From Methyloligella sp. (GTDB taxonomy: Bacteria; Pseudomonadota; Alphaproteobacteria; Rhizobiales; HXMU1428-3): 64,000 bases of DNA. This document shows, in pieces, positions 1-64,000 of this stretch; position 1 is the first letter of the stretch, and each line of letters opens with the position of its first letter. The stretch lies in NCBI GenBank assembly GCA_021604645.1, contig BQJJ01000003.1, forward strand, positions 1 through 64,000, given 5' to 3'. The notes under the pieces are model-generated. The model did no database searches. It was not told the DNA's origin and saw only the letters and a program-made list of their open reading frames with translations. A program made the translations under genes and the position numbers.

Positions 1-1
1 C

Positions 2-29
2 TTGACGAAGCTTGGATTAGTTTCTACAA
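2..29 (+). promoter_or_regulatory. Candidate promoter of tRNA-Met
   Basis: TTGACG at 2-7 is a good -35 box. CTACAA at 24-29, 16 bases later, is a plausible alphaproteobacterial -10. Transcription would start near 36 and run into the tRNA at 65. The window begins here, so upstream elements are not visible. Confidence 0.35.
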
Positions 30-64
30 GCTTTTGTTCCAGCATTTAAAATTCATACCATTGT

Positions 65-141
65 GGCGGGGTAGCTCAGCTGGTTAGAGCAGCGGAATCA
101 TAATCCGCGTGTCGGGGGTTCAAGTCCCTCTCCCGCTACCA
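65..141 (+). tRNA. tRNA-Met (anticodon CAT), elongator type
   Basis: A complete cloverleaf is visible. The acceptor stem GGCGGGG (65-71) pairs with TCCCGCT (131-137), with G-U pairs at both ends, followed by discriminator A138 and an encoded CCA (139-141). The anticodon arm is GCGGA / TCCGC with loop ATCATAA, giving anticodon CAT. The T arm carries GTTCAAGTC. The first pair is G-U rather than the C-A mismatch of initiator tRNA, so this is not tRNA-fMet. A CAT anticodon could also be tRNA-Ile2 with lysidine at position 34, but the acceptor and anticodon stems match the usual alphaproteobacterial elongator tRNA-Met. Confidence 0.92.
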
Positions 142-160
142 CCACACTCGTGTGGTTTTG
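141..160 (+). terminator. Intrinsic terminator of the tRNA
   Basis: ACCACA (141-146), loop CTCG and TGTGGT (151-156), followed by TTTTG, form a short hairpin directly at the tRNA 3' end. It shares the final A of CCA with the tRNA. A second T-rich stretch follows near 166-200. Confidence 0.5.
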
Positions 161-278
161 TAGGGTGTTTTTCTGATATTCCCTTTGTTTTTCCTATATA
201 TAGTTTTTCTAAAACGTCTTGTTTCATTTAAAAGATAAAATAATCTGCTTTTAATACTGATTGTATTAGGAGAGGTGC

Positions 279-872
279 ATGGTTGTTTCTGTTCAGTCTT
301 TGACTGGAGATGATATTTGTTTCGTGCTTGATGATCTTGCGCAGTTGCGGATGGAGGTTTTTCGGGAGTGGCCTTATTTGTATGATGGGTCTCTTGATTA
401 TGAGCAAAACTATTTGAGCAAATTTTCTGAAGCTGCTGGTGCGGTTTGTGTTGTTGCATTCGATGGTGACAGAGTTATTGGGGCTTCAACAGGGTTGCCG
501 TTGGGCGAGGAACATGACGAATTTATTTCTCCGTTTATCAAAGCTGGATATGATGTTTCTCAGATTTTTTATTGTGGGGAGAGTGTTTTGCTTCAAGAGT
601 ATCGCGGGCAGGGGATTGGTCATGAGTTTTTTGATCTTCGCGAAGCGCAAGCTAAAATCCTAGGTGGTTTTACTCACTCAACATTTTGCCGGGTCCTTCG
701 GCCAGAGAGCCATCCTTTGAAACCGGAAAATTATTTTGAGCTTGATGGTTTTTGGGAAAAACGTGGCTATAAACCAGTGACTGGATTGGTGGCTCATTAT
801 GAGTGGCGTGAACTTAACCAGCCTGAAGAAACAAAGCATCAGTTGCAATTCTGGATGAAAGACATTTCATGA
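279..872 (+). CDS. GNAT family N-acetyltransferase
   Basis: A 197-residue cytoplasmic protein with a GNAT fold. It has an acidic N-terminal half, a central beta strand (VCVVAFDGDRVIGAST, about residues 50-66) and the acetyl-CoA pyrophosphate-binding motif near residues 103-113 (LQEYRGQGIGHEF, matching Q/R-x-x-G-x-G/A). The acceptor substrate is unknown. AGGAGAGG just before the ATG at 279 supports the start. The stop codon overlaps the start of the next gene (ATGA at 869-872), so it is translationally coupled to a carbon-nitrogen hydrolase. The two proteins probably act on the same small metabolite, for example acylation and deacylation or amide hydrolysis; this is inferred from gene order only. 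Confidence 0.85.
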   Translation: MVVSVQSLTGDDICFVLDDLAQLRMEVFREWPYLYDGSLDYEQNYLSKFSEAAGAVCVVAFDGDRVIGASTGLPLGEEHDEFISPFIKAGYDVSQIFYCGESVLLQEYRGQGIGHEFFDLREAQAKILGGFTHSTFCRVLRPESHPLKPENYFELDGFWEKRGYKPVTGLVAHYEWRELNQPEETKHQLQFWMKDIS

Positions 873-1777
873 AACATTCTTCTTCTATAAAAATTGCTTC
901 CGCTCAATATGCTTTTGATAGGATGGATAGTTTAGACGAATGGGAAGATAAGATTAGGCGCTTGGTTCAGAGCGGGGTTGAAACCGGGGCTGAGCTTTTG
1001 GTGTTTCCTGAATATGCTGCGATTGAGATGGCGGGGTGTTTTGGGCCTGAGATTTATGGCGATTTGCAAAAAACGCTTGAGTGTGTGGCGGGCTTAACTG
1101 AGCGCCGGGTTCAGTTCTATGCGAGTTTAGCAGCGGAACATGATGTGCATATTTTGGCTGGATCTGGGCCAATGAAAAGCTCAAAGGGGCGCTTTGTGAA
1201 TGCGGCTTATTTGGTTGCGCCTAATGGTTTGGTTGGTTGCCAAGAAAAAAATATCATGACGCCATTTGAAAAAGAATGGGGTGTGCAGGCTGGTTTGCAG
1301 CTCAAGGTGTTTGATACAGGGATTGGCAGGATTGGCGTTCTGATTTGTTATGATTGTGAATTTCCGCTGCTTGCTCGAGCGATTGCGGAGGCAGGAGCTG
1401 AAATATTGCTTGTGCCGAGTTGTACAGAGCGGGTTTCTGGTTTTAATCGTGTGCGTATTGGTGTGCAGGCACGGGCGCTTGAGAGCGGTATTGTTGTTGT
1501 GCAAAGTGCGACTGTGGGCGAGGCGCTTTGGTCACCATCTATTGATTATAACTATGGGGCTGCTGGGATATATGTGCCGCCTGAGATTGGCGTCAGCGAT
1601 GATGGTGTGCTTGCTCAAGGGGTTGTTAATGAAGTTGGATGGGTGAACGGTTCAATTGATTTAATGGCTTTGAGAGAATTGCGAGATAAGGGTGAGATGC
1701 GCAATTTTCATGATTGGTCATTACAAGCTGGGGCCGGTGGGCTTGAGTTGAATGTTGAATTGGTTTGTCTGAAATAA
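869..1777 (+). CDS. Carbon-nitrogen hydrolase (nitrilase superfamily)
   Basis: A 302-residue enzyme with the full nitrilase-superfamily triad: Glu48 in VFPEYA, Lys127 in CQEKNIM, and nucleophile Cys160 in GVLICYDCEFP. The family hydrolyses amides or nitriles through a thioester on the cysteine. The exact branch (omega-amidase, N-carbamoyl amidase, aliphatic amidase) cannot be read from sequence alone. There is no signal peptide, so it is cytoplasmic. It is the second gene of a two-gene operon, overlapping the GNAT gene by 4 bases. No strong terminator is seen in the short convergent gap (1778-1911) before the ChrR gene. Confidence 0.9.
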   Translation: MKHSSSIKIASAQYAFDRMDSLDEWEDKIRRLVQSGVETGAELLVFPEYAAIEMAGCFGPEIYGDLQKTLECVAGLTERRVQFYASLAAEHDVHILAGSGPMKSSKGRFVNAAYLVAPNGLVGCQEKNIMTPFEKEWGVQAGLQLKVFDTGIGRIGVLICYDCEFPLLARAIAEAGAEILLVPSCTERVSGFNRVRIGVQARALESGIVVVQSATVGEALWSPSIDYNYGAAGIYVPPEIGVSDDGVLAQGVVNEVGWVNGSIDLMALRELRDKGEMRNFHDWSLQAGAGGLELNVELVCLK

Positions 1778-1911
1778 ATTTTCATCACTCGATGAGGTTA
1801 CTCTGTGTTTGAATTCAAAGATATGTTCCCTTTTTTTGGGGGATGCTTTTTTTAGATACTCTCACTTTTTTCGCAAATTTATCAAACCGAAGCACACTTT
1901 TATGCGACATG

Positions 1912-2607
1912 CTAAATACCAACAATGGGTTGGAGGATTCTTCCCAGGAGGCTTTTGAATTTTGTTGGTGCTTCTGTTGCGGCGAGGCAGATGCAATCTT
2001 CGTCTGAGATGACTTTTGGTTGATGTTCGACATCATCATCCAGGTCAGCAATGTCACCTTTGGCGAAGGTGCCGAATTTGTCTTTATATGCGCCTTGTAA
2101 GATGAGGGTTAGCTCGTGGCCATTGTGACCATGTTCGGGCATTTGTTTGCCTTTAGCAATGCGCAGTAATCTGAGAGACGAATTTGCATTTTCTGAAAGT
2201 TTTATTGGATGATGTGAGACGCCAGGCGCTAATCGTTTCCATTTTATCTCATCAATGTTGGTTGTGAGATAACTTTGAAGAGCTAGGGGTAACTCTGACC
2301 ATTCCGGGTTTAATGCGGCTTGGTTTGTTTCGTTCGATTGTGAAGCTGAGCTCTGTGCATGTGTGTTTTCAGCTTGTGGCTCTACTGAAATTTTTTCTAA
2401 CAATCTTCCAAAGGAGCCTTGTGAAAGGGGGGCTTCTTCAGATTGTTCGAGATGGCTTCCGCCGATGAGTTCAGCTGTTTTGACAGCTTCTCTACATGTT
2501 GAACAAATTTGTAGATGGCAAGAGATAATCACTGCAAAGGCTTCGTCAAGCGTGCCGGCTGCGTATGATAGTATCGTTGTTTCATCTGGATGGTGATTGA
2601 TGTTCAC
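1912..2607 (-). CDS. chrR: ChrR-type zinc anti-sigma factor with cupin domain
   Basis: A 231-residue cytoplasmic protein. The N-terminal anti-sigma domain has the zinc motif H31-x3-C35-x2-C38 (HLQICSTC) plus upstream His5/His6. The C-terminal half (about 120-215) is a cupin with HGHNGHELTLILQGAYKDKFG. This is the architecture of ChrR, which holds the group-11 ECF sigma factor RpoE inactive and releases it on singlet-oxygen or organic-peroxide stress (known for Rhodobacter sphaeroides). The start is GTG at 2607, overlapping the sigma stop in GTGA and preceded by AGAGGAAG; this fits a stoichiometric, translationally coupled sigma/anti-sigma pair. Confidence 0.9.
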   Translation of the reverse strand: MNINHHPDETTILSYAAGTLDEAFAVIISCHLQICSTCREAVKTAELIGGSHLEQSEEAPLSQGSFGRLLEKISVEPQAENTHAQSSASQSNETNQAALNPEWSELPLALQSYLTTNIDEIKWKRLAPGVSHHPIKLSENANSSLRLLRIAKGKQMPEHGHNGHELTLILQGAYKDKFGTFAKGDIADLDDDVEHQPKVISDEDCICLAATEAPTKFKSLLGRILQPIVGI

Positions 2608-3203
2608 AGTGCTTCCTCTACAGATTTTCTAATTTTTTCATAGGCCAATCGCATTCTTGATTTGACTGTACCCAAAGGGATACCAAGTTTTTTTGAAATT
2701 TCGGTTTGTGATAACTCTTTGACAAAAGACATCTCGATTATTTCTTTTTGCTCGATCGGTAAGGTATTTGAAATGTCTGTTACCATTTTATCTCGTTCAT
2801 TTGAAATCAGGATCTCTTCGGATCCCATTGCGTCATCTGTTAGTTCTATGTCCTCTATATCGAGGTAATGTTTTGTTCCCTGTTTGCGGTAGCCGTCTAT
2901 TCTTTTGTTTCTTGCGATGGTGAAAATCCAGGCGCTGACGCTGCCACGGTATTTTGAAAACTTGTCTGCTTTGTTCCAGACTGTGAGCATGGTTTCTTGC
3001 ATCAGGTCTTCGGCAGTGTTTGCGTCTGATGATTGTTTCATCAAAACGGCTTTCACTCTAGGTGCGAAGTAGATAAACAACTGCTCAAAAGCTTTCTTAT
3101 CGCGGTTTAACGCAATGAGTTCTAAAAGTTTATGATGATCAGTTGTTTCGTTTTTCGTCACATCAACTCTTCTTGTCGGAACAGATTTGTATTGGACGTA
3201 CAT
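2604..3203 (-). CDS. rpoE: ECF sigma factor, RpoE (ChrR-partner type)
   Basis: A 199-residue sigma-70 family protein. Region 2 is at about residues 40-110 (FAPRVKAVLMKQ, AEDLMQETMLTVW, SVSAWIFTIARNKRIDGYRK). Region 4 is at about 140-195 (LPIEQKEIIEMSF, LSQTEISKKLGIPLGTVKSRMR). Pairing with a ChrR anti-sigma places it in the ECF11 group that answers photooxidative stress. It lies downstream of a fasciclin gene on the same strand. The first dozen residues before VTKNET look unconserved, so a slightly later start is possible. The -35 motif known for this group (TGATCC) occurs at 3951-3946 upstream of the fasciclin gene, but no good -10 sits at the usual spacing, so autoregulation is only a possibility. 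Confidence 0.9.
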   Translation of the reverse strand: MYVQYKSVPTRRVDVTKNETTDHHKLLELIALNRDKKAFEQLFIYFAPRVKAVLMKQSSDANTAEDLMQETMLTVWNKADKFSKYRGSVSAWIFTIARNKRIDGYRKQGTKHYLDIEDIELTDDAMGSEEILISNERDKMVTDISNTLPIEQKEIIEMSFVKELSQTEISKKLGIPLGTVKSRMRLAYEKIRKSVEEAL

Positions 3204-3290
3204 TGCACGATGCTCTCAAGATAAATTTTAGCTGAATGGTTTTAAATAGCAATCCGGATCTGGTATTTTGCCATTTAGCTTTTTAGTGTC

Positions 3291-3336
3291 AGAAAGTTGG
3301 CAGAGATGTTTGGGATAAGAGGGCTGCCAACTTTCT
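3291..3336 (-). terminator. 13-bp perfect inverted repeat between fasciclin and rpoE
   Basis: AGAAAGTTGGCAG (3291-3303) and CTGCCAACTTTCT (3324-3336) are perfect complements around a 20-base loop. The hairpin follows the fasciclin stop by 24 bases and lies 88 bases before the rpoE start on the same strand. There is no clear T tract on the minus strand, so it may be a partial terminator or an mRNA-stabilising 3' end rather than a full stop. Confidence 0.5.
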
Positions 3337-3359
3337 TCAGGTATCAACGTATCGAAGGA

Positions 3360-3848
3360 TTAACTGGAGGGTAATAATACCTTATCGATAACATGGATGA
3401 CACCGTTACTAGCTGAAATATCTGCCGACACGACATTGGCTTTATCGATCGTTACACCGGCTGATGATTTCTTAACTGATAACATTTTATCACCGCCTGC
3501 CTTGATGGTTTTGACATGGATGGTGCGACCTGGCAGTTGGTTAGACATTAGTTTGCGCGGGAGTACATGATATTTTAGTACCGCGAGGAGTTGGGCTTTG
3601 TTCTCTGGTTTTAATAAGTTTTCAACAGTGCCATCTGGTAGGGCTGCGAAAGCTTCGTCTGTTGGAGCAAAGACTGTGAGGTTCTGACCGTCTGACAATG
3701 CACCAGCCAGGCCAGCGGCTTTTGCTGCTGTTAATAGTGTGTTGAAAGTTCCAGCTTTTTGCGCTGTTTCGACAATGTTTGCTGCGTTAGCTGTTGTGGT
3801 AAACCCAAGGCTTGTTGCGAATGCCATGGCTATGATCATTTTCTTCAT
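3360..3848 (-). CDS. Secreted fasciclin (FAS1) domain protein
   Basis: A 162-residue protein with an N-terminal signal peptide (about 1-22, ending TTANA) and one FAS1 domain. The conserved H1 motif appears as LTVFAPTDEAFAALP and the C-terminal H2 motif as NGVIHVIDKVLLP. FAS1 proteins mediate adhesion or bind surface ligands outside the membrane. AAGGGAG precedes the ATG. It is upstream of rpoE-chrR on the same strand, and small FAS1 proteins are often members of stress sigma regulons, so it may be a target of the neighbouring sigma factor; that link is inference. Confidence 0.9.
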   Translation of the reverse strand: MKKMIIAMAFATSLGFTTTANAANIVETAQKAGTFNTLLTAAKAAGLAGALSDGQNLTVFAPTDEAFAALPDGTVENLLKPENKAQLLAVLKYHVLPRKLMSNQLPGRTIHVKTIKAGGDKMLSVKKSSAGVTIDKANVVSADISASNGVIHVIDKVLLPSS

Positions 3849-4066
3849 TTCTCTATCTCCCTTGTAACTTGGTAACTTAAGCTTAGTAACTGGTGGCCGT
3901 TTATCGCCTGATTAACACTTAGGTAAACGCAGCTCGGGTGGAGATGGATCACTATTGCTAAATTAATTTATTGAACTGAATGCATTAGAGTTAACTCTTC
4001 TTTTGGTAAATGATTGCTTTTCTTTTCCTTTTTATGGTAGCTGAGGGCAGTCTATAGGGAGAGATT

Positions 4067-5164
4067 ATGGCTCATTTATTTACCCCAACTGCCTCTGATG
4101 CACCACGTGAATATGTTGCTAATTTGGATATTGTGCGTTTTTTGGCTTCTCTTTGGGTTGTTATGACGCATTATGGCTTTATTGGGCCTTCTTGGGGGAA
4201 GACGGGGTATCAGCCACCTGAGGGGATTTTTGCTCTCTTTTTAAAGATGGGCTATTTGGGCGTGCCGATCTTTTTTGTTCTCTCTGGTTTTGTGATTGCG
4301 CATGTAAGCTCTAACATTCATTTCTTCAAGTTTGCTTTAAACCGGGTTTTGCGCTTAATGCCTGGATTTTGGATTTGTCTAAGTCTTAGCTTTATTCTCC
4401 TTACTTTTTTAGGAACGCCTGATCCGCTTTCTGTTCAGCAATTTATTGCGAATTTTACGCTTGCGCCGCAGGTGTTTGGTTTTGAATTTGTGGATGGGGT
4501 TTACTGGACTTTGTTTTATGAATTTATCTTTTATGGCTTTGCTACAGTTTTGATTGCCCTTGGGGTTTTTCACAAACGGATGTTGTTGATTTGTGCCATT
4601 TGGTTAGGGATTAGTTTTGCCAATAATTTATTCATTGAGCATGTGATTTTTGAGCGTGTGTTTATCTCTTATTTTGCTGGAGCCTTCGTTGGTGGGATGG
4701 TGCTTTGGCATGGATGGAAAAAGGGCTGGGCGTTTTATCATATTGCTTTGTTGCTTGCGAGTGCGTTTTCGTTAGCTCTTGGCGTGCAAAAATTAGATAC
4801 ACAGGATTTCCTACCGAACTTTCAGGGAACGATGGGATATTTGCCTGCTTTGGGTTATGCGGTCTTTACCATTGGGGTGGTATATTTGGCATTGCTTGCT
4901 CCACAAATTAAACGTTTTAGTGGAGTTGCTCTTTTGCTTGGTGGAATTTCGTATCCACTTTATTTGTTTCACCAGGAAGTTGGCTATGCCTTGATGAGAA
5001 ACTTTGTCGTGGCTGATCATGTGTTCTTATCAGTTGTTATTATTTTGACATTGGTGGTTCTGTTTTGTGGTTTGTTGCATTTGTTTTTAGAAAAACCAGC
5101 ACGGAAGTTTTTTACGAAACTTGTTGATGGCGTGCGAGAGAAATATTCTTTTTCCTTTATTTAG
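4067..5164 (+). CDS. Acyltransferase 3 family membrane protein
   Basis: A 365-residue polytopic membrane protein with about ten hydrophobic segments. It matches the acyltransferase-3 family (O-acyltransferases such as OafA and NodX): the N-terminal NLDIVRFLASLWVVMTHY with the conserved His, then the YLGVPIFFVLSGFVIAH segment. The family transfers acetyl or other acyl groups onto sugars of lipopolysaccharide, exopolysaccharide or other surface glycans at the inner membrane. It lacks the C-terminal SGNH domain found in some members. GGGAG precedes the ATG. It is a single-gene unit ending at a strong hairpin, with no glycan genes nearby to suggest the acceptor. Confidence 0.88.
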   Translation: MAHLFTPTASDAPREYVANLDIVRFLASLWVVMTHYGFIGPSWGKTGYQPPEGIFALFLKMGYLGVPIFFVLSGFVIAHVSSNIHFFKFALNRVLRLMPGFWICLSLSFILLTFLGTPDPLSVQQFIANFTLAPQVFGFEFVDGVYWTLFYEFIFYGFATVLIALGVFHKRMLLICAIWLGISFANNLFIEHVIFERVFISYFAGAFVGGMVLWHGWKKGWAFYHIALLLASAFSLALGVQKLDTQDFLPNFQGTMGYLPALGYAVFTIGVVYLALLAPQIKRFSGVALLLGGISYPLYLFHQEVGYALMRNFVVADHVFLSVVIILTLVVLFCGLLHLFLEKPARKFFTKLVDGVREKYSFSFI

Positions 5165-5204
5165 ATGTTTCTATTTCAGGCTGACTTTGTTTGGTTGATG
5201 GGGG

Positions 5205-5262
5205 AGCGTGGAAAGTTGATTGATGATTTGTCTCTCTTAAAATCATTTCCTCTTTCCACGCT
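5205..5262 (+). terminator. Two-tier terminator hairpin after the acyltransferase
   Basis: The outer stem AGCGTGGAAAG (5205-5215) pairs with CTTTCCACGCT (5252-5262). The inner stem ATGATTT (5223-5229) pairs with AAATCAT (5240-5246). A T-rich tail (TTATTATTT) follows on the plus strand. It separates two convergent genes. Confidence 0.7.
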
Positions 5263-5269
5263 TTATTAT

Positions 5270-5806
5270 TTACAGTGCGTCGGTATATTCTCCTCGCGCT
5301 GGGTAATTGTTTTTAACGGCAAAATCTATTGCGCCGATTAATTCTGAGAAATGCGGCCGCGAAAATGGCATGGTTTGTACCGCGCTATAATACAGTGTTT
5401 GATCTGGATTGATGATGAAAAGCCCTGGTTCTGAAAAGAGATTTGGCTCTTCAATGCCGATGGAAGTTTTTCCTCTTGAGCGGGAAATATACAATCCCCA
5501 ATCGCGTGCTTTTTGTAATTCAAGGTCGTAACCGAAGCGAAGGTTTTGGTTGCCAATTTTTTCTGACATGGCTTCTGCTCGCTCTTTGCCATCAGAGCTG
5601 ACTGCGATCGTGGTGACGCCGCGTTCGGCGAAGGCGGGTGTTTCTTTATCCAATTCTTTTAGATAGTTTGCGCAAATTGGGCAGTGAAGACCACGATAAA
5701 AACAGAGGACTAACCCTCTCTCGCTTTGCTCTTTTGATAGATCAAATGTTTCGCCTGTTAGGGTTGGGAGTGTCAGTTCAGGTGTTTTCTCTCTTGGAAT
5801 GAGCAT
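5270..5806 (-). CDS. Peroxiredoxin-like AhpC/TSA family protein
   Basis: A 178-residue thioredoxin-fold protein. Its active-site region is LCFYRGLHCPICANYL, with Cys42 and Cys45 forming a C-P-I-C pair in place of the usual P-x-x-x-T-x-x-C motif. That fits the peroxiredoxin-like group annotated as AhpC/TSA or PRX-like-2, which probably reduces peroxides or disulfides. The ATG at 5806 is chosen because AACAGGAGGC lies just upstream. An in-frame ATG 33 bases earlier (5839) has no ribosome-binding site and would add 11 unlikely residues. It is divergent from an AraC regulator that may control it. Confidence 0.85.
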   Translation of the reverse strand: MLIPREKTPELTLPTLTGETFDLSKEQSERGLVLCFYRGLHCPICANYLKELDKETPAFAERGVTTIAVSSDGKERAEAMSEKIGNQNLRFGYDLELQKARDWGLYISRSRGKTSIGIEEPNLFSEPGLFIINPDQTLYYSAVQTMPFSRPHFSELIGAIDFAVKNNYPARGEYTDAL

Positions 5807-5917
5807 GTATGCCTCCTGTTTTATATTAGATTTTTTCATTTTATAAATTAGTTGCTAATGATTGCTATCAGAATTAATGTAATGCTAATTCCTTTAATTC
5901 CGACTGAAAGTCTGGTT

Positions 5918-6727
5918 ATGGCGCATCTTGATCGTTTGTCGAGTTTGATCTCTCATTTTGATATTCATGCTTGTCCGCATGTGGCACTTGAAGAAAGTAA
6001 CTTCTTTCTACTTGGTGAGGTGTCTTCTGATGGGGAGGCTGGTCTGGACGATATTGGAAGTTCTAATCAGGCCGTTAGGTTGGTTCTGTTTTTAAAAAAG
6101 AGCGAAAAAGGCGTTTCCTATATTTCTGAACTTGGAGAGAGTAAGGCGCGGATTTTAGTTCATGGAGGAATGGATATTGGGGGGAATGAGAACCCCCTTT
6201 TTTATGCCTTGCCGGATTTTATAGATGTGGATTTACAAAAGCATCAGAGCATAAACGGGGTTGCGAACTTAATTGCGCAGGAGATGGGGCGTGAGCGATG
6301 TGGTGGCCGGTTTGCGCTTGACCGTCTAAGTGAATTACTGGTTGTGCATTTGCTGCGCTATACGATTGAGCATGAGGGAGCTGAGGCTGGTTTGTTTGCT
6401 GGATTGGCTCACCCGAAACTTAGCCCAGTTTTGGTTGCGATGCATGATAACCCGGGGAAGCAATGGCAAGTTGAGGATTTTAGTTTGTTGGCTGGAATGT
6501 CTCGCTCACATTTTATTGCTGAGTTTCAAACCGTGGTTGGGCAAACACCAATTGCTTATTTAAAACAATGGCGCATGGTGCTTGCTCGGAATTCTCTTTT
6601 GAAGGGTGAGCGGGTGAATTCTGTTGCTCGTAAATTTGGTTATCGGTCTGCTGATGCGTTTTGTCGTGCATTTATGCAAATTTATGGAATGGCCCCCTCA
6701 AAGGTGAAGGGGCCTTTTGTCTGTTAG
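5918..6727 (+). CDS. AraC family transcriptional regulator (cupin_6 type)
   Basis: A 269-residue regulator. The N-terminal two thirds are an AraC-binding cupin_6 type sensor (opening MAHLDRLSSLISHFD). The C-terminal 95 residues hold two helix-turn-helix motifs (WQVEDFSLLAGMSRSHFIAEF and NSVARKFGYRSADAFCRAF). The start at 5918 fits the family N-terminus; in-frame ATGs at 5852 and 5882 would prepend a hydrophobic stretch not seen in the family and lack clear ribosome-binding sites. It is divergent from the peroxiredoxin-like gene, and in this family the divergent neighbour is often the target. The last codons overlap a terminator hairpin. Confidence 0.85.
   Translation: MAHLDRLSSLISHFDIHACPHVALEESNFFLLGEVSSDGEAGLDDIGSSNQAVRLVLFLKKSEKGVSYISELGESKARILVHGGMDIGGNENPLFYALPDFIDVDLQKHQSINGVANLIAQEMGRERCGGRFALDRLSELLVVHLLRYTIEHEGAEAGLFAGLAHPKLSPVLVAMHDNPGKQWQVEDFSLLAGMSRSHFIAEFQTVVGQTPIAYLKQWRMVLARNSLLKGERVNSVARKFGYRSADAFCRAFMQIYGMAPSKVKGPFVC
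6691..6722 (+). terminator. Terminator embedded in the 3' end of the AraC gene
   Basis: GGCCCC (6691-6696) pairs with GGGGCC (6709-6714), followed by TTTTGTCTG and a further run of eight T at 6729-6736. The hairpin lies inside the final coding codons. Confidence 0.55.
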
Positions 6728-6743
6728 TTTTTTTTCCAGGGTA

Positions 6744-7691
6744 TTAATTAAAAAGGTTTTGAGGGCCTTTGGGGACGATACCTGTTGGGTTTAATGCTTT
6801 GATTGAATAATAACCTTGTTTGATGTGATCAATGTTCACTGTGTTTTTGATGGCTGGAATATCATATAATCGTTTTGTGTAAGCTAATAGATTTGGGAAA
6901 TCCCAAATGTGCTTTAGGTTTGCTTTGAATAAACCATAGTAAGCCAAATCAAAACGGATGAGTGTCATGAAAAGGTGGATGTCGCTTAGAGTGAGTTTAT
7001 TGCCGAAGAGATAAGGTGACTTGGTATCTAGGCGGGCTTCTAGTTTTTCTAGTGATTGAAATAAAGTCTCACAAGCTTCTTCGTAAGCGATTTGAGTTGT
7101 TGCAAACCCTGTTTTATAGACACCGTTATTGATGCGGGGATAGAGCCATTCATTTAATTCATCAATCTCTTCTTTGAGGTGGTCTGGGTATAAATTGATT
7201 TTGGCTTTCTCATTGTTTTCTTCTTCAAGTAATTGATTGAACCCACTGTTGAGACTTTTAATGATTTCTGATGATTCATTATTGACGATGGTTTGGCTCT
7301 GCTTGTCCCAAAGGACAGGGACGGTTGCTCTTCCGGTATATTGAGGGTCTGCTTTTGAATAGATCTCATGCATGTAGGTGGCGTTTAAAATTTGATTTGA
7401 ACCGGAGGCTCCTGGATAAGTCCCAAATTTCCAGCCCTCAGTTGTTAGTTGAGGTTCTACGACACTTATCGAAATTATGTCTTCTAATCCTTTTAAGGAC
7501 CGTAGTGCGAGGGCTCTGCAGGCCCAGGGGCAGATATAGGCAACGAATAAATGATAGCGGTTTTTTTCGGTTTTGAATTTTGGAGACCCAATTGTTTCTC
7601 TAAAGGAAGAGGGTTTTCTAACGAACCCTCCTTTTTTATCCACTCCCTGAACAGGGTGAAATTCTTTGGTCCATTTGCCATCAACTAACAT
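6744..7691 (-). CDS. yqjG: Glutathionyl-hydroquinone reductase (Xi-class GST)
   Basis: A 315-residue cytoplasmic enzyme. It has the Xi-class signature: an N-terminal extension (FVRKPSSFRETIG), catalytic Cys in YICPWACRALALRSLKGLE, then a GST C-terminal domain with FGNKLTLSDIHLFMTLIRFD. The family reduces glutathionyl-hydroquinones to hydroquinones using glutathione. The length matches the family (about 310-330 residues). AAAGG precedes the ATG. It is downstream of the YceI gene on the minus strand with a 23-base gap, so the two probably form one transcript, and a LysR gene diverges from them. Confidence 0.9.
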   Translation of the reverse strand: MLVDGKWTKEFHPVQGVDKKGGFVRKPSSFRETIGSPKFKTEKNRYHLFVAYICPWACRALALRSLKGLEDIISISVVEPQLTTEGWKFGTYPGASGSNQILNATYMHEIYSKADPQYTGRATVPVLWDKQSQTIVNNESSEIIKSLNSGFNQLLEEENNEKAKINLYPDHLKEEIDELNEWLYPRINNGVYKTGFATTQIAYEEACETLFQSLEKLEARLDTKSPYLFGNKLTLSDIHLFMTLIRFDLAYYGLFKANLKHIWDFPNLLAYTKRLYDIPAIKNTVNIDHIKQGYYSIKALNPTGIVPKGPQNLFN

Positions 7692-7714
7692 TTTTCGTTG
7701 CCTTTCTATGATAC

Positions 7715-8296
7715 TTAATTTGCTAAAATAGCTTCTGTTTCGATATCAATTTTTACGTTATCTTCGATAGCCGGGAGCCCAAATTTGATGCCAAATTCTG
7801 AGCGTTTGATTGTTGTGGTTGCAGAGAAGCCTGCAGTTTTTTGTTTCGTGGCCGGGCTTGGTCCAATTTTATTTAATTTGGCATCTAGGATGACTGCTTT
7901 GGTTATACCGTTCAGGGTTAAGGCGCCGTGTATGTTTGCTTGATCGACTGACTTCATGACTATTTTTGTCGATTTAAATTTTGCGATTTTGTATTTTTTT
8001 ACATTGAAGAAATCTGGGCTGGAGAGGTGGCCATCAAATTTATTATCACCTGTATTAATCGTTGCTAGATTAATGGTGACTTCAATTTTAGATTTGGAGA
8101 GATCTTTTTCATCGAGGATTAGTATCCCTTCTGTGTTTGTGAATTTTCCTGAAGGAAATGAGAAACCAAAATGGCCCGCTTTCCAAATGATGTTGGTGTG
8201 TCTTGGGTCTAACTTATATTTATCTGCTGCTTGTGCGAGGTTTGTTGTAGCGCCTACGATTATTATCGCTGTTATGAGACTTAGAAATTGTTTCAC
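7715..8296 (-). CDS. YceI family periplasmic protein
   Basis: A 193-residue protein with a signal peptide (about 1-23, ending LAQA) and a YceI lipocalin-like domain: YKLDPRHTNIIWKAGHFGFS at the start, then FKSTKIVMKSVDQANIHGALTLNGI and KRSEFGIKFGLPAIEDNVKI. YceI proteins bind isoprenoid or quinone-like lipids in the periplasm, and their genes often sit with redox or stress genes. Here the partner gene is a quinone-glutathione reductase, which fits a quinone-linked role. The start is GTG at 8296, preceded by AAAGGACG. Its upstream region carries phased TTGCA repeats shared with the divergent LysR gene. Confidence 0.9.
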   Translation of the reverse strand: MKQFLSLITAIIIVGATTNLAQAADKYKLDPRHTNIIWKAGHFGFSFPSGKFTNTEGILILDEKDLSKSKIEVTINLATINTGDNKFDGHLSSPDFFNVKKYKIAKFKSTKIVMKSVDQANIHGALTLNGITKAVILDAKLNKIGPSPATKQKTAGFSATTTIKRSEFGIKFGLPAIEDNVKIDIETEAILAN

Positions 8297-8351
8297 TTTT
8301 AGCGTCCTTTTTTGAAATGATTGATTATTGCCTTTATTGTTTATGAATTAA

Positions 8352-8401
8352 TTTGCAGTGTAAATTTGTTATTTTGCAGTTTTTGTGTGCATAATTGCAC
8401 A
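8352..8401. promoter_or_regulatory. Phased TTGCA repeats and palindrome in yceI/lysR gap
   Basis: TTGCA occurs at 8353, 8374 and 8395, exactly 21 bases apart (two helical turns). The first two lie in TTTGCAGT. The third is part of an inverted repeat, TGTGCA (8386-8391) TAAT TGCACA (8396-8401), which contains a LysR-type T-N11-A core. It is likely the operator of the divergent LysR regulator. Confidence 0.45.
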
Positions 8402-8434
8402 TGCTTGTTTGCCGTTATTTCTAGAGGTTTTGGA

Positions 8435-9316
8435 ATGAACTGGGATGATTATCGTGTGTTTTTAGCTTTGGCTGAAGCTGGCTCTTTGTTGAAGGCAGGA
8501 CAGGAATTGCAAGTTTCTCATACGACTGTGCTCCGGCGTTTAAATGCTCTGGAGGAGCGATTGGAAGTTCGTTTGTTTGAGCGTCATAAAACAGGTTATG
8601 TTTTAACAGCAAGCGGTGAGAAAATTTTGAACTCAGTGCTGCACCTCAAAGATGAGATAGACTTGGTCGAGCGCCAAGTTGTGGGCCAAGATGTTCGTTT
8701 GAGTGGTGAAATAAAAATTTCAACGACTGATACGATTGGGTTTTTCTGGCTTCCTCCCTTTATAAAAAAGTTTAAAAAGCTCTATCCTGACATTATTTTG
8801 AATGTTGAGGTTGATAATCGGCATCGAAATTTATCGAAACGAGAGGCTGATATTGTACTTCCTTCGATGAACCGACAACCTGATTATATGGTTGGCCGTG
8901 AGCTAGCTCCCATACATATTCGGCTCTATGCGCATCGCTCTTATTTGTCTGATAAAGAGGAAAAAAAGATCAAATCGGATGAGAGTTTTAAGAATTTTGA
9001 TTTTATTCTTTTAAATGAGAACTTGTCCCAACTCCCCATGAATCAATATATTTTGAGCCGTATGGACGCTAGGTCTGTTGTTGCAACGGCAAGCAGCTTT
9101 AGTGGGCTTTACCATCTTTGTCTTGAAGGCTTAGGTGTTGCTGCTCTTCCGTTTTATGTCGGCGATAAAGCACCAGAGCTCCAAGTGGTTGGTGAAATAC
9201 CTTTTTCTGTTCACTCAAATTCCATATGGATTTTAACCCATCCTGATCTTATTCGATCAGCGCGAATTTTGGCATTTATGGAATTTATGAGGGAACAGAA
9301 AAAACTCAGCCTCTAA
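8435..9316 (+). CDS. LysR family transcriptional regulator
   Basis: A 293-residue regulator. The winged helix-turn-helix is at residues 1-60 (MNWDDYRVFLALAEAGSLLKAGQELQVSHTTVLRRLNALEE). A LysR substrate-binding domain follows, with GEIKISTTDTIGFFWLPPFIKKF at about residue 90. The opening MNWDDYRVFLA and the GELKIS-type linker resemble the group annotated as LysR regulators of divergent redox genes. The ATG at 8435 has AGAGG upstream; a longer frame from 8321 would add a hydrophobic leader foreign to the family. It diverges from yceI-yqjG, its likely target. Its stop overlaps the convergent response-regulator gene by 4 bases. Confidence 0.9.
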   Translation: MNWDDYRVFLALAEAGSLLKAGQELQVSHTTVLRRLNALEERLEVRLFERHKTGYVLTASGEKILNSVLHLKDEIDLVERQVVGQDVRLSGEIKISTTDTIGFFWLPPFIKKFKKLYPDIILNVEVDNRHRNLSKREADIVLPSMNRQPDYMVGRELAPIHIRLYAHRSYLSDKEEKKIKSDESFKNFDFILLNENLSQLPMNQYILSRMDARSVVATASSFSGLYHLCLEGLGVAALPFYVGDKAPELQVVGEIPFSVHSNSIWILTHPDLIRSARILAFMEFMREQKKLSL

Positions 9317-9972
9317 TATGGTTTCATTTGTTTTGCTGATTTTACCAGGCCATTTTCAATTGCGTATTTCGTGAGTCCTGCTGTTGATGAGATGTTTAGC
9401 TTTCGTTTTATGTTTCTGCGGTGGGTTTCTACAGTACGTACGCTTATATCAAGATGGCGAGCGATATGTTTGTTGCTATTGCCTTCTGTCAACAAGAGGA
9501 GAATGGTTTGCTCTCTTGTTGTTAAGGGGCCGCTTGTTGAGTCATCTTCATGGGCCATTAGAATTTCTGAAATGCCGGAACTAAAATATGTTCCGCCGCG
9601 ATAGACAGCTTCAATTGCAGTGACGATTTCTTTAGAGGAGACATCTTTTAACACATACCCTCTGGCACCATTTCTAAGCGCGCTACTGATATATTCGCGG
9701 TTATCATGCATGCTTAAAATGAGAACTTTGATCTCTTTGTTATTTTCTTGGAAAATTTCGGTTGCGTCTAAGCCGTTAAGCTCTGGCATGTTGATGTCCA
9801 TGAGGACAATATCTGGTGAGAGAGTTCTAGCTTTTTCTAGAGCTTCTTTGCCGGTTTTTGCTTGTGCGACGACTTCTATGTGAGGGTATAGATCCAGACA
9901 TGATTGGATGCCATCCATCACAAGAGGGTGATCATCTGCAATTAGAACGCGAATTTTTAAATTATCTTCCAT
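9313..9972 (-). CDS. NarL/LuxR-type response regulator
   Basis: A 219-residue DNA-binding response regulator. The receiver domain (about 7-125) has the acidic pair ADDH, phospho-acceptor Asp in PDIVLMDINMPELNG, Ser/Thr in LILSMHD and Lys in YVLKDVS. The C-terminal LuxR helix-turn-helix (about 150-210) reads LTTREQTILLLLTEGNSNKHIARHLDISVRTVETHRRNIKRKL. It is the partner of the sensor kinase upstream on the same strand, separated by a 163-base gap full of hairpin repeats. Its probable target is the divergent TRAP transporter operon. Confidence 0.93.
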   Translation of the reverse strand: MEDNLKIRVLIADDHPLVMDGIQSCLDLYPHIEVVAQAKTGKEALEKARTLSPDIVLMDINMPELNGLDATEIFQENNKEIKVLILSMHDNREYISSALRNGARGYVLKDVSSKEIVTAIEAVYRGGTYFSSGISEILMAHEDDSTSGPLTTREQTILLLLTEGNSNKHIARHLDISVRTVETHRRNIKRKLNISSTAGLTKYAIENGLVKSAKQMKPY

Positions 9973-10030
9973 CTTAAATTCTTTTCCCCAATTAGACCGT
10001 TCTTTGTTTTGTGTTTAAGTCTTATTTGTT

Positions 10031-10131
10031 TGCGCTTCAGTTGCCCACTCGCAACCGCGCTTTTTGTTTGCGCTTCAGTTCCACTTTTCTGTGCTTTAGA
10101 TGCCCACTAAGCATCCGCAATGCAACTGCGC
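10031..10131 (-). repeat. REP-like hairpin repeat cluster between kinase and regulator
   Basis: Two full units lie here. Unit 1 has GTTGC (10040-10044) CCACTC GCAAC (10051-10055) enclosed by GCGC / GCGC. Unit 2 has GATGC (10099-10103) CCACTAA GCATC (10111-10115) enclosed by TGC / GCA. A half unit (CGCTTCAGTTCCAC) lies between them at 10071-10084, and a GCGC hairpin remnant at 10128-10143. The stems differ but stay paired, and the loop starts CCCA in both. Two more units are at 30605-30724, in the same orientation and also between co-directional minus-strand genes. Confidence 0.6.
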
Positions 10132-10135
10132 TTTA

Positions 10136-11527
10136 TTATGCGCTTAAGCTTGTTTCAGAATCTTTTTGTAATAGTTTTTTCGGCATTTTGGCTCTGATTG
10201 TTGTTCCTCTGTTTGAGGATAATATTTTTAATTCACCATTGTGGTGCTCTATCCGTTCTTGCATGTTGCGAAGGCCTATCCCCGTTAGAGGATTGCTTTT
10301 TGTTGTTGCGTAATTATTTTCAAAGCCATTGCCGTCATCTGTAATTGAAAGAGTTACGACGCCTTTTGGTGCAGAGAGTTTGATTTTGACATGTTTGGCT
10401 TGGGCATGTCTTTCTATGTTTGTGAGTGCTTCTTGTGCGACACGATAGAGGGTGGTTTTTACTTCTTTGGGAAGCAGGTTGTTAAATGCGACTGTGTTTA
10501 TTGTGAGTTTCATGCCGTTGCGTTCAGCGAATTCTTCCGCCAAACTTTTTAAAGCTGGAGAGAGGCCGAGATCGTCTAGTGATCTTGGACGTAAATCTCT
10601 TGATATGCGCCTTACTTCTTTGATGGCTGTGTGCAGAGCATCATTGCTTTTCTCTAGTGAACTTTGCACAGTTGGGTCTTTATTGAGAAGTTTTGTGAGA
10701 GATAGCTCTTGTGCAAATTTCACTGAGACTAAGATTTGACTGATGCTGTCATGAAGCTCTCTTGCAACTCGACCTCGTTCTTCTTCTTGTGTTTCAACGA
10801 TGCGTTGGGTTAGTTGTTTTAACTTTTCATCTGCCAATCTGCGTTCATGTAGATTGATCAGGACGCCGGTTATAAAAACCAGGACCAGAGACACCAAGGT
10901 GATGATGAGGATGATCACTGTTGTTTGGCTAATTCTTTGCGAGACTTCATCTTCAATGGCTTTGACTTGCTGATTGACATTGTCAATGTAAAGCCCTGTT
11001 CCGAGCATCCACTTCCATTTGTCTAGTGGAATTGCGTAACTGATTTTTTCGGCAACATCTCCTGTTGAAGGTTTTTCCCAATAATAATTGTAATAGCCAC
11101 CGCCTTGTTTTGCTTTAAGGATTAGATTTTGGATGACTTTGTTACCTTTGCTATCAGTGAGGTGCCACCAATTGTTCCCAACACGATGGGGTTGTTTGGG
11201 ATGAACAATATTTAATCCGTTGTAGTCATAGACAAAGAAATAGCCGTCAGTTCCGTAGGTTAGGTCATCTAGAATGTTTCTAACCTGTGATTGTGCGAAG
11301 GCGTCATTTGTATCTGCGGTTTCGTAAATATGGCGAATGGATGTTTGGGCTAAGCGTAGGTAATTGAGGAGTTCTGATTTTTTTGCGTCGAGCATATTTT
11401 TTCTAAAGAATGTAACTTCTTCTTTAGAGAGAGTCTGAGCTTGATAAGAGACCAGAAGTGTAATAGCTGAGACGGCCAAAATCAGTGGAACCGTTGCTAA
11501 TAAAAGAATTTTTTGTCTTAAATTCAT
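10136..11527 (-). CDS. Membrane sensor histidine kinase with single Cache domain
   Basis: A 463-residue kinase. A transmembrane segment (about 7-27) is followed by a periplasmic single Cache-2 domain (about 30-195, with DDLTYGTDGYFFVYDYNG and the conserved MLGTGLYIDNV) and a second membrane segment (about 200-222). Then come HisKA_3 (His in GRVARELHDSISQILVSVKFAQ) and an ATPase domain (ITDDGNGFENNY, GIGLRNMQERIEHHNG). Cache-2 domains of this sort bind short carboxylates such as acetate, pyruvate or propionate. It pairs with the NarL-type regulator downstream and lies divergent from a 2-oxo-acid type TRAP transporter, so it probably senses the imported substrate. Confidence 0.92.
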   Translation of the reverse strand: MNLRQKILLLATVPLILAVSAITLLVSYQAQTLSKEEVTFFRKNMLDAKKSELLNYLRLAQTSIRHIYETADTNDAFAQSQVRNILDDLTYGTDGYFFVYDYNGLNIVHPKQPHRVGNNWWHLTDSKGNKVIQNLILKAKQGGGYYNYYWEKPSTGDVAEKISYAIPLDKWKWMLGTGLYIDNVNQQVKAIEDEVSQRISQTTVIILIITLVSLVLVFITGVLINLHERRLADEKLKQLTQRIVETQEEERGRVARELHDSISQILVSVKFAQELSLTKLLNKDPTVQSSLEKSNDALHTAIKEVRRISRDLRPRSLDDLGLSPALKSLAEEFAERNGMKLTINTVAFNNLLPKEVKTTLYRVAQEALTNIERHAQAKHVKIKLSAPKGVVTLSITDDGNGFENNYATTKSNPLTGIGLRNMQERIEHHNGELKILSSNRGTTIRAKMPKKLLQKDSETSLSA

Positions 11528-11836
11528 AATGTTACTTGACGACTTCTCTTAATCGTTAAAGACTATCTGGGTGCTGAACAACATATCATTCCCCACCCCT
11601 TATATCTCTAGGTATTAATCGGTATCTGAACTACCTAGTTAATGTTACTCGTGCAAATTATAGTTATTTTTCTACCTGATGATACGAATTATGTTCTATC
11701 ATATGTATTGATAATACTAGGACCTCAGTCTTTAGTATAGTTTTTTTGATAAGATTCTATTTTAAGGATTAAGAAAAAATTTTGATAAGATGAAAAAATA
11801 ATTCGCAGTTAAATTTAATATCTGGGGAGATAAAAT
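11528..11836. promoter_or_regulatory. Kinase/TRAP divergent promoter region
   Basis: This 309-base gap holds the divergent promoters of the sensor kinase and the TRAP operon. An inverted repeat CTAGGTA (11608-11614) / TACCTAG (11632-11638), with a 17-base spacer, is the best operator candidate for the response regulator. The rest is AT-rich without other clear elements. Confidence 0.35.
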
Positions 11837-12949
11837 ATGAAACGTCGTGACTTTATTAAAAAGGCAGGCACTGGTCTCGCAGCTGGTGCTGTTGGCCTTA
11901 GTGCAGCTGGAACTCTATCAACACCTGCCCTGGCAAAGGGAAAGCGTAAATGGATTTGTGTTTCTGCATTTGGTAAAGCAGGTTTGCTTGGCCAAGCCCT
12001 TGCAGAATTCGCAAAATATGTAGATACGGCTTCTGATGGTCGTTTGAAAATTAAAGTTTATCATGCAGGTGAACTTGTGAAACCATTTGAAGCTATGGAT
12101 GCTGTTCAAGCTGGTACAGCTCAAATGGGCTATGGTGCTTCTTATTATTGGGCAGGTAAATCTGAATCGATTTCTTTTGTTTCTGCGATGCCTTACGGCC
12201 TTACTGCACAAGAGCAAAATGCTTGGTGCTATTATGGTGGCGGTATCGAAATGGCTGACAAGACTGCTTATAATCCGCTTGGTTTAAAATTCCTTCCGCT
12301 TGGTAATACTGGCAACCAAATGGGTGGTTGGTATAAAAAAGATATCAACACTGTTGCAGACCTTAAGGGTTTGAAATTCCGTATGCCTGGACTTGGCGGC
12401 GAAATTTTGAAAACTTTTGGCGTGAATGTTGTTTTGCTTCCTGGTTCTGAAGTGCTACCAGCTCTAACATCTGGTGCGATTGACGGAACAGAGTGGATTG
12501 GCCCAGCACCTGACTTGGGTAAAGGTCTTTATAAGATTGTAAATAACTATTATTATCCTGGTTGGCATGAGCCAGCGACAATTTTGGACAGTTTCTTTGA
12601 CTTGAAAGAATGGGAAGCATTAGAACCAGATCTTAAAGAGATTGTTACGCGCGGTGCTGCTGCAACTAACCTATGGATTCTTTCTAAATTCCAGGCGATT
12701 AATAATACAGCGCTTCAAAAATTGACAAAAGAGCACAAAGTGAACTTGCGTCAATATAGTGATGAGCTTGTGAATGCCATTGGTGAACGGGCAACGACAG
12801 TATTGCCTGAAGTTGCTGGACGTTCTGCTGATGCGAAAGCATTATTTAATCACATCATTAAATTCCGCGGCACGATGACTGATTGGTCAGCTTATTCTGA
12901 GGGTGCTTTCTTGAAAGCGCGTTTGGCTGCTAAATTTAAACCTATTTAA
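11837..12949 (+). CDS. dctP: TRAP transporter substrate-binding protein (2-oxo acid type)
   Basis: A 370-residue periplasmic binding protein with a twin-arginine signal (MKRRDFIKKAGTGLAAG, cleavage after about residue 33). The DctP fold follows. LKGLKFRMPGLGGEIL carries the conserved ligand-binding Arg, and GTEWIGPAPDLGKGL plus YYYPGWHEP are typical of the TakP / all3028 group, which binds pyruvate, lactate or other 2-oxo monocarboxylates. A Tat signal is common in that group. GGGGAG precedes the ATG. It heads the operon, and a hairpin after its stop should make it more abundant than the membrane subunits. Confidence 0.92.
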   Translation: MKRRDFIKKAGTGLAAGAVGLSAAGTLSTPALAKGKRKWICVSAFGKAGLLGQALAEFAKYVDTASDGRLKIKVYHAGELVKPFEAMDAVQAGTAQMGYGASYYWAGKSESISFVSAMPYGLTAQEQNAWCYYGGGIEMADKTAYNPLGLKFLPLGNTGNQMGGWYKKDINTVADLKGLKFRMPGLGGEILKTFGVNVVLLPGSEVLPALTSGAIDGTEWIGPAPDLGKGLYKIVNNYYYPGWHEPATILDSFFDLKEWEALEPDLKEIVTRGAAATNLWILSKFQAINNTALQKLTKEHKVNLRQYSDELVNAIGERATTVLPEVAGRSADAKALFNHIIKFRGTMTDWSAYSEGAFLKARLAAKFKPI

Positions 12950-13006
12950 TTTCCTTCAGCTCTATGTGAACACTTATGTGACCTTTGAAGCTGAAAATTT
13001 TATTTT

Positions 13007-13035
13007 AAGCAGAGGGAGTTCCCTCTGCTTCTTTT
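13007..13035 (+). terminator. Attenuating terminator between dctP and dctQ
   Basis: AAGCAGAGGG (13007-13016), loop AGTT, and CCCTCTGCTT (13021-13030), followed by CTTTT. This 10-bp perfect stem inside the operon probably raises the ratio of binding protein to membrane subunits. Confidence 0.7.
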
Positions 13036-13127
13036 ACCACTAATAATATTATAAGAGTGGTGAAAGCAGCTTCCATTTTTTCTTTCATATTTGAGTTGTT
13101 GGATATTTATGAATTTATGGGAATGCT

Positions 13128-13679
13128 ATGTTTTTACTCAAAAAACTTGCTGACATAATCGACCAGATCAATAGTTTTGTTGGTAAAGCTGTTTCCTGGT
13201 TGGTTGTGATTATGGTGTTGAACGTTTTTCTTGTCGTTGTTCTGCGCTATGTGTTTTCTATTGGCTGGGTCTGGATGCAGGAATTGTATGTTTGGACACA
13301 CGCAACCATTTTTATGCTTGGTGCCGGTTATACCCTTCTTCATGAAGGGCAGGTGCGAATTGATTTAATTTATCGAACGGCAAGTGCTCGCTATAAGGCG
13401 CTTGTGAATATTTTTGGTAGTCTGTTTTTTGCGCTTCCTTTGATGTTTCTTCTTTTTTCTCGAAGTGTACCAATGGTTGAGCGCTCTTTTCAAAGTTTGG
13501 AAAAATCAGCTGAAGCTGGCGGTTTACCTGCCCTTTATGTTTTGAAAGCTGTGATCCCTCTGTTCTGTATTTTATTTGGATTGCAATTTATTTCTTTGAT
13601 TATTCGTAGTTTAGAGGCGCTCTTTAACCCTTCAAACACTTCACCTTCTTCTCAAGAACAACAAGAACAAAGTAGTTAA
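13128..13679 (+). CDS. dctQ: TRAP transporter small membrane subunit
   Basis: A 183-residue protein with four predicted membrane helices (about 18-40, 52-72, 90-112, 133-158). It has the DctQ signature region RYVFSIGWVWMQELYVWTHATIFMLGAGY and a short hydrophilic Ser/Gln-rich tail. DctQ binds the large subunit DctM to form the sodium-driven importer fed by DctP. It is followed after 9 bases by dctM. Confidence 0.9.
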   Translation: MFLLKKLADIIDQINSFVGKAVSWLVVIMVLNVFLVVVLRYVFSIGWVWMQELYVWTHATIFMLGAGYTLLHEGQVRIDLIYRTASARYKALVNIFGSLFFALPLMFLLFSRSVPMVERSFQSLEKSAEAGGLPALYVLKAVIPLFCILFGLQFISLIIRSLEALFNPSNTSPSSQEQQEQSS

Positions 13680-13688
13680 GGACCCGTC

Positions 13689-15068
13689 ATGACACCAGAA
13701 TATCTTGCTCTTATTATGTTTCTCGTCACGATTGTGGCGTTGTTGCTTGGGTTCCCTGTTGCTTTAACGCTTGGTGGCTCGGCTTTGTTATTTGCTTTTA
13801 TCGGTGAATATCTTGATTTATTTAATATTGGTTTGCTTTCAGTCTACCCCTTGAGAATTTTAGGAGTGATGAAGGCAGAAACACTTGTGGCTGTTCCTCT
13901 CTTTATTTTTATGGGGGTGATGCTTGATCGCTCGAATTTGGCTGGTGATCTGCTTGACGCTATGGGCCGAATGTTTGGTAAAATGAAGGGCGGCCTTGGT
14001 GCGTCCGTATTAATTGTTGGGACCTTGCTTGCTGCGTCTACCGGTATTGTTGGTGCGACTGTTGTGACAATGGGCTTGATGAGTTATCCGGTGATGATGC
14101 GGGCTGGGTATGACCCGAAGCTTGCTGCTGGTCTTATTTGTTCCTCTGGTACGCTTGGTCAAATTATCCCGCCTTCAATTGTATTGGTGTTGTTGGCTGA
14201 TATTCTTCAAGGTGCTAATGAGCAGGCTTCTGAGATGAAAGGTGTTTTGGTTCCGGAACCTGTGACAGCGATCGACTTGTTTGCTGGCGCGCTTTTCCCT
14301 GGGTTAATGCTTGTTAGTCTTTATATGGCTTGGTTGGTTTATCAGGCTTTGACGAACCCAAGTAGTTGTCCTTCTATGCAGGCTGAGGATGGAAGTGACA
14401 AGGTTAAGCTATCTGAAATTATTCGCGTTATTATTCCGCCGCTTCTTTTAATCGTTGTTGTGCTTGGTTCTATCTTAACAGGAATTGCGACGCCGACTGA
14501 AAGTGCAGCTGTTGGTGCTGTTGGTGCAACTTTTCTAGCTATACAGGCCGGGAAATTTGATCTCACTGTCTTAAAGGGTGTTAGCCGTGAGACGACGAAA
14601 ATTAGCTCGATGGTCTTTATCATTCTTGTTGGTGCGTCCATGTTCTCGCTTGTGTTTAGAGGCCTTGGCGGTGATGAAGTTGTTGAGGAGTTTTTGCATA
14701 ATCTTCCGGGTGGTGCGTTTACCGCAATGTTACTGGTGATGGTTGTCATTTTTCTTCTTGGATTTTTTCTTGATTATATTGAAATTATCTTTGTGGTTGT
14801 GCCGATTGTTGCACCGACGCTCATTGCACTTGGGTATAGCCCTTTATGGCTTGGCATCATGATTGGTGTGAATTTGCAAACAAGCTTTTTAACACCCCCA
14901 TTTGGCTTTGCGCTTTTCTACTTGCGGGGAGTTGCTCCTGATGAAGTTAAAACGTCGACTATTTACGCTGGTGTCGTGCCGTTTATTTTCTTGCAAGTGT
15001 TGGCCCTTGCCATCTTTTGGACGTTTCCTGAGATTGTCACTTGGTTGCCGAGTGTTCTTTTTGACTAG
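13689..15068 (+). CDS. dctM: TRAP transporter large membrane subunit
   Basis: A 459-residue polytopic protein of the DctM/IT superfamily with about 12 hydrophobic segments. Visible are ALTLGGSALLFAFIGEYLDL near the start, the SSGTLGQIIPPSIVLVLLAD re-entrant motif (about 150-170), the TPTESAAVGAVGA motif (about 270-282) and the C-terminal LTPPFGFALFYLRGVAP. It catalyses substrate/sodium symport. AAGGA precedes the ATG. It is the last gene of dctPQM and ends at a strong terminator shared with the convergent apbE. Confidence 0.93.
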   Translation: MTPEYLALIMFLVTIVALLLGFPVALTLGGSALLFAFIGEYLDLFNIGLLSVYPLRILGVMKAETLVAVPLFIFMGVMLDRSNLAGDLLDAMGRMFGKMKGGLGASVLIVGTLLAASTGIVGATVVTMGLMSYPVMMRAGYDPKLAAGLICSSGTLGQIIPPSIVLVLLADILQGANEQASEMKGVLVPEPVTAIDLFAGALFPGLMLVSLYMAWLVYQALTNPSSCPSMQAEDGSDKVKLSEIIRVIIPPLLLIVVVLGSILTGIATPTESAAVGAVGATFLAIQAGKFDLTVLKGVSRETTKISSMVFIILVGASMFSLVFRGLGGDEVVEEFLHNLPGGAFTAMLLVMVVIFLLGFFLDYIEIIFVVVPIVAPTLIALGYSPLWLGIMIGVNLQTSFLTPPFGFALFYLRGVAPDEVKTSTIYAGVVPFIFLQVLALAIFWTFPEIVTWLPSVLFD

Positions 15069-15133
15069 GAGCTAGTCCCTTGTTTAGGTGAGAGGCTTTG
15101 GAGTATCTAGCTTTTCATCAAATTCATCGACTG

Positions 15134-15177
15134 ATGGAGCAAAGCTTATATTTTAAGTTTTGCTCCATTATTTTTTA
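15134..15177 (+). terminator. Terminator of the TRAP operon
   Basis: ATGGAGCAAAGCTTA (15134-15148) pairs with TAAGTTTTGCTCCAT (15154-15168) with one G-U pair, followed by TATTTTTTAT. The stem includes the last codons of the convergent apbE. Confidence 0.75.
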
Positions 15178-16210
15178 TAATGAGTGTTTTTTGTAGCTTG
15201 AGTTTTTCTGATAGCTTTTTTAATTGCCCTGGAGGGCTTGCGAAGAGGGCCGTTGATGCTGCGTCTGCTTTGGTTGCTGTTTCTGCTAGTACGTAGATTT
15301 CTCGCCATGCTGGTTGGTTAGAACCTGTACGCGGGTCTAACATATGATGAAGGCCTGTTAGGCCTTTAAATTGATAGCCATTATGACTTGAAGCTGCGAG
15401 CGCGTTATTTTTTAGGTTCCAAATCTCAGGGGTTGTTTCATTGGTATTTGTTTTTCCTAACTGGATGTTCCATCCATGCTCGTTGTTCTGCTGAGGGTGT
15501 TTTGATCCAGAACCAACATATTCTCCAAAATTAACAAGTGTATTTTTAAACCCATTTGCTTTGAGAATTTCAACAGCTTTATCGGTTATGTAACCTTGGG
15601 CGATGCCATTGAGAGTGATGGCCATCTGTGGAACTTTAAAAGCGATATGATTGTTGGCAATTTCAATGTTTTTCCAATTGATTAAATTTATTGCTTCTTT
15701 AACTGAGGGCTGGGGAATACTGTCTTCTGAACGGTTTACATTGTTCAAATTTTTATATGCCATGAATAATGGCTGAATGGTTGGGTCAAAGGCGCCGTCT
15801 GATAGCTTGGAATATTTAACTGCTTCAGTGATGAGTTCTTTAAATTCTTTTGGGGGGGATTTGTAGATGCCGTTTATATTGAGTTGATTGATAAGTGAAT
15901 TTTTCTGATAAAGGCTGAAATAACTTTCTAACCTTTTTATTTCCATAAGCATTTTTGTGATTGTTGTTTTTGCATGAGCTGTATTTTCTGTGGTCAATAG
16001 GATAGAGGCATCGCTTCCAAGGACTATGCCTTGCCAACTGACTTGTTTAAGCCTGTTTTCCGTTGTTTGGCCGTTTGCTTTTGTTTGCGCTGCATACAGA
16101 GCTGACGGAGCTAGCAGTACTGAGCCGATGATTTGTAAGGACCGACGCCTGGTTATATGTGATTGGTTTTTCTTTGTTTGGTTTTGGTGATCTTTTGTAA
16201 ACTGGTTCAT
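15146..16210 (-). CDS. apbE: FAD:protein FMN transferase
   Basis: A 354-residue ApbE-family enzyme with a twin-arginine-like signal (RRRSLQIIGSVLLAPSALYA). Visible family regions are the GSDASILL strand, the ITLNGIAQGYITDKAVEILKANGF motif (about 205-230, flavin-binding), LVNFGEYVGSG and HHMLDPRTGSNQPAW, and a metal-binding KADAASTALF near the end. ApbE attaches FMN covalently to Thr/Ser of target flavoproteins outside the cytoplasm. It overlaps the upstream NosR-like gene by 4 bases (ATGA) with GGAGAAAG before the start, so that protein is almost certainly its substrate. Confidence 0.92.
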   Translation of the reverse strand: MNQFTKDHQNQTKKNQSHITRRRSLQIIGSVLLAPSALYAAQTKANGQTTENRLKQVSWQGIVLGSDASILLTTENTAHAKTTITKMLMEIKRLESYFSLYQKNSLINQLNINGIYKSPPKEFKELITEAVKYSKLSDGAFDPTIQPLFMAYKNLNNVNRSEDSIPQPSVKEAINLINWKNIEIANNHIAFKVPQMAITLNGIAQGYITDKAVEILKANGFKNTLVNFGEYVGSGSKHPQQNNEHGWNIQLGKTNTNETTPEIWNLKNNALAASSHNGYQFKGLTGLHHMLDPRTGSNQPAWREIYVLAETATKADAASTALFASPPGQLKKLSEKLKLQKTLIIKNNGAKLKI

Positions 16211-18324
16211 GAACTTTCTCCATTAACTTTTGACGTGTTTTTGCTTTCTAGAATTAATGGAACGCATGTTTTCTTATCATCATGAATTGAAACGCAATCC
16301 AAACATTGGAAACATTCACTGTAGTCTATTTTACCAGATGGTTTGATTGATTGGTAATTGCACCGCACATTACAAAGCTGGCAGGGTGATCCACATTCTT
16401 TGCGGCGCGGTATCCAATTAACAGTTCTTAGTATACCGCCTAATGAGAGGAATGCGCCGAGAGGGCAGGCATAGCGGCAAAAAGCTTTGAAGATGAACAT
16501 GGACAAAACAAGCCAGAAAGCTGCATAGAGCATGAAAGGCCAAGTGCGCCAGAAGTAAAGGGTGATGGCTGTTTTAAAGGGCTCTACTTCTGCGATGATT
16601 TCAGCGTAACTTGGTGCGAAAAAAGAAGTAAATATTATCGCGAACAGAATGACGTATTTAATATATTTTAGTTGGTCATCTAGTTTTTGTTTTATTCTTA
16701 TGGGCTTCACCTTCAGGAATTGCCCCAGCTTTGAGCTGAATTCCTGCAGGACGCCATAAGGGCAAAGCCAGCCACAAAATGTACCGCGTCCCCAAACAAA
16801 AAAACTAAAAATAACAGCAATCCAAAGTACCGTAGAGAGAGGATCATAAAGGAGGAACGAAAAGCCTGGTGATGCTTTGAATGTTTTGATTAAAGCAATA
16901 ACAGTGACGATTGAGAGTTGGGCCTGGCCGTACCAGCCAATGAAGAGAAGCGTAAAGGCTAATATAACTGGACGGAGGATTTTTAGGTTTTTAGGAATTG
17001 CGAGCCAGCTTTGCCGCCAGAAAAGCAATGCATAGAGGCCAATTAGGAATGAAAGTAAGACTACCAGGTTTGTGCTTTGTGCTCGCCAAGATGCAGCCCA
17101 GGGACTTTCCGTTTCTGAACGGATGTCAGCTTCAGGGAAATCAAAGAAACGTTTCGGCAGATTATAGGTTACGATTAAGTCTTTCTCGATGACTTTTGGT
17201 TGGAAGAACCCTTTTTTGCGCTCTACGCCCAAATGTAATTGCCAGGGGGAGGCAGGATCAAAACCAAAGCGGCGATCAAGTGCGAAAATATAAGCTTGGC
17301 TTTCAGGGGTGAGCCGAAGCGCTTTAGTGAGGCCGTTTTCTGCGTTTAATTTAACATCTATGTAGGTGTCTCGCATGTTTATGGCGAGGTCGTTTTGTTT
17401 GATGGTTATTTTTTCAGGTACTGAGGCTGGTGTAAAATCTTCTTTTAAAAGCTGATGTCTGCCATTGGCGATGATTAGTACCGGGACTTTTGTTTTGCCT
17501 AGATGTTTGAAGGTTTCTTTAAAGGTCTCTTTTGAAAGTAAGTTTTTTGCGATTGTTGGAACACTTAAATCTGCCAGAATGACTTCGCTGAAAAGCTCCT
17601 CAGGGGTGCTAGCAGCTATCTCGTCCGCATCGGAGACCTCTGTCTTTTCAAATATTTTTTGAACGTCTTTGTTTGAGAATTTATGTATTTTAACAAGGTT
17701 TTGGTTCAATAAATCTTTGATGGTTTTCTTTTCAAAATAGTTTGCTTTAGCAATGGCGGCTGGTTTTGTATTTAAGCCTTTTAGTTTTTTTCGAGCAATT
17801 TGCAACGAGGCAGCGAGAATTGTTTCGTTCATGATGCGCACTGAGGCTGTCGCCATGGCAACACCATCAATCTGGTTCTTGGCTCGCTCAGCTTTTTGGG
17901 TACTTAGTTGAACTTTGATGTTTTGGGCAACCGAGAGACCTGGGTATTGATTGATGAATTTATCAAGAGGCAGACTGCCATGGCCGTTGACGAATACGGG
18001 CTCATTGTGCTCAAGGACTTTTACATCAATAAAATTCCCCTCAAAATCCATTTGAACTAGCAAATTTATTGGCGCTCCGGAAAAGCCTGGAATTTTTATG
18101 AGGTCTATGGTTTGAAAAACGTAACCGGTTTGTTTATCTGCTGAATTTAATAAAGCATATAACGGTAAGCTGGGGTCTTTTTCACCGAGTGAAAAGGGCG
18201 GGATGATTAGCTTTTTTAATTGATCTTCTGAAAATTTTGCAAAACTCGGGTTTATATAAAACAGTGAGATGATCAATAGTGAAATTAAACTAAAAAGAAA
18301 ATTTGATTTCCTTTTTCTCTGCAT
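16207..18324 (-). CDS. NosR/NirI-like flavin and iron-sulfur membrane protein
   Basis: A 705-residue membrane protein. A signal/anchor segment (about 8-28) leads into a periplasmic FMN-binding domain whose flavinylation motif (GVAMATASV, in the position of S-G-A-T) puts FMN on about Thr159. Then come a large periplasmic region, about five membrane helices (430-650), two cytoplasmic C-x3-C-P motifs (FCGWLCPYG and FCRYACPLG) and a C-terminal pair of 4Fe-4S clusters (CGSPCQLCNVRC; CFQCLDC). This is the NosR/NirI plan. The start at 18324 has GGGGAG upstream; the ATG at 18336 merely contains that site. No nosZDFYL genes are present. Neighbours are apbE, an SPW protein and a YHS protein, so it probably moves electrons from the quinone pool or cytoplasm to a periplasmic acceptor other than nitrous oxide reductase. 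Confidence 0.88.
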   Translation of the reverse strand: MQRKRKSNFLFSLISLLIISLFYINPSFAKFSEDQLKKLIIPPFSLGEKDPSLPLYALLNSADKQTGYVFQTIDLIKIPGFSGAPINLLVQMDFEGNFIDVKVLEHNEPVFVNGHGSLPLDKFINQYPGLSVAQNIKVQLSTQKAERAKNQIDGVAMATASVRIMNETILAASLQIARKKLKGLNTKPAAIAKANYFEKKTIKDLLNQNLVKIHKFSNKDVQKIFEKTEVSDADEIAASTPEELFSEVILADLSVPTIAKNLLSKETFKETFKHLGKTKVPVLIIANGRHQLLKEDFTPASVPEKITIKQNDLAINMRDTYIDVKLNAENGLTKALRLTPESQAYIFALDRRFGFDPASPWQLHLGVERKKGFFQPKVIEKDLIVTYNLPKRFFDFPEADIRSETESPWAASWRAQSTNLVVLLSFLIGLYALLFWRQSWLAIPKNLKILRPVILAFTLLFIGWYGQAQLSIVTVIALIKTFKASPGFSFLLYDPLSTVLWIAVIFSFFVWGRGTFCGWLCPYGVLQEFSSKLGQFLKVKPIRIKQKLDDQLKYIKYVILFAIIFTSFFAPSYAEIIAEVEPFKTAITLYFWRTWPFMLYAAFWLVLSMFIFKAFCRYACPLGAFLSLGGILRTVNWIPRRKECGSPCQLCNVRCNYQSIKPSGKIDYSECFQCLDCVSIHDDKKTCVPLILESKNTSKVNGESS

Positions 18325-18488
18325 ATTTCTCCCCATTTGAAACTTTTTTGTTTCGTTTGTTTTTTTACTAAACTTAACATGGGGATGAAGAGATGGGCTT
18401 TTTATAATTGTAAGAATTTTGTGAGAAGCTGGTTGTTTGTTGGCATAAAGGTGAAAGTTTTTATCAGATTTGTAAATTAATTTAACAA

Positions 18489-18511
18489 CCCGATCCCTAT
18501 AGGGGATCGGG
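18489..18511 (-). terminator. Hairpin between SPW gene and NosR-like gene
   Basis: CCCGATCCC (18489-18497) pairs with GGGATCGGG (18503-18511). It lies just after the SPW stop on the minus strand and has only a weak T tail (TTGTTAAATT), so partial readthrough into the NosR-like gene is likely. Confidence 0.6.
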
Positions 18512-18517
18512 CTTTAA

Positions 18518-18898
18518 TTAAATGGTGGCTGGTTCATCTTTGCTTAATGCTCCAGGTTTACTCAAGCTAACGGCTGTCAGAACGGCAGCAGCGTTTGCCC
18601 AGTAGTACCAAGCGTCAAGGCCTGAGAAATTAAAGATAAACGGCACAAAAACAAAAGTTACACCTACAAGGAAATCTACAAGGACATGAGCCCAATATGG
18701 AATGATCCGAATGAGCCCCAGTTTGTGATCTGTGAATAGGGTTAGAATGAAAGCTGCGATGCCGGTTACGATACTTACCCAGATTGCTAAATTGTTTGTG
18801 CTACCAAGGCCTAATATAAAAGGCATTGCCATTAAACTTATTGCTACTGGATAGTCGAGATAGGCATGAATTGTTTTTGTAATGAAACGGATAGACAT
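18518..18898 (-). CDS. SPW-repeat small membrane protein
   Basis: A 126-residue protein with four predicted membrane helices in two repeats, of the SPW domain family (S-P-W replaced here by variants such as LAIWVSIVTG and DAWYYWANAAA). The function of the family is unknown. The ATG at 18898 is chosen because AAAGGAAAAG precedes it; a frame from 19000 would add 34 basic, non-membrane residues. It lies between the YHS protein and the NosR-like gene on the same strand, which suggests a helper or membrane partner of that redox system. Confidence 0.82.
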   Translation of the reverse strand: MSIRFITKTIHAYLDYPVAISLMAMPFILGLGSTNNLAIWVSIVTGIAAFILTLFTDHKLGLIRIIPYWAHVLVDFLVGVTFVFVPFIFNFSGLDAWYYWANAAAVLTAVSLSKPGALSKDEPATI

Positions 18899-19048
18899 GT
18901 GATCTTTTCCTTTCTTTTTTAAGATTTGTATTGCCCCTTTGCTGCGACTTTTACGAAATGAATCGCTTTTATGTTGAAACAGCAAAGGGGAAGTCGACAT
19001 GTGTCTGGCTTAAATTAAGTGGGGGTGTTTAAGCCTTGACTTGTGAAC

Positions 19049-19534
19049 TTACTTGTTCTTTAGGTCGGGCCAGTTTGCTTCGGCTTTTTTCACTGCACCA
19101 TCAACGTCTTTGTTAAACGCGCTTGCGATTTTTTTATCGAGGTTGAGGTAAAGTTTGCCTTTGTGGATTTTGAAGAAACGTGGGTCACCATCGAATTTTG
19201 CATTAACGGAAACGCCGTAAGCACAAAAGCCGCCGTATGCAGGTGCGTATTTTGCCGGGTTTGATTTAAAGGTTTGTAAGTTCTCTTTTGAAGAAAAACG
19301 GTAGGTCGCTTTTTTATAAACGGTTGCATACCCAGCTTCACCTTGAACAGGTTTGTTTTGCTTAAAGTAAGCAACAGGGTCATAGCCATGAATTGCAAGG
19401 CCTGGGGCTGGTTTGCCATCAACTAAAACACCGCCAGGTGCAACGTTTACTTCTTTGCCAGCAAGGGCTGGGTTTGAAATTGCTGAAACTAGCCCGGCGA
19501 TAGTGACGATAGATAGTAATAATTTTCTCAACAT
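19049..19534 (-). CDS. Exported YHS-domain protein
   Basis: A 161-residue protein with a signal peptide (about 1-25, ending NPALA) and one YHS domain: LAIHGYDPVAYFKQNKPVQG, TYRFSSKENLQTFKSNPAKYAPAYGGFCAYGVS. YHS domains are small metal-associated modules, and the single Cys (in GGFCAYG) could bind a metal or react with thiols. AAAGGAG precedes the ATG. It is the first gene of the YHS/SPW/NosR-like/ApbE series, and a half-site matching the neighbouring AraC operator lies 59 bases upstream of its start. Its role may be as an electron acceptor or metal carrier for the NosR-like protein; this is inferred from context. Confidence 0.88.
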   Translation of the reverse strand: MLRKLLLSIVTIAGLVSAISNPALAGKEVNVAPGGVLVDGKPAPGLAIHGYDPVAYFKQNKPVQGEAGYATVYKKATYRFSSKENLQTFKSNPAKYAPAYGGFCAYGVSVNAKFDGDPRFFKIHKGKLYLNLDKKIASAFNKDVDGAVKKAEANWPDLKNK

Positions 19535-19592
19535 GTGTAACTCCTTTTGATTGAGATTTTGCTCAATTGGTAATCAAGAGAGATGAGACAAC

Positions 19593-19601
19593 ACATATCG
19601 T
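19593..19601 (-). promoter_or_regulatory. Candidate AraC half-site upstream of the YHS gene
   Basis: ACATATCGT at 19593-19601 is identical to nine bases in each arm of the palindrome at the AraC start (20624-20658). It lies 59-67 bases upstream of the YHS start, a position suited to activation. Confidence 0.45.
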
Positions 19602-19695
19602 TTTGGGATGAATGGGCAATAGCATGAGCTATCTTAGGGTTTTTGAGATAAGTTACTGGGACGATCTGCAAGAAATTTAGTTTTTCTGATCGTGG

Positions 19696-20625
19696 CTAGA
19701 TTTCTTTTTGGCGAAATTCTGAGGGGGGTGTTCCGAATTTTTGAGCAAAGGCTCTTGTGAATGCCGAGGCAGATTGGTAGCCAACCTGGTTGGCTATATC
19801 TTGGATATTAGCATTGGGCTGTGAGAGAAGTGGCAAGGCTTGTTGGAGCCGCCAGTTGGTTAAATACCCCATTGGACCATCTCCTAGTAAGTTTGAGAAA
19901 CGTTCTGCAAAGCGACTGCGAGACATGCCGACTTCTGACGCAAGGGTTTCTACTGTCCAGGCATGATTGGTTTGTTGGTGAATGAGTTCTAGGGAATGAG
20001 AGATGTTTTTATCTGTCATTGCTTCGAGGATGCGCGATAGCTCAGGGTTTTTGTTGATACTGGCGCGCACAGCTTCGATAAAGAAAACTTCAGATAGGCG
20101 AGAGATGGCGGCCGATGCACCGAGGCTATGTGCAAAGACCCGGCGCACAACGAGGCGTAAGGTTTCATCCAGGATGGGGTTTTCAGCACGATCTGCTGGG
20201 GTCATGGTGATAAATTCTGGTAAGGAACGCAATAAAGGGTGATCTGCACCTTTGGTGAAACCGAAATGTCCGCAGACCATTTGTGTGGCCGCACTAGGGT
20301 TCCGTTCTCCTAGAACAAATGTGCCGTTTCCGTCATAGCCGGATTTTTCTATGATTGTTTCTAAGGGGGCTGGGATACGACCTTTTTGATCTGAGAGGAC
20401 ATGTTGTTGTCCTCGAGGAATGAGAATCAGGTCTCCAGGGCCAATTTCTGTTGTGGTGCCTGATGCCAGCTCGATATGGCATCTGCCTTGAACAACAAGG
20501 TGAAAGCGAGCGGCTTGTTCGTATTTTGGAACAGTTATGGCCCAGGGCGGAGAATAATCCGTTCTGAAGTAGAGAGTGGCACGTAATCGAATGGTTTCGA
20601 AAATGTCACTTAAAATATCGGCCAT
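19696..20625 (-). CDS. AraC family transcriptional regulator (cupin_6 type)
   Basis: A 309-residue regulator. The N-terminal cupin_6 sensor covers about 5-190 (VQGRCHIELASGTTTEIGPGDLILIPRGQQHVL, and a second part with VCGHFGFTKGADHPLLRSLPEFI). The C-terminal AraC domain is at about 210-305 (WTVETLASEVGMSRSRFAERF and NIQDIANQVGYQSASAFTRAF). It is immediately upstream of the YHS-SPW-NosR-like-ApbE genes on the same strand. A perfect 13-bp inverted repeat covers its own start codon, which suggests tight autoregulation, and a half-site recurs before the YHS gene, so it is the likely controller of that redox module. Confidence 0.9.
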   Translation of the reverse strand: MADILSDIFETIRLRATLYFRTDYSPPWAITVPKYEQAARFHLVVQGRCHIELASGTTTEIGPGDLILIPRGQQHVLSDQKGRIPAPLETIIEKSGYDGNGTFVLGERNPSAATQMVCGHFGFTKGADHPLLRSLPEFITMTPADRAENPILDETLRLVVRRVFAHSLGASAAISRLSEVFFIEAVRASINKNPELSRILEAMTDKNISHSLELIHQQTNHAWTVETLASEVGMSRSRFAERFSNLLGDGPMGYLTNWRLQQALPLLSQPNANIQDIANQVGYQSASAFTRAFAQKFGTPPSEFRQKEI

Positions 20626-20658
20626 ACATATCGTCCCTTTAAATAGGACGATATGTAT
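20624..20658 (-). promoter_or_regulatory. Operator palindrome over the AraC start codon
   Basis: ATACATATCGTCC (20624-20636) and GGACGATATGTAT (20646-20658) are perfect complements around a 9-base centre. The repeat covers the start codon and ribosome-binding site of the minus-strand AraC gene, so it may act as a DNA operator or as an mRNA hairpin that hides the start. Confidence 0.6.
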
Positions 20659-20773
20659 ACTCTATTTTAGCTGATCTTTACAAATTATTGTGCATTTTCT
20701 GCGAGCAAATTTTTGTGATGTCTGGGGTGAAGCTTACTAAAAAACCGAAAAAAGGTGAGTTTATATATAGCTG

Positions 20774-21172
20774 TTAACGGAAACGTCCCAATTTTTGTAA
20801 CACTTCAATTTTATAGCCGTCCGGGTCTTCTATGAAGAAGAATTTAGCAAGAGCTTTTTGCTCATGATTGAAATTGACAATATCTTTTGGAGATAATCCA
20901 AGAGAAGATAGTCTTTGATGTTCGCTCTCTAAATCATCAACAACAAACGCTAAGTGACCATATCCGGTGCCATGCTCATAAGGAGTTGTTTGGGATTTGT
21001 TAATTGTGAGCTCTAACTCAAAGCTTTGTTCTTCATTGCTCATATAGATAAGGGTGAAGTCATCAAAATCTAGTCTCTCTGCAATGGTTAAATTAAATGC
21101 AGATTGATAGAAATTAACGGAAGTCTCTTCGCTCAGAACTCTGATCATTGTGTGGATCATTTTTGCTGGCAT
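20774..21172 (-). CDS. gloA: Lactoylglutathione lyase (glyoxalase I)
   Basis: A 132-residue enzyme of the vicinal oxygen chelate fold. It isomerises the methylglyoxal-glutathione hemithioacetal to S-lactoylglutathione. The four metal ligands of the nickel-type enzyme are visible: His7 (MIHTMIRV), Glu54 (ELELT), His73 (GYGHLAFVV) and Glu123 (GYKIEVLQ). The length matches the bacterial enzyme. AAAGG precedes the ATG. It is a single gene, with no terminator readable in the gap to the AraC gene. Confidence 0.92.
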   Translation of the reverse strand: MPAKMIHTMIRVLSEETSVNFYQSAFNLTIAERLDFDDFTLIYMSNEEQSFELELTINKSQTTPYEHGTGYGHLAFVVDDLESEHQRLSSLGLSPKDIVNFNHEQKALAKFFFIEDPDGYKIEVLQKLGRFR

Positions 21173-21471
21173 TGGCTTACCTTTCTAATGTTCTCCTCGG
21201 TTGGAATTGAAAGCATATTGGTTTTTTGTTTTTTTGCTACGGATATCTTTATGATCCGGACTTTTAGATTATGATACAAAATGGGATTGGTTTTGAGATT
21301 TATAATGAATGTTTCATTTTGGGAGGATCATTGAGAGACAAAAAGCCAGAATTTGGAGAATGTTTAATTGAAAGCCAAAGAGAACTATCTTTAAGTCGTT
21401 GATTTTTATTGTTAAAATTTAATTTTTTGGTTTTCTCTTCTATTGGCATTTGGCTTGCTATATAGTTTAAC
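21173..21471. other. Gap upstream of gloA and of the RNA candidate
   Basis: About 300 AT-rich bases without a convincing reading frame. It should hold the minus-strand gloA promoter. TATAGT at 21461-21466 is the best -10 for the plus-strand RNA candidate that follows; no good -35 is seen 17 bases upstream of it. Confidence 0.3.
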
Positions 21472-21654
21472 AAAATCTGAACACTTCTTAGAGTTCTTTA
21501 TATATTGCCTCTGAACACGACAATATTTGAATTAGAAATGTCTGAACAACTTATCTGAGTTTTTGTATATCTGAACACATACATAACTGAACATATGTAA
21601 GTCTGAACGATGAACCGCTGCTTTCACCCCTGATGAAAGTGGCGGTTTTTGTTT
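21472..21654 (+). ncRNA. Candidate small RNA with six CTGAAC motifs
   Basis: CTGAAC occurs at 21477, 21511, 21542, 21571, 21587 and 21602 (intervals 34, 31, 29, 16 and 15, near multiples of 15-16). Five of the six are preceded by T. Two motifs sit in hairpin loops: ATATTG (21502-21507) / CAATAT (21521-21526) around the second, and TACATA (21580-21585) / TATGTA (21594-21599) around the fifth. The region ends at a strong plus-strand terminator, yet no plus-strand gene lies upstream. This layout (repeated short motif in loops and linkers, then an intrinsic terminator) is typical of trans-acting small RNAs. The 5' end is a guess from a TATAGT box at 21461. No known family is recognised. Confidence 0.5.
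21612..21654 (+). terminator. Strong intrinsic terminator with no upstream gene
   Basis: AACCGCTGCTTTCA (21612-21625) pairs with TGAAAGTGGCGGTT (21633-21646) with two G-U pairs and loop CCCCTGA, followed by TTTGTTTT. The T tract is on the plus strand, so it does not serve the convergent minus-strand bioC-like gene. Confidence 0.8.
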
Positions 21655-21661
21655 TAGAAGA

Positions 21662-22420
21662 TTATTTTATGGAAGTTGTAGAGGATAATTGTCCATAAAT
21701 GATGTGCCAGGATAGGGTGGCGCTGTGAGTTTCTTCTAACTTTTTCATAGCCAGTTTTAATTGCGGCGAAGAGAGTGGGGTATAGCCTGGTTTTGGGCTG
21801 TGGGCGCCTGTCAATTTTAGGCCTTTTAAGAAGTCTTTTGCACTGCCGTAAGACACCGGAATTGTTTCATTTTCTATTATTCCTGGCAAGCCGGGTGGTA
21901 TTCTTAAGCCATTTTCAAAATTAAGTGCGTTTAAAGTCTCCCTCCATTCTTTAAAACAATTTGGTCCGATGGTGGAATAATGAAACGTTCCCGTTTGGGT
22001 AAGGGCTGATTGAATTGATTTGAGCGAATTCAACATATCATTGAACCAATGAATGGCCATACTTGATATGATTAGATCATATTTTTCTTGATCGTTAGGG
22101 CTCATACCCTTTTCAGGGTTTAGTATTTTAAAAGTGAACTGAGCTTTTTGTTTTGGAAACTGCTTGCAGAGTTTTTGTTCTGCCGTACCTAACATGGCTT
22201 TAGAGATGTCTGTGAATGTGTAGTTTGCGTCAGGGTATTTTTTTACAATTTCAGTTGAAAGCAAGCCGGTGCCGCAGCCAATTTCCAAAATATTTTCTGG
22301 GGCACTTTTGTTAATTTGGTTGTTAAGGGTTAGTGCGACCTGGTTTTGAATTTCAGCGTAATTATCATAGGTTTTAGCTGACTTTCCAAAACGGCGCTTG
22401 ATACCGATTTCGTCGTTCAA
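21662..22420 (-). CDS. bioC: BioC-like malonyl-ACP O-methyltransferase
   Basis: A 252-residue class I SAM-dependent methyltransferase. Visible are the BioC-type start (KRRFGKSAKTYDNYAEIQNQVA), motif I ILEIGCGTGLLS (about 43-54), acidic loop FTDISKAML and post-motif region IISSMAIHWFNDM. BioC methylates malonyl-ACP to prime pimelate synthesis for biotin. No other biotin genes are in the window, so the symbol rests on sequence pattern only; another methyltransferase is possible. The start is TTG at 22420 with a weak ribosome-binding site. Confidence 0.72.
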   Translation of the reverse strand: MNDEIGIKRRFGKSAKTYDNYAEIQNQVALTLNNQINKSAPENILEIGCGTGLLSTEIVKKYPDANYTFTDISKAMLGTAEQKLCKQFPKQKAQFTFKILNPEKGMSPNDQEKYDLIISSMAIHWFNDMLNSLKSIQSALTQTGTFHYSTIGPNCFKEWRETLNALNFENGLRIPPGLPGIIENETIPVSYGSAKDFLKGLKLTGAHSPKPGYTPLSSPQLKLAMKKLEETHSATLSWHIIYGQLSSTTSIK

Positions 22421-22627
22421 AAGGTATGTCTTTCTTAGCTTTTAATGCTTGCTCTCAGTTATCTATTCTAGTTCGTATTGTTTTAAGCTGTAGGCATATA
22501 CCAACTCTCAGCACTTTAAGTAAAGGGGGGAGAGCTTGGAAAAAGCGTTTTTTCTTTCATTTCAGATTTATAGGTCAGATTAACAGGCTAGCTTTGAGTT
22601 TACTTTACTCTTTCCCTTGTTTGGGGT

Positions 22628-22646
22628 TTAATGGTTTATTAACCAT
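22628..22646 (+). promoter_or_regulatory. Candidate CtrA box
   Basis: TTAA (22628-22631), seven bases, TTAACCAT (22639-22646) matches the CtrA consensus TTAA-N7-TTAAC, including the extended half-site TTAACCAT. It ends 36 bases before the start of the exported protein at 22683, consistent with overlap of the -35 region. Confidence 0.5.
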
Positions 22647-22682
22647 GTTTTTGGTGTGCTTTCATATGCATAAAGGGGTTGT

Positions 22683-23525
22683 ATGGGTATGTTTTTGCGT
22701 TTCTCGTCTCGAGTTTTGCTTAGTTTTAAGTGTTTGTTTCTTTGTTCCATTCTTATTGTTACTCATCCTTTTTTGATGTCTAGCTCTTTAAAGGCTGCCA
22801 GTCTTAGCTTTTCTTATGATGAAGTGAATGAACTTGTAGGTGATGCTCTACAAGGTTTAGAGATCCGTTTGAATAATTTAGGACGGTTTAATGGGCGCAA
22901 TCATCATCGCAAGAATAGTTCTTATGTTCGTTTTAAGGGTAAGTCTATTTCATCGTTTAGTGTTGAGCCTTACAATGTTTATAAATTGTTTGGTCGGACA
23001 CATAGCTATTATGTCACTGATATCAAATCCTCGGTTATTGATGTAACCGCTCAAGATAGAAGTTTTTATCTCTCGTTAGATTTTGAGCTTGATGGTGCTG
23101 AACTTGAAGGGCGCTGTGTAACCAAGGTTGCTCGTAAGAAATATAAAGAGTGCAACAGCTTTTTGCCAAATGTGAATTTTACACAAGCAAAAGTTTTAGC
23201 CAGGTTGCGCCCTATAGCTCATAAGGGGAGTATGTCATTTTACATTAGCAGTGCCAAAATTGTTGGTGACATAAATATAGAATATTGTAACAGCTGGTTT
23301 TTAGGTTTCTTCTGCACAGAGTTTGTTCAAATCCCTGATAAAACAGAAAAACTTAAAAAGCAGATTGCCAGCAAATTAAAGGTCTTTGTTAATTCTCAAC
23401 GGATGAGAGATCAAATTGCGAATAATATACGTGAGAAAGTACTAGGTAATTTGGCGACAGTGAGTTCAATTAAATTAACTGACGATGAAATCATCGTAAA
23501 AGGGCGATTGAAACGACGCCGTTAA
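22683..23525 (+). CDS. Exported protein of unknown function
   Basis: A 280-residue protein with an N-terminal signal segment (about 4-40, hydrophobic SFKCLFLCSILIVTHPFLM then SLKAAS). The mature part alternates short beta-type stretches and has paired Cys residues (GRCVTKVARKKYKEC, YCNSWFLGFFC) that could form periplasmic disulfides. The C-terminal third (EKLKKQIASKLKVFVNSQRM, KLTDDEIIVKGRLKRRR) recalls lipid-binding TULIP/SMP-like proteins, but the resemblance is too weak to name a family. AAGGGG precedes the ATG. A CtrA box upstream suggests cell-cycle control, which would fit an envelope role. It is followed by two terminator hairpins. Confidence 0.75.
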   Translation: MGMFLRFSSRVLLSFKCLFLCSILIVTHPFLMSSSLKAASLSFSYDEVNELVGDALQGLEIRLNNLGRFNGRNHHRKNSSYVRFKGKSISSFSVEPYNVYKLFGRTHSYYVTDIKSSVIDVTAQDRSFYLSLDFELDGAELEGRCVTKVARKKYKECNSFLPNVNFTQAKVLARLRPIAHKGSMSFYISSAKIVGDINIEYCNSWFLGFFCTEFVQIPDKTEKLKKQIASKLKVFVNSQRMRDQIANNIREKVLGNLATVSSIKLTDDEIIVKGRLKRRR

Positions 23526-23551
23526 CTCTAGAGTTTTTTATTTCTAGAGTT
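23524..23551 (+). terminator. First hairpin after the exported protein
   Basis: AACTCTAGA (23524-23532) pairs with TCTAGAGTT (23543-23551). Only a weak T tail (CTTTCG) follows. Confidence 0.45.
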
Positions 23552-23637
23552 CTTTCGCCTTTAGATAAGATAAGCACTTGAATTACAAAAGTTGTTTTTA
23601 ATATCAGATGGTCCACTTTTTTATATTTTAACAAAAT

Positions 23638-23672
23638 AAAAACCCTGTCCAAAATTTTGGACAGGGTTTTTT
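23638..23672. terminator. Bidirectional terminator before bactofilin 3' end
   Basis: AAAAACCCTGTCCAAAA (23638-23654) and TTTTGGACAGGGTTTTT (23655-23671) form a perfect stem with A and T tracts on the two sides. It serves both the plus-strand exported protein and the minus-strand bactofilin gene. Confidence 0.85.
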
Positions 23673-23708
23673 AATTCTTATACGACGATTTCCTAGTGGA
23701 CTAGAAAA

Positions 23709-24239
23709 TTATTCGCCGGCCATTTCTGACATGTGGTGATGATTGTTTTGGCCTGGTACTTCCAGTTTTGGAGCTGAACCAATTGGATCATCTGCGCGGC
23801 GAGATTTACCCTCAAAGAATGCGCCTTGCTCAATTGCAAGTGATTGATGAGTTACATCGCCGTTAACTTGTGAGCTGGCTTGTAGTGTTACACGAACACC
23901 GTGGATTGAACCTGTTACCTGGCCGCGTACCACAACATCTTCAGCTACAACAACACCATTAATTTCAGCTTTTTCACCGATGATTAAAGATGAGCAATGT
24001 AGATCGCCCTGGATTGAACCATCAACCTGGACTTCACCTTTTGAAATCACGTTACCGGTGATTGTAAGGTCTGCTCCGATAATTGAAGGAACCATCTTAT
24101 TTGAACCCTTTAGCATTGTTTTAGTACCTAAAGGATTTTGCGGCATGGCGCCTGCTGGTGGCAAGGCGGGTTGTTGTCCCATTATGGGTTTCGGGGCAGG
24201 CACATTCATCCCATCATTCTCCGGTCTTTTTGTGAACAT
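23709..24239 (-). CDS. Bactofilin (polymer-forming cytoskeletal protein)
   Basis: A 176-residue protein. A Pro-rich, disordered N-terminus (about 1-50) is followed by a bactofilin beta-helix core (about 52-150, with IIGADLTITGNVISKGEVQVDGSIQGDL and the repeated EINGVVVAEDVVVRGQVTGSIHGVRV) and a short polar tail. Bactofilins polymerise without nucleotide and scaffold cell-wall or stalk enzymes. GGAGG lies 11 bases before the ATG. No M23 peptidase gene, a frequent partner, is adjacent. Confidence 0.92.
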   Translation of the reverse strand: MFTKRPENDGMNVPAPKPIMGQQPALPPAGAMPQNPLGTKTMLKGSNKMVPSIIGADLTITGNVISKGEVQVDGSIQGDLHCSSLIIGEKAEINGVVVAEDVVVRGQVTGSIHGVRVTLQASSQVNGDVTHQSLAIEQGAFFEGKSRRADDPIGSAPKLEVPGQNNHHHMSEMAGE

Positions 24240-24859
24240 TGGCTTATGACCTCCAAACGCTCATGTTCTTACCCTATATTTTATAACTGTTTGACGTATT
24301 AACGAAAAAGAATCATATCGGTAATTCGTAGTAGCTTTTTATGGCGACTTTACAGTTAGCAATATCAAACGCAAATTATTGGGCATGCGTTGGTTATCAA
24401 CCAATATGTAATAGGATCGTTATAAAATCCACATAATAATGGTTGTTGTGATGAGTTTTCAAAGTTTCTTTCGATTTTTAAGTTAATTTAACTCTAAGAA
24501 TCTTTCAGACTTTCAAAATTCACCCTCTAAAGAGACACATTCTCCCAAAAATTCAAACATCTTCAACCGCTTGAGTTCGTCTGTCTTTATAGTTGTTTGA
24601 ACTATGACATTTAAACTCAAATTATTGGGTTTAGTCCAACGTTTGCTTTAGTCACTCTATGTCCCATCTTATGCATGTTTGTATGTTGAGCGTCAAGAAT
24701 GTCTAGAGACGAGGGTGGGATTTTTGATATTTCTAAGGTCATTTTAGACAGCATGTTTGATTTTTAGGGTGTTTTTTTTGATCCGTTTTTTTCTATGTTA
24801 CTATAGCCGGTTGATTTTATTATTTCCCCTCTTCTCTTAACTTGTTGTTTTTATATAGT
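24240..24859. other. Long AT-rich gap without a recognised gene
   Basis: About 620 bases between bcp and bactofilin. It contains the bactofilin promoter region and a small hairpin TTGGTT (24390-24395) ATC AACCAA (24399-24404). T-rich tracts at 24763-24800 would favour plus-strand termination, but no clear stem precedes them. No coding frame longer than about 40 codons looks convincing. Confidence 0.3.
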
Positions 24860-25318
24860 TTATTTGTCCAGCTCCTCTAAGACTTCATTGATATGTTTTG
24901 CGACCTTTACTTTTCTCCAAATGGCCTGAACAGTGCCAGTCCTATCCACAAGAAATGTTGATCGTTCAACTCCCATGAAGGTGCGGCCGTACATTTTTTT
25001 CTCTTTCCATACACCGTATGATTCTATTGCCTGTTTTTCTTCATCGGCTAAGAGGATTAGGTTGAGATTGTGTTTTTTAATGAATTTTTCATGTGAGGCC
25101 GTGCTATCGGGAGAAATTCCAATTATGACTGTATCTCTTTTTGAAAATTCATCTTCATGCTCTGTAAAAGCTATGGCTTGCTTGGTGCAGCCAGGTGTTA
25201 AATCTTTGGGATAGAAATAGACGATAACATTTTTGCCCTTAAACTCTTCAAGTTTAATTGTTTCGTTGTTTGCATTTTTTAAAGTAAAATTTGGGGCTTT
25301 GCTTCCGATATCCAACAC
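24860..25318 (-). CDS. bcp: Bcp-type peroxiredoxin (thiol peroxidase), 1-Cys form
   Basis: A 152-residue peroxiredoxin of the BCP/PrxQ group. The peroxidatic Cys44 is in YFYPKDLTPGCTKQAIAF, and GISPDSTASHEKFIKKHNL and ERSTFLVDRTG are the usual later motifs. The classical resolving Cys five residues on is Ile here and the protein has no other Cys, so it must be reduced as a 1-Cys enzyme by an external thiol. It reduces hydrogen and lipid peroxides in the cytoplasm. The start is GTG at 25318. A perfect TGACCTT/AAGGTCA palindrome lies 40-54 bases upstream. Confidence 0.92.
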   Translation of the reverse strand: MLDIGSKAPNFTLKNANNETIKLEEFKGKNVIVYFYPKDLTPGCTKQAIAFTEHEDEFSKRDTVIIGISPDSTASHEKFIKKHNLNLILLADEEKQAIESYGVWKEKKMYGRTFMGVERSTFLVDRTGTVQAIWRKVKVAKHINEVLEELDK

Positions 25319-25743
25319 TTGAATTATCCTATTTTATGTAAATGACCTTTATTAAACTGACCTTAAAGGTCATGGTTTGGTCTTGATTGTTTGTTAGCAT
25401 TTCTAGCTTATTGGGTGCACTGCAATTTGTTTAGCAGTTTTAAGTATTTTTCACGATGAAATTTAAACAGTGTTTCAGCTGAGTTTGTCTCGGTTTTGTT
25501 TGTTTTTATCGATGATTATCACGAGTATTTTAATTTTGAACTGAGTTATTTATTTTCTTTTTTATAACTCATTTCATGGATTTAGTGCTTCTTTGCTTGT
25601 GGGGAATAGATTCCTTTAGTTTGTAAATTTAATGTCTTGTTTGGATGTAAAATTACTATAAAGTTTTTTTTAATTTTGACGCTATCTATATTGGGGTTTT
25701 ATGACCTAATGAAGTTTGGCATGATTAGAGTTATTAGATATTT
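25319..25743. other. Divergent promoter gap of bcp and the AsmA-like gene
   Basis: 425 AT-rich bases. The palindrome at 25358-25372 is the only clear element. No gene is seen; the AsmA-like start at 25744 has a poor ribosome-binding site. Confidence 0.3.
25358..25372. promoter_or_regulatory. Perfect palindrome upstream of bcp
   Basis: TGACCTTAAAGGTCA is a perfect 15-base palindrome. Another direct TGACCTT copy begins at 25343, 15 bases before. The three half-sites lie 25-55 bases upstream of the bcp start. It resembles a two-fold symmetric repressor site, but the regulator is not identified. Confidence 0.4.
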
Positions 25744-28700
25744 ATGAACGATGAAAATCATAATAATCCTCCCTCTTGGGTTCGCAAACCTCATTCTCAA
25801 GTTGGGCAGTCTCAAGTGGGTCATTCTCAAACTGAAGATGGGCAGAACGGTGGAGCTGTTGATCAACAGACACCTCATTCCCAAGAAAATTTTCCTTTAA
25901 ATCATGACATGCAGTACGGCATGCAAGTTGGAAATCCTGATGCTGGGAGTTCTCTTGATTTCTCGAATAAGGAAGGTTTCTCCAATGAAGATGGTTTTCA
26001 AAATGGTGAAAACTCTTCTTTTACGCAAGACCAGTTTCAGCATGAAGCTTTAAGTGGTGAGCGGACCAATCAATTCCATAATGCGGATCAATCGGCTCAA
26101 AAGTCGTTGTTTCTCAGAGCTGGTGCGGCTATTCATCGTTGGGTTTCGATGGTGGGGCATTGTGCTCTGATTTGCGGGGATGCTTGTGCTGATAAATTAT
26201 CAAAAAAACCGCAAACAGGATTTCGGCGAACTTCTATTTTTGCTCTAGGTTTTTTCTTTGTAACAGCAGTTTTGGTTTCAGCCTCATATTATGCGCTGGG
26301 TTATCGCTCATTACCGGTTAATTTTTTAAAATCGACAATCGAGGCGTCTTTATCTTCAGCGTTTACGGGTGGGACCGTTCGTATTGATAATGCTTTGTTG
26401 CAAAGAGATGTGCAGAATGGTGGCTTCTTTATTCGTCTCGTGAATTTGGACTTACGGGATGTGTCAGGTAGTAAGATTGCAGCAACACCTGAGATTGGTG
26501 TTGGCTTGAAGTTTTTTCCTTTGCTCATAGGGCAAGTTGAGCCGAGTAGTATTAATATTCTTTCTCCTGAAATTCATTTTGTTAGAAATGATCAACGTGA
26601 ATGGACGTTTTGGCGCGGGAAAGGTGCTTTGGAGAAACAGGATGCTGCTGGCTCTGATTTGAGGAATAACCTCAATAGCTCTAACGCAAAAGAAGTTTCG
26701 GGCTCGCCTAATAATGATGGAATGCCGGTTGATTTTGCGCGCATAGGTGATTTGGCAAAAGAGGGCCTTGAAAAAGCGCATAAACAACTGAGGTTGACGC
26801 TGCCTCTTTCTCATATTGGTGTTCGAAATGCTTCTGTTGTGTTGCATGAGGGGAAAAGTGATAAAGGTGATGTTTGGACTGTTCCTACTTTTTCACTGCA
26901 ATATGACCCGACCGGCGATAAAAAAATTATTGGTAATGGTGTTATTGAACATGTGACTTCACCTGGTGCTGCGCTTTGGGTTTCTTTCACCCATACTGAG
27001 GGTGAAAACTATGTTGATTTGAAAACTCGATTGCAAAATGTAGTTCCTTCTGAACTTTCATCTCTTGTTCCTGTATTAGATAGTTTGCGTGCTGTTCAAA
27101 TCGGTGTTTCTGGCGATATGACGGCACGTATTGATCTAAATGATGGGCTAACATCTGGTAATCTAAAAGTTGCTTTGTCAGATGGCTATATTGGGGTTTT
27201 GGGAGATGATGGTCCTCGCTTTGCTATCACTCGAGGGGCGTTTGTTTTTGATATGGAGCCGGGAGCAAAGCACATTGTTTTGCGGCAGGGAGAATTGTTT
27301 TATCCTAATGGCAACATTTCTCTTAAAGGGGATGTTTGGCGTGACAATCAGAAAAATGAATCTCCGGATTGGCGTTTTCAACTTTACTCAACCTCAGGAC
27401 AGATTGTTTCTGATTTTTCTGATGTAAATGGTAGCCCTATTGATGAATTTAATTTTTCAGGTCGTTTGTTTGGGTCTCGTGCTCCGGTTGTGATTGATGA
27501 ATTTCGCGCCAAAATTGGTTCAGGACAAATTATTTTAGCTCATGATGGATCTTTAGGGTATCCGGCGGTGCTTCGTGGGCGGGTCAGGAACGTAACCACT
27601 AATTTGCTTAAATCTATTTGGCCTGAGGGGTTTAACCAGGAGAGCCGAGATTGGGTTTTTAAAAATGTTAAGGCGGGGCTGATTACGAATGCTTCCCTAG
27701 CATTGCAAGCTCCTGACTTTGGTCAACGTGATCCCCTTGCTGGTGAGGCAAAATCTGATCTTGCTTTACCGGCCATGGATTTAGAGGCTAAAGACTTGGC
27801 TTTTACTGTTTTTGATGATCCAATGACAATTAAGACCAAGCGAGCTAGTTTACAAATTCAAGGGAAACGCCTTGTTGCTCGGATGAAGCGGGGGAGCTCT
27901 TCTTTAGGAAAAGGGCGGGTGATTGAATTTAATGATGGCAAATTAACTATTCCGGATTATGAGCCAACAGGACCTGACGGTGTTATCGAATTTAAGTTGA
28001 AGACAAACACTAAGTTTATGGATCAGTTTTTAAAACGAGAGCCCTTTTCTCAAAAGCGTACTCTTAGTGATCATGCAGAATATTTAAAAGGCGAGTTAAC
28101 CGGAGCGTTAAAGGTTTACTTACCTCTTGCGGAAGATGTTGACCCGAAAGATGTTGTTGTTAATGGGGAGATGAAGCTGAGTTCTTTTAAGGCTCAGTTT
28201 GGAAAATTTAAGCTTAGTAATGGTGGCGTGAAATTTAACCTAGGCCGGAACTATATTGAGGCCAATGGTAATGTGTTGATTAATGGCGTTGCTTCTAAAT
28301 TAAAATGGGACCGCAAATTTCAAGGTAATGATAAAGAACCAGACCAATTAAAAATTACTGGAACTTATGATGATGCTGATCGAAACCAACTAGGCCTTCC
28401 CGTGAATTCTTTTATTGCTGGTTCTGTTCCTGTTGAGATCCTTATTAAAGAAAAAACACATGAAGATTTTGATATTCATGTTTTGGCGGATTTAGGTAAA
28501 GCTACTCTTCGAGCGAAACATTTGGGGTGGCAAAAAGATGCCGGGGTTCCGGCGACTTTAAATCTTGATGTTGTCACGAATAAATCTGGTGCGACGTCCC
28601 TTCAAAATGTGAAACTTGATGGGCGAGATTTAACTGTTCGTGGCCAAATTGAAATGAATAAGGCGCATCAAGTTACATCGTTTTCTTTTCCTAATATCTC

Positions 28701-29799
28701 CTACAAAGTTCTATCAAATATTCATGTTGATGGAGTTTTGGATAAGAGGAAGATTTGGAAAATCTCTGCTGGTGGTAAAACGTTTGATGGGCGTGGTCTA
28801 TTAAAATCTATCTTACGCACTGGTAAAGTGGGTAATGGTGGGAAAAGCAATGAACTTTCTAAGGGGATCGATTTAAAGGCTAAATTTGGTACGGTTTTAG
28901 GGTGGAAGCAATCGAAGCTTAGTGGTTTTAAAATTGATATGAGCCGCCGCGGTGATCTAATGACAGATTTTGTTATTAAAGGAACGCTTTTAAATGGTGG
29001 CAGCTTAACAGGTAATTTGGTTAGTCAGAAAAAAGCTGATCCGGTTATTCGATTGCGTAGTAGTGATACGGGGGAGGCGCTTCGGTTTGTTGGCTTCTAT
29101 CCGAATATGCTAGGTGGACAAGGGCAGCTTAAAGTTCGTTACAATGTTGGCAAGCGCCAATTAGCTGCGCAAACAGGTGAGCTGATTATTTCTCGGTTTT
29201 CAATTGCATCTGACCCGGTTGTTAAGGAAGTTTTGTCCAATATATCTAAGGGTAAAAGTGGGCAAACCGTTAATGGTCAGGATTTAGTTAAGTTTACGCG
29301 GTTGGTTGCGCCGTTTTCTATCGGTCAGGGGCAATTCATTCTCCATGATAGCCAGGTTAAAGGTGAGCTGTTAGGTGCTACGATGCGGGGGAGTATTGAC
29401 TTTGATAAGGAGCGTTTGCGTTTAGGGGGGACTTATATTCCGCTTTATGGATTGAATGCTGCTGTTGGGGTGGTTCCTGTGCTCGGTGATATTCTTGTTG
29501 GTCGCCGCGGTGAAGGAATGCTTGGTATTACTTTTGGTATTTATGGCAGTACAAAAAATCCACAAGTGTTGGTCAATCCAATGTCTCTTGTAGCGCCAGG
29601 TGTGTTTCGGCAAATTTTTGAATTTGAGCAAGGCAAACAGAACATAAAAGTTCGACCGAATAAAAAAACAGGGAATAGAACCAAGCTTGATTCAAGTGCG
29701 TCGCGCGTGATCAGGCGCAAAAAAAAGGGAGAGAATTTGAATAAACTCTCTCCGGAAACAAGTGCTTCTTCTGTTACACGGCGTGGTGAGAAGAACTGA
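25744..29799 (+). CDS. Giant AsmA-like / YhdP-type envelope protein
   Basis: A 1351-residue protein. A cytoplasmic, Gln/Ser/Asn-rich N-terminus (about 1-155, with short tandem SQVG/HSQ repeats at 19-32) precedes one membrane segment (about 164-186). The long periplasmic part has a DUF3971-type region (IGVGLKFFPLLIGQVEP... onwards) and an AsmA-like C-terminal region (about 1120-1290, with LGGTYIPLYGLNAAVGVVPVLGDILVGRRGEGMLGITFGIYG), then a basic tail. This is the AsmA/YhdP/TamB group, which forms bridge-like channels for phospholipid transport to the outer membrane. It is a single gene. The disordered N-terminus is longer than in most relatives, so a later start is possible, though none has a clearly better ribosome-binding site. 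Confidence 0.85.
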   Translation: MNDENHNNPPSWVRKPHSQVGQSQVGHSQTEDGQNGGAVDQQTPHSQENFPLNHDMQYGMQVGNPDAGSSLDFSNKEGFSNEDGFQNGENSSFTQDQFQHEALSGERTNQFHNADQSAQKSLFLRAGAAIHRWVSMVGHCALICGDACADKLSKKPQTGFRRTSIFALGFFFVTAVLVSASYYALGYRSLPVNFLKSTIEASLSSAFTGGTVRIDNALLQRDVQNGGFFIRLVNLDLRDVSGSKIAATPEIGVGLKFFPLLIGQVEPSSINILSPEIHFVRNDQREWTFWRGKGALEKQDAAGSDLRNNLNSSNAKEVSGSPNNDGMPVDFARIGDLAKEGLEKAHKQLRLTLPLSHIGVRNASVVLHEGKSDKGDVWTVPTFSLQYDPTGDKKIIGNGVIEHVTSPGAALWVSFTHTEGENYVDLKTRLQNVVPSELSSLVPVLDSLRAVQIGVSGDMTARIDLNDGLTSGNLKVALSDGYIGVLGDDGPRFAITRGAFVFDMEPGAKHIVLRQGELFYPNGNISLKGDVWRDNQKNESPDWRFQLYSTSGQIVSDFSDVNGSPIDEFNFSGRLFGSRAPVVIDEFRAKIGSGQIILAHDGSLGYPAVLRGRVRNVTTNLLKSIWPEGFNQESRDWVFKNVKAGLITNASLALQAPDFGQRDPLAGEAKSDLALPAMDLEAKDLAFTVFDDPMTIKTKRASLQIQGKRLVARMKRGSSSLGKGRVIEFNDGKLTIPDYEPTGPDGVIEFKLKTNTKFMDQFLKREPFSQKRTLSDHAEYLKGELTGALKVYLPLAEDVDPKDVVVNGEMKLSSFKAQFGKFKLSNGGVKFNLGRNYIEANGNVLINGVASKLKWDRKFQGNDKEPDQLKITGTYDDADRNQLGLPVNSFIAGSVPVEILIKEKTHEDFDIHVLADLGKATLRAKHLGWQKDAGVPATLNLDVVTNKSGATSLQNVKLDGRDLTVRGQIEMNKAHQVTSFSFPNISYKVLSNIHVDGVLDKRKIWKISAGGKTFDGRGLLKSILRTGKVGNGGKSNELSKGIDLKAKFGTVLGWKQSKLSGFKIDMSRRGDLMTDFVIKGTLLNGGSLTGNLVSQKKADPVIRLRSSDTGEALRFVGFYPNMLGGQGQLKVRYNVGKRQLAAQTGELIISRFSIASDPVVKEVLSNISKGKSGQTVNGQDLVKFTRLVAPFSIGQGQFILHDSQVKGELLGATMRGSIDFDKERLRLGGTYIPLYGLNAAVGVVPVLGDILVGRRGEGMLGITFGIYGSTKNPQVLVNPMSLVAPGVFRQIFEFEQGKQNIKVRPNKKTGNRTKLDSSASRVIRRKKKGENLNKLSPETSASSVTRRGEKN

Positions 29800-29850
29800 C
29801 TTTAATTTTTAGATGCTTGTTTGTTTTATAGAATGCTACTGATTTTTCTT

Positions 29851-30633
29851 TTATCGATTTTGAGCTCTTTGCTTGTTTATCTTTATAATTCTTTCTGCAA
29901 TTTCAATCATCGTATCCCCTTTAATATCTGTCTTTTCATAAAGAGGGTTATAGGGAGTATGGCTTCTGTTTAGGTAAGCTGCTTTCATACCAGCTGTTAG
30001 TGCGCCGTGGGTATCCCAATCATGACAAGCAATGAGACGTAAATTTTCTATTGGTTCAGCTAATTTTACAGCTGCAAAGCGATAGACTTTTTCATGTGGT
30101 TTGAAGCTGCCTGTGCTTTCAACAGAGATGATTTCATCGAAGTGGTCTTCTAGGCCAGCATTTTTGATTTGGTTTTTAATCAATGTTGATGATGAATTGC
30201 TAAAGGCGACTGTTTTATAACCGTTTTCTTTTAGAAGTTTTAGAGCAGGGATGATGTCATCATGAGCTTTAAGATTTGCAATTTTTTCTAAAGCTTCGGT
30301 GACGAATTCTTCATTTTCTTCTTTGACCAAATTTCCACGAATTTCGCGGCGTTCAACAGCTGGCTGTTTGTTTTGAGTTTGAACTAATTTGGTCAAGGTT
30401 ATTTTTGCAAGTTTAGCAAAGGTTGTTTCAACATCGGTTAGAGCGGCAATTGTTGAACTGTGTAGTAGGGCCATGAACCAATGTTCGACTGTGATTGCTC
30501 CTTTAAACTGTGAGTTAAAAAGAGTGCGCAATCCATCAAGATCCAGAACAGTTTCATTAATATCGAATAGAATGGTTTTAATTGGACTACCCTTTCTTAG
30601 TGCTCCTTCAGTTGCCCACCAGGCAACCGTCAC
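29851..30633 (-). CDS. Haloacid dehalogenase type II-like HAD hydrolase
   Basis: A HAD-superfamily protein of up to 260 residues. Motif I is IKTILFDINETVLD (nucleophile Asp), motif II is VAFSNSSSTLI, the motif III Lys is in STGSFKPHEKVY, and motif IV is LIACHDWDTHGALTAGM. The DxNET form of motif I is typical of type II haloacid dehalogenases. The start is uncertain: the frame opens with GTG at 30633, but its first residues are encoded by a hairpin repeat unit (30611-30627) and there is no upstream ribosome-binding site. The conserved protein begins around 30582, just after AAGAAAGGG, where no ATG/GTG/TTG exists in frame. It follows tyrS on the same strand. Confidence 0.85.
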   Translation of the reverse strand: MTVAWWATEGALRKGSPIKTILFDINETVLDLDGLRTLFNSQFKGAITVEHWFMALLHSSTIAALTDVETTFAKLAKITLTKLVQTQNKQPAVERREIRGNLVKEENEEFVTEALEKIANLKAHDDIIPALKLLKENGYKTVAFSNSSSTLIKNQIKNAGLEDHFDEIISVESTGSFKPHEKVYRFAAVKLAEPIENLRLIACHDWDTHGALTAGMKAAYLNRSHTPYNPLYEKTDIKGDTMIEIAERIIKINKQRAQNR

Positions 30634-30724
30634 TGTTACATACAGAAATCGTATTATTGTAGCACCTGCTTTTTAGGCATTTAGGTTGCTTATTTTTACT
30701 TAAGATGCCCAGAAAGCATCCGCC
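30605..30724 (-). repeat. REP-like hairpin repeats between tyrS and HAD gene
   Basis: Unit 3 has GTTGCC (30611-30616) CACCA GGCAAC (30622-30627). Unit 4 has GATGC (30704-30708) CCAGAAA GCATC (30716-30720). Both are flanked by CTTCA/CTTAA on the left and CCG on the right, as in the units at 10031-10119. A decayed fragment may lie at 30680-30690. Confidence 0.6.
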
Positions 30725-30730
30725 CTCACC

Positions 30731-31987
30731 CTAATCGGAAAGAGTTAGCAAAATGTGTCGTTTTTTACCGAAAGAGAGTTTTGCACTTTTCTCTTCATTG
30801 AAATCACTTTGTGTGATTTTAAACTTATCATCACTGACTTTTTCATCATTTAATTTAATCGCATTGCCTTTGATGTGCCGTCTGGCTTCACCGTTTGAGC
30901 TGGCGAGGCCTGCTTTGGTTATGGCATTTAAAATAGGAAGGCCAGCTTCAACTTCTTCTTTTGTTAGTTTTATTTGGGGTAAGTCTTCGCTTAATTGGCC
31001 CTTTTCAAAAGTGGTTTTAGCTGTTTCAGCAGCTTTTTGTGCTTCTTCTTGGCCATGGAGTAATTTGGTTGCTTCGAAAGCTAATATTTTTTTTGCTTCG
31101 TTAATTTCTGCACCTTCTAAACTTTCTAACTTTTCAATTTCTTCAAGTGGAAGAATTGTAAAAAGTTTTAAAAACCTACCAACATCTGCGTCTTCAGTAT
31201 TGCGCCAATATTGCCAGTAATCATAAGGTGAGAGCATGTCGGCATTTAACCAAACGGCTCCATCTGCTGTTTTGCCCATTTTTGCACCACTTGAGGTGGT
31301 GAGTAGAGGGGCTGTGAGGCCAAATAGTTCAGCACCGTGAAGTCTTCTACCTAGATCAATGCCATTGACGATGTTTCCCCATTGATCTGAGCCGCCCATT
31401 TGTAGTGTGCAGTTTTCTTCTTTGTAAAGTTCAGCAAAATCATAGGCTTGGAAAATCATGTAATTAAATTCAAGGAATGAAAGGGGTTGTTCGCGCTCCA
31501 AGCGAAGTTTCACACTATCAAAACTGAGCATACGATTAATGGAAAAATGACGTCCGACATCTCTTAGAAAATTGACATAATTTATGTCCATCAACCAGTC
31601 TGCATTGTCGGTCATGATGGCATCATTTTTAGCCTCTCCAAAGGTGAGGAATTGGTCAAAGACCTTACGGATGCCTGATTTGTTTTCTTCAATGGTGTCT
31701 AGGGTGAGGAGTTGACGTGCTGCGTCTTTACCTGATGGATCGCCAATTTGCGTGGTGCCCCCCCCCATTAACACAACAGGTTTTGAGCCGGTTTGTTGAA
31801 GCCAGTAGAGCATCATGATGGGGAGTAGGCTGCCGACATGCAGGCTTTTGGCTGTACAATCGAAGCCGATATAAGCTGTTATTGGGCCCTCGGATAGTTT
31901 TTTATCGAGTGCAGTTTCGTCTGAGCACTGGTGTATAAAGCCGCGGCTTGATAGAATGTTTAAAAAGTCTGATTGGTATTTTGGCAT
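30731..31987 (-). CDS. tyrS: Tyrosyl-tRNA synthetase
   Basis: A 418-residue class I aminoacyl-tRNA synthetase of the bacterial TyrRS type. The HIGH-type motif is HVGS (residues 50-53), the tyrosine pocket includes [13 protein letters not shown] and [15 protein letters not shown], the KMSKS-type motif is KMGKT (236-240), and an S4 RNA-binding domain lies at about 350-415. It charges tRNA-Tyr. It is divergent from anmK, an arrangement common in alphaproteobacteria. A hairpin repeat follows its stop. Confidence 0.97.
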
Positions 31988-32159
31988 GAGGCTAACGGCT
32001 TACCATTTTTGTTTGAGTTTTATTAATGTCGATAGAATTGGGCGAAATCTTTGCAAGTTGATCCTTGTAAGTTGCCCCTTGTAAATTTGTTTATAAGTTG
32101 CTTGGGAAATTATCACACCTTTGTCAATGGTGTAAGCATGAAATTTGGAGTGGTAAGAC

Positions 32160-33320
32160 ATGAATTTAGTTCCAAAAGTTGCAATTGGTTTGATGAGTGG
32201 GACATCTTGTGATGGTGTTGATGCTGCTTTAATTGAAACTGATGGTGAGCGCATCTTTTCGCGTGGGGATAATTGTTTTGTTCCTTACGAGGTTTCTGAG
32301 CAAGACACTCTGAAAAGTGCCATGAGGCAGATAGCATCAACAAGGGGTATGGAGCAGCGTTTAGACATTGCTTCTTCAGTTGAAGTTTTAATCGGTGAAA
32401 AGCACCACTTGGCGGTTGAGGCGTTGCTACAAAAGGCGGGTAAGAGAAAAGAAGACATTGATATAGTTGGTTTTCATGGGCAAACATTGTTTCATGAGCC
32501 AGATGCAGGGTTTACGCTGCAAGCTGGCGATGGTGATAAACTTTCCAGAGAGCTTGAGATCCCGGTTGTTTATGATTTTCGTTCAAAAGATATGAAATAT
32601 GGTGGTGAGGGTGCACCGATGGTGCCCGTTTATCATCATGCTTTGGTTCATTCTTTGGTTGCTGAGAATAAATTAAGCTTACCTGTGGCTGTTGTAAATA
32701 TAGGCGGTGTTGCGAATGTTACTTATGTTGGCTCAAATGTAGATTCTACTACAGACGATCAGAGACATTCTCTGGGCATGTTAGCATTTGATACTGGGCC
32801 TGGTAATGCCTTGATAAATGACTGGGTTAAGACGAGAACAGGCGCAATAATGGATGAAGGCGGCTGCTATGCTGCTTCTGGTGTTGTTGATGAAGGGGGT
32901 GTCAGGGCTTTTTTAAATGAGCCATATTTTAAGACTATGCCTCCTAAGTCTCTTGATAGGGATCAATTTAAAGTTTCCGATATGGGGCATTTATCTTTAG
33001 AAGATGGGGCTGCGACATTAACTGAGATAACCGCTCAAACAATTGCTCTGTCACGTGGGTTTATGGATCCTTTACCTAAACATTGGATTGTTGTAGGTGG
33101 CGGCGCTCACAATAAAGAGTTGATGCGCCGTTTATCTGATGCGGTGGGCCAAAGTTTGACTGTTGCGGAAAGTTTGGGTTGGCAAAGTGATGCTTTGGAA
33201 GCTGAAGCTTTTGGTTTTTTGGCTGTGCGTCATTTAGCTAATCTTCCCTTTAGTTTCCCTCGTACAACAGGGGTTTCAAAGCCAGTTTCTGGTGGTGTTC
33301 TTGCAGGGGAATTTGCTTAA
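32160..33320 (+). CDS. anmK: Anhydro-N-acetylmuramic acid kinase
   Basis: A 386-residue sugar kinase of the ASKHA fold. The N-terminal phosphate loop is AIGLMSGTSCDGVDAALIETDG, FHGQTLFHEP is the sugar-binding region with the catalytic His/Gln area, and LAFDTGPGNALINDWV and WIVVGGGAHNKELM are the later ATP-binding motifs. It phosphorylates and opens anhydro-MurNAc in peptidoglycan recycling. It is divergent from tyrS with a 172-base gap that must hold both promoters. It ends at a T-rich terminator overlapping the next convergent gene. Confidence 0.95.
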   Translation: MNLVPKVAIGLMSGTSCDGVDAALIETDGERIFSRGDNCFVPYEVSEQDTLKSAMRQIASTRGMEQRLDIASSVEVLIGEKHHLAVEALLQKAGKRKEDIDIVGFHGQTLFHEPDAGFTLQAGDGDKLSRELEIPVVYDFRSKDMKYGGEGAPMVPVYHHALVHSLVAENKLSLPVAVVNIGGVANVTYVGSNVDSTTDDQRHSLGMLAFDTGPGNALINDWVKTRTGAIMDEGGCYAASGVVDEGGVRAFLNEPYFKTMPPKSLDRDQFKVSDMGHLSLEDGAATLTEITAQTIALSRGFMDPLPKHWIVVGGGAHNKELMRRLSDAVGQSLTVAESLGWQSDALEAEAFGFLAVRHLANLPFSFPRTTGVSKPVSGGVLAGEFA

Positions 33321-33332
33321 ATTTAAGCTCAA

Positions 33333-33362
33333 TTTTATTCAATGATAGAATAAGATTTTTTT
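33333..33362 (+). terminator. Terminator of anmK
   Basis: TTTTATTC (33333-33340), loop AATGATA, GAATAAGA (33348-33355, one G-U pair), then TTTTTTT. It overlaps the last codons of the convergent small gene. Confidence 0.65.
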
Positions 33363-33614
33363 CAAATCTAAGTCACTAAGAATGTAATACTTTTTGTCGT
33401 TCTCTATTTTATTTAAAAGAGTTTCAAGCATTTTTTTTGTGATTTTAGGTTTTTTCTGCGCTGTGCTTAGAGCTTCCAATTCTCTGAAGAGATCGGCATA
33501 TAGATTTTGAATGAAGGTTGGCAATTCTTCTTGAGAGATTTCATTGTTTTTAACAAACGCCTCCACAATTTTTGCCGTAATTTGCAAGATTGAATTTTCA
33601 AAATCTGATTTCAT
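33339..33614 (-). CDS. Small MucR/Ros N-terminal-like protein without zinc finger
   Basis: A 91-residue protein. Residues 7-45 (ILQITAKIVEAFVKNNEISQEELPTFIQNLYADLFREL) resemble the N-terminal oligomerisation region of MucR/Ros regulators (pattern: T-A-x-I-V-x-A-[YF]-V-x-x-N-x-[IV]-x-x-x-[ED]-L-P-x-x-I). MucR proteins then carry a C2H2 zinc finger in about 60 more residues; here the protein ends without any Cys, and its only His is the last residue. It therefore cannot bind DNA in the MucR manner. It may be a degenerate copy or a dominant partner that joins MucR oligomers. AAGGG precedes the ATG. It is more AT-rich than its neighbours. Confidence 0.6.
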   Translation of the reverse strand: MKSDFENSILQITAKIVEAFVKNNEISQEELPTFIQNLYADLFRELEALSTAQKKPKITKKMLETLLNKIENDKKYYILSDLDLKKILFYH

Positions 33615-33947
33615 TTAGTGACCCTTTTATAAATCGTTAGATTTTTAAGGACTGTAAAGTTGTCTGTTTTACTGGTCGTAAGCATCAGGAAGGCATGTTT
33701 TAATAATACAGACTAAATATTGAGTGTTAAATCATGTCTATTTCTTATAACAATGTGATTTGAGCTGTGTGATTTAATGGATTTTTTGATTTTTATTGTT
33801 GTTTTATGTTTATAACCAGGAGTTTACGCCAACTTCTTGATAAAACAAAACAACACCCTACCTCTGCGCAATTTGTCCTTGCACAGTACAATATTTATTT
33901 TTAATAATCAATGATAAAATTTAAAAATAAAATTTGACGGGTGATTT
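33615..33947. other. AT-rich gap without a gene
   Basis: 333 bases between the MucR-like and S24-like genes. An AT-only inverted repeat, TTTATTTTTAA (33894-33904) / TTAAAAATAAA (33921-33931), lies 17 bases past the stop of the S24-like gene and could act as its weak terminator. Nothing else is recognised. Confidence 0.3.
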
Positions 33948-34580
33948 TTAAAGATTTCGGACTATTTTTTCAACTACGCCATATATTTTGACGTTTATGC
34001 CATCGACAAAGATGACTTTGTTGGAGATTGCGGGGTCGTTGGTGGCTGTAATACAGGCTGTTACAGAGCCGGATGGCACGTAAAGGCGGAATATTGTTTT
34101 TGCTGTGAAATTTTCTTCATCTCTAAGTGATAGGCAGACAATATCATTTTCTTTTGGCAGTCTGTTGTGGTCGATGAAGACGATATCTCCATGTTTTATA
34201 TGAAGATTTTCCAAGCCATTTCCTTCAATGACGTGGAAATTTTCACTTCCGGGTGTATCGCTTTCAGAGTTGCCGATGAATTGTTTTAGTCGTTCATATT
34301 CTTCCTCACCAACGTCTGAAGGGCTTAGGGGGTGGCTACCTTCTTCATTGAAGCCTGTTTCTGGCGCCTGACCATCATAACCATAGCCCGTTAAATCATG
34401 GGCTTCAGCTAATGCTTTCATTATGCGATTACTTGGTGGAGTGATGTTGTCTGGTGTTTTTAAGAATTTTGTTAATGTAGCAGGGGCAACGCCAGCTTTT
34501 TCTGCGAATGGTGATGCTTTTAGCCCTGTTTCAAGAAGGGCGTGTTTTAGCCATTGTAATTTTTCCTGGCGATCATCCAC
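33948..34580 (-). CDS. LexA/CI-like repressor (HTH + S24 fold) lacking catalytic Ser
   Basis: A 210-residue protein. The N-terminal helix-turn-helix is at about 10-62 (LETGLKASPFAEKAGVAPATLTKFL). A linker follows, then an S24 peptidase-like domain (115-210: VIEGNGLENLHIKHGDIVFID ... TAKTIFRLY). In active LexA/CI proteins the G-x-S-M motif carries the nucleophile; here it reads G120-N-G122-L, so the Ser is Gly. The general-base Lys161 is kept. It should bind DNA and dimerise but not cleave itself, so DNA damage would not inactivate it in the usual way. Such genes also occur in phage remnants, but no phage genes are nearby. Confidence 0.8.
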   Translation of the reverse strand: MDDRQEKLQWLKHALLETGLKASPFAEKAGVAPATLTKFLKTPDNITPPSNRIMKALAEAHDLTGYGYDGQAPETGFNEEGSHPLSPSDVGEEEYERLKQFIGNSESDTPGSENFHVIEGNGLENLHIKHGDIVFIDHNRLPKENDIVCLSLRDEENFTAKTIFRLYVPSGSVTACITATNDPAISNKVIFVDGINVKIYGVVEKIVRNL

Positions 34581-34716
34581 TTTATTTTTCTTCCCTGCTT
34601 ATTGTTAGTTTTAACTTGGTTCGGGGAGTTTTTACTGCATGTAGGCTATAGTTTTGTACTACTGCTTGATGTGATGCGCAACCATCATGGGGGCGGTTTT
34701 TTATAGCCTTTGTTTT

Positions 34717-34753
34717 AACTAAGGCCGTTTTTATAATTAAAACAGCCTTAGTT
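34717..34753. terminator. Hairpin between S24-like gene and hydrolase
   Basis: AACTAAGGC (34717-34725) pairs with GCCTTAGTT (34745-34753). The inner GTTTT / AAAAC extends the stem. The plus-strand tail is CTTTATAATT; the minus strand has no T tract. It lies 29 bases beyond the hydrolase stop. Confidence 0.45.
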
Positions 34754-34781
34754 CTTTATAATTAACTAGCGTTATTTTTGT

Positions 34782-35453
34782 CTAATCGTCTTTTTCAATG
34801 AGCATTTTTGGAGTTACGCCTAATCTAAGGTCTAGATAATTATCAATGCTTTCCATTAAATTATCCATTTTACCTTCAAAGAAGTGATTAGCATCTTCCA
34901 AAACATCGTGAGTGATTACGATGCCTTTTTGAGTTTTGAGGCGGCTGACCAGATCTGTCACAGATTGGGCCGGGGCCACTCTATCTGCTGCGCCATTTAC
35001 AATGAGGCCAGAAGAAGGGCATGGTGCCAGGAAGCTGAAATCATAAAGATTAGCTGGTGGTGCTACTGAAATAAAACCGTCAATTTCAGGTCGTCTCATA
35101 AGTAGTTGCATTGAAATCCATGCGCCGAAAGAGGCGCCTGCAATCCAGCAAGTGCGTGCATCTGGATTTTGTGTTTGCAGCCAATCCAGGCAGCTTGCAG
35201 CATCTGACAATTCGCCCGGCCCATTATCGAAGACACCTTGACTGCGGCCAACTGAGCGAAAGTTGAAACGTAGTACGGAAAAACCGCGCTCCACATATGT
35301 GTAATAAAGATTGTAAACAATTTGATTGTTCATTGTTCCGCCAAATTGCGGATGAGGGTGTAAAAGGATGGCGATGGGTGAATCGCTGGCTTTATTATGG
35401 TGATAGCGGGCTTCAAGGCGCCCCGCAGGGCCATTTATAATAACTTCAGGCAT
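34782..35453 (-). CDS. Alpha/beta hydrolase
   Basis: A 223-residue cytoplasmic alpha/beta hydrolase. The oxyanion region is LLHPHPQFGGTMNN, the nucleophile elbow is GASFGAW (Ser about 118), the acid is probably Asp in GAADRVAP, and the catalytic His is in EDANHFFEG. The H-P-H-P-x-x-G-G-x-M form is typical of a widespread small hydrolase group. The substrate is unknown. In many alphaproteobacteria a gene of this kind lies divergent from iscR and the suf operon, as here, but its link to iron-sulfur assembly is unproven. Confidence 0.88.
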   Translation of the reverse strand: MPEVIINGPAGRLEARYHHNKASDSPIAILLHPHPQFGGTMNNQIVYNLYYTYVERGFSVLRFNFRSVGRSQGVFDNGPGELSDAASCLDWLQTQNPDARTCWIAGASFGAWISMQLLMRRPEIDGFISVAPPANLYDFSFLAPCPSSGLIVNGAADRVAPAQSVTDLVSRLKTQKGIVITHDVLEDANHFFEGKMDNLMESIDNYLDLRLGVTPKMLIEKDD

Positions 35454-35573
35454 ATCTTAGCTTGATTTCGTCCTGTTTGATACTTCGTACCATCTGTTAC
35501 TAGCAAGTTCGTGCGATAAAGCCAAAGAAAATATTATGGGGCATAAAAAAATATGCCTAAATCTCTTAATAGA

Positions 35574-35606
35574 ATACTTGACTTCCAGGGTCGGGAATTA
35601 TATTTC
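35574..35606 (+). promoter_or_regulatory. suf promoter with IscR-type operator
   Basis: The 25 bases at 35574-35598 match the type 1 IscR site: ATAcTTGACT on the left and TCGGGAAT on the right. TTGACT (35578-35583) doubles as the -35, and an AT-rich -10 (TATATT/TATTTC, 35599-35606) follows. Holo-IscR bound here would repress iscR and the downstream suf genes when iron-sulfur clusters are plentiful. Confidence 0.7.
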
Positions 35607-35724
35607 TAGTTTAGAATGATTTCAAATTAGGCTGTTTTGAGTTTTTTTTCCAGCTTTTTTTCAATTTGCTCCCCTTAAACTTTTTATGAGGGGGGGAACC
35701 CAAGAACAGGATTGAAGTGCTTAT

Positions 35725-36246
35725 ATGCAATTAAGTTCTAAAGGTCGCTATGCTGTTATGGCTATGGCTGATTTGGCTGATGAAGTCGCGCGGCTTGATC
35801 CGAGCCAATCATTAAGACCTCGGGCTATTGCGCAGGTCTCTGAACGACAAGCTATTTCTCAAGCATTTTTAGAACAGATTTTTATGAAATTACGCCGCGC
35901 TGGTTTGGTGACGAGTAGTCGTGGCCCTGGTGGTGGTTACATGTTAGCGCGTGATGCAGCTGAAATTTCCATTTTAGAAATTATGGAAGCTGTGGAAGAG
36001 CCTGTTCAGATGACACGTTGTTCCCTAACTGATGTGGGCGGCTGTGTTGCAGGACAGCGTTGTTTAACCCATGGGCTATGGCAAGATTTGGGATTGCACA
36101 TCAAAGATTTTTTAAAGAAAACCAGTTTAGCTGATGTGGTTTTGTCTGCCTCTGAGTTTGTTGAAACTATAAAAATATTTGAAGCTACGGCTGAAGATGA
36201 GATGCCTTCATTAAGTAAAACTCCTTTAAAAGAGGAGCAGTTGTGA
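35725..36246 (+). CDS. iscR: Rrf2 family iron-sulfur regulator IscR
   Basis: A 173-residue regulator. The N-terminal winged helix is MQLSSKGRYAVMAMADLA ... ISQAFLEQIFMKLRRAGLVTSSRGPGGGYML. The cluster-binding ligands are Cys99, Cys107, Cys113 and His116 (the last in CLTHGLW), with spacing like Escherichia coli IscR (C92, C98, C104, H107) apart from two extra residues. It binds a 2Fe-2S cluster and represses the suf operon in its holo form. It is the first gene behind an IscR-type operator and overlaps the desulfurase gene at the stop. Confidence 0.94.
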   Translation: MQLSSKGRYAVMAMADLADEVARLDPSQSLRPRAIAQVSERQAISQAFLEQIFMKLRRAGLVTSSRGPGGGYMLARDAAEISILEIMEAVEEPVQMTRCSLTDVGGCVAGQRCLTHGLWQDLGLHIKDFLKKTSLADVVLSASEFVETIKIFEATAEDEMPSLSKTPLKEEQL

Positions 36247-37451
36247 TGGGGCGAGTGTATCTGGATTATAATGCCTCTGCTCCTTTGCTTGAGCCAGCTA
36301 AAAAAGCGATGATTGAAGCTTTTGATGTTTTTGGTAATGGGTCGAGTGTTCACAATCAAGGCCGTGAGGTGCATGGACGTATTGAGGCGGCACGTGAGGC
36401 ACTTGCCAATATGGTGGGGGCTCGTGCCCAAGATGTTATTTTTACTTCTGGTGGAACTGAAGCGAATAATCTGGCGTTAACGCCGAGTTTGTTTCCTAAA
36501 GATATGCAGCCGCAAGCTCGGCTTTATGTATCTGGTATTGAGCATCCTTCTGTATTGAACGGAATGAGGTTTGAAAAAGATAAGATTACTGTTATCCCGG
36601 TGACGCGTGATGGTGTGGTTGATGTTGAGTGGCTACGTTCTGAATTGCTTAGCACTGAAGAAGCTGTCGATGAGACTAATAAAAATGAACCTAACAAAAA
36701 ACAAATAAAGCCTCTTTTGGTTTCTGTTATGGCGGCAAATAATGAAACCGGCATCGTTCAGCCGATTGCCGAGATTGCTGAGATTGTTCATGAAGCTGGT
36801 GGATTGCTTCATTCTGATTGTGTTCAGGTGCTTGGCAAGATGCCTTTGTTGCTTCCTATGACGAATGCCGATTTGATTTCTGTTTCGGCACATAAAATTG
36901 GCGGTCCGCAAGGGGTTGGAGCACTTATCTTGAAAGATGCTTCTGTTGTTTTAAGGGACCCTCTTGTTACTGGTGGTGGCCAAGAACTAAAGCGACGTGG
37001 TGGCACTGAGAATATGGCCGGCATTGTTGGTTTTGGAGCTGCTGCTGTTGCGGTAAGTGAAAGTTTTGCTGCAGACCAGGCGCGGATTAGAGATTTACGC
37101 GATCAATTAGAGACTGGATTGCAGGAAATTTCCCCGGATGCAGTTATTTTTGGAAAAGATGTCTCTCGTTTGGGGAATGTTTGTTGTTTTGCTGTGCCTG
37201 GATTTTCAGCAGAAACACAAGTTATTCAATTGGATTTGATGAATGTGTCTGTGAGCTCAGGTTCGGCTTGTTCTTCAGGCAAGGTTGATCATTCGCATGT
37301 TTTAAAAGCGATGGCTGTTAAAGAAAATATTAGTTTTGCAGCGCTTCGAATTTCTCTTGGTTGGGGAAGCAGCGTTGATGATGTGGAGCGTTTTTTAGAG
37401 GCATGGGAGGGTATTTATACTCGTGCCAAGAAGAGAGGGCATGCCGCATAG
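36246..37451 (+). CDS. Cysteine desulfurase (IscS/NifS type)
   Basis: A 401-residue PLP enzyme that takes sulfur from cysteine for cluster assembly. It begins VYLDYNASAPLL. The PLP lysine is in SVSAHKIGGPQGVGAL, and the catalytic loop is SVSSGSACSSGKVDHSHVL. The loop form is the class I (IscS/NifS) type, unlike the SufS later in the operon. GAGGAG precedes two possible starts, GTG at 36243 and ATG at 36246; the ATG has the better spacing. Two desulfurases in one suf operon is usual in this bacterial group. Confidence 0.93.
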   Translation: MGRVYLDYNASAPLLEPAKKAMIEAFDVFGNGSSVHNQGREVHGRIEAAREALANMVGARAQDVIFTSGGTEANNLALTPSLFPKDMQPQARLYVSGIEHPSVLNGMRFEKDKITVIPVTRDGVVDVEWLRSELLSTEEAVDETNKNEPNKKQIKPLLVSVMAANNETGIVQPIAEIAEIVHEAGGLLHSDCVQVLGKMPLLLPMTNADLISVSAHKIGGPQGVGALILKDASVVLRDPLVTGGGQELKRRGGTENMAGIVGFGAAAVAVSESFAADQARIRDLRDQLETGLQEISPDAVIFGKDVSRLGNVCCFAVPGFSAETQVIQLDLMNVSVSSGSACSSGKVDHSHVLKAMAVKENISFAALRISLGWGSSVDDVERFLEAWEGIYTRAKKRGHAA

Positions 37452-37516
37452 CAGACTAAAGTTTTTTTGAATTTTGATTTTAAATATAATTATAAGACGG
37501 CCTATTGGAGGCGATA

Positions 37517-38986
37517 ATGGCAGCAGTAAAAGAAACAATCGATCACGTTAAAGAGCTCGATTTAGACAAGTATAAATATGGCTTCACCACTGATATTGAA
37601 ACAGTGAAAGCGCCAAAGGGTTTGAATGAAGATATTGTCAAATTCATTTCAGCCAAAAAAGATGAACCCGAGTGGATGCTTGAATGGCGCTTGGATGCTT
37701 ATGAGCGCTGGTTGACTATGAAAGAGCCAGAATGGGCGAAGGTTGAGTATGAAAAACCTGATTTTCAGGACCTTTATTATTACGCGGCACCAAAGTCTAC
37801 TGAAGGGCCGAAAAGCCTTGATGAGGTTGATCCAGAATTATTAGCGACCTATGAAAAACTTGGTATTCCTTTGAAAGAGCAGGCTGTGCTTGCTGGTGTT
37901 GAGGGTGCGAAAGTTGCGATGGACGTGGTGTTTGACAGTGTTTCTGTTGTGACCACATTTAAGGAAGAACTGGCGAAAGCTGGTGTGATTTTTTGCTCGA
38001 TTTCTGAAGCGATTAAAGAGCACCCTGAATTGGTGAAGAAGTATCTTGGTACTGTTGTGCCGAAGTCTGATAATTTTTATGCCACTTTGAACTCCGCTGT
38101 TTTTTCTGATGGTAGCTTTGTTTACATTCCACCAGGGGTGCGTTGCCCTATGGAATTGTCAACTTACTTCCGGATTAATGAAGAGAACACTGGCCAATTT
38201 GAGCGCACGCTTATCATTGCTGATAAGGGTTCTTATGTAAGCTATCTTGAAGGTTGTACAGCGCCGATGCGCGATGAGAACCAGCTACACGCAGCTGTTG
38301 TTGAATTGATTGCTTTGGATGACGCTGAGATAAAATACTCGACCGTTCAGAACTGGTACCCTGGTGATAAAGACGGCAAGGGCGGGGTTTATAACTTTGT
38401 GACCAAGCGCGGTGATTGCCGTGGGGATAATTCTAAAATTTCCTGGACACAAGTTGAAACGGGCTCTGCGATCACCTGGAAATATCCAAGCTGTATTTTG
38501 CGCGGCGATAATTCTCAAGGTGAGTTTTATTCAATTGCGATCTCTAATGGGATGCAGCAAGTCGATAGTGGCACGAAGATGATCCATTTGGGCAAGAACA
38601 CATCCAGCCGGATTATCTCGAAGGGTATTTCTGCGGGTAAGTCTTCCAACACATACCGTGGATTGGTTTCGGCGCACAAGAAAGCCTCAGGGGCGCGAAA
38701 CTTTACGCAGTGCGATAGTTTGCTAATTGGTGATCAATGTTCGGCTCACACTGTGCCTTACATTGAAGCGAAAAACTCTTCGGCAACTTTTGAACATGAA
38801 GCGACAACGTCTAAAATTTCTGATGATCAGATGTTTTATGCGCAAGCTCGCGGGCTTAACGAAGAAGAAGCGGTGGCACTTATCGTGAACGGATTTGCAC
38901 GAGAAGTAATTCAAAAATTACCGATGGAATTCATGGCTGAAACACAGAGATTGATTGGCATTAGCTTAGAAGGTTCTGTTGGTTAG
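37517..38986 (+). CDS. sufB: Fe-S cluster assembly scaffold SufB
   Basis: A 489-residue SufB. Typical regions are [86 protein letters not shown] and [24 protein letters not shown], the last holding the Cys used for cluster building. It forms the SufBC2D scaffold complex. The ATG at 37517 follows TTGGAGG; the TTG four codons earlier is part of that ribosome-binding site. Confidence 0.97.
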
Positions 38987-39021
38987 AGCTGATTAGCGTT
39001 CCATAGAAGATAAGTTATTAG

Positions 39022-39036
39022 TCCAGCTTAGCTGGA
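39022..39036 (+). other. Short hairpin between sufB and sufC
   Basis: TCCAGC-TTA-GCTGGA is a perfect 6-bp stem with a TTA loop, the same loop and stem style as one hairpin in the sufA leader (43193-43207). It may stabilise or process the mRNA. There is no T tail. Confidence 0.4.
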
Positions 39037-39065
39037 GAAACAGATAAATAGACGGACATAGATTT

Positions 39066-39815
39066 ATGTTAGAGATTAAAAATTTACATGTAGAAGTTGA
39101 AGGTCAACCGATTTTGAACGGCATTGACTTGGTTATTCCTGATGGTGAAGTTCATGCGATTATGGGGCCAAATGGGTCTGGTAAATCGACACTATCTTAT
39201 GTGATTGCTGGTAAGGATGAGTATGACATCACTGATGGTGATATTCTTTATAATGGTGAAAGCATTTTAGAGATGGACCCGGCTGAGCGTGTTGCTGCTG
39301 GTTTGTTCCTTGCGTTTCAATACCCGATTGAAATTCCTGGTGTTGCAACCATGACATTTTTGCGCACAGCGATTAATGCAGTTCGTAAAGAGCGGGAGCA
39401 AGATGAACTTTCAATTCCTGACATGATGAAACTTATTCAAGCTAAAGCAAAAGATTTGGGTGTTAAGCCCGATATGCTAAAGCGTGGGCTTAATGTTGGC
39501 TTTTCTGGTGGCGAAAAGAAGCGCATGGAAATTTTGCAAATGGCGTTGCTTGATCCTGGCATGTGTATCTTGGATGAAACAGATAGTGGTTTGGATATTG
39601 ATGCTCTTCGTATCGTATCTGAAGGTGTGAATGCGCTTCGCTCAGAAACACGTTCTATGCTTGTGATTACTCACTACCAGCGTCTGTTGAACTATATCGT
39701 GCCTGATAAGGTACATGTGATGTCTGATGGCAAGATTGCTCGCACTGGCGGTAAAGAATTGGCTCTTGAACTTGAAGATGCTGGTTATGCTGAATATGAC
39801 GAAGAATTGGCTTAA
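39066..39815 (+). CDS. sufC: Fe-S assembly ATPase SufC
   Basis: A 249-residue ABC-type ATPase. Walker A is GPNGSGKST (about 35-43), the signature is [19 protein letters not shown], Walker B is [16 protein letters not shown], and the switch His is in VITHYQRLL. It drives shape changes in the SufBC2D scaffold. It follows sufB after 79 bases with a weak ribosome-binding site. Confidence 0.97.
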
Positions 39816-39841
39816 TTAGCGTTTTACCTGGAGAGTGTTAA

Positions 39842-41149
39842 ATGGAACTTGTTAGAACAGAGGCTGAAAATGGCCTGATCTCTTTAAGCCAAGATGCCCC
39901 GCTGGATGGCCCGTCTTGGTTGAAAGATTTACAAGATAAGGCGCGCGCTGAATTTCAAGCGCTGGGCTTGCCGAACCGGCGTGTTGAAGAGTGGAAATAT
40001 ACAGACTTGAAAGCTGCGATGAAAGTGGCGTTTCAACCCGTTGATCAAGGTGACATTACGCAAGCTCAGGTCAATGAGCTGCTTGGATCTGATTTGGCTG
40101 AGCTTTCAACGCAGGCCCTTGTGTTTGTTGATGGGCAACTTAATGAAGGTCTCTCTGACCTTTCAGTTGGTGAGGGTGTGGAGATGCTCTCATTAAAAGC
40201 TGCATTGGCGGATGATGTAAGTTGGGTCAAACCAATTGGAACTGTCCAACAAAATGAACGTGATGCTGTGCAGGCTTTGAACCTTGTGCTTATGCAAGGT
40301 GGTGCTGCCATTAAAATTGCTGAACGCCAAGAAGTGAGCAAACCAATTCATTTGATTTTTGTCTCTACAGCTTCAAGTGAGAGCTCGGTTGCTTCGCGGT
40401 TGTTTTTTGATATTGGCGCGGGTGCCAATGTTGAGATTATTGAAAGTCATCTTTCTCTTCAGAACCAGGCGTCGCAAACTAACTTGGTGACAGAAGTTTT
40501 GGTAGGTGACTGGGCAAAAGTGCGCCACGTTAAATTTAACAATGACAATAAAGAGAGTGTTCATCTCTCGAATGTGATTGGTAAGCTTGGAAAAGAATCT
40601 GACTATGGTTTGTTTCAAGCCACTTTAGATGGCGGGCTGACACGTAACCAAGTTGAAATTCGTTATGATGGTGATGAGGCGAAAGCTGACATTTCTGGTG
40701 TAGCTTTGCTTAGTGGCAAGTCTCATGCAGACATGACTTTGGTTATGGATCATGCAGCTTTGGCTTGTGAGAGCCGTGAGCTTTTCAAAACTGTGCTTGA
40801 TGATGAAGGCCGGGCTGTATTCCAAGGGAAGGTTGTTGTTCAACCGGGCGCTCAGAAAACTGATGGTGAAATGATGAGCAAGGCGCTCTTACTATCTGAG
40901 TCAGCTGAATTTGATTCAAAGCCTGAGCTTGAAATTTATGCGGATGACGTGCTTTGTGGTCACGGTGCTACAACGGGCCAAATTGATGATGAGTTGTTGT
41001 TCTATCTAAAGGCAAGAGGCATTGCAGATGCTGAAGCCAGAGCTTTACTTATTCAGGCCTTTGTTGGTGAAGCACTTGAGCTGATTGAAAATGATACGCT
41101 TCGTGATTATGTGATTGACCAAACGTTAGCGTGGTATGAAAAAGCATAA
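39842..41149 (+). CDS. sufD: Fe-S assembly scaffold subunit SufD
   Basis: A 435-residue SufD. The N-terminal GLPNRRVEEWKYTDLK is diagnostic. The beta-helix core includes VIGKLGKESDYGLFQATLDGGLTRNQVEIRYDG, and the C-terminal YADDVLCGHGATTGQIDDELLFYLKARGI carries the conserved Cys and His of the SufB-SufD interface. CTGGAGAG precedes the ATG. Confidence 0.96.
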   Translation: MELVRTEAENGLISLSQDAPLDGPSWLKDLQDKARAEFQALGLPNRRVEEWKYTDLKAAMKVAFQPVDQGDITQAQVNELLGSDLAELSTQALVFVDGQLNEGLSDLSVGEGVEMLSLKAALADDVSWVKPIGTVQQNERDAVQALNLVLMQGGAAIKIAERQEVSKPIHLIFVSTASSESSVASRLFFDIGAGANVEIIESHLSLQNQASQTNLVTEVLVGDWAKVRHVKFNNDNKESVHLSNVIGKLGKESDYGLFQATLDGGLTRNQVEIRYDGDEAKADISGVALLSGKSHADMTLVMDHAALACESRELFKTVLDDEGRAVFQGKVVVQPGAQKTDGEMMSKALLLSESAEFDSKPELEIYADDVLCGHGATTGQIDDELLFYLKARGIADAEARALLIQAFVGEALELIENDTLRDYVIDQTLAWYEKA

Positions 41150-41153
41150 AATA

Positions 41154-41227
41154 AACCGAGGCAGTGCTTGAGCTCTTAGCATTTGCTCTGCCTTGGTTCG
41201 TTGGGCTTGCTTGCACTCACGAGAGTG
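41154..41227 (+). terminator. Two hairpins between sufD and sufS
   Basis: AACCGAGGCAG (41154-41164) pairs with CTGCCTTGGTT (41188-41198) with one G-U pair, and CACTC (41214-41218) pairs with GAGTG (41223-41227). Neither has a clean T tail, though TTTT and TTTTTTTT runs follow at 41238 and 41257. They may lower transcription of the second half of the suf operon. Confidence 0.45.
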
Positions 41228-41292
41228 AATTTGCTCTCTTTTATAATCGAGAGTAATTTTTTTTGAACGTCTTAATAGTAAGGTGAACTGAT

Positions 41293-42531
41293 TTGTTGGA
41301 TACAGCTAAAAAGGCATTTGATGTTGAAGCTATTAGACAAGATTTCCCGATTTTGTCGAGAGAGGTTTATGGCAAACCTTTGGTCTATTTGGACAATGGT
41401 GCGTCTGCTCAGAAACCAACATCAGTTTTAAAAGCGATTGAGCAAGCTTATGCAGCTGAGTATGCCAATGTTCATCGCGGTCTTCATTATTTAAGTAATA
41501 CAGCTACTGAACATTTTGAAGAGGCGCGCCGTAAGGTACAGACCTTTATAAATGCTGGTTCTGAAAATGAAATTATCTTCACGAAGAATGCTACAGAGGC
41601 CATAAATTTGGTCGCTAATTCTCTTGGGTTAGATGAAATAGGCGAGGGTGATGAAATTGTTCTCTCTATTATGGAGCATCATTCTAACATCGTTCCCTGG
41701 CATTTTTTGCGTGAGCGCAAGGGAGCCGTTATAAAGTGGGCACCTGTTGATGATCAGGGTAATTTCCTTCTTGATGAGTTAGAGGCATTATTGACGCCGA
41801 AGACAAAACTCATTGCCATTACTCAAATGTCGAATGTTCTTGGCACGGTTGTACCGATTAAAGAAATTACCAAACTTGCACATGAGCGGGGCATTAAAGT
41901 TTTGGTTGATGGTAGTCAAGGGGTTGTTCACATGCCCGTTGACGTTGTCGATTTAGATGCTGATTTCTATGTGTTTACCGGACATAAGCTTTATGGGCCT
42001 TCTGGCATTGGTGTTTTGTATGGTAAGATGGAATTGTTGGAGAAAATGTCTCCTTATATGGGGGGCGGAGAAATGATTGACACAGTCTCGACTGAGACGG
42101 TCACTTATGGTCATCTCCCTCATCGCTTTGAAGCCGGCACGCCGCCGATTGTCCAGGCGATTGGTTTAGGGGCTTCGATTGATTACATTCAATCAATTGG
42201 CCGCGATGCGATTAAGGCCCATGAAGATGAGTTAACTGCTTATGCTACTGGTGAACTTGAGAAATTAGATTTTTTACGTGTGATTGGTACTGCTGATAAT
42301 AAAGGCGGAATTTTTTCTTTTGAGTTAAATGGTGTGCATGCGCATGATGTGAGTACACTTATTGATCGCTCTGGCATTGCTGTTCGGGCTGGGACCCATT
42401 GTGCGGAACCGTTGCTTGCACGTTTTGAAGTAACGTCTACATGCCGTGCATCATTAGCGCTTTATAATAATAGAGCTGACATTGATGCGCTTGTTGCTGG
42501 ACTTAAGAAGTGTGCTGAATTTTTTGGATAA
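41293..42531 (+). CDS. sufS: Cysteine desulfurase SufS
   Basis: A 412-residue class II cysteine desulfurase. It opens DFPILSREVYGKPLVYLDNGASAQKP. The PLP lysine is in DFYVFTGHKLYGPSGIGVLYGK, and the catalytic Cys is in VRAGTHCAEPLL. SufS needs a sulfur acceptor (SufE or SufU); neither gene is in the window. The start is TTG at 41293 (a second TTG follows), placed 7 bases after AAGGTGA. Confidence 0.95.
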   Translation: MLDTAKKAFDVEAIRQDFPILSREVYGKPLVYLDNGASAQKPTSVLKAIEQAYAAEYANVHRGLHYLSNTATEHFEEARRKVQTFINAGSENEIIFTKNATEAINLVANSLGLDEIGEGDEIVLSIMEHHSNIVPWHFLRERKGAVIKWAPVDDQGNFLLDELEALLTPKTKLIAITQMSNVLGTVVPIKEITKLAHERGIKVLVDGSQGVVHMPVDVVDLDADFYVFTGHKLYGPSGIGVLYGKMELLEKMSPYMGGGEMIDTVSTETVTYGHLPHRFEAGTPPIVQAIGLGASIDYIQSIGRDAIKAHEDELTAYATGELEKLDFLRVIGTADNKGGIFSFELNGVHAHDVSTLIDRSGIAVRAGTHCAEPLLARFEVTSTCRASLALYNNRADIDALVAGLKKCAEFFG

Positions 42532-42591
42532 TGACTAAATTGCTTTGCAGGATTGTTCCTGAATGAGATGCGATTTTTTAAGGATGTTTTG

Positions 42592-43074
42592 ATGATGAGT
42601 GATGAAACTTCTAATCATGAATTGGATGAGATGAAGGTGGCCAATAAGGCTTTGAATTCGTCTGAGTCTAGTGTTGCAGTCGGTGGAGAGCAGGCGACAA
42701 GTGGGCACATGGCTGAGGTTGAAGCGGCTGCCTCAAAGGATGAGTTTCCACCTATTCCAGAAGATGAGATTAAGCGACTTACAAATGATATTATAGCTGC
42801 GATTAAGACGGTTTACGATCCAGAGATCCCGGTTGATATTTATGAGTTAGGTCTTATCTATAAGGTAGATATTGAAAATGATCGTTCTGTTCATGTAGAT
42901 ATGACGCTGACAACACCCGGTTGCCCGGTTGCGGGTGAGATGCCTGAATGGGTTGTTAATGCTGTTGTTGGTGTTGAAGGTGTTAAAAAGGCCAAGGTTG
43001 AGCTTACGTTTGATCCTCCTTGGGATATGAGCATGATGTCTGAAGAAGCCCGTTTTGCTTTGAACATGTTTTAA
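42592..43074 (+). CDS. sufT: SUF system DUF59 protein (SufT)
   Basis: A 160-residue protein. An acidic, low-complexity N-terminus of about 50 residues is followed by a DUF59/MIP18 domain (VYDPEIPVDIYELGLIYKVDI ... TLTTPGCPVAGEMPEWV), whose Cys is part of the family motif. SufT helps mature or transfer Fe-S clusters. The ATG at 42592 follows TAAGGATG; the frame extends to a TTG at 42553 without support. Confidence 0.92.
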   Translation: MMSDETSNHELDEMKVANKALNSSESSVAVGGEQATSGHMAEVEAAASKDEFPPIPEDEIKRLTNDIIAAIKTVYDPEIPVDIYELGLIYKVDIENDRSVHVDMTLTTPGCPVAGEMPEWVVNAVVGVEGVKKAKVELTFDPPWDMSMMSEEARFALNMF

Positions 43075-43167
43075 GGGTTCGCCCTTTTTGTTTATAATAC
43101 TTTTATCATTTTAACCTGGTGTTTATGAAAAGTTTTGGCCACACTGAATTATTTTATGAAGAAGGAA

Positions 43168-43254
43168 GTGCTCTACTTTAGAGTACGTACATGGCAGCTT
43201 AGCTGCCCGGCGCAAGCGCCGCACCGTCGGAGGAGCCCACCGCTTTAGCGGTGG
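43168..43254 (+). other. GC-rich four-hairpin leader before sufA
   Basis: Four stems lie in tandem: GTGCTCTA (43168-43175) / TAGAGTAC (43179-43186); GGCAGC-TTA-GCTGCC (43193-43207); CGGCG (43208-43212) / CGCCG (43217-43221); CCACCGC-TTTA-GCGGTGG (43237-43254). The stretch is far more GC-rich than its surroundings and ends 32 bases before the sufA start. It could be a mobile palindromic mosaic element, similar in form to RIME elements of rhizobia, or a regulatory 5' leader. Confidence 0.6.
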
Positions 43255-43286
43255 TATAGCCCGTGAGACAAATAAAGGAATAAAAG

Positions 43287-43688
43287 ATGAGCCGTCCGCT
43301 TCCAAAAGTTATGACAGTGACACAAGCTGCCGCGACACGTGTTCAAGAGATTATTGAAAATTCTGATAAACCAATTGCTGGCTTGAAGATTGGTGTGAAA
43401 AATGGTGGCTGCGCTGGCATGGAGTATACGCTAGATTATGCTGAGAGCATTACAGATGGTTCTGATGTGATTGAAGATCGCGGGATTAAAATTGTGATTG
43501 ATCCCAAAGCCATTCTTTTTCTTCTTGGAACTGAGATGGATTATGAGGTGAGCAAGCTTTCTTCTGGGTTTGTATTTAATAACCCCAATCAAACAAGCGC
43601 ATGTGGATGCGGGGAATCTGTTGCCATCACTCCTGTGACAGAGGAAATGGCTGAGAAATTTGTGGCGTCTGTTAAGGCTGGGAATTAA
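43287..43688 (+). CDS. sufA: A-type Fe-S carrier SufA/IscA
   Basis: A 133-residue A-type carrier. The three conserved Cys are in GVKNGGCAGMEYTLDYA and in the C-terminal SACGCGESVAI. It accepts clusters from SufBCD and passes them to apoproteins. AAAGGAA precedes the ATG. It is the last suf gene, separated from sufT by the hairpin-rich leader, so it may also have separate control. Confidence 0.95.
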   Translation: MSRPLPKVMTVTQAAATRVQEIIENSDKPIAGLKIGVKNGGCAGMEYTLDYAESITDGSDVIEDRGIKIVIDPKAILFLLGTEMDYEVSKLSSGFVFNNPNQTSACGCGESVAITPVTEEMAEKFVASVKAGN

Positions 43689-43721
43689 ATTTTATAAGGA
43701 TGCTCAAGTTTTTAAGCTTGG

Positions 43722-44789
43722 TTATTGCGCGGCTGCGACTGGAGCTGCTTCGCTTAATTCAGTTTGTACGTTGTTTCTGCCAGCATCTTTGGCTGCATAA
43801 AGACATTTATCCGCGCGCGCGATAATGCTTTCAATTGTGTCTGTATTTGTAAACTGCGCTATGCCGAGAGACATTGTAACTCGGCCGAGTTTTTTACCAG
43901 TTGATTTTTTAATCAGTTCTTTATTCATCACAGCTTTGCGAATTTGTTCTGCGACTGTAACTGCGTTATCCAAATTGGTTTGAGGTAGGATGATGGCAAA
44001 CTCTTCACCGCCATAACGAGCAGCTAGATCTTTACCCTTTACATTGGTTTTTAGAATATTGGCTACTAACCTTAGAACCTGGTCTCCAGTTTGGTGGCCG
44101 TGATTATCATTGAAGGCTTTGAAATGATCTATATCTCCAAGAACCAAACATAACGGTTCGCCAGTATCCATAGATGATGTAATTTCTTTTTGTAGTGTGA
44201 TATCAAATTTCTTACGATTGGCGATCGCTGTTAGAGCATCTGTCATAGATTCTGCTTTGATCGTTTCAATGTCCTTATTAAGGTTCATGATTTGATTTTT
44301 TGAGTTTGCAAGATTGCTCTCAAGCTCTTTTGTATTTTGTGCCATTTCAAAGGTAGCTGCTGCCATTGATGAGATCATCATGCGCAGGGAACCTTCGTCT
44401 TTAATATCTTTCAGTTCGCTTGTGAAGATTTCTAAACTTTCACTATAGCTTTCTGTGTTTTGGAGTGAGCTGCCAACCATCTCCATAACTTCGTTTAATT
44501 CTACAGCTACTTGTGAGCTGATTTCTTCCATCCGGTCATCAACTTCAGAGGCATTGAAATGTGTTGTATATAGCTCGTCGAGTTGGTCTTGCTTGATACG
44601 GGGCTGTTCAGAAAGAAGAGTTTTTATTTGATTATTTAATTCAGGTTTTAGACCGCTTGCGTAATTATACCAAAGCTCGTATCCATCGGGAGCGGCTGAC
44701 GTTTGGTTATACTTGATGTAACCAAGAGCCTTCTCGCCAATGGCGACGCTTCTGTCTTGTGAATTGTTCTTGTCTTGATTGTCGGTCAC
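43722..44789 (-). CDS. GGDEF diguanylate cyclase
   Basis: A 355-residue soluble protein. A helical N-terminal half (about 1-175, with coiled-coil around 150-180) is followed by a GGDEF domain (about 185-345). Substrate residues are present (LVLGDIDHFKAFNDNHGHQTGD), and the active site reads ARYGGEEFAIIL, so it should make cyclic di-GMP. The inhibitory R-x-x-D site upstream is K-G-K-D, so product feedback is probably weak or lost. The N-terminal half resembles that of several rhizobial cyclases but is not a named sensor domain. The start is GTG at 44789 with AGGTAAG upstream. Confidence 0.93.
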   Translation of the reverse strand: MTDNQDKNNSQDRSVAIGEKALGYIKYNQTSAAPDGYELWYNYASGLKPELNNQIKTLLSEQPRIKQDQLDELYTTHFNASEVDDRMEEISSQVAVELNEVMEMVGSSLQNTESYSESLEIFTSELKDIKDEGSLRMMISSMAAATFEMAQNTKELESNLANSKNQIMNLNKDIETIKAESMTDALTAIANRKKFDITLQKEITSSMDTGEPLCLVLGDIDHFKAFNDNHGHQTGDQVLRLVANILKTNVKGKDLAARYGGEEFAIILPQTNLDNAVTVAEQIRKAVMNKELIKKSTGKKLGRVTMSLGIAQFTNTDTIESIIARADKCLYAAKDAGRNNVQTELSEAAPVAAAQ

Positions 44790-45031
44790 AGGGCTTACCT
44801 AAATTTCACATTAAACGTGCTAACGTAGTTTTATTCTTCTGACCATTATTGTTTTTGTACGGTTAAAATAGTCTAAAAGATTATGGGTACAGGCATTAAT
44901 ATTCAATTAATTTCCATGTTTAGCAGATTCTATGGTTAGTGCACTACATACCAGAAGTTGAATACTTGTGAGTACAAACGCATTTCTTTCTTAATATACT
45001 GATTTGTATATCTATTTAATTTTCCACTCTG

Positions 45032-46534
45032 TTAACTTTTGTTTTTTGAAACAGATCTTAGCATGAATGCCGGTACGTGATCTCCCATACCCAGAATGGG
45101 TTCATTTGTCTTCTTTTTAGGTGGTGGGGGAGTTGTGTTTTTAGCTTCGCCAGTTTTGTTGTGTTGTTTTGGTGTATTACTTTTTCTTGCAGGTGTTTTT
45201 TTGCGATTATTAGTGCTTTTTTGCTTGTCTTGATCCGTGTTTGTGTTTTCACGGTCATTTGCATTGCTTGCTAAATCTTGCTTGTTTTTTTCTTCTGCTG
45301 AATTGTCTGTATTTTTATTCTTTGAATTTCTATTTGATTGTCTATTGGCAGTTTGGTTTCTGCCTTTATTGCCTCGATTTCCTCGGCCGCGAGATTTAAA
45401 ATCCTGGTCTGTTGGTTCTTCACCAATCCAGACTGGGGTATCTTTAGAAAGCTCTAAGATAGCATCGAGGTATTTTTTATCGCTTGGAGTGATAAATGAT
45501 GCTGCATAGCCTTTGCGACCTGCGCGTCCAGTTCTGCCAATGCGATGGATATAATCTTCTGCGTGAATTGGGATGTCGAAGTTGAAAACGTGGCCAACAT
45601 TTGGAATATCCAAGCCTCTTGCGGCTACATCACTGGCTACTAGAAATGTTATTTCACCGGCTCTGAATTTTTCTAAAGTGATCATCCGTTGGCGTTGATC
45701 CATGTCGCCATGTAAAGCGCCCACACTGTAATTGTGTTTTGACATGGATTTATAGAGAATTTCTACATCACGCTTGCGATTACAGAAGATAATGGCGTTT
45801 TCGATTTCATGCTCGTTGATGGCTTTGCGGAATTCTTCTCTTTTTGCTTTTTCATCAACATTGAGAAATTGAAAGCGTTGTGTAATCGTGCTGGCTGTAC
45901 TGCTTTGGCGCTCGATTTCAACTTTAACGGGAGATTTTAGAAATTCTTGCGTGAATTTTTGAATTTCGGGTGGCATAGTTGCTGAAAAGAACATTGTTTG
46001 TCTTTTGGGCGGTAGTAAGCCACATATTTTTTTGATGTCGTCAATGAAGCCCATATCAAGCATACGATCGGCTTCGTCAATTACGAGAATTTCAACGCCG
46101 GTCAGAAGAATCTTACCGCGGCTAAAATGGTCCATTAGGCGCCCTGGTGTTGCAATCAACACATCTGCGCCTCTATCAAGCTTTTTAAATTGTTCTTCAA
46201 AAGAGACGCCGCCAATGAGCAGCGCAATGGTTAGTTTATGGTTTTTGCCGAGTTGTTCAAAACTTTCAGCTACTTGTGCAGCGAGTTCGCGGGTTGGGGC
46301 CAGAATTAAGGATCTTGGCATCCGTGCTCTTGCGCGGCCTCGCTCTAGTTTTGTCAGCATGGGAATGGTGAAAGAGGCTGTTTTGCCTGTGCCTGTTTGT
46401 GCTATGCCCAGCACATCTTTCCCCTCAATAGCAGGTGGAATGGCTGCTTTTTGAATTGGGGTTGGGCTATCGTAACCAGCGCTTTCAACGGCTGATAATA
46501 TATTTTCGCTTAAGTTCAGCTCTTTAAATGTCAT
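45032..46534 (-). CDS. rhlE: DEAD-box RNA helicase (RhlE-like)
   Basis: A 500-residue helicase. The Q motif is SPTPIQKAAIPP, Walker A is AQTGTGKT, the DEAD box is VLVIDEADRMLDMGF, motif III is FSATMP and motif VI is HRIGRTGRAGRKG. A C-terminal extension of about 125 residues is Asn/Lys/Arg/Thr-rich and disordered (RNA-binding tail), ending FMLRSVSKNKS. RhlE-type enzymes remodel RNA in ribosome assembly and cold response. AGGATC precedes the ATG. Confidence 0.93.
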   Translation of the reverse strand: MTFKELNLSENILSAVESAGYDSPTPIQKAAIPPAIEGKDVLGIAQTGTGKTASFTIPMLTKLERGRARARMPRSLILAPTRELAAQVAESFEQLGKNHKLTIALLIGGVSFEEQFKKLDRGADVLIATPGRLMDHFSRGKILLTGVEILVIDEADRMLDMGFIDDIKKICGLLPPKRQTMFFSATMPPEIQKFTQEFLKSPVKVEIERQSSTASTITQRFQFLNVDEKAKREEFRKAINEHEIENAIIFCNRKRDVEILYKSMSKHNYSVGALHGDMDQRQRMITLEKFRAGEITFLVASDVAARGLDIPNVGHVFNFDIPIHAEDYIHRIGRTGRAGRKGYAASFITPSDKKYLDAILELSKDTPVWIGEEPTDQDFKSRGRGNRGNKGRNQTANRQSNRNSKNKNTDNSAEEKNKQDLASNANDRENTNTDQDKQKSTNNRKKTPARKSNTPKQHNKTGEAKNTTPPPPKKKTNEPILGMGDHVPAFMLRSVSKNKS

Positions 46535-47260
46535 ATGACAATTGATCCTGACCTATTTTGGCCCGGTCTCTTTCATTCAGTGCGCTATTTTAAATCTTTT
46601 TAATTCGATTATTTGCAATCGAAGATTATAGCGCGTTGCTCTTTATCTTTTGGCTTAAATTGATGCAGCTAACTTTATTTTCAAAACCAAATGTTTCAAT
46701 GCAAAGTCTGTGCTCAGAAAACCGTTTTTTTACAAATTTGTCTGTCTTTAACAGGTTTAAACCCGATTTAACAGTCTTTGAACAGAAAATAGCTCTTTAT
46801 TCATTGCTTTTTAGCCATGGCTTACTTCTGCTGTAGATATTTTGACGGTTTGTATGGCTTTTTTTCAGGTAAATGACAAATTAATTTCGCTTAAATTGGT
46901 GGCAAATTGCAAAAATTGCCTGAAATTTTGATAAATTAGAGTGTTTGTGAGGGAGTTCAGCTTTCTAAATGGCAGTCATTTTCTGTTTCCTTTAAAGGTC
47001 AGGATGAGAGAAACTTTGAGTGATTTTCTATTAAATGCCATAAATTTACGTTAGTTGCAGAATGGCCGCTCGCACAATTTAATCTAATTGTCGTAAAATA
47101 AAATGATTCGCATGGAAGACGCAGGTCTGTTAATGCAGCCATGAGAGATTGAGCTGTCTTTAGTGGTTGTCTTCCATTTCCATTCTCAAACCTTCCATTA
47201 AATTGTCACTTTTAGACAAATGATCGAGGTCCGAGAGATAAATGATTGAGGGGCACCCAG
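46535..47260. promoter_or_regulatory. Long rhlE/parE divergent gap
   Basis: 726 bases that must carry the rhlE and parE promoters. ATGGAAGAC (47112-47120) and GTCTTCCAT (47169-47177) form a perfect 9-bp inverted repeat around 48 bases, about 85 bases before parE, and could fold in its leader. A TTAA-N7-TTAAC match to the CtrA box is at 46757-46772 but is far from either start. No coding frame is convincing. Confidence 0.35.
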
Positions 47261-49540
47261 ATGGCGCGGGATTTGTTTTCAAGGCTTGGCTCTGTATTAA
47301 AAGGGTCTGCTGTTAAAGGCGCTGTTGCTAAATCAGATGATAAGTCAGCTGGTAAATCTGTGGAACCTTCAGTTAAGACGCAGGAGCAACCTGTTGTATC
47401 GGGGGGTGAAGAGCAACCTGATTTATTGGATGGAGCTGGAAAAAGTGCGCCGCAAAAGAGTGGGCAAAATAATAGTGAGCCTTTAAAGAATTTAGATTTG
47501 AAGAAAGTAGAGTTAGTGACTGCTAAAACTGAAAAGAATACACAAAAAAAGAAAGCTTCACCTAAAGCTGCTTCAAAAAAAGATAAAGCTGCAGCAGCTA
47601 ATCGGGGTGAGGCTGATTATACCGCAGCTGATATTGAAGTTCTTGAAGGGCTTGAACCAGTGCGTCGTCGCCCTGGTATGTATATCGGTGGTACGGATGA
47701 AAAAGCTCTGCATCATTTGTTTGCTGAGATCATTGATAACTCTATGGACGAAGCTGTTGCTGGCCATGCGAACTGGATCGAAGTTCGCCTTGAAGCTGAT
47801 GGCGCTCTGATTGTTTCTGATAATGGCCGGGGTATTCCTGTTGATCCGCATCCTAAGTTTAAAGATAAGTCCGCGTTAGAAGTGATTATGACGACCCTTC
47901 ACGCTGGTGGTAAGTTTGACAGTAAGGTTTATGCGACTTCTGGTGGTTTGCACGGTGTTGGTGTTTCTGTTGTAAACGCGCTTTCTGAGATTTTGGAAGT
48001 GGAAGTGGCTCGTGGGCAGCAACTTTATAAACAGACCTTTTCGCGTGGTATTGCTCAAGGTGGTATCGAAAAACTTGGGGCTATTAAAAATCGACGTGGC
48101 ACCAAAGTGCGTTTCATTCCAGATGAAGAAATTTTTGGTAAAGGGGCTAAATTCAAGCCGGCAATTCTCTTTAAGATGGCGCGCTCGAAAGCTTATTTGT
48201 TTGGCGGTGTTGAGATCCGCTGGCATTGTGCGCCTGAATTGCTTGGCGAAAAAGATGCAACCCCACCGGAAGCAACATTTCACTTTCCTGGCGGTTTGAA
48301 AGATTTTCTCTCTGTTCGGGTTGAAGGGGCGACGCTTGTTGCGAGCACACTTTTTGCTGGAAAAATTGAAACCAAAGAAGGGCATGGCTCACTTGAGTGG
48401 GCGCTTTGCTGGATTGCGAACCGGGACGGGTTCTTAAATTCTTATTGTAATACGGTGCCAACTCAAGAAGGTGGTACGCATGAAAACGGCTTGCGGGCAG
48501 CGCTTACAAAAGGGCTTCGTGCTCATGGTGAGCGGGTCGGCAATAAGAAGGCCGCTCAAATTACGGCTGATGACGTGCTTGTTAGTATGGGGGCGATGCT
48601 TTCTGTTTTTATTCGCGAACCTGAATTTCAAGGACAGACGAAAGATAAGCTCGCAACTGTTGAAGCCGCTCGAATTGTTGAAAATGCAATTAGGGATGAG
48701 TTTGATCATTGGCTGAGCACTCATACGGCTGAAAGTGCGAAATTGCTCGAGTGGGTTATTGACCGGGCTGAAGAGAGATTGCGCCGGAAGCGGGAAAAAG
48801 AGATTAACCGGAAAACGGCTACTCGCAAATTACGGTTGCCGGGTAAGCTTGCTGATTGTTCTGCTAATTCACGTGAAGATACTGAAATCTTTATTGTGGA
48901 GGGCGACAGTGCGGGTGGTTCTGCGAAGCAGGCACGCGATAGAAAGTTACAAGCTGTGCTTCCTTTGCGCGGTAAAATATTGAATGTTGCGAATGCAAGT
49001 TCTGCAAAATTAGCGCAAAACCAATTGCTCTCAGACCTTGTTCAAGCGCTGGGTTGTGGCATGGGGCGCAGCTTTGTGCTTGATGATTTGCGTTATGATA
49101 AAGTTATCATTATGACGGATGCGGACGTTGATGGAGCGCACATTGCGTCTTTGCTGATTACGTTCTTCTATCGGCAAATGCCTGAGCTGGTGCGCACTGG
49201 CCATCTCTATTTGGCGATGCCGCCGCTATATAAGATTGCTCAAGGAGCGAAGACGCTTTATGCGCGCGATGATGAACATAAAGATGAATTGCTTGATAAA
49301 GAATTTTCTAGCCGCGGTAAGATTGAGATATCTCGATTTAAAGGTCTTGGTGAAATGATGGCTGCTCAGTTGAAAGAAACCACGATGAACCGGCAGAGCC
49401 GGATTTTGTTGAAGGTGGAAATCACTGAGGATGAAGAGATTACGTTGCAAAGTGTTGAGAAATTGATGGGTTCTAAACCTGAAGCTCGCTTTGAGTTTAT
49501 TTCTGAAAATGCTGAATATGCAACTGACTTGGATATTTGA
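47261..49540 (+). CDS. parE: DNA topoisomerase IV subunit B
   Basis: A 759-residue ATPase subunit of the chromosome decatenase. The GHKL ATPase is visible (VLEGLEPVRRRPGMYIGG, DNSMDEAVAGHA, ATSGGLHGVGVSVVNALS), as is the TOPRIM domain (IFIVEGDSAGGSAKQARDR, IIMTDADVDGAHIASLL). About 117 residues of Lys/Ser/Gln-rich low complexity precede the core, longer than usual for alphaproteobacterial ParE. The ATG at 47261 follows GAGGGG; a TTG at 47246 is also in frame. Confidence 0.96.
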   Translation: MARDLFSRLGSVLKGSAVKGAVAKSDDKSAGKSVEPSVKTQEQPVVSGGEEQPDLLDGAGKSAPQKSGQNNSEPLKNLDLKKVELVTAKTEKNTQKKKASPKAASKKDKAAAANRGEADYTAADIEVLEGLEPVRRRPGMYIGGTDEKALHHLFAEIIDNSMDEAVAGHANWIEVRLEADGALIVSDNGRGIPVDPHPKFKDKSALEVIMTTLHAGGKFDSKVYATSGGLHGVGVSVVNALSEILEVEVARGQQLYKQTFSRGIAQGGIEKLGAIKNRRGTKVRFIPDEEIFGKGAKFKPAILFKMARSKAYLFGGVEIRWHCAPELLGEKDATPPEATFHFPGGLKDFLSVRVEGATLVASTLFAGKIETKEGHGSLEWALCWIANRDGFLNSYCNTVPTQEGGTHENGLRAALTKGLRAHGERVGNKKAAQITADDVLVSMGAMLSVFIREPEFQGQTKDKLATVEAARIVENAIRDEFDHWLSTHTAESAKLLEWVIDRAEERLRRKREKEINRKTATRKLRLPGKLADCSANSREDTEIFIVEGDSAGGSAKQARDRKLQAVLPLRGKILNVANASSAKLAQNQLLSDLVQALGCGMGRSFVLDDLRYDKVIIMTDADVDGAHIASLLITFFYRQMPELVRTGHLYLAMPPLYKIAQGAKTLYARDDEHKDELLDKEFSSRGKIEISRFKGLGEMMAAQLKETTMNRQSRILLKVEITEDEEITLQSVEKLMGSKPEARFEFISENAEYATDLDI

Positions 49541-49583
49541 TTTGGATATCTGATTTTTATTCAATCATTACTTTTTAAAAAAT

Positions 49584-49616
49584 AAAAAAGACGCTCTTGA
49601 TGAGCGTCTTTTTTTT
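49584..49616. terminator. Bidirectional terminator after parE
   Basis: GACGCTC (49590-49596), loop TTGAT, GAGCGTC (49602-49608), with AAAAAA before and TTTTTTTT after. It serves parE and the convergent methyltransferase gene. Confidence 0.9.
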
Positions 49617-49641
49617 GCGATTTTTCTTAAACTTACTTTAC

Positions 49642-50088
49642 TTAAATCCAGCGTCTAACTTTGTTTTTGTAAGCTAGGTAGTCTTGACCAAATGCGTCTT
49701 CTGCAGCTTTTTCTTCATATGGTATGTACCAGAAATTAGCACACAAGAAGAAGATTGCGGGGCCTATAAAAGTACTAATGGCATTGAATAAGAAAGTTGC
49801 TCCAATCAGAATAAGCATAAAACCAAGATAAATTGGATTGCGGCTTATTTTGAAAAGGCCGGATGTTACGAGCTTATTTGGATTGTGAAAGGTGTGGATG
49901 TTTGTTTGAACTTTCTTGAAATTATAGGCTGTGATGAGGATGAAGCTCAGCCCTAACATTATGAGTGGGTGACCCAAATGGGAAGTGCGATTAGCTGAGA
50001 AGATCTCGTCAATTGGAAATGAATAATTTAGCGCTGACATAAGAAGGAGGCAAAGGGCGACTAGTACGGGAGGGATGAGCCATTTCAT
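49642..50088 (-). CDS. Isoprenylcysteine methyltransferase-family membrane protein
   Basis: A 148-residue membrane protein with about four hydrophobic segments. Its C-terminal half matches the ICMT/PEMT-like family: LVTSGLFKISRNPIYLGFMLILIG and the final IPYEEKAAEDAFGQDYLAYKNKVRRWI (the E-x-x-L/A-x-x-x-F-G-x-x-Y motif). Family members methylate lipids or small membrane substrates with SAM, and the substrate here is unknown. AGGAC precedes the ATG. It probably stands alone between a terminator and the ABC transporter genes. Confidence 0.85.
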   Translation of the reverse strand: MKWLIPPVLVALCLLLMSALNYSFPIDEIFSANRTSHLGHPLIMLGLSFILITAYNFKKVQTNIHTFHNPNKLVTSGLFKISRNPIYLGFMLILIGATFLFNAISTFIGPAIFFLCANFWYIPYEEKAAEDAFGQDYLAYKNKVRRWI

Positions 50089-50179
50089 GACATTGGTCCT
50101 GTTTGATTTTTCAGAGACAGTTGAATTTATTGATACGGTTTGATGCTTGCTTACCTGTCGGTTTGTGTTTGGTTTTCTT

Positions 50180-50941
50180 TTATTTTTCTGTGACGATTTT
50201 TCCTGAAAAATATTGCTTTGCCGGTTTTGATTTTGGATTTGCTATCATTTCTTTAGCAGGACCTTGTTCACTGACTTGGCCGGCCGTTAGAAATAAAACT
50301 TCTTCAGCTAACCGTTTGGCTTGGCCAATGTCATGGGTGACCAATATGATCTTAGTTCCTTGCTTGTTGGCGGCTTTAATCAAATCTTCGATGACTATTG
50401 TTGCATTCGGGTCGAGGCTGGCGGTTGGTTCATCTAAAAAAAGAATTGATGGTTTGGTCATGAGGGCGCGTGCCATGGCCAGTTTTTGTTGCTCGCCTCC
50501 GGAGAGTAAACGAGCGGGATTATTGGCGTGTTTTGATAGGCCAGCTCTTGTTAAAGCTTCTTCGATTAGTTCTGATTGTTGAGCTTTGCCTGTTATTTTT
50601 TTGACATGCAAATTATAGCGCAGGTTTTCAATGACAGAGCGGCGCAGTAGCACTGGTTTTTGAAAAACCATAGCTTGCGAATTTTGGATGAGTTCTTGAT
50701 TGGTTTCATTATTCCAGCTGATTGTTCCTGATGTTTTTTCAATGAGGTTATGCAGCAATCTGAGAGTTAAGCTTTTGCCAGCTCCATTGGGGCCCATCAG
50801 TGCTGTTATGCCATCAGCTTCAAGTTGAAAGTTTAAATTGTTAATGAGCTTTTTTCCATTTGCCTCATACGCCAGCTTTTCCACTTTAAGCGGGAAAAGG
50901 TTTTGTGAGACCCGAGGGGGCTTTTGTTTTGTTTTAAGCAT
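50180..50941 (-). CDS. tupC: ABC transporter ATPase, tungstate type
   Basis: A 253-residue ABC ATPase. Walker A is GPNGAGKSLTL (the usual Ser/Thr is followed by Leu-Thr), the signature is LLSGGEQQKLAMARAL, and Walker B is ILFLDEPTASLD. The H-loop is VTHDIGQA. It overlaps the permease gene upstream by 8 bases, and the pair matches the TupBC tungstate importer. Phosphate- or molybdate-type specificity cannot be excluded from the ATPase alone. Confidence 0.85.
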   Translation of the reverse strand: MLKTKQKPPRVSQNLFPLKVEKLAYEANGKKLINNLNFQLEADGITALMGPNGAGKSLTLRLLHNLIEKTSGTISWNNETNQELIQNSQAMVFQKPVLLRRSVIENLRYNLHVKKITGKAQQSELIEEALTRAGLSKHANNPARLLSGGEQQKLAMARALMTKPSILFLDEPTASLDPNATIVIEDLIKAANKQGTKIILVTHDIGQAKRLAEEVLFLTAGQVSEQGPAKEMIANPKSKPAKQYFSGKIVTEK

Positions 50942-51641
50942 AGGCTTGACGCTCCGCAGTCAGATTGATGGCGTAAACCAACCCATTGACGATGAAGGAC
51001 AGGATAATCAGTATGATGCCAAGTCCGAGGGCCAAGCTTAAATTTCCTTTTGATGTCTCTAACGCGATGGCTGTGGTCATGATCCGTGTGAGGTGATTGA
51101 TGTTGCCACCGACTATCATCACAGCTCCAACTTCAGCTAAGGCGCGGCCAAACCCTGCCAGGACGACTGTTATGAGTTGGTATCGCCCGTCCCACAATAG
51201 TGTCTTGGCCATAGCTAATTTGCTAACACCCAAAGATTTTAATTGTTCATAATATTCATTGTGCATGACTTCCAGTGTTTGGCGTGTCAGTGCGGCAATG
51301 ATTGGTGTGATCAAGATAGACTGAGCGATGATCATTGCTGTTGGGGTGTAAAGAAGGCCAAGAATACCAAGGGGGCCTGAATTTGAAAGGAAGATATAAA
51401 CAATAAGCCCGACCACCACAGGGGGTAACCCCATGAGAGCGCTTAATGTGATGAGACAGAGTGTGCGTCCTTTAAATTTATAAACTGCTAGAAGAGCGCC
51501 TATTGAAAGGCCGATGACGCAGGAAATGAAGATAGCGATTAAATTAACTTTAAGAGATAGAAGTATGATCTCTACCAAGTTCTTATCTGCAGATATTATG
51601 AGTTGAAAGGCATTTGTGAAAGCTTCTGAGATATCTGTCAT
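50934..51641 (-). CDS. tupB: ABC transporter permease, tungstate type
   Basis: A 235-residue permease with about five or six membrane helices. The EAA-type loop is EYYEQLKSLGVSKLAMAKTLLW, and FGRALAEVGAVMIVGGNINHLTRIMTTAIALET is typical of TupB/WtpB permeases. No gene for the periplasmic binding protein TupA is next to it. ACAGG precedes the ATG. The first gene of the pair has only noncoding DNA upstream. Confidence 0.87.
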   Translation of the reverse strand: MTDISEAFTNAFQLIISADKNLVEIILLSLKVNLIAIFISCVIGLSIGALLAVYKFKGRTLCLITLSALMGLPPVVVGLIVYIFLSNSGPLGILGLLYTPTAMIIAQSILITPIIAALTRQTLEVMHNEYYEQLKSLGVSKLAMAKTLLWDGRYQLITVVLAGFGRALAEVGAVMIVGGNINHLTRIMTTAIALETSKGNLSLALGLGIILIILSFIVNGLVYAINLTAERQAYA

Positions 51642-51831
51642 ATTGCCTGTCTTAATTTCCGGGATATTTGCTGGATGGCTTTAAGGTGTATTTGGGGCCA
51701 TGAGCGTAAATTGACGACCTATCTATGCGCAGTTTGGCATATAGGGCTTTTTCAATAAAGAGGAATTCAAGAGATTAATTAATTTAGAGCTCTGTCAATC
51801 TGAAGGGATTGTTTAATTTATTGGGTTAGGC

Positions 51832-51960
51832 AAAAAAAAACCAGGTCATTGCTGACCTGGTATATAGGGTGCTTCTAAAGTAAGAAGCTGAATAGAAGGT
51901 ATTCTGGGGAGTGAAGAAACCTTCAAGATCAACACAGTGAGAACTGTTTGTTAATCTCTA
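51832..51960 (-). ncRNA. Candidate minus-strand small RNA with strong terminator
   Basis: A near-ideal terminator is read on the minus strand: CCAGGTCA, loop GCAA, TGACCTGG, then nine T (51860 down to 51832). No minus-strand gene lies upstream of it within 800 bases. Three more stems precede it in the same RNA: GCTTCT / AGAAGC (51871-51888), GAAGGT / ACCTTC (51895-51924) and ACAGT / ACTGT (51934-51947). TTGCAC (51997-51992) with a -10 like CATATT or TATTAC (51974-51967) could start an RNA of about 130 bases. No known family is recognised. Confidence 0.5.
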
Positions 51961-52001
51961 TGCTTAGTAATATGCCCTTTTTCTCTGAGGAGTGCAAGTG
52001 A

Positions 52002-52185
52002 AAATGCTGCAGAGCAGCTATGCACATTTTGCATGGCTATTTTTGCCTCATAAGCCTCTTAATAAGGCATTTTTGAGGCTTTGGTGGGTTTTGGTGTCTT
52101 CTGCGGCGCGGCATTCTGACGCTTGGAGGGAAGGTTTTTTATGAGGATTTCCTGAAAATGCCGCTTTGCAGCATTTGTTTTTGTT
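52002..52185 (+). ncRNA. Candidate plus-strand structured RNA
   Basis: AAATGCTGCA (52002-52011) and TGCAGCATTT (52167-52176) are perfect complements closing a 155-base region. Inside are GCTGC-AGA-GCAGC (52006-52018), ATGCA-CATTT-TGCAT (52020-52034) and a GCCTCA / TGAGGC stem (about 52045-52079). The right arm can also form a local terminator, AAATGC-CGCTTTGCA-GCATTT, followed by GTTTTTGTT. It lies before a small secreted-protein gene (52281), so it could be a separate RNA or a leader. No match to 6S, SRP or RNase P RNA is evident by eye. Confidence 0.4.
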
Positions 52186-52280
52186 AACTTTTTTTATCAT
52201 GATAGCATTTGTGTTATTTTTGTACTTTAATAATCACGTATTCGTTTTTGACTTTTTTGTTCATTTTAATGGAGAGTTAT

Positions 52281-52580
52281 ATGTCTATAGGTTCGGGGAT
52301 TAAGTCTGGTGTGCTTGCACTTTCATTGCTTGTGGCATCATTTGGGATTGCTCAAGCTGGTTGTGTTTCTAAATCTGCACAAGCAACTTCTTATTCAAAA
52401 GCTTCTGCTAAATGGTTTGCTATGGAAACTATGGTGCAAGCTGTTAGTTGGGGCTTGTGGCCAGGCTGGGTAGCTACAGGTGTTGTTGATGGCTATAGCG
52501 TGAAAAATGAAAAATATAAGTGTACATCAGGTTCTGATGGTGTGACATGCATTAGCTGGGCTAAGTTTTGCAAAAAATAA
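52281..52580 (+). CDS. Small secreted Cys/Trp-rich protein (single-domain)
   Basis: A 99-residue protein with a signal peptide (about 1-25, ending IAQAG). The mature part has the pattern C-x(n)-A-x-K-W ... W ... KYKC-x(8)-C-x2-WAKFC. Four Cys suggest two periplasmic disulfides. The C-terminal K-Y-x-C ... C-x-x-x-A-K-x-C motif recurs twice in the protein at 56214-56789, so this is a one-domain member of the same family. The function is unknown. The ATG at 52281 has GGAG upstream; the frame extends to 52209 without support. Two hairpins follow it. Confidence 0.72.
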   Translation: MSIGSGIKSGVLALSLLVASFGIAQAGCVSKSAQATSYSKASAKWFAMETMVQAVSWGLWPGWVATGVVDGYSVKNEKYKCTSGSDGVTCISWAKFCKK

Positions 52581-52594
52581 AAACATAAAACCTG

Positions 52595-52670
52595 AAAAGA
52601 CTATTCTAGCGAAGTCTTTTTATTTGATATAAAAGGCGTTTTCAGAGTTACCCTCTGGGGCGCCTTTTTT
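52595..52670 (+). terminator. Tandem terminators after the small secreted protein
   Basis: AAAAGACT (52595-52602) pairs with AGTCTTTT (52613-52620), followed by TATTT. Then AAAAGGCG (52631-52638) pairs with CGCCTTTT (52661-52668), with an inner CAGAG / CTCTG stem and a T tail. Confidence 0.75.
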
Positions 52671-52684
52671 ATTTTGCAGCTTTT

Positions 52685-53569
52685 CTATTGTGCGCTTGTT
52701 TCATTTGATGGTTTTTCTTGGCTTTCATCTTTTTTTTGTGGCTCTTCATCTTTTTTAGGAGCTGGATCTTGTGCTTTGGCCTTTTTCTGCTCTGTTTTTA
52801 TTGGTTTGGCCGTTTTGTTTTTGTAGTAAACAGTTGGCTTGCCACTTTCCATAGCGCGGAAAGATTGGATGAATGTTGCGGTCATATCAAAGCTTAAGGT
52901 TGGTTGTTGCTTTGGTTTGAAAAGATTTTCTGAGGTGTCTGTGTTGATTTTCAGTTTAAAATTCAGATGTGACTTTACACCGCCTGTTGTTTTGAAAAAG
53001 GCGCCAGTGCGATCTGCGTAAAACATAATAACTTCTGATTTGCTTGAGCGACCTGACATTGTGAGCGGTGTGAAGATGCGGCTTGTATCTTTCGGGTTGT
53101 TTCCGAAATATAAATTTTCAAAGCTTTTGCTCTCGTTTGTTTCTGTGTTTGTTACGATTAGATCTATTGAGAGTATAGTGCCGCGCTTTGCGCCATCATT
53201 TGAAATTGTTAATGGGATTGCCAGGGCGTCTCTAAAGTCTTTGCGGTACATATGAACCAGAGCTGGTGCGTAAATTTTTAATTTTGCTTCTTTCAGGACC
53301 GTTTCGTAAAAGCTGTAGCCAGAAAAGATTAATGCGATGGCTGAAACCAGGGTTGTCACAATATTTCCGAAATTACTGAAAAAAGGTTTCTTCTTTTGCA
53401 TATTGTTGCCTGACTTATCTCTGGGAGAGTTTTGCTGGTTTGTTTGGTTCGTTGCTTCAGAAGTTTCAAGTGGCACGCCATCGATTTTGGCATGATCGGC
53501 CCATTCCATGACGCTATGGAGTAAGTCGTCTAATTTTTCAGTTGGGATATGACCTTTGGGACTACTCAT
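52685..53569 (-). CDS. Membrane-anchored protein of unknown function
   Basis: A 294-residue protein. A cytoplasmic N-terminus (about 1-70, polar, Asn/Gln-rich) is followed by one membrane segment (about 68-88: FGNIVTTLVSAIALIFSGYSFYETVL). A probably beta-rich extracytoplasmic domain (about 95-235, with LKIYAPALVHMYRKDFRDALAIPLTISNDGAKRGTILSIDLIVTN) ends in a disordered Lys/Glu/Pro tail (240-294). No family is recognised. It has no clear partners; the convergent neighbour is the small secreted protein. Confidence 0.7.
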   Translation of the reverse strand: MSSPKGHIPTEKLDDLLHSVMEWADHAKIDGVPLETSEATNQTNQQNSPRDKSGNNMQKKKPFFSNFGNIVTTLVSAIALIFSGYSFYETVLKEAKLKIYAPALVHMYRKDFRDALAIPLTISNDGAKRGTILSIDLIVTNTETNESKSFENLYFGNNPKDTSRIFTPLTMSGRSSKSEVIMFYADRTGAFFKTTGGVKSHLNFKLKINTDTSENLFKPKQQPTLSFDMTATFIQSFRAMESGKPTVYYKNKTAKPIKTEQKKAKAQDPAPKKDEEPQKKDESQEKPSNETSAQ

Positions 53570-53715
53570 GACTTGTGAACACCTGTCTTGCTTTGACTTT
53601 GACTAAAGAGTTTTGAGGTGAATTCTGGCTAGTTTATTGAAATGATTTAGAAACTCAACTCGACTATTACTTATAAAACCGCTTTAAATTACATGTCAAA
53701 GGATTGTGGCAAAGG

Positions 53716-53946
53716 TTAGGGAACTTCTTTAAGGGTGTGATTTTCTGAGCTCATATTTGTCAGATTTTCTATTAATACCTTCAATTTTTGTTTGGATTTT
53801 AAGTTTTGGGCTTGTGCTGTTAAAAGATACTGGCAATATTCCTGCTCTTTGGTTATATTGGCCAGAATATTGAACTTTGGAGACTTTTGAAATGGCTGTG
53901 ATTTGTCATAGCAACATTTCAGGCGCATCATGTTCTTCTGTTTCAT
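53716..53946 (-). CDS. Possible small protein, weak case
   Basis: A 76-residue frame with AAAAGG six bases before its ATG. The product is polar, Lys/Gln/Asn-rich (TKEQEYCQYLLTAQAQNLKSKQKLK) with no recognisable domain. It lies in a 406-base region between the unknown membrane protein and the leucine-rich ORF. Chance is a real alternative in AT-rich DNA. The remaining gap, 53570-53715, shows no clear element. Confidence 0.25.
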   Translation of the reverse strand: MKQKNMMRLKCCYDKSQPFQKSPKFNILANITKEQEYCQYLLTAQAQNLKSKQKLKVLIENLTNMSSENHTLKEVP

Positions 53947-53975
53947 GTGCAGCCTTTTTAAAGGAAAAATCTGTG

Positions 53976-54155
53976 ATGATTTTTTCTAAGGGCTTTCTAT
54001 TCTCTAAAGCTTTTTTGAGTTTGGTTGTTTTCGCAACAATTACAACTGTTATGCTTTTAGCATCTGAAGGTCTTCTTTTAGGCCTGCTGCTCATTCTTGG
54101 TCTCTCTCTTATTAACCTTCTCCTGATTAGCCCCGAGGCTGAACAGACATCATAA
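53976..54155 (+). CDS. Leucine-rich small ORF upstream of leuA (leader or small membrane protein)
   Basis: A 59-residue frame with AAAGGA ten bases before its ATG. The C-terminal 34 residues (from Met at 54051) contain 14 Leu, including runs of three Leu codons (54075-54083, 54087-54095, 54120-54128 region). The stop codon lies inside a large hairpin, and a second hairpin follows before leuA. Leucine-rich leader peptides controlling leuA by attenuation are known in proteobacteria. Against this, the peptide is long for a leader, the hairpins lack a strong T tract, and the sequence could also be two membrane helices. A longer frame to 53892 or 53877 is possible. Confidence 0.4.
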   Translation: MIFSKGFLFSKAFLSLVVFATITTVMLLASEGLLLGLLLILGLSLINLLLISPEAEQTS

Positions 54156-54242
54156 GCTGTTGCCTTCGGGGAGATGAATTAAGTTTAATCACGAACAGTC
54201 GTGATTTTGAGAAATCCATTTTGAATGAGTGTTGTAAAATCA
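54131..54242 (+). promoter_or_regulatory. Nested and competing hairpins before leuA
   Basis: CCCCGAGGC (54131-54139) pairs with GCCTTCGGGG (54162-54171), with inner AACAG / CTGTT. Next, AATCACGA (54187-54194), loop ACAG, pairs with TCGTGATT (54199-54206), followed by TTGA. The latter arm (TGATTTT, 54202-54208) can instead pair with AAAATCA (54236-54242). The first hairpin spans the leader stop codon. This is compatible with attenuation but not proof of it. Confidence 0.4.
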
Positions 54243-54270
54243 AGTTATAAAGAGACCTTCGTATTTTCAG

Positions 54271-54279
54271 TGATATAAT
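54271..54279 (+). promoter_or_regulatory. Extended -10 promoter of leuA
   Basis: TGATATAAT is a perfect extended -10 (TG-N-TATAAT). It lies 62 bases before the leuA start, and no good -35 is present. If active, it would bypass the upstream leader. Confidence 0.5.
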
Positions 54280-54341
54280 TTTCTGAGAAAATATATTTGT
54301 GTCGCAATGCTTATTCTTCAAGATTATTTAGGACAAGAATA

Positions 54342-55916
54342 ATGACTGATACTAACCAAAAAACACGTAGAAATTCACAAGACAAAATTGTGATTTTTGA
54401 TACGACATTGCGCGATGGTGAGCAAAGCCCCGGGGCGTCCATGACTTTGAGTGAAAAGCTTCAAGTTGCTGAAGTGCTTGATGAAATGGGTGTTGATGTG
54501 ATTGAGGCTGGTTTTCCAATTGCTTCGAATGGTGATTTTGAAGCGGTTATGGAAATTGCTAAAATAGTGAAAAACTCTGTTGTTTGCGGATTGTCTCGCG
54601 CATCGAATAAGGACATTGATCGCGCGGGCGAAGCTTTGGCTCCAGCAAAACAGTCTCGCATTCATACGTTTATTTCAACCAGTCCACTTCATATGAAATA
54701 TAAGTTGCAGATGGAGCCTGAAGCTGTGCTTGAGGCGGTGACGCAATCTGTGACAAGGGCGCGGAAATACACTGACAATGTTGAATGGTCTGCTGAAGAT
54801 GCGACGCGGACGGATCATGATTTTTTATGTAGTTGTGTTGAAGCGGCCATCAAGGCAGGCGCTACTACGATTAATATTCCGGATACAGTTGGTTATACTG
54901 TGCCAGAGGAATATTATGAATTGATCAAAATGTTGATTGATAAAGTGCCTGGCGCTGACGACGTGATTTTGTCGACCCATTGTCATAATGATTTGGGTTT
55001 GGCTGTTGCTAATTCTTTGGCTGGTGTTCGTGCTGGTGCGCGTCAAATTGAATGTACAATTAATGGTATGGGTGAGCGGGCAGGTAATGCCGCTTTGGAA
55101 GAAGTGGTGATGGGAATGGACACACGCTCTGACGTGTTGCCTTTCTGGACAAATGTTGATCCGGTTCATATTACCAAAGCTTCTCGCTTGGTCTCTGCTG
55201 TATCCGGGTTTCCAGTGCAATATAACAAAGCGATTGTTGGGCAAAATGCGTTTGCTCATGAGTCTGGTATTCACCAGGATGGGATGCTTAAGAATAACCA
55301 GACCTATGAAATTATGACACCTGAATCTGTTGGGTTGCGTGCTTCTTCTTTGGTGATGGGCAAGCACTCTGGGCGCCATGCCTTTAAAGAGAAGTTGAAA
55401 GACTTAGGCTATGAACTTGGTGATAATGCGTTTCAAGAAGCATTTCAACGGTTTAAGGATTTGGCAGATAAGAAAAAGCAAGTTTTTGATGAAGATTTGA
55501 TCGCGCTTGTTGATGATGAGGTTTCAAGTGAAAACGCGCCTATTAAACTTGTTTCTTTAACTGTTTATGCTGGAACTGGCGGACCGCAGAAAGCAACTGT
55601 TACGCTTGATGTTGAAGGCGAAGAGACAACACGCGAATCTGGTGGTGATGGTCCGGTTGATGCGATTTTTAACGCCATTCGTGATATTGTTCCGCATGAA
55701 GCGCGGTTGCCGCTTTATCAGGTTATGGCTGTGACAGAGGGAACTGATGCGCAAGCGGATGTGATGGTTCGCCTTGAGCAAGATGGGTTTACAGCCACTG
55801 GTCGCAGTGCTGATACGGACACGATGGTGGCATCTGCCAAAGCATATATTGGTGCTTTAAATGGCATGATTGCACGGCAGGAAAAAGCTGTTGGCTCAAA
55901 TTTAAGTGCGATCTAG
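54342..55916 (+). CDS. leuA: 2-isopropylmalate synthase
   Basis: A 524-residue enzyme, the first step of leucine synthesis (acetyl-CoA plus 2-oxoisovalerate). The catalytic TIM barrel begins IVIFDTTLRDGEQSPGASM. The metal-binding THCHNDLGLAVANSLAG, the GQNAFAHESGIHQDGMLK motif and the C-terminal regulatory domain (about 390-510) are all present. The regulatory domain implies leucine feedback. The ATG at 54342 follows AGGAC; the frame to 54297 adds residues foreign to the family. Confidence 0.97.
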   Translation: MTDTNQKTRRNSQDKIVIFDTTLRDGEQSPGASMTLSEKLQVAEVLDEMGVDVIEAGFPIASNGDFEAVMEIAKIVKNSVVCGLSRASNKDIDRAGEALAPAKQSRIHTFISTSPLHMKYKLQMEPEAVLEAVTQSVTRARKYTDNVEWSAEDATRTDHDFLCSCVEAAIKAGATTINIPDTVGYTVPEEYYELIKMLIDKVPGADDVILSTHCHNDLGLAVANSLAGVRAGARQIECTINGMGERAGNAALEEVVMGMDTRSDVLPFWTNVDPVHITKASRLVSAVSGFPVQYNKAIVGQNAFAHESGIHQDGMLKNNQTYEIMTPESVGLRASSLVMGKHSGRHAFKEKLKDLGYELGDNAFQEAFQRFKDLADKKKQVFDEDLIALVDDEVSSENAPIKLVSLTVYAGTGGPQKATVTLDVEGEETTRESGGDGPVDAIFNAIRDIVPHEARLPLYQVMAVTEGTDAQADVMVRLEQDGFTATGRSADTDTMVASAKAYIGALNGMIARQEKAVGSNLSAI

Positions 55917-55959
55917 CAACCGCGCTGTTTTCTAAATTAATATAAAACTAGTTTTAATG

Positions 55960-55997
55960 AACAGGCGCTCTCAAAGTGGGAGTGCCTGTTTTTATTT
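55960..55997 (+). terminator. Terminator of leuA
   Basis: AACAGGCGCTC (55960-55970) pairs with GAGTGCCTGTT (55980-55990) with one G-U pair, followed by TTTATTTT. Confidence 0.85.
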
Positions 55998-56213
55998 TGA
56001 TATGAATGTTTGGCATACTGGGGTTAGCACAGGTCTTTTTGTTTGGTTCATAAATGACTTTAGGTCAAAGGTGACTAAATGATTGGTGTACAGTTTGAAA
56101 AAAAACTGGAATAGGTTGATGTTAGGCAATATTATGAGGCCGTGCGTCTTATTCTCGTGCAATAAGCGTTTATCTGTTATTTTGGGGCTGGATCTAGCTG
56201 GGAGTGCTGTTTT

Positions 56214-56789
56214 ATGGATCGTTTGGTTGGCAATTTTTTGATAATTTTTGCTGTGGCTATGTTGTTTACGCTTGTGGTTCCAGTACTTAATTCTCCAGCA
56301 AATGCTGATGAAAAGCAATGCCTTACAGAAGCGTTTTCAGCTACTGGTAAAGCCTCTTCCATTGGTGAGCTTGCTAGAGCGAATGCCTTTTTTACCTGGA
56401 AAGCGTCAGTGAAAGAAAAACATGGTGCTGACTATATGGCTTGGTCAGCGGCGACTGAACGTAAGCTCGTGTGTATTGACTTAATGAGCGGAGAAAACAA
56501 AGGAAAATGGGAGTGCACCAGAACTGCCAGACCCTGTAAATCTGTTAAACCAGTTGTTGCTACAAAAGGCACATGTAAGGAAGAACTGACGACTGGTTGG
56601 GGGGCGCGGCGCGGGTCAGCTGCAAAGGCGCGGATTGAAGCTCAATCAGGTTGGAAATTACTTGTTGAAGGGTCGTATGGCGCTGAGTGGTCTGACTGGA
56701 GTTTGGCCAAGGAGACCGCCATTAAATGCGTGAGAAAGACCAAATATCAATTTCAATGTGTTGCATCGGCTAAAGCCTGCCACTCTTAA
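56214..56789 (+). CDS. Secreted Cys/Trp-rich protein with two repeat domains
   Basis: A 191-residue protein with a signal peptide (about 1-32, ending SPANA). It has two homologous halves of about 73 residues. Half 1 runs from Cys36 to Cys108 and half 2 from Cys119 to Cys189. Each has an opening Cys, an Ala/Lys helix, a G-A-x-Y/W-x-x-W-S or W-S-x-W-S core, a second Cys, and a C-terminal W/F-x-C ... A-x-x-C. Half 1 reads YMAWSAATERKLVC then KWECTRTARPC; half 2 reads WSDWSLAKETAIKC then QFQCVASAKAC. Eight mature Cys suggest four disulfides. The protein at 52281 is a one-domain relative. GGGAG precedes the ATG. The function is unknown. Confidence 0.75.
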   Translation: MDRLVGNFLIIFAVAMLFTLVVPVLNSPANADEKQCLTEAFSATGKASSIGELARANAFFTWKASVKEKHGADYMAWSAATERKLVCIDLMSGENKGKWECTRTARPCKSVKPVVATKGTCKEELTTGWGARRGSAAKARIEAQSGWKLLVEGSYGAEWSDWSLAKETAIKCVRKTKYQFQCVASAKACHS

Positions 56790-57208
56790 GTTTTAGTTTC
56801 TTTTTTAGTGCTTCTCTTTTTAACGTTCCTTCAGTTTGCTTAGCAGCGACCAACGTAAAATTTGGCAATGAAGTGTGCTGATTTGTACACTTTACTCACC
56901 TTTGTGCTTTTGTTTATTCTTTTAGTTCAAGATTTATTTGTATTATTCATAATGCCTGTTTGAGTTGTTTTGGAGGGGACGACTTGATTATTTGGGTTTT
57001 GTGAAGCATGTGGCTGGTCTGCTGTTGTTTTATTTTTCTATTAAAACCAATGTTTTAAAGATATTTTATACGAATAAATCCCTTCCGTTAACTATCAACT
57101 CATTTGTAATACTGATGCCCGAATATTGGGTGTGAGTGTGTTATAATTTTATTTTATCGAATAAATTGATTTGATGGTCTCATTCTAACTTTAAGGAGGC
57201 GGTGCACT
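56790..57208. other. Gap upstream of the LuxR-type regulator
   Basis: 419 AT-rich bases. An imperfect direct repeat around CGAATAAAT (near 57071 and 57158) lies in the likely promoter region of the regulator. AGTGT / ACACT near 56874-56894 forms a small hairpin. No gene is seen. Confidence 0.3.
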
Positions 57209-57871
57209 ATGGGTTTAGGGATGAAGGTTAATTATCCTGTTCGCGTGGCTGTTGTGGACAAAAACCCGTTGGTTGTGCGTGGTTTGCGCTCTTTGTTTGA
57301 TGAGGATGGACGTTTTGATGTTGTTGCTTCTGCCCATGATGGTGCGCGGTTGCTTGACGGTTTGGAAGTTCTTTCAGTTGATATAGTGATTACTGGTTGG
57401 ATTATGCCTTATTGTAATGGCCGCGAATTATTAGAAGCTTTATCAAAACGAACAGGTAGCCCGAAGGTTGTCGTTTATACCGGTGATATTGGGGATGTTG
57501 TGCCGCGGGAGGCTATGGAGCTTGGGGCTTATGCTTATTTTTCTAAAGCTGAGCCTCCTGAGCGCTTGCTTTATGTTTTAGATAGTGTTGCGCGTGGCTC
57601 TATGGTGTTTCCTTTTATGGGTAAACAGCATGATCAAAGTCTTTTGAATTCCTTGACGAATAGAGAAAGCTTAATGCTTGAGAAATTAAGTCTTGGCATG
57701 ACCAACCAGGAATTGGCTGATGTGATGGCCATTTCTCAAAATACGGTGAAATTTCACCTTCGGAATGTTTATTCAAAATTAAATGTTCGCAATCGTTCTG
57801 AAGCGGTTGCTCTTTACTACAATGAAGGGGCCTCTGACCTGGTAAATAGCCCCGTTTCTGGTCTTGTGTAG
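57209..57871 (+). CDS. LuxR-type regulator with receiver lacking phospho-Asp
   Basis: A 220-residue protein. The N-terminal receiver-like domain (about 10-130) aligns with the response regulator at 9313-9972, but the phospho-acceptor position is Gly63: the stretch reads VDIVITGWIMPYCNG where the other reads PDIVLMDINMPELNG. Asp17, Thr91 and Lys113 of the active site remain, while the second acidic residue is Lys18. The C-terminal LuxR domain is intact (LTNRESLMLEKLSLGMTNQELADVMAISQNTVKFHLRNVYSKL). It is preceded by AAGGAGG. It lies upstream of the Calvin-cycle genes on the same strand and may regulate them without phosphorylation; no kinase gene is adjacent. Confidence 0.88.
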   Translation: MGLGMKVNYPVRVAVVDKNPLVVRGLRSLFDEDGRFDVVASAHDGARLLDGLEVLSVDIVITGWIMPYCNGRELLEALSKRTGSPKVVVYTGDIGDVVPREAMELGAYAYFSKAEPPERLLYVLDSVARGSMVFPFMGKQHDQSLLNSLTNRESLMLEKLSLGMTNQELADVMAISQNTVKFHLRNVYSKLNVRNRSEAVALYYNEGASDLVNSPVSGLV

Positions 57872-58211
57872 TTTTTTCCCATCTATTTTCTATAATTTTC
57901 AATTTTTATTAAATGAAATGAATGATTTGATCTTTCTTGATTAAGTCATTGATTTTATTGATTCTTGTTGTGCTTAATCTCTCATCAAAAAAGTGAGCAG
58001 TTGCTTTGTTTTTTTGCGAAAAATGTTAAAAAAGTGCTAAAACCTACCCTTATGGGTAGGTCGTCCCTACCTGGAGGCATGTTTTGCACTTTGGTCAAAG
58101 ATTATAGCTTTAATCCAAAGAGGGCGTTTAAGCCTTTGCAAAGAAAATTAAAAAGAATTTTCACCTTTTCGTCTGTGATTATTCTTTTTTGGAAGAGCTC
58201 GGGGAACTACC
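57872..58211 (+). promoter_or_regulatory. glpX leader with three alternative hairpin arms
   Basis: This 340-base gap precedes the Calvin cluster. ACCTACCC (58042-58049), loop TTAT, pairs with GGGTAGGT (58054-58061). The middle arm GGTAGG (58055-58060) can instead pair with CCTACC (58066-58071). The two stems exclude each other, and GGAGG lies at 58073-58077. No convincing coding frame is present. Confidence 0.35.
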
Positions 58212-59174
58212 ATGATGACAAGCGCCGGACGCGCCAGACCAGAACTAATTTTCGGTCTGAGGAAAGTTACTGAAGATGCTGCACGAGCTGCTTTTGACTG
58301 GATAGGGCGCGGCGATAAAGAGCGCGGTGATGGTGCGGCAGTCGATGCTATGCGTACCGCTTTACAGCAAATTGAACTTGAAGGTTTGGTTGTTATTGGT
58401 GAAGGGGAAAAAGATGAAGCCCCTCAACTTTATAATGGTGAGATCGTTGGCCAACCTGGTGCTGATTTTAAAGCTGATATTGCTGTTGATCCTGTTGAGG
58501 GGACAAGTTATCTGGCTAAAGGTTTGACCAATGCCTTAGCGGTAATTGCGATTGCCCCTCGCGGTAGCATGATGGACCCGGGCCCAGCTTTTTACATGGA
58601 AAAATTTGCAGCTCCAGCCGAAGCCAAGGGTGAGATTGATCCTAATTGGTCTGTCGAAGAGAAGATTAAAGTTTTGGCCAAGTGCTTAAAAAAAGATGTG
58701 TCTGACATCACTGTTTATGTGCTTGAGAAACCTCGTCATCGTCAAATGATCCAAGAAATCCATGATTCAGGAGCACGTGCATTGCTTTACCCGGCTGGTG
58801 ATGTTGCTGGTGCGTTATTGGCGGCAATCCCGGAAAGCGGTGTTGATTGTTTGATGGGTACAGGTGGCACGCCTGAAGGAATTATGTCGGCTGTTGCGAT
58901 TAGAGCTTTGGGCGGTGAGTTTATGGGACGGATTGACCCGCAACTTCAAACGGAAGCTATTGCTGTGAGAGAAGCTCAGCTGGATACCTCTAAATGGTAC
59001 AAAATTGAAGAGCTGGTTTCTTCCGATGATTTATTTTTTTGCGCAACTGGTATCACGACAGGCTTGATGCTGGACGGTGTTGAAAGATTTAATGGTGGGT
59101 TCCGTATGCAGACCTTGATGGTCACTGGCGAGACAAATGAGCGTCAGGTTTTGACGACCTATACACCGAATTAG
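58212..59174 (+). CDS. glpX: Class II fructose-1,6-bisphosphatase / sedoheptulose-bisphosphatase
   Basis: A 320-residue GlpX-type phosphatase. Metal and phosphate motifs are visible: VVIGEGEKDEAPQLYNGE, VDPVEGTSYLAKG, and GTGGTPEGIMSAVAIRALGGEF. It hydrolyses fructose-1,6-bisphosphate and often sedoheptulose-1,7-bisphosphate. GGGGA precedes two adjacent ATGs (58212 and 58215). It is the first enzyme gene of the Calvin-type cluster. Confidence 0.95.
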   Translation: MMTSAGRARPELIFGLRKVTEDAARAAFDWIGRGDKERGDGAAVDAMRTALQQIELEGLVVIGEGEKDEAPQLYNGEIVGQPGADFKADIAVDPVEGTSYLAKGLTNALAVIAIAPRGSMMDPGPAFYMEKFAAPAEAKGEIDPNWSVEEKIKVLAKCLKKDVSDITVYVLEKPRHRQMIQEIHDSGARALLYPAGDVAGALLAAIPESGVDCLMGTGGTPEGIMSAVAIRALGGEFMGRIDPQLQTEAIAVREAQLDTSKWYKIEELVSSDDLFFCATGITTGLMLDGVERFNGGFRMQTLMVTGETNERQVLTTYTPN

Positions 59175-59299
59175 TTTTGAGGTCTTTATGACCTTTCTGG
59201 ATAGGCGTTAAAACTCTATCTTTTTGTTTTAAATAATAAAATTAACTGGAAGCGCAGATTTTTTTCTTGCGAGCTTCCCTGAAACTGGGGACTGAAATC

Positions 59300-60220
59300 A
59301 TGCCAAAGATATTGGATCGTCCGATTATATTAGGAGTTGTGGGAGATAGTGCCACGGGTAAGACAACTCTTTCTGCTGGTGTTGCTAAAATTTTGGGCGA
59401 AGACCGTTGTACGGTTATTTGTACAGATGATTATCATGCATTTGATCGTGTTGAGCGGGCGAAAAATGGCGTTTCAGCCTTGGACCCTAAGGGTAACTAT
59501 ATTGATATTCTTGGGCAACATTTGCGTGCTCTTCGCCGCGGCGAGCCAATTTTAAAGCCGATTTATAATCATGATGGCGGAACGCTCGATCGTCCTGAAT
59601 ATGTGAAACCTCGTGATTATATCATTATGGAAGGTTTGCTTGGTTATACAACGCGTGAAATGCGTGATTGCTATGATGTGAAGATTTATCTCGACCCTGA
59701 AGAAGATCTGCGTGTGAAATGGAAAGTTAATCGCGATACGACCAAGCGTGGATATACGGAAGAGCAAGTGCTTGCTTCTTTGGACAAGCGCAAAGCTGAT
59801 AGCCCAGCCTTTATTCGTCCACAACGGACTTTTGCAGATATTGTTATTCGTTTTCAGACGCCAGAAAAGGGCGGTGATGATGCGCATTTAGATGTGCGCC
59901 ATATCTTGCGCCCTACATTGCCTCATCCGGACTTTTCACCGCTTTTTGAAAGCGCAAATAATAATGGATTGATGCTTGAACTGGCACGCGATGTTGATGG
60001 TAAACCGGTTGATGTGCTTGAGATAGATGGCGCCATTTCAGACGAACATGCCACAAAAATACAGAATTTATTATGGGATTTAATCCCGGAAGCTAGTCAT
60101 TTGCGAGACCAATTGGGACAAGTTGATGGCTCTTCATCAGTAAGTAACCCCCTTGCTTTGACACAGCTTCTGGTAGCTTTCCATATGGTGAAAGCAGCAC
60201 TTGGTGTGCATGCAATTTAA
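59300..60220 (+). CDS. prkB: Phosphoribulokinase
   Basis: A 306-residue kinase of the bacterial PRK group. The P-loop is GVVGDSATGKTTLS; VICTDDYHAFDR carries the catalytic Asp; PIYNHDGGTLDRPEYVKPRDYIIMEGLLG and the R-D-x-x-x-R-G segment (VNRDTTKRGYTEEQVL) follow. It makes ribulose-1,5-bisphosphate, the Rubisco substrate, so it is the most specific sign of a Calvin cycle here. The ATG at 59300 follows TGGGGAC; a TTG at 59267 is in frame. Confidence 0.94.
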   Translation: MPKILDRPIILGVVGDSATGKTTLSAGVAKILGEDRCTVICTDDYHAFDRVERAKNGVSALDPKGNYIDILGQHLRALRRGEPILKPIYNHDGGTLDRPEYVKPRDYIIMEGLLGYTTREMRDCYDVKIYLDPEEDLRVKWKVNRDTTKRGYTEEQVLASLDKRKADSPAFIRPQRTFADIVIRFQTPEKGGDDAHLDVRHILRPTLPHPDFSPLFESANNNGLMLELARDVDGKPVDVLEIDGAISDEHATKIQNLLWDLIPEASHLRDQLGQVDGSSSVSNPLALTQLLVAFHMVKAALGVHAI

Positions 60221-60430
60221 GTCGAGCACTCCAAAACAGCTCCTTTTGGCTAAATAGTTGAGGTTAAGAGGGATTTTGGGGGGTGCATGAGGCCTCAGGG
60301 CATAGTATAGGATGCAAATTATTATCGTCAGAGACGTTTATGTAGATCTGGTCATATAAATCAGACCTGAATTAGTTTTGATACTAGATCGTTTGACGGT
60401 GGAATTGAGTTTTTATAAGGAGGCCTTCTC

Positions 60431-62446
60431 ATGGGAGAAGCGGTTGAAATGAATAAAGAGCTAGATATGGCACTGAAAGCCAAAATGGCCAACGCAATCC
60501 GCGCTTTATCTATGGATGCAGTACAGAAAGCCAAATCGGGTCACCCTGGCGCGCCAATGGGCTTAGCTGATGTTGCGACGGTTTTATTTGCAGATCATAT
60601 GAAATTTGATGCTGCCAACCCTGATTGGCATGACCGTGACAGGTTTATCATGTCTGCTGGTCATGGATCTATGTTGGTTTATTCTTTGCTCTATCTGGCA
60701 GGATATCCTGGCATTGATATTGAGACGATTAAAAATTTCCGCCAAATTGGTAGCCCTGCTGCTGGTCACCCTGAATATGGGCACTTGCCTGGTATTGAAA
60801 CAACAACGGGCCCGCTTGGCCAAGGCATCACCACAGCTGTTGGTATGGCGCTTGCCGAGCGTCTTCAAAATGAGAAATATGGTGATTACATTATTGATCA
60901 CTATACTTATGTGATTGCTGGTGACGGGTGCCTGATGGAAGGCATTTCGCAAGAAGCTATTTCAATGGCTGGGCATCTTGGTCTTTCTAAACTGATCGTG
61001 CTTTGGGATGATAATAACATCTCGATTGATGGCACCTTAGATATGGCTTGCTCTGATGATCAGAGAAAAAGGTTTGAAGCGTCTGGCTGGAATAGCATTG
61101 CAGTTGATGGCCATGATATGGCAGCTGTTTCAGCTGCGATTACTGAAGCTAAAACAAGTGACAAACCAACTCTAATCGCCTGTAAGACAATTATCGGTTT
61201 TGGTTCACCTAACAAACAAGGGACATCTGCAACTCACGGGGCTCCACTTGGAGATGATGAAATTGCGGAAACTCGCAAAAAACTTGGTTGGGATCACCCT
61301 CCGTTTGAAGTTCCTCAAGATGTTTTAGACGCTTGGCGCGGTGTTGGCCGTAAAGGTGCTGATAAGCGTAATGCCTGGCTTTCAGCTTACACAGGTTTAA
61401 CACCAGCTGGTCAAGCTGAACTTGTAACACCAATGAGTGACGCTGTTAAGAAAAGCCTATCACATGCGGTTGTGACTGCGAAGAAGAAGTTTGTTGAAGG
61501 CGGTGCTGCTCTTGCAACCCGTGTTTCTTCAAAGCAAGTTCTTGATGATATTTTACCGGTTATCCCTGGCATGATTGGCGGCTCAGCTGATTTGACTGGA
61601 TCTAACGGTACAAAGACTGATCAATATAAGCCTGTTAACCGCGGGCAATTTGATGGCAATTATATACACTATGGTGTTCGCGAACATGGCATGGGCGCTG
61701 TGATGAATGGTCTCTCCTTGCATGGTGGATTCTTACCTTACTCGGGTACGTTTCTTGTTTTCTCTGACTATGCACGGGGAGCCATTCGACTTTCTGCCCT
61801 TATGGAACAGCCTGTTGGTTATGTTATGACGCATGACTCTATTGGTCTTGGTGAAGATGGTCCAACGCACCAACCTGTTGAGCACCTAGCGTCGCTCAGA
61901 GCAATGCCGAACATTAATGTGTTTCGCCCGGCTGATAGTGTTGAGTGTGCTGAATGTTGGGAAGCGTTTGTGCTGCAAGATAAAACTCCTGCCATTATGT
62001 CGTTAACGCGTCAAAACTTACCGCTTTTGCGTGATGATGCGACTGATGAGAATAAATCTGCCAAGGGTGGTTATGTTTTGAAAGAAGCTTCTGGCGAGCG
62101 TGATGTGACTTTGATTGGCACAGGCTCTGAAGTTTCTATCGCTATGGACGCTGCTAAAATTCTTGAAGCTGATGGCTTGAAGGTTGCCGTTGTTTCCTTG
62201 CCTTGTTGGGAATTGTTTGAAGCTCAATCTTCTGATTATCAATGGAAGGTTCTTGGTGATGCGCCGCGTGTTGGTGTTGAAGCTGCCGTTGAGCAAGGTT
62301 GGAGTAAATGGCTCGGATCTAATGGTCAATTTATTGGTATGAACGGCTTTGGTGCTTCTGGTCCCTGGAATGAGTTGTATGAACATTTTGGAATTACAGC
62401 TGAAAAAGTTGCTGATGCGGCACGCCGCGTAACTGGCAATGCGTAA
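60431..62446 (+). CDS. tkt: Transketolase
   Basis: A 671-residue thiamine diphosphate enzyme. The ThDP motif is GDGCLMEGISQEAISMAGHLGLSKLIVLWDDNNISIDG, and the pyrimidine-binding part includes HDSIGLGEDGPTHQPVEHLASLRAMPN. Catalytic His residues are in KSGHPGAPMG and GPLGQG regions. It rearranges sugar phosphates in the Calvin and pentose phosphate pathways. AAGGAGG precedes the ATG. Confidence 0.97.
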   Translation: MGEAVEMNKELDMALKAKMANAIRALSMDAVQKAKSGHPGAPMGLADVATVLFADHMKFDAANPDWHDRDRFIMSAGHGSMLVYSLLYLAGYPGIDIETIKNFRQIGSPAAGHPEYGHLPGIETTTGPLGQGITTAVGMALAERLQNEKYGDYIIDHYTYVIAGDGCLMEGISQEAISMAGHLGLSKLIVLWDDNNISIDGTLDMACSDDQRKRFEASGWNSIAVDGHDMAAVSAAITEAKTSDKPTLIACKTIIGFGSPNKQGTSATHGAPLGDDEIAETRKKLGWDHPPFEVPQDVLDAWRGVGRKGADKRNAWLSAYTGLTPAGQAELVTPMSDAVKKSLSHAVVTAKKKFVEGGAALATRVSSKQVLDDILPVIPGMIGGSADLTGSNGTKTDQYKPVNRGQFDGNYIHYGVREHGMGAVMNGLSLHGGFLPYSGTFLVFSDYARGAIRLSALMEQPVGYVMTHDSIGLGEDGPTHQPVEHLASLRAMPNINVFRPADSVECAECWEAFVLQDKTPAIMSLTRQNLPLLRDDATDENKSAKGGYVLKEASGERDVTLIGTGSEVSIAMDAAKILEADGLKVAVVSLPCWELFEAQSSDYQWKVLGDAPRVGVEAAVEQGWSKWLGSNGQFIGMNGFGASGPWNELYEHFGITAEKVADAARRVTGNA

Positions 62447-62463
62447 GGGGGGAGATTAGATTT

Positions 62464-63678
62464 ATGACTGAAATGGCATTAGATAAATTAAAAACAATCG
62501 ATGATGCAGATGTTGTTGGAAAACGTGTTTTGGTTCGGGCTGATTTAAATGTACCGATGCAGGCAGGTGTCATTTCTGACGCGACACGAATTGAGCGCTT
62601 TTTACCGACTGTGCGTGAATTAACAAAACGCGGTGCTCGCGTTGTTATCATGACGCACTTTGGGCGCCCTGGTGGTCAAGTGGACCCCTCCCTATCACTT
62701 GCCCCAGTTGCTGAGAAAGTTGCAGAGCTTCTTCCTGGTACTAAGGTGAGTTTTGCTCCTGATTGTATTGGCGAAAAGGCTGAAGCAGTTGTTGCTTCTC
62801 TTTCAAACGGTGATGTTGCTGTGTTGGAAAACTTGCGGTTCCATAAAGGTGAGACTGATAATGATCCAGCTTTCATCGCGGAATTGGTTGCGTTAGGTGA
62901 TTTGTATGTGAGTGATGCGTTTTCAACGTCTCACAGAGCGCATGCCTCGACTGAAGGTATTGCTCGGCATTTGCCTAGCTTTGCTGGCCCGTTGATGATG
63001 CTTGAAGTAAATGCGCTTAAAACTGCGCTTGAAGCTCCAAAACGGCCTGTGGCAGCTGTTGTTGGCGGTGCGAAAGTTTCGACCAAAATTCAATTGCTGA
63101 CGAACCTTGTTAACAAAGTTGATATGGTGATTGTTGGCGGCGGTATGGCAAATACATTCTTGTTTGCTCAAGGTGTTCAGGTTGGGAAGTCACTTTGTGA
63201 ACCTGACTATATTGATACGGTAGAGGAAATTCTAGGCCGTGCTGCTGAGAGTGGATGCAAGATTGTTTTGCCGACAGATGTTGTTGTTTCAGCTGAATTT
63301 GCTGAAGGGGCTCCAAGCGATGTGGTTGATGTTCATTCTGTACCTGAAGATAAGATGATTTTGGATGCAGGTCCTCAGTCGGTTGCAGGATTGGTTGAGA
63401 AACTTTCTTCTTGCAAAACACTTGTTTGGAATGGCCCACTTGGTGCCTTTGAAATTTCGCCATTTGGTGAAGGAACGTTTGCTTTGGCACGAGCAGCTGC
63501 TCAAGCAACAATTGAAGGTCAGTTAACAACAATTGCTGGTGGTGGTGACACAGTTGCTGCGTTAAATTCAGCAAATGTAACTGATGACTTTACTTATGTC
63601 TCTACAGCTGGAGGAGCATTCCTCGAGTGGTTGGAAGGTCGGGCTTTGCCAGGAGTGGTTGCTCTGACGAGAGACTAA
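62464..63678 (+). CDS. pgk: Phosphoglycerate kinase
   Basis: A 404-residue PGK. N-terminal KRVLVRADLNVPMQAG, ENLRFHKGETDNDPAF, VGGAKVSTKIQLLTNLVNKVD and the C-terminal TIAGGGDTVAALNSANVTDDFTYVSTAGGAFLEWLEG are all diagnostic. It interconverts 1,3-bisphosphoglycerate and 3-phosphoglycerate. It follows tkt after 17 bases and is co-transcribed with it. No gap gene lies between tkt and pgk, although many bacteria have one there. Confidence 0.97.
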   Translation: MTEMALDKLKTIDDADVVGKRVLVRADLNVPMQAGVISDATRIERFLPTVRELTKRGARVVIMTHFGRPGGQVDPSLSLAPVAEKVAELLPGTKVSFAPDCIGEKAEAVVASLSNGDVAVLENLRFHKGETDNDPAFIAELVALGDLYVSDAFSTSHRAHASTEGIARHLPSFAGPLMMLEVNALKTALEAPKRPVAAVVGGAKVSTKIQLLTNLVNKVDMVIVGGGMANTFLFAQGVQVGKSLCEPDYIDTVEEILGRAAESGCKIVLPTDVVVSAEFAEGAPSDVVDVHSVPEDKMILDAGPQSVAGLVEKLSSCKTLVWNGPLGAFEISPFGEGTFALARAAAQATIEGQLTTIAGGGDTVAALNSANVTDDFTYVSTAGGAFLEWLEGRALPGVVALTRD

Positions 63679-63829
63679 TAAACTAGACTAAAACTTAAAA
63701 TAACTAAGCGCCCATATAGGCGATAATTTTAAACGATAGAAAAAAAGAGACTATGTTTTTTAGGTGAAATGCTGGGTTTTTGAGAGCTGATGATTGCTGA
63801 TTTTAACTGAGAGCTGTATTCAAACCAAA

Positions 63830-63876
63830 GTGTTTTAAAACACGATTAGAAACATCATGATCTTAACATTTAAGAT
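63830..63876. promoter_or_regulatory. Palindromes in the pgk/fba gap
   Basis: GTGTTTTAAAACAC (63830-63843) is a perfect 14-base palindrome. ATCTTAA (63860-63866) CAT TTAAGAT (63870-63876) is a second. They lie 45-91 bases before fba. A small CGCC / GGCG hairpin is near 63710-63723. They are candidates for operator sites of a separate fba promoter. Confidence 0.4.
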
Positions 63877-63920
63877 TAGAGCCACATTAAAGAAATAAAA
63901 GATTTAGGAGTTAAATTGAA

Positions 63921-64000
63921 ATGGCTAGAATTACATTAAGACAATTACTTGATTATGCCGCCGAGCAAGACTTTGGCGTGCCTGCTTTTAACATTAATAA
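63921..64000 (+). CDS. fba: Class II fructose-bisphosphate aldolase, 5' end only
   Basis: Only the first 26 codons are in the window: MARITLRQLLDYAAEQDFGV followed by PAFNIN. This is the characteristic start of class II fructose-bisphosphate aldolases of the Calvin-cycle subtype. TTAGGAG precedes the ATG. The gene continues beyond the window. Confidence 0.88.
   Translation, partial: MARITLRQLLDYAAEQDFGVPAFNIN

Follow-up and report, generated by a model that had tools for sequence, protein, structure and literature searches.

A repeated CUGAAC motif behind a probable sigma-54 promoter: a candidate small-RNA gene in Methyloligella

A short intergenic region in the genome of Methyloligella sp. 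contains six copies of the hexamer CTGAAC, followed by a strong terminator. This raises the question whether the region is the gene of a small RNA and, if so, what an RNA with so many copies of one motif would bind. The region belongs to a stretch of 64,000 nucleotides (the window), which is part of contig 3 of a 3.57 Mb genome (G000). It is located between a minus-strand glyoxalase-like gene (20774–21172) and a minus-strand methyltransferase-like gene (21662–22420). Both gene names were assigned by inspecting the sequences. An earlier note on this DNA read the region as a small RNA. The comparison with two relatives (G002 and G003) supports this reading: the block is kept in both and a probable sigma-54 promoter heads it. 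The region is a well-supported candidate for the gene of a small RNA, with a probable sigma-54 promoter and one motif in several copies, and is present in three genomes of one genus.

The motif array and its predicted promoter

The features of the region are listed by their positions in the window.

21282–21335, plus strand: conserved upstream block (TGGGATTGG, TGTTTCATTTTGG), about 135–190 bases before the predicted start; possible activator-binding site
21443–21459, plus strand: predicted sigma-54 promoter TTGGCATTTGGCTTGCT, GG-N10-GC; best score in the window; G002 and G003 each share 16 of its 17 bases
21470–21655, plus strand: predicted small RNA of about 185 bases, the conserved block between promoter and terminator; putative start 12 bases past the -12 element
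21477–21482, plus strand: CTGAAC copy 1; intact in G003, CTGAAT in G002
21502–21526, plus strand: hairpin ATATTG (21502–21507)/CAATAT (21521–21526) with copy 2 in the loop; pairs lettered on both sides kept in three sequences, none varies
21511–21516, plus strand: CTGAAC copy 2; intact in all three genomes, within a 29-base invariant run
21542–21547, plus strand: CTGAAC copy 3; intact in G002, TTGAAC in G003
21571–21576, plus strand: CTGAAC copy 4; intact in all three genomes
21580–21599, plus strand: hairpin TACATA (21580–21585)/TATGTA (21594–21599) with copy 5 in the loop; innermost pair A-U here, G-C in G002 and G003
21587–21592, plus strand: CTGAAC copy 5; intact in all three genomes
21603–21608, plus strand: CTGAAC copy 6; not conserved, CTAAAT in G002 and CTAAAA in G003
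21612–21648, plus strand: intrinsic terminator of 15 pairs; 13 pairs counted, all kept in three genomes

The six copies reported in the earlier note are all found. They start at 21477, 21511, 21542, 21571, 21587 and 21603 on the plus strand (span 21477–21608). Five of them read TCTGAAC, as the note had stated; the one that departs from this, at 21587, reads ACTGAAC. From copy to copy the distances are 34, 31, 29, 16 and 16 bases, and intervals close to multiples of 15–16, as previously described, hold roughly. Degenerate copies, TTGAAT (21527) and CTGAGT (21556), fill two wide gaps of the array.

CTGAAC is the sole plus-strand hexamer in the window with at least six non-overlapping copies per 132 bases. 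On the minus strand only its complement reaches six, which is the same array. Such clustering was seen in none of 60 order-3 Markov windows (plus strand, hexamers with at least three different letters). The maximum CTGAAC count per 137 bases in 200 simulated windows was one in 104 windows, two in 94 and three in 2.

The left edge of the conserved unit is formed by TTGGCATTTGGYTTGCT (21443–21459), a GG-N10-GC site of the sigma-54 (-24/-12) type. In sigma-54 promoters the GG and GC boxes are 10 bases apart. With 33 of 35 against the consensus used for scoring, the site outscores all others on either strand of the window. In Markov-1 sequences such sites number 0.7 per 64 kb, both strands counted; by arithmetic from this rate, a chance site on the right strand of a given 60 bases is expected with a probability of about 0.0003. 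The site at 21443 differs from the relatives by one C/T change in the spacer, and GG and GC are invariant in the three genomes. PMC4842269 describes sigma-54 promoters with GG and GC boxes at -24 and -12. The GG-N10-GC spacing together with TTGGCA and TTGCT probably places the site in this class. The promoter core is without match in viral contigs. A further sequence close to a sigma-54 site, TAGGCATTTAGGTTGCT, is found at 30674 on the plus strand, where two open frames of the minus strand leave a short gap, possibly by chance.

The genome encodes rpoN and has 15 matches to the sigma-54 activator domain, 10 of them strong. Among the strong ones, NtrC, NtrX, FlbD and RtcR score above the NCBIfam cut-offs. 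One activator of about 480 residues (L049) may, judged by open-frame lengths alone, be limited to G000, G002, G003 and G006. In the less conserved leader ahead of the promoter, the runs 21282–21290 and 21310–21322, some 150–190 bases upstream, are identical in the three genomes. The block 21282–21335 lies where an activator site would be expected and may possibly serve as one; no known activator site was recognised in it. Elsewhere in the window, a 709-residue protein is encoded on the minus strand (16207–18336), some relatives of which are named NosR/NirI family or transcriptional regulator of nitric oxide reductase.

The predicted start at about 21470 is some seven bases ahead of copy 1. At the other end, the strong plus-strand terminator that the earlier note had called an orphan is present, but it is not entirely an orphan. 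It ends only 13 bases from the stop codon of the methyltransferase-like gene, and its reverse side in G003 also runs into a T-run. For both reasons the hairpin probably serves both strands.

Conservation within the genus

Among 61 genomes searched at the DNA level, the block was found only in G000, G002 and G003. A covariance model built from these sequences, run with stricter filters for large sets, returned the same three among 101 genomes. Within the genus, the block is present in three of eight genomes (two of the seven others). Given this distribution, the RNA appears narrow in occurrence and would be either young or fast-evolving.

Both relatives carry the block between the same two genes as in the window, with identities of 91% (G002) and 83% (G003). 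The earlier note had named as adverse the loss of copies and hairpins between conserved flanking genes; these two relatives present the opposite picture. The promoter is 94% identical in each and the stretch from the promoter end to +1 is 100% identical in each. For the array the values are 90% (G002) and 80% (G003), for the terminator 95% and 84%. The 97 bases directly upstream of the conserved unit are just 58% (G002) and 48% (G003) identical.

Each relative keeps four of the six CTGAAC copies intact. When copies 1–5 are set apart, one of 30 motif bases is changed in G002 and one of 30 in G003, against 13 of 108 and 27 of 108 (16 of these being gaps) in the rest of the array. If copy 6 is counted, motif and spacer are alike in G002 (3/36 and 11/102), whereas the difference stays in G003 (3/36 and 25/102, 16 being gaps). 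In G003 the stretch from copy 2 to copy 3 has lost 15 bases, roughly one unit of 15–16 bases. Short identical motifs set in changeable spacers would be more in keeping with independent binding sites than with a single long region of pairing.

The methyltransferase-like gene has a relative in all eight genomes of the genus. In G001, G004, G005 and G007 this relative is only 48–50% identical and a different gene lies on the side of the array. In G006 it is 74% identical and the contig ends inside the gene, which hides the place of the array. In the stretches read at the same intergenic place in five other genomes of the genus, CTGAAC occurred only singly and scattered.

In G000 itself, a search at the DNA level returned only the window copy of the block. 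Three TCTGAAC copies with gaps of 20–32 gave three overlapping matches there, all in the array. Three CTGAAC copies with gaps of 5–35 gave five matches at two places (control: 0). The second place (L099:840–1115, plus strand, also L142; G000:C2:358.5–358.8 kb) is intergenic and has five CTGAAC copies with a strong terminator-like hairpin at the end. The whole stretch, hairpin included, is more stable than its shuffles (z -5.04). Five copies are present in G000, four in G002, two in G003 and one in G006, and a conserved stretch (AATATAAGCATCAAA..AATCTCGCAACGTT) lies upstream. About 0.15–0.25 chance triplets are expected in the genome (arithmetic from the window frequency), and for this reason the second locus is not taken as proof of a family.

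Folding, exposure and possible partners

Both perfect hairpins with CTGAAC in their loops that the earlier note described are present. Covariation is confined to one pair changed on both sides in three sequences; 152 of 500 shuffles equal that, which does not reject chance. Taken by itself, the array is not more stable than shuffled sequences (z +1.18 in G000, -1.10 in G002); array plus terminator is (z -2.67). A loose structure is predicted for the array.

The predicted unpaired probability of the motif copies, degenerate ones included, compared with the rest of the core is 0.55 vs 0.40 in G000, 0.67 vs 0.35 in G002 and 0.71 vs 0.42 in G003. Random hexamer sets are at least as exposed in fractions of 0.066, 0.013 and 0.032, respectively. 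This collective exposure rests on copies 2, 4 and 5, which are predicted to be exposed, whereas copies 1, 3 and 6 show no clear excess of exposure over the whole core (predicted values 0.32–0.52 vs 0.42–0.49).

A small protein as the product was considered and rejected. Plus-strand ATG frames of at least five residues are only 5–7 long and none is common to the three genomes (ATG starts were covered). In addition, G003 carries a one-base deletion.

The reading placed first, tentatively and at somewhat less than an even chance, is a sigma-54-dependent non-coding RNA of about 185 bases whose six CUGAAC copies (five UCUGAAC) would make it a multi-site decoy that binds and titrates a partner, either an RNA-binding protein or another RNA. 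RpoN would transcribe it from the GG-N10-GC site at 21443, activated by an enhancer-binding protein at the conserved upstream block (about 21282–21335), and the RNA would be released at the terminator (21612–21648). Above all copies 2, 4 and 5 would be exposed, two of them in hairpin loops. With the activating signal on, the RNA would titrate its partner. Confidence in the decoy is lowered by the count with copy 6 and by the uneven exposure of the copies.

A sigma-54-dependent small RNA that pairs with mRNAs, its UCUGAAC copies being repeated antisense seeds for GUUCAGA sites in several messages, is a serious though doubtful alternative. The seed is repeated and partly exposed, and one candidate target exists, the leader of a Flp pilin gene (L106:940–1030, plus strand), in which TGTTCAGAGGCACTGA is conserved in G002 and nearly so in G006. 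About 65–70 bases before the ATG this leader holds TGTTCAGAGGCA, a perfect 12-base complement of copy 2 and its flank. The complement is intact in G002, and one base differs in G006, where a G-U pair may form. Local duplexes have energies of -21.4 kcal/mol (G000) and -22.0 kcal/mol (G002). Local values were used since the program joins remote pieces when whole leaders are given. Those whole-leader energies, set aside for this reason, rank the Flp leader 4 of 99; values at least as good came in G000 from 9 leader shuffles and 22 RNA shuffles (300 each), in G002 from 2 and 1 (300 each). However, the lead was chosen after the fact and ranks 2 of 98 leaders, the whole leader is conserved, and the site is kept in G006, in which no such RNA was found. 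The wider target scan also speaks against pairing. An ATG comes within 25 bases after TGTTCAGA 57 times in G000, 49 in G002 and 38 in G003 (reversed pattern: 10, 11 and 17). Target enrichment from this excess was rejected, because 44 of the 51 G000 sites examined lie inside called genes on either strand; one of the other seven is coding on inspection. None of the 51 has a called gene start between 12 bases before and 45 bases after the motif end. These are 51 of 52 distinct sites, the one in the window being left out, and the simple gene caller missed at least one gene (L093). The scan for GTTCAG near start codons proposed in the earlier note thus yielded no called start within 45 bases at these sites. 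As no gene start was found beside a perfect complement, titration is moderately preferred over antisense pairing.

It is improbable that the same RNA arises from an ordinary sigma-70 promoter, with an accidental GG-N10-GC match. TGCTATATA is readable as an extended -10 element and a weak -35/-10 pair is predicted at 21467–21494, but that pair would start transcription inside the array. TTGGCA is just 10 bases from TATATA, which is wrong for a -35 element, and conservation begins at the -24 element, with GG and GC kept in three genomes. Slightly less probable still is that a regulator binds the repeats as double-stranded DNA and that the terminator belongs to the methyltransferase-like gene alone. 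Spacings of 29–34 and 16 bases come close to three turns and one and a half turns of the helix, and the nearness of the terminator to that gene's stop and the reverse T-run in G003 agree with this. On the other hand, CTGAAC is not palindromic, and the 15-base loss in G003 moves copy 3 about one and a half turns nearer copy 2, so that the unit is kept and the helical face lost. Promoter and array form a single conserved unit on the plus strand that runs to a plus-strand terminator, and the innermost hairpin pair changed on both sides is a further, weak argument. That the array is a functionless chance repeat in conserved intergenic DNA is very improbable: few genomes carry it, which would agree with chance, but its conservation is well above that of the adjacent upstream DNA and the 60 simulated windows never reproduced the clustering.

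From a multi-site decoy RNA one can read the motif that the titrated regulator recognises. If the RNA is a true decoy, the repeated heptamer would be the bait for an unrecognised RNA-binding regulator and the sigma-54 promoter would tell the class of signal. Were it to act by base pairing, it would still be a regulator under sigma-54 control in which one seed is repeated several times. A more far-reaching and rather unlikely proposal is that UCUGAAC is the recognition code of a new global RNA-binding regulator or hub small RNA in the genus. The sigma-54 signal would then free its targets via the decoy RNA, a counterpart of CrcZ/RsmZ with a new motif, possibly joined by the second CTGAAC RNA at G000:C2:358.6 kb.

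Comparison with known regulatory RNAs

The earlier note recognised no named family, in agreement with Rfam 15, which at gathering score yields only a tRNA at 65–138 in the whole window and no match for the array. Among the matches listed for literature on CUGAAC small RNAs, sigma-54-dependent small RNAs, NrsZ and CrcZ, the titles and the starts of the abstracts hold no description of the RNA. AAYAAYAA, the A-rich (CA) motif for Hfq/Crc, is absent from the predicted transcript. Its neighbours are the methyltransferase-like and glyoxalase-like genes and not cbrB, as would be a trait of the CrcZ family.

According to PMC8395346, CrcZ and CrcY of Pseudomonas are RpoN/CbrB-driven decoys of Hfq with several motif copies. 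The RNA described here resembles CrcZ in its (predicted) RpoN promoter, its intergenic position, its non-coding nature and its several motif copies. In contrast, CrcZ of PAO1 is 407 nt long, has A-rich motifs and lies between cbrB and pcnB (PMC8395346), whereas the present RNA of about 185 nt has UCUGAAC, lies beside a methyltransferase-like gene and belongs to an alphaproteobacterial order. NrsZ of Pseudomonas is described there as an RpoN/NtrC-driven small RNA of about 226 nt that is encoded beside ntrC and activates rhlA through its leader. RpoN control (predicted here) and a similar size are shared; here, however, ntrC is on another contig (G000:C16). The decoy RNAs of CsrA/RsmA, as described in PMC8395346, present the protein motif GGA in stem-loops. 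The likeness is that of an RNA proposed to offer sites that titrate a regulator; the array (21470–21611) is without GGA. Since its motif and neighbouring genes differ, the RNA belongs to neither the CrcZ nor the NrsZ family. In working principle it appears nearest to CrcZ and, should it act by pairing, to NrsZ.
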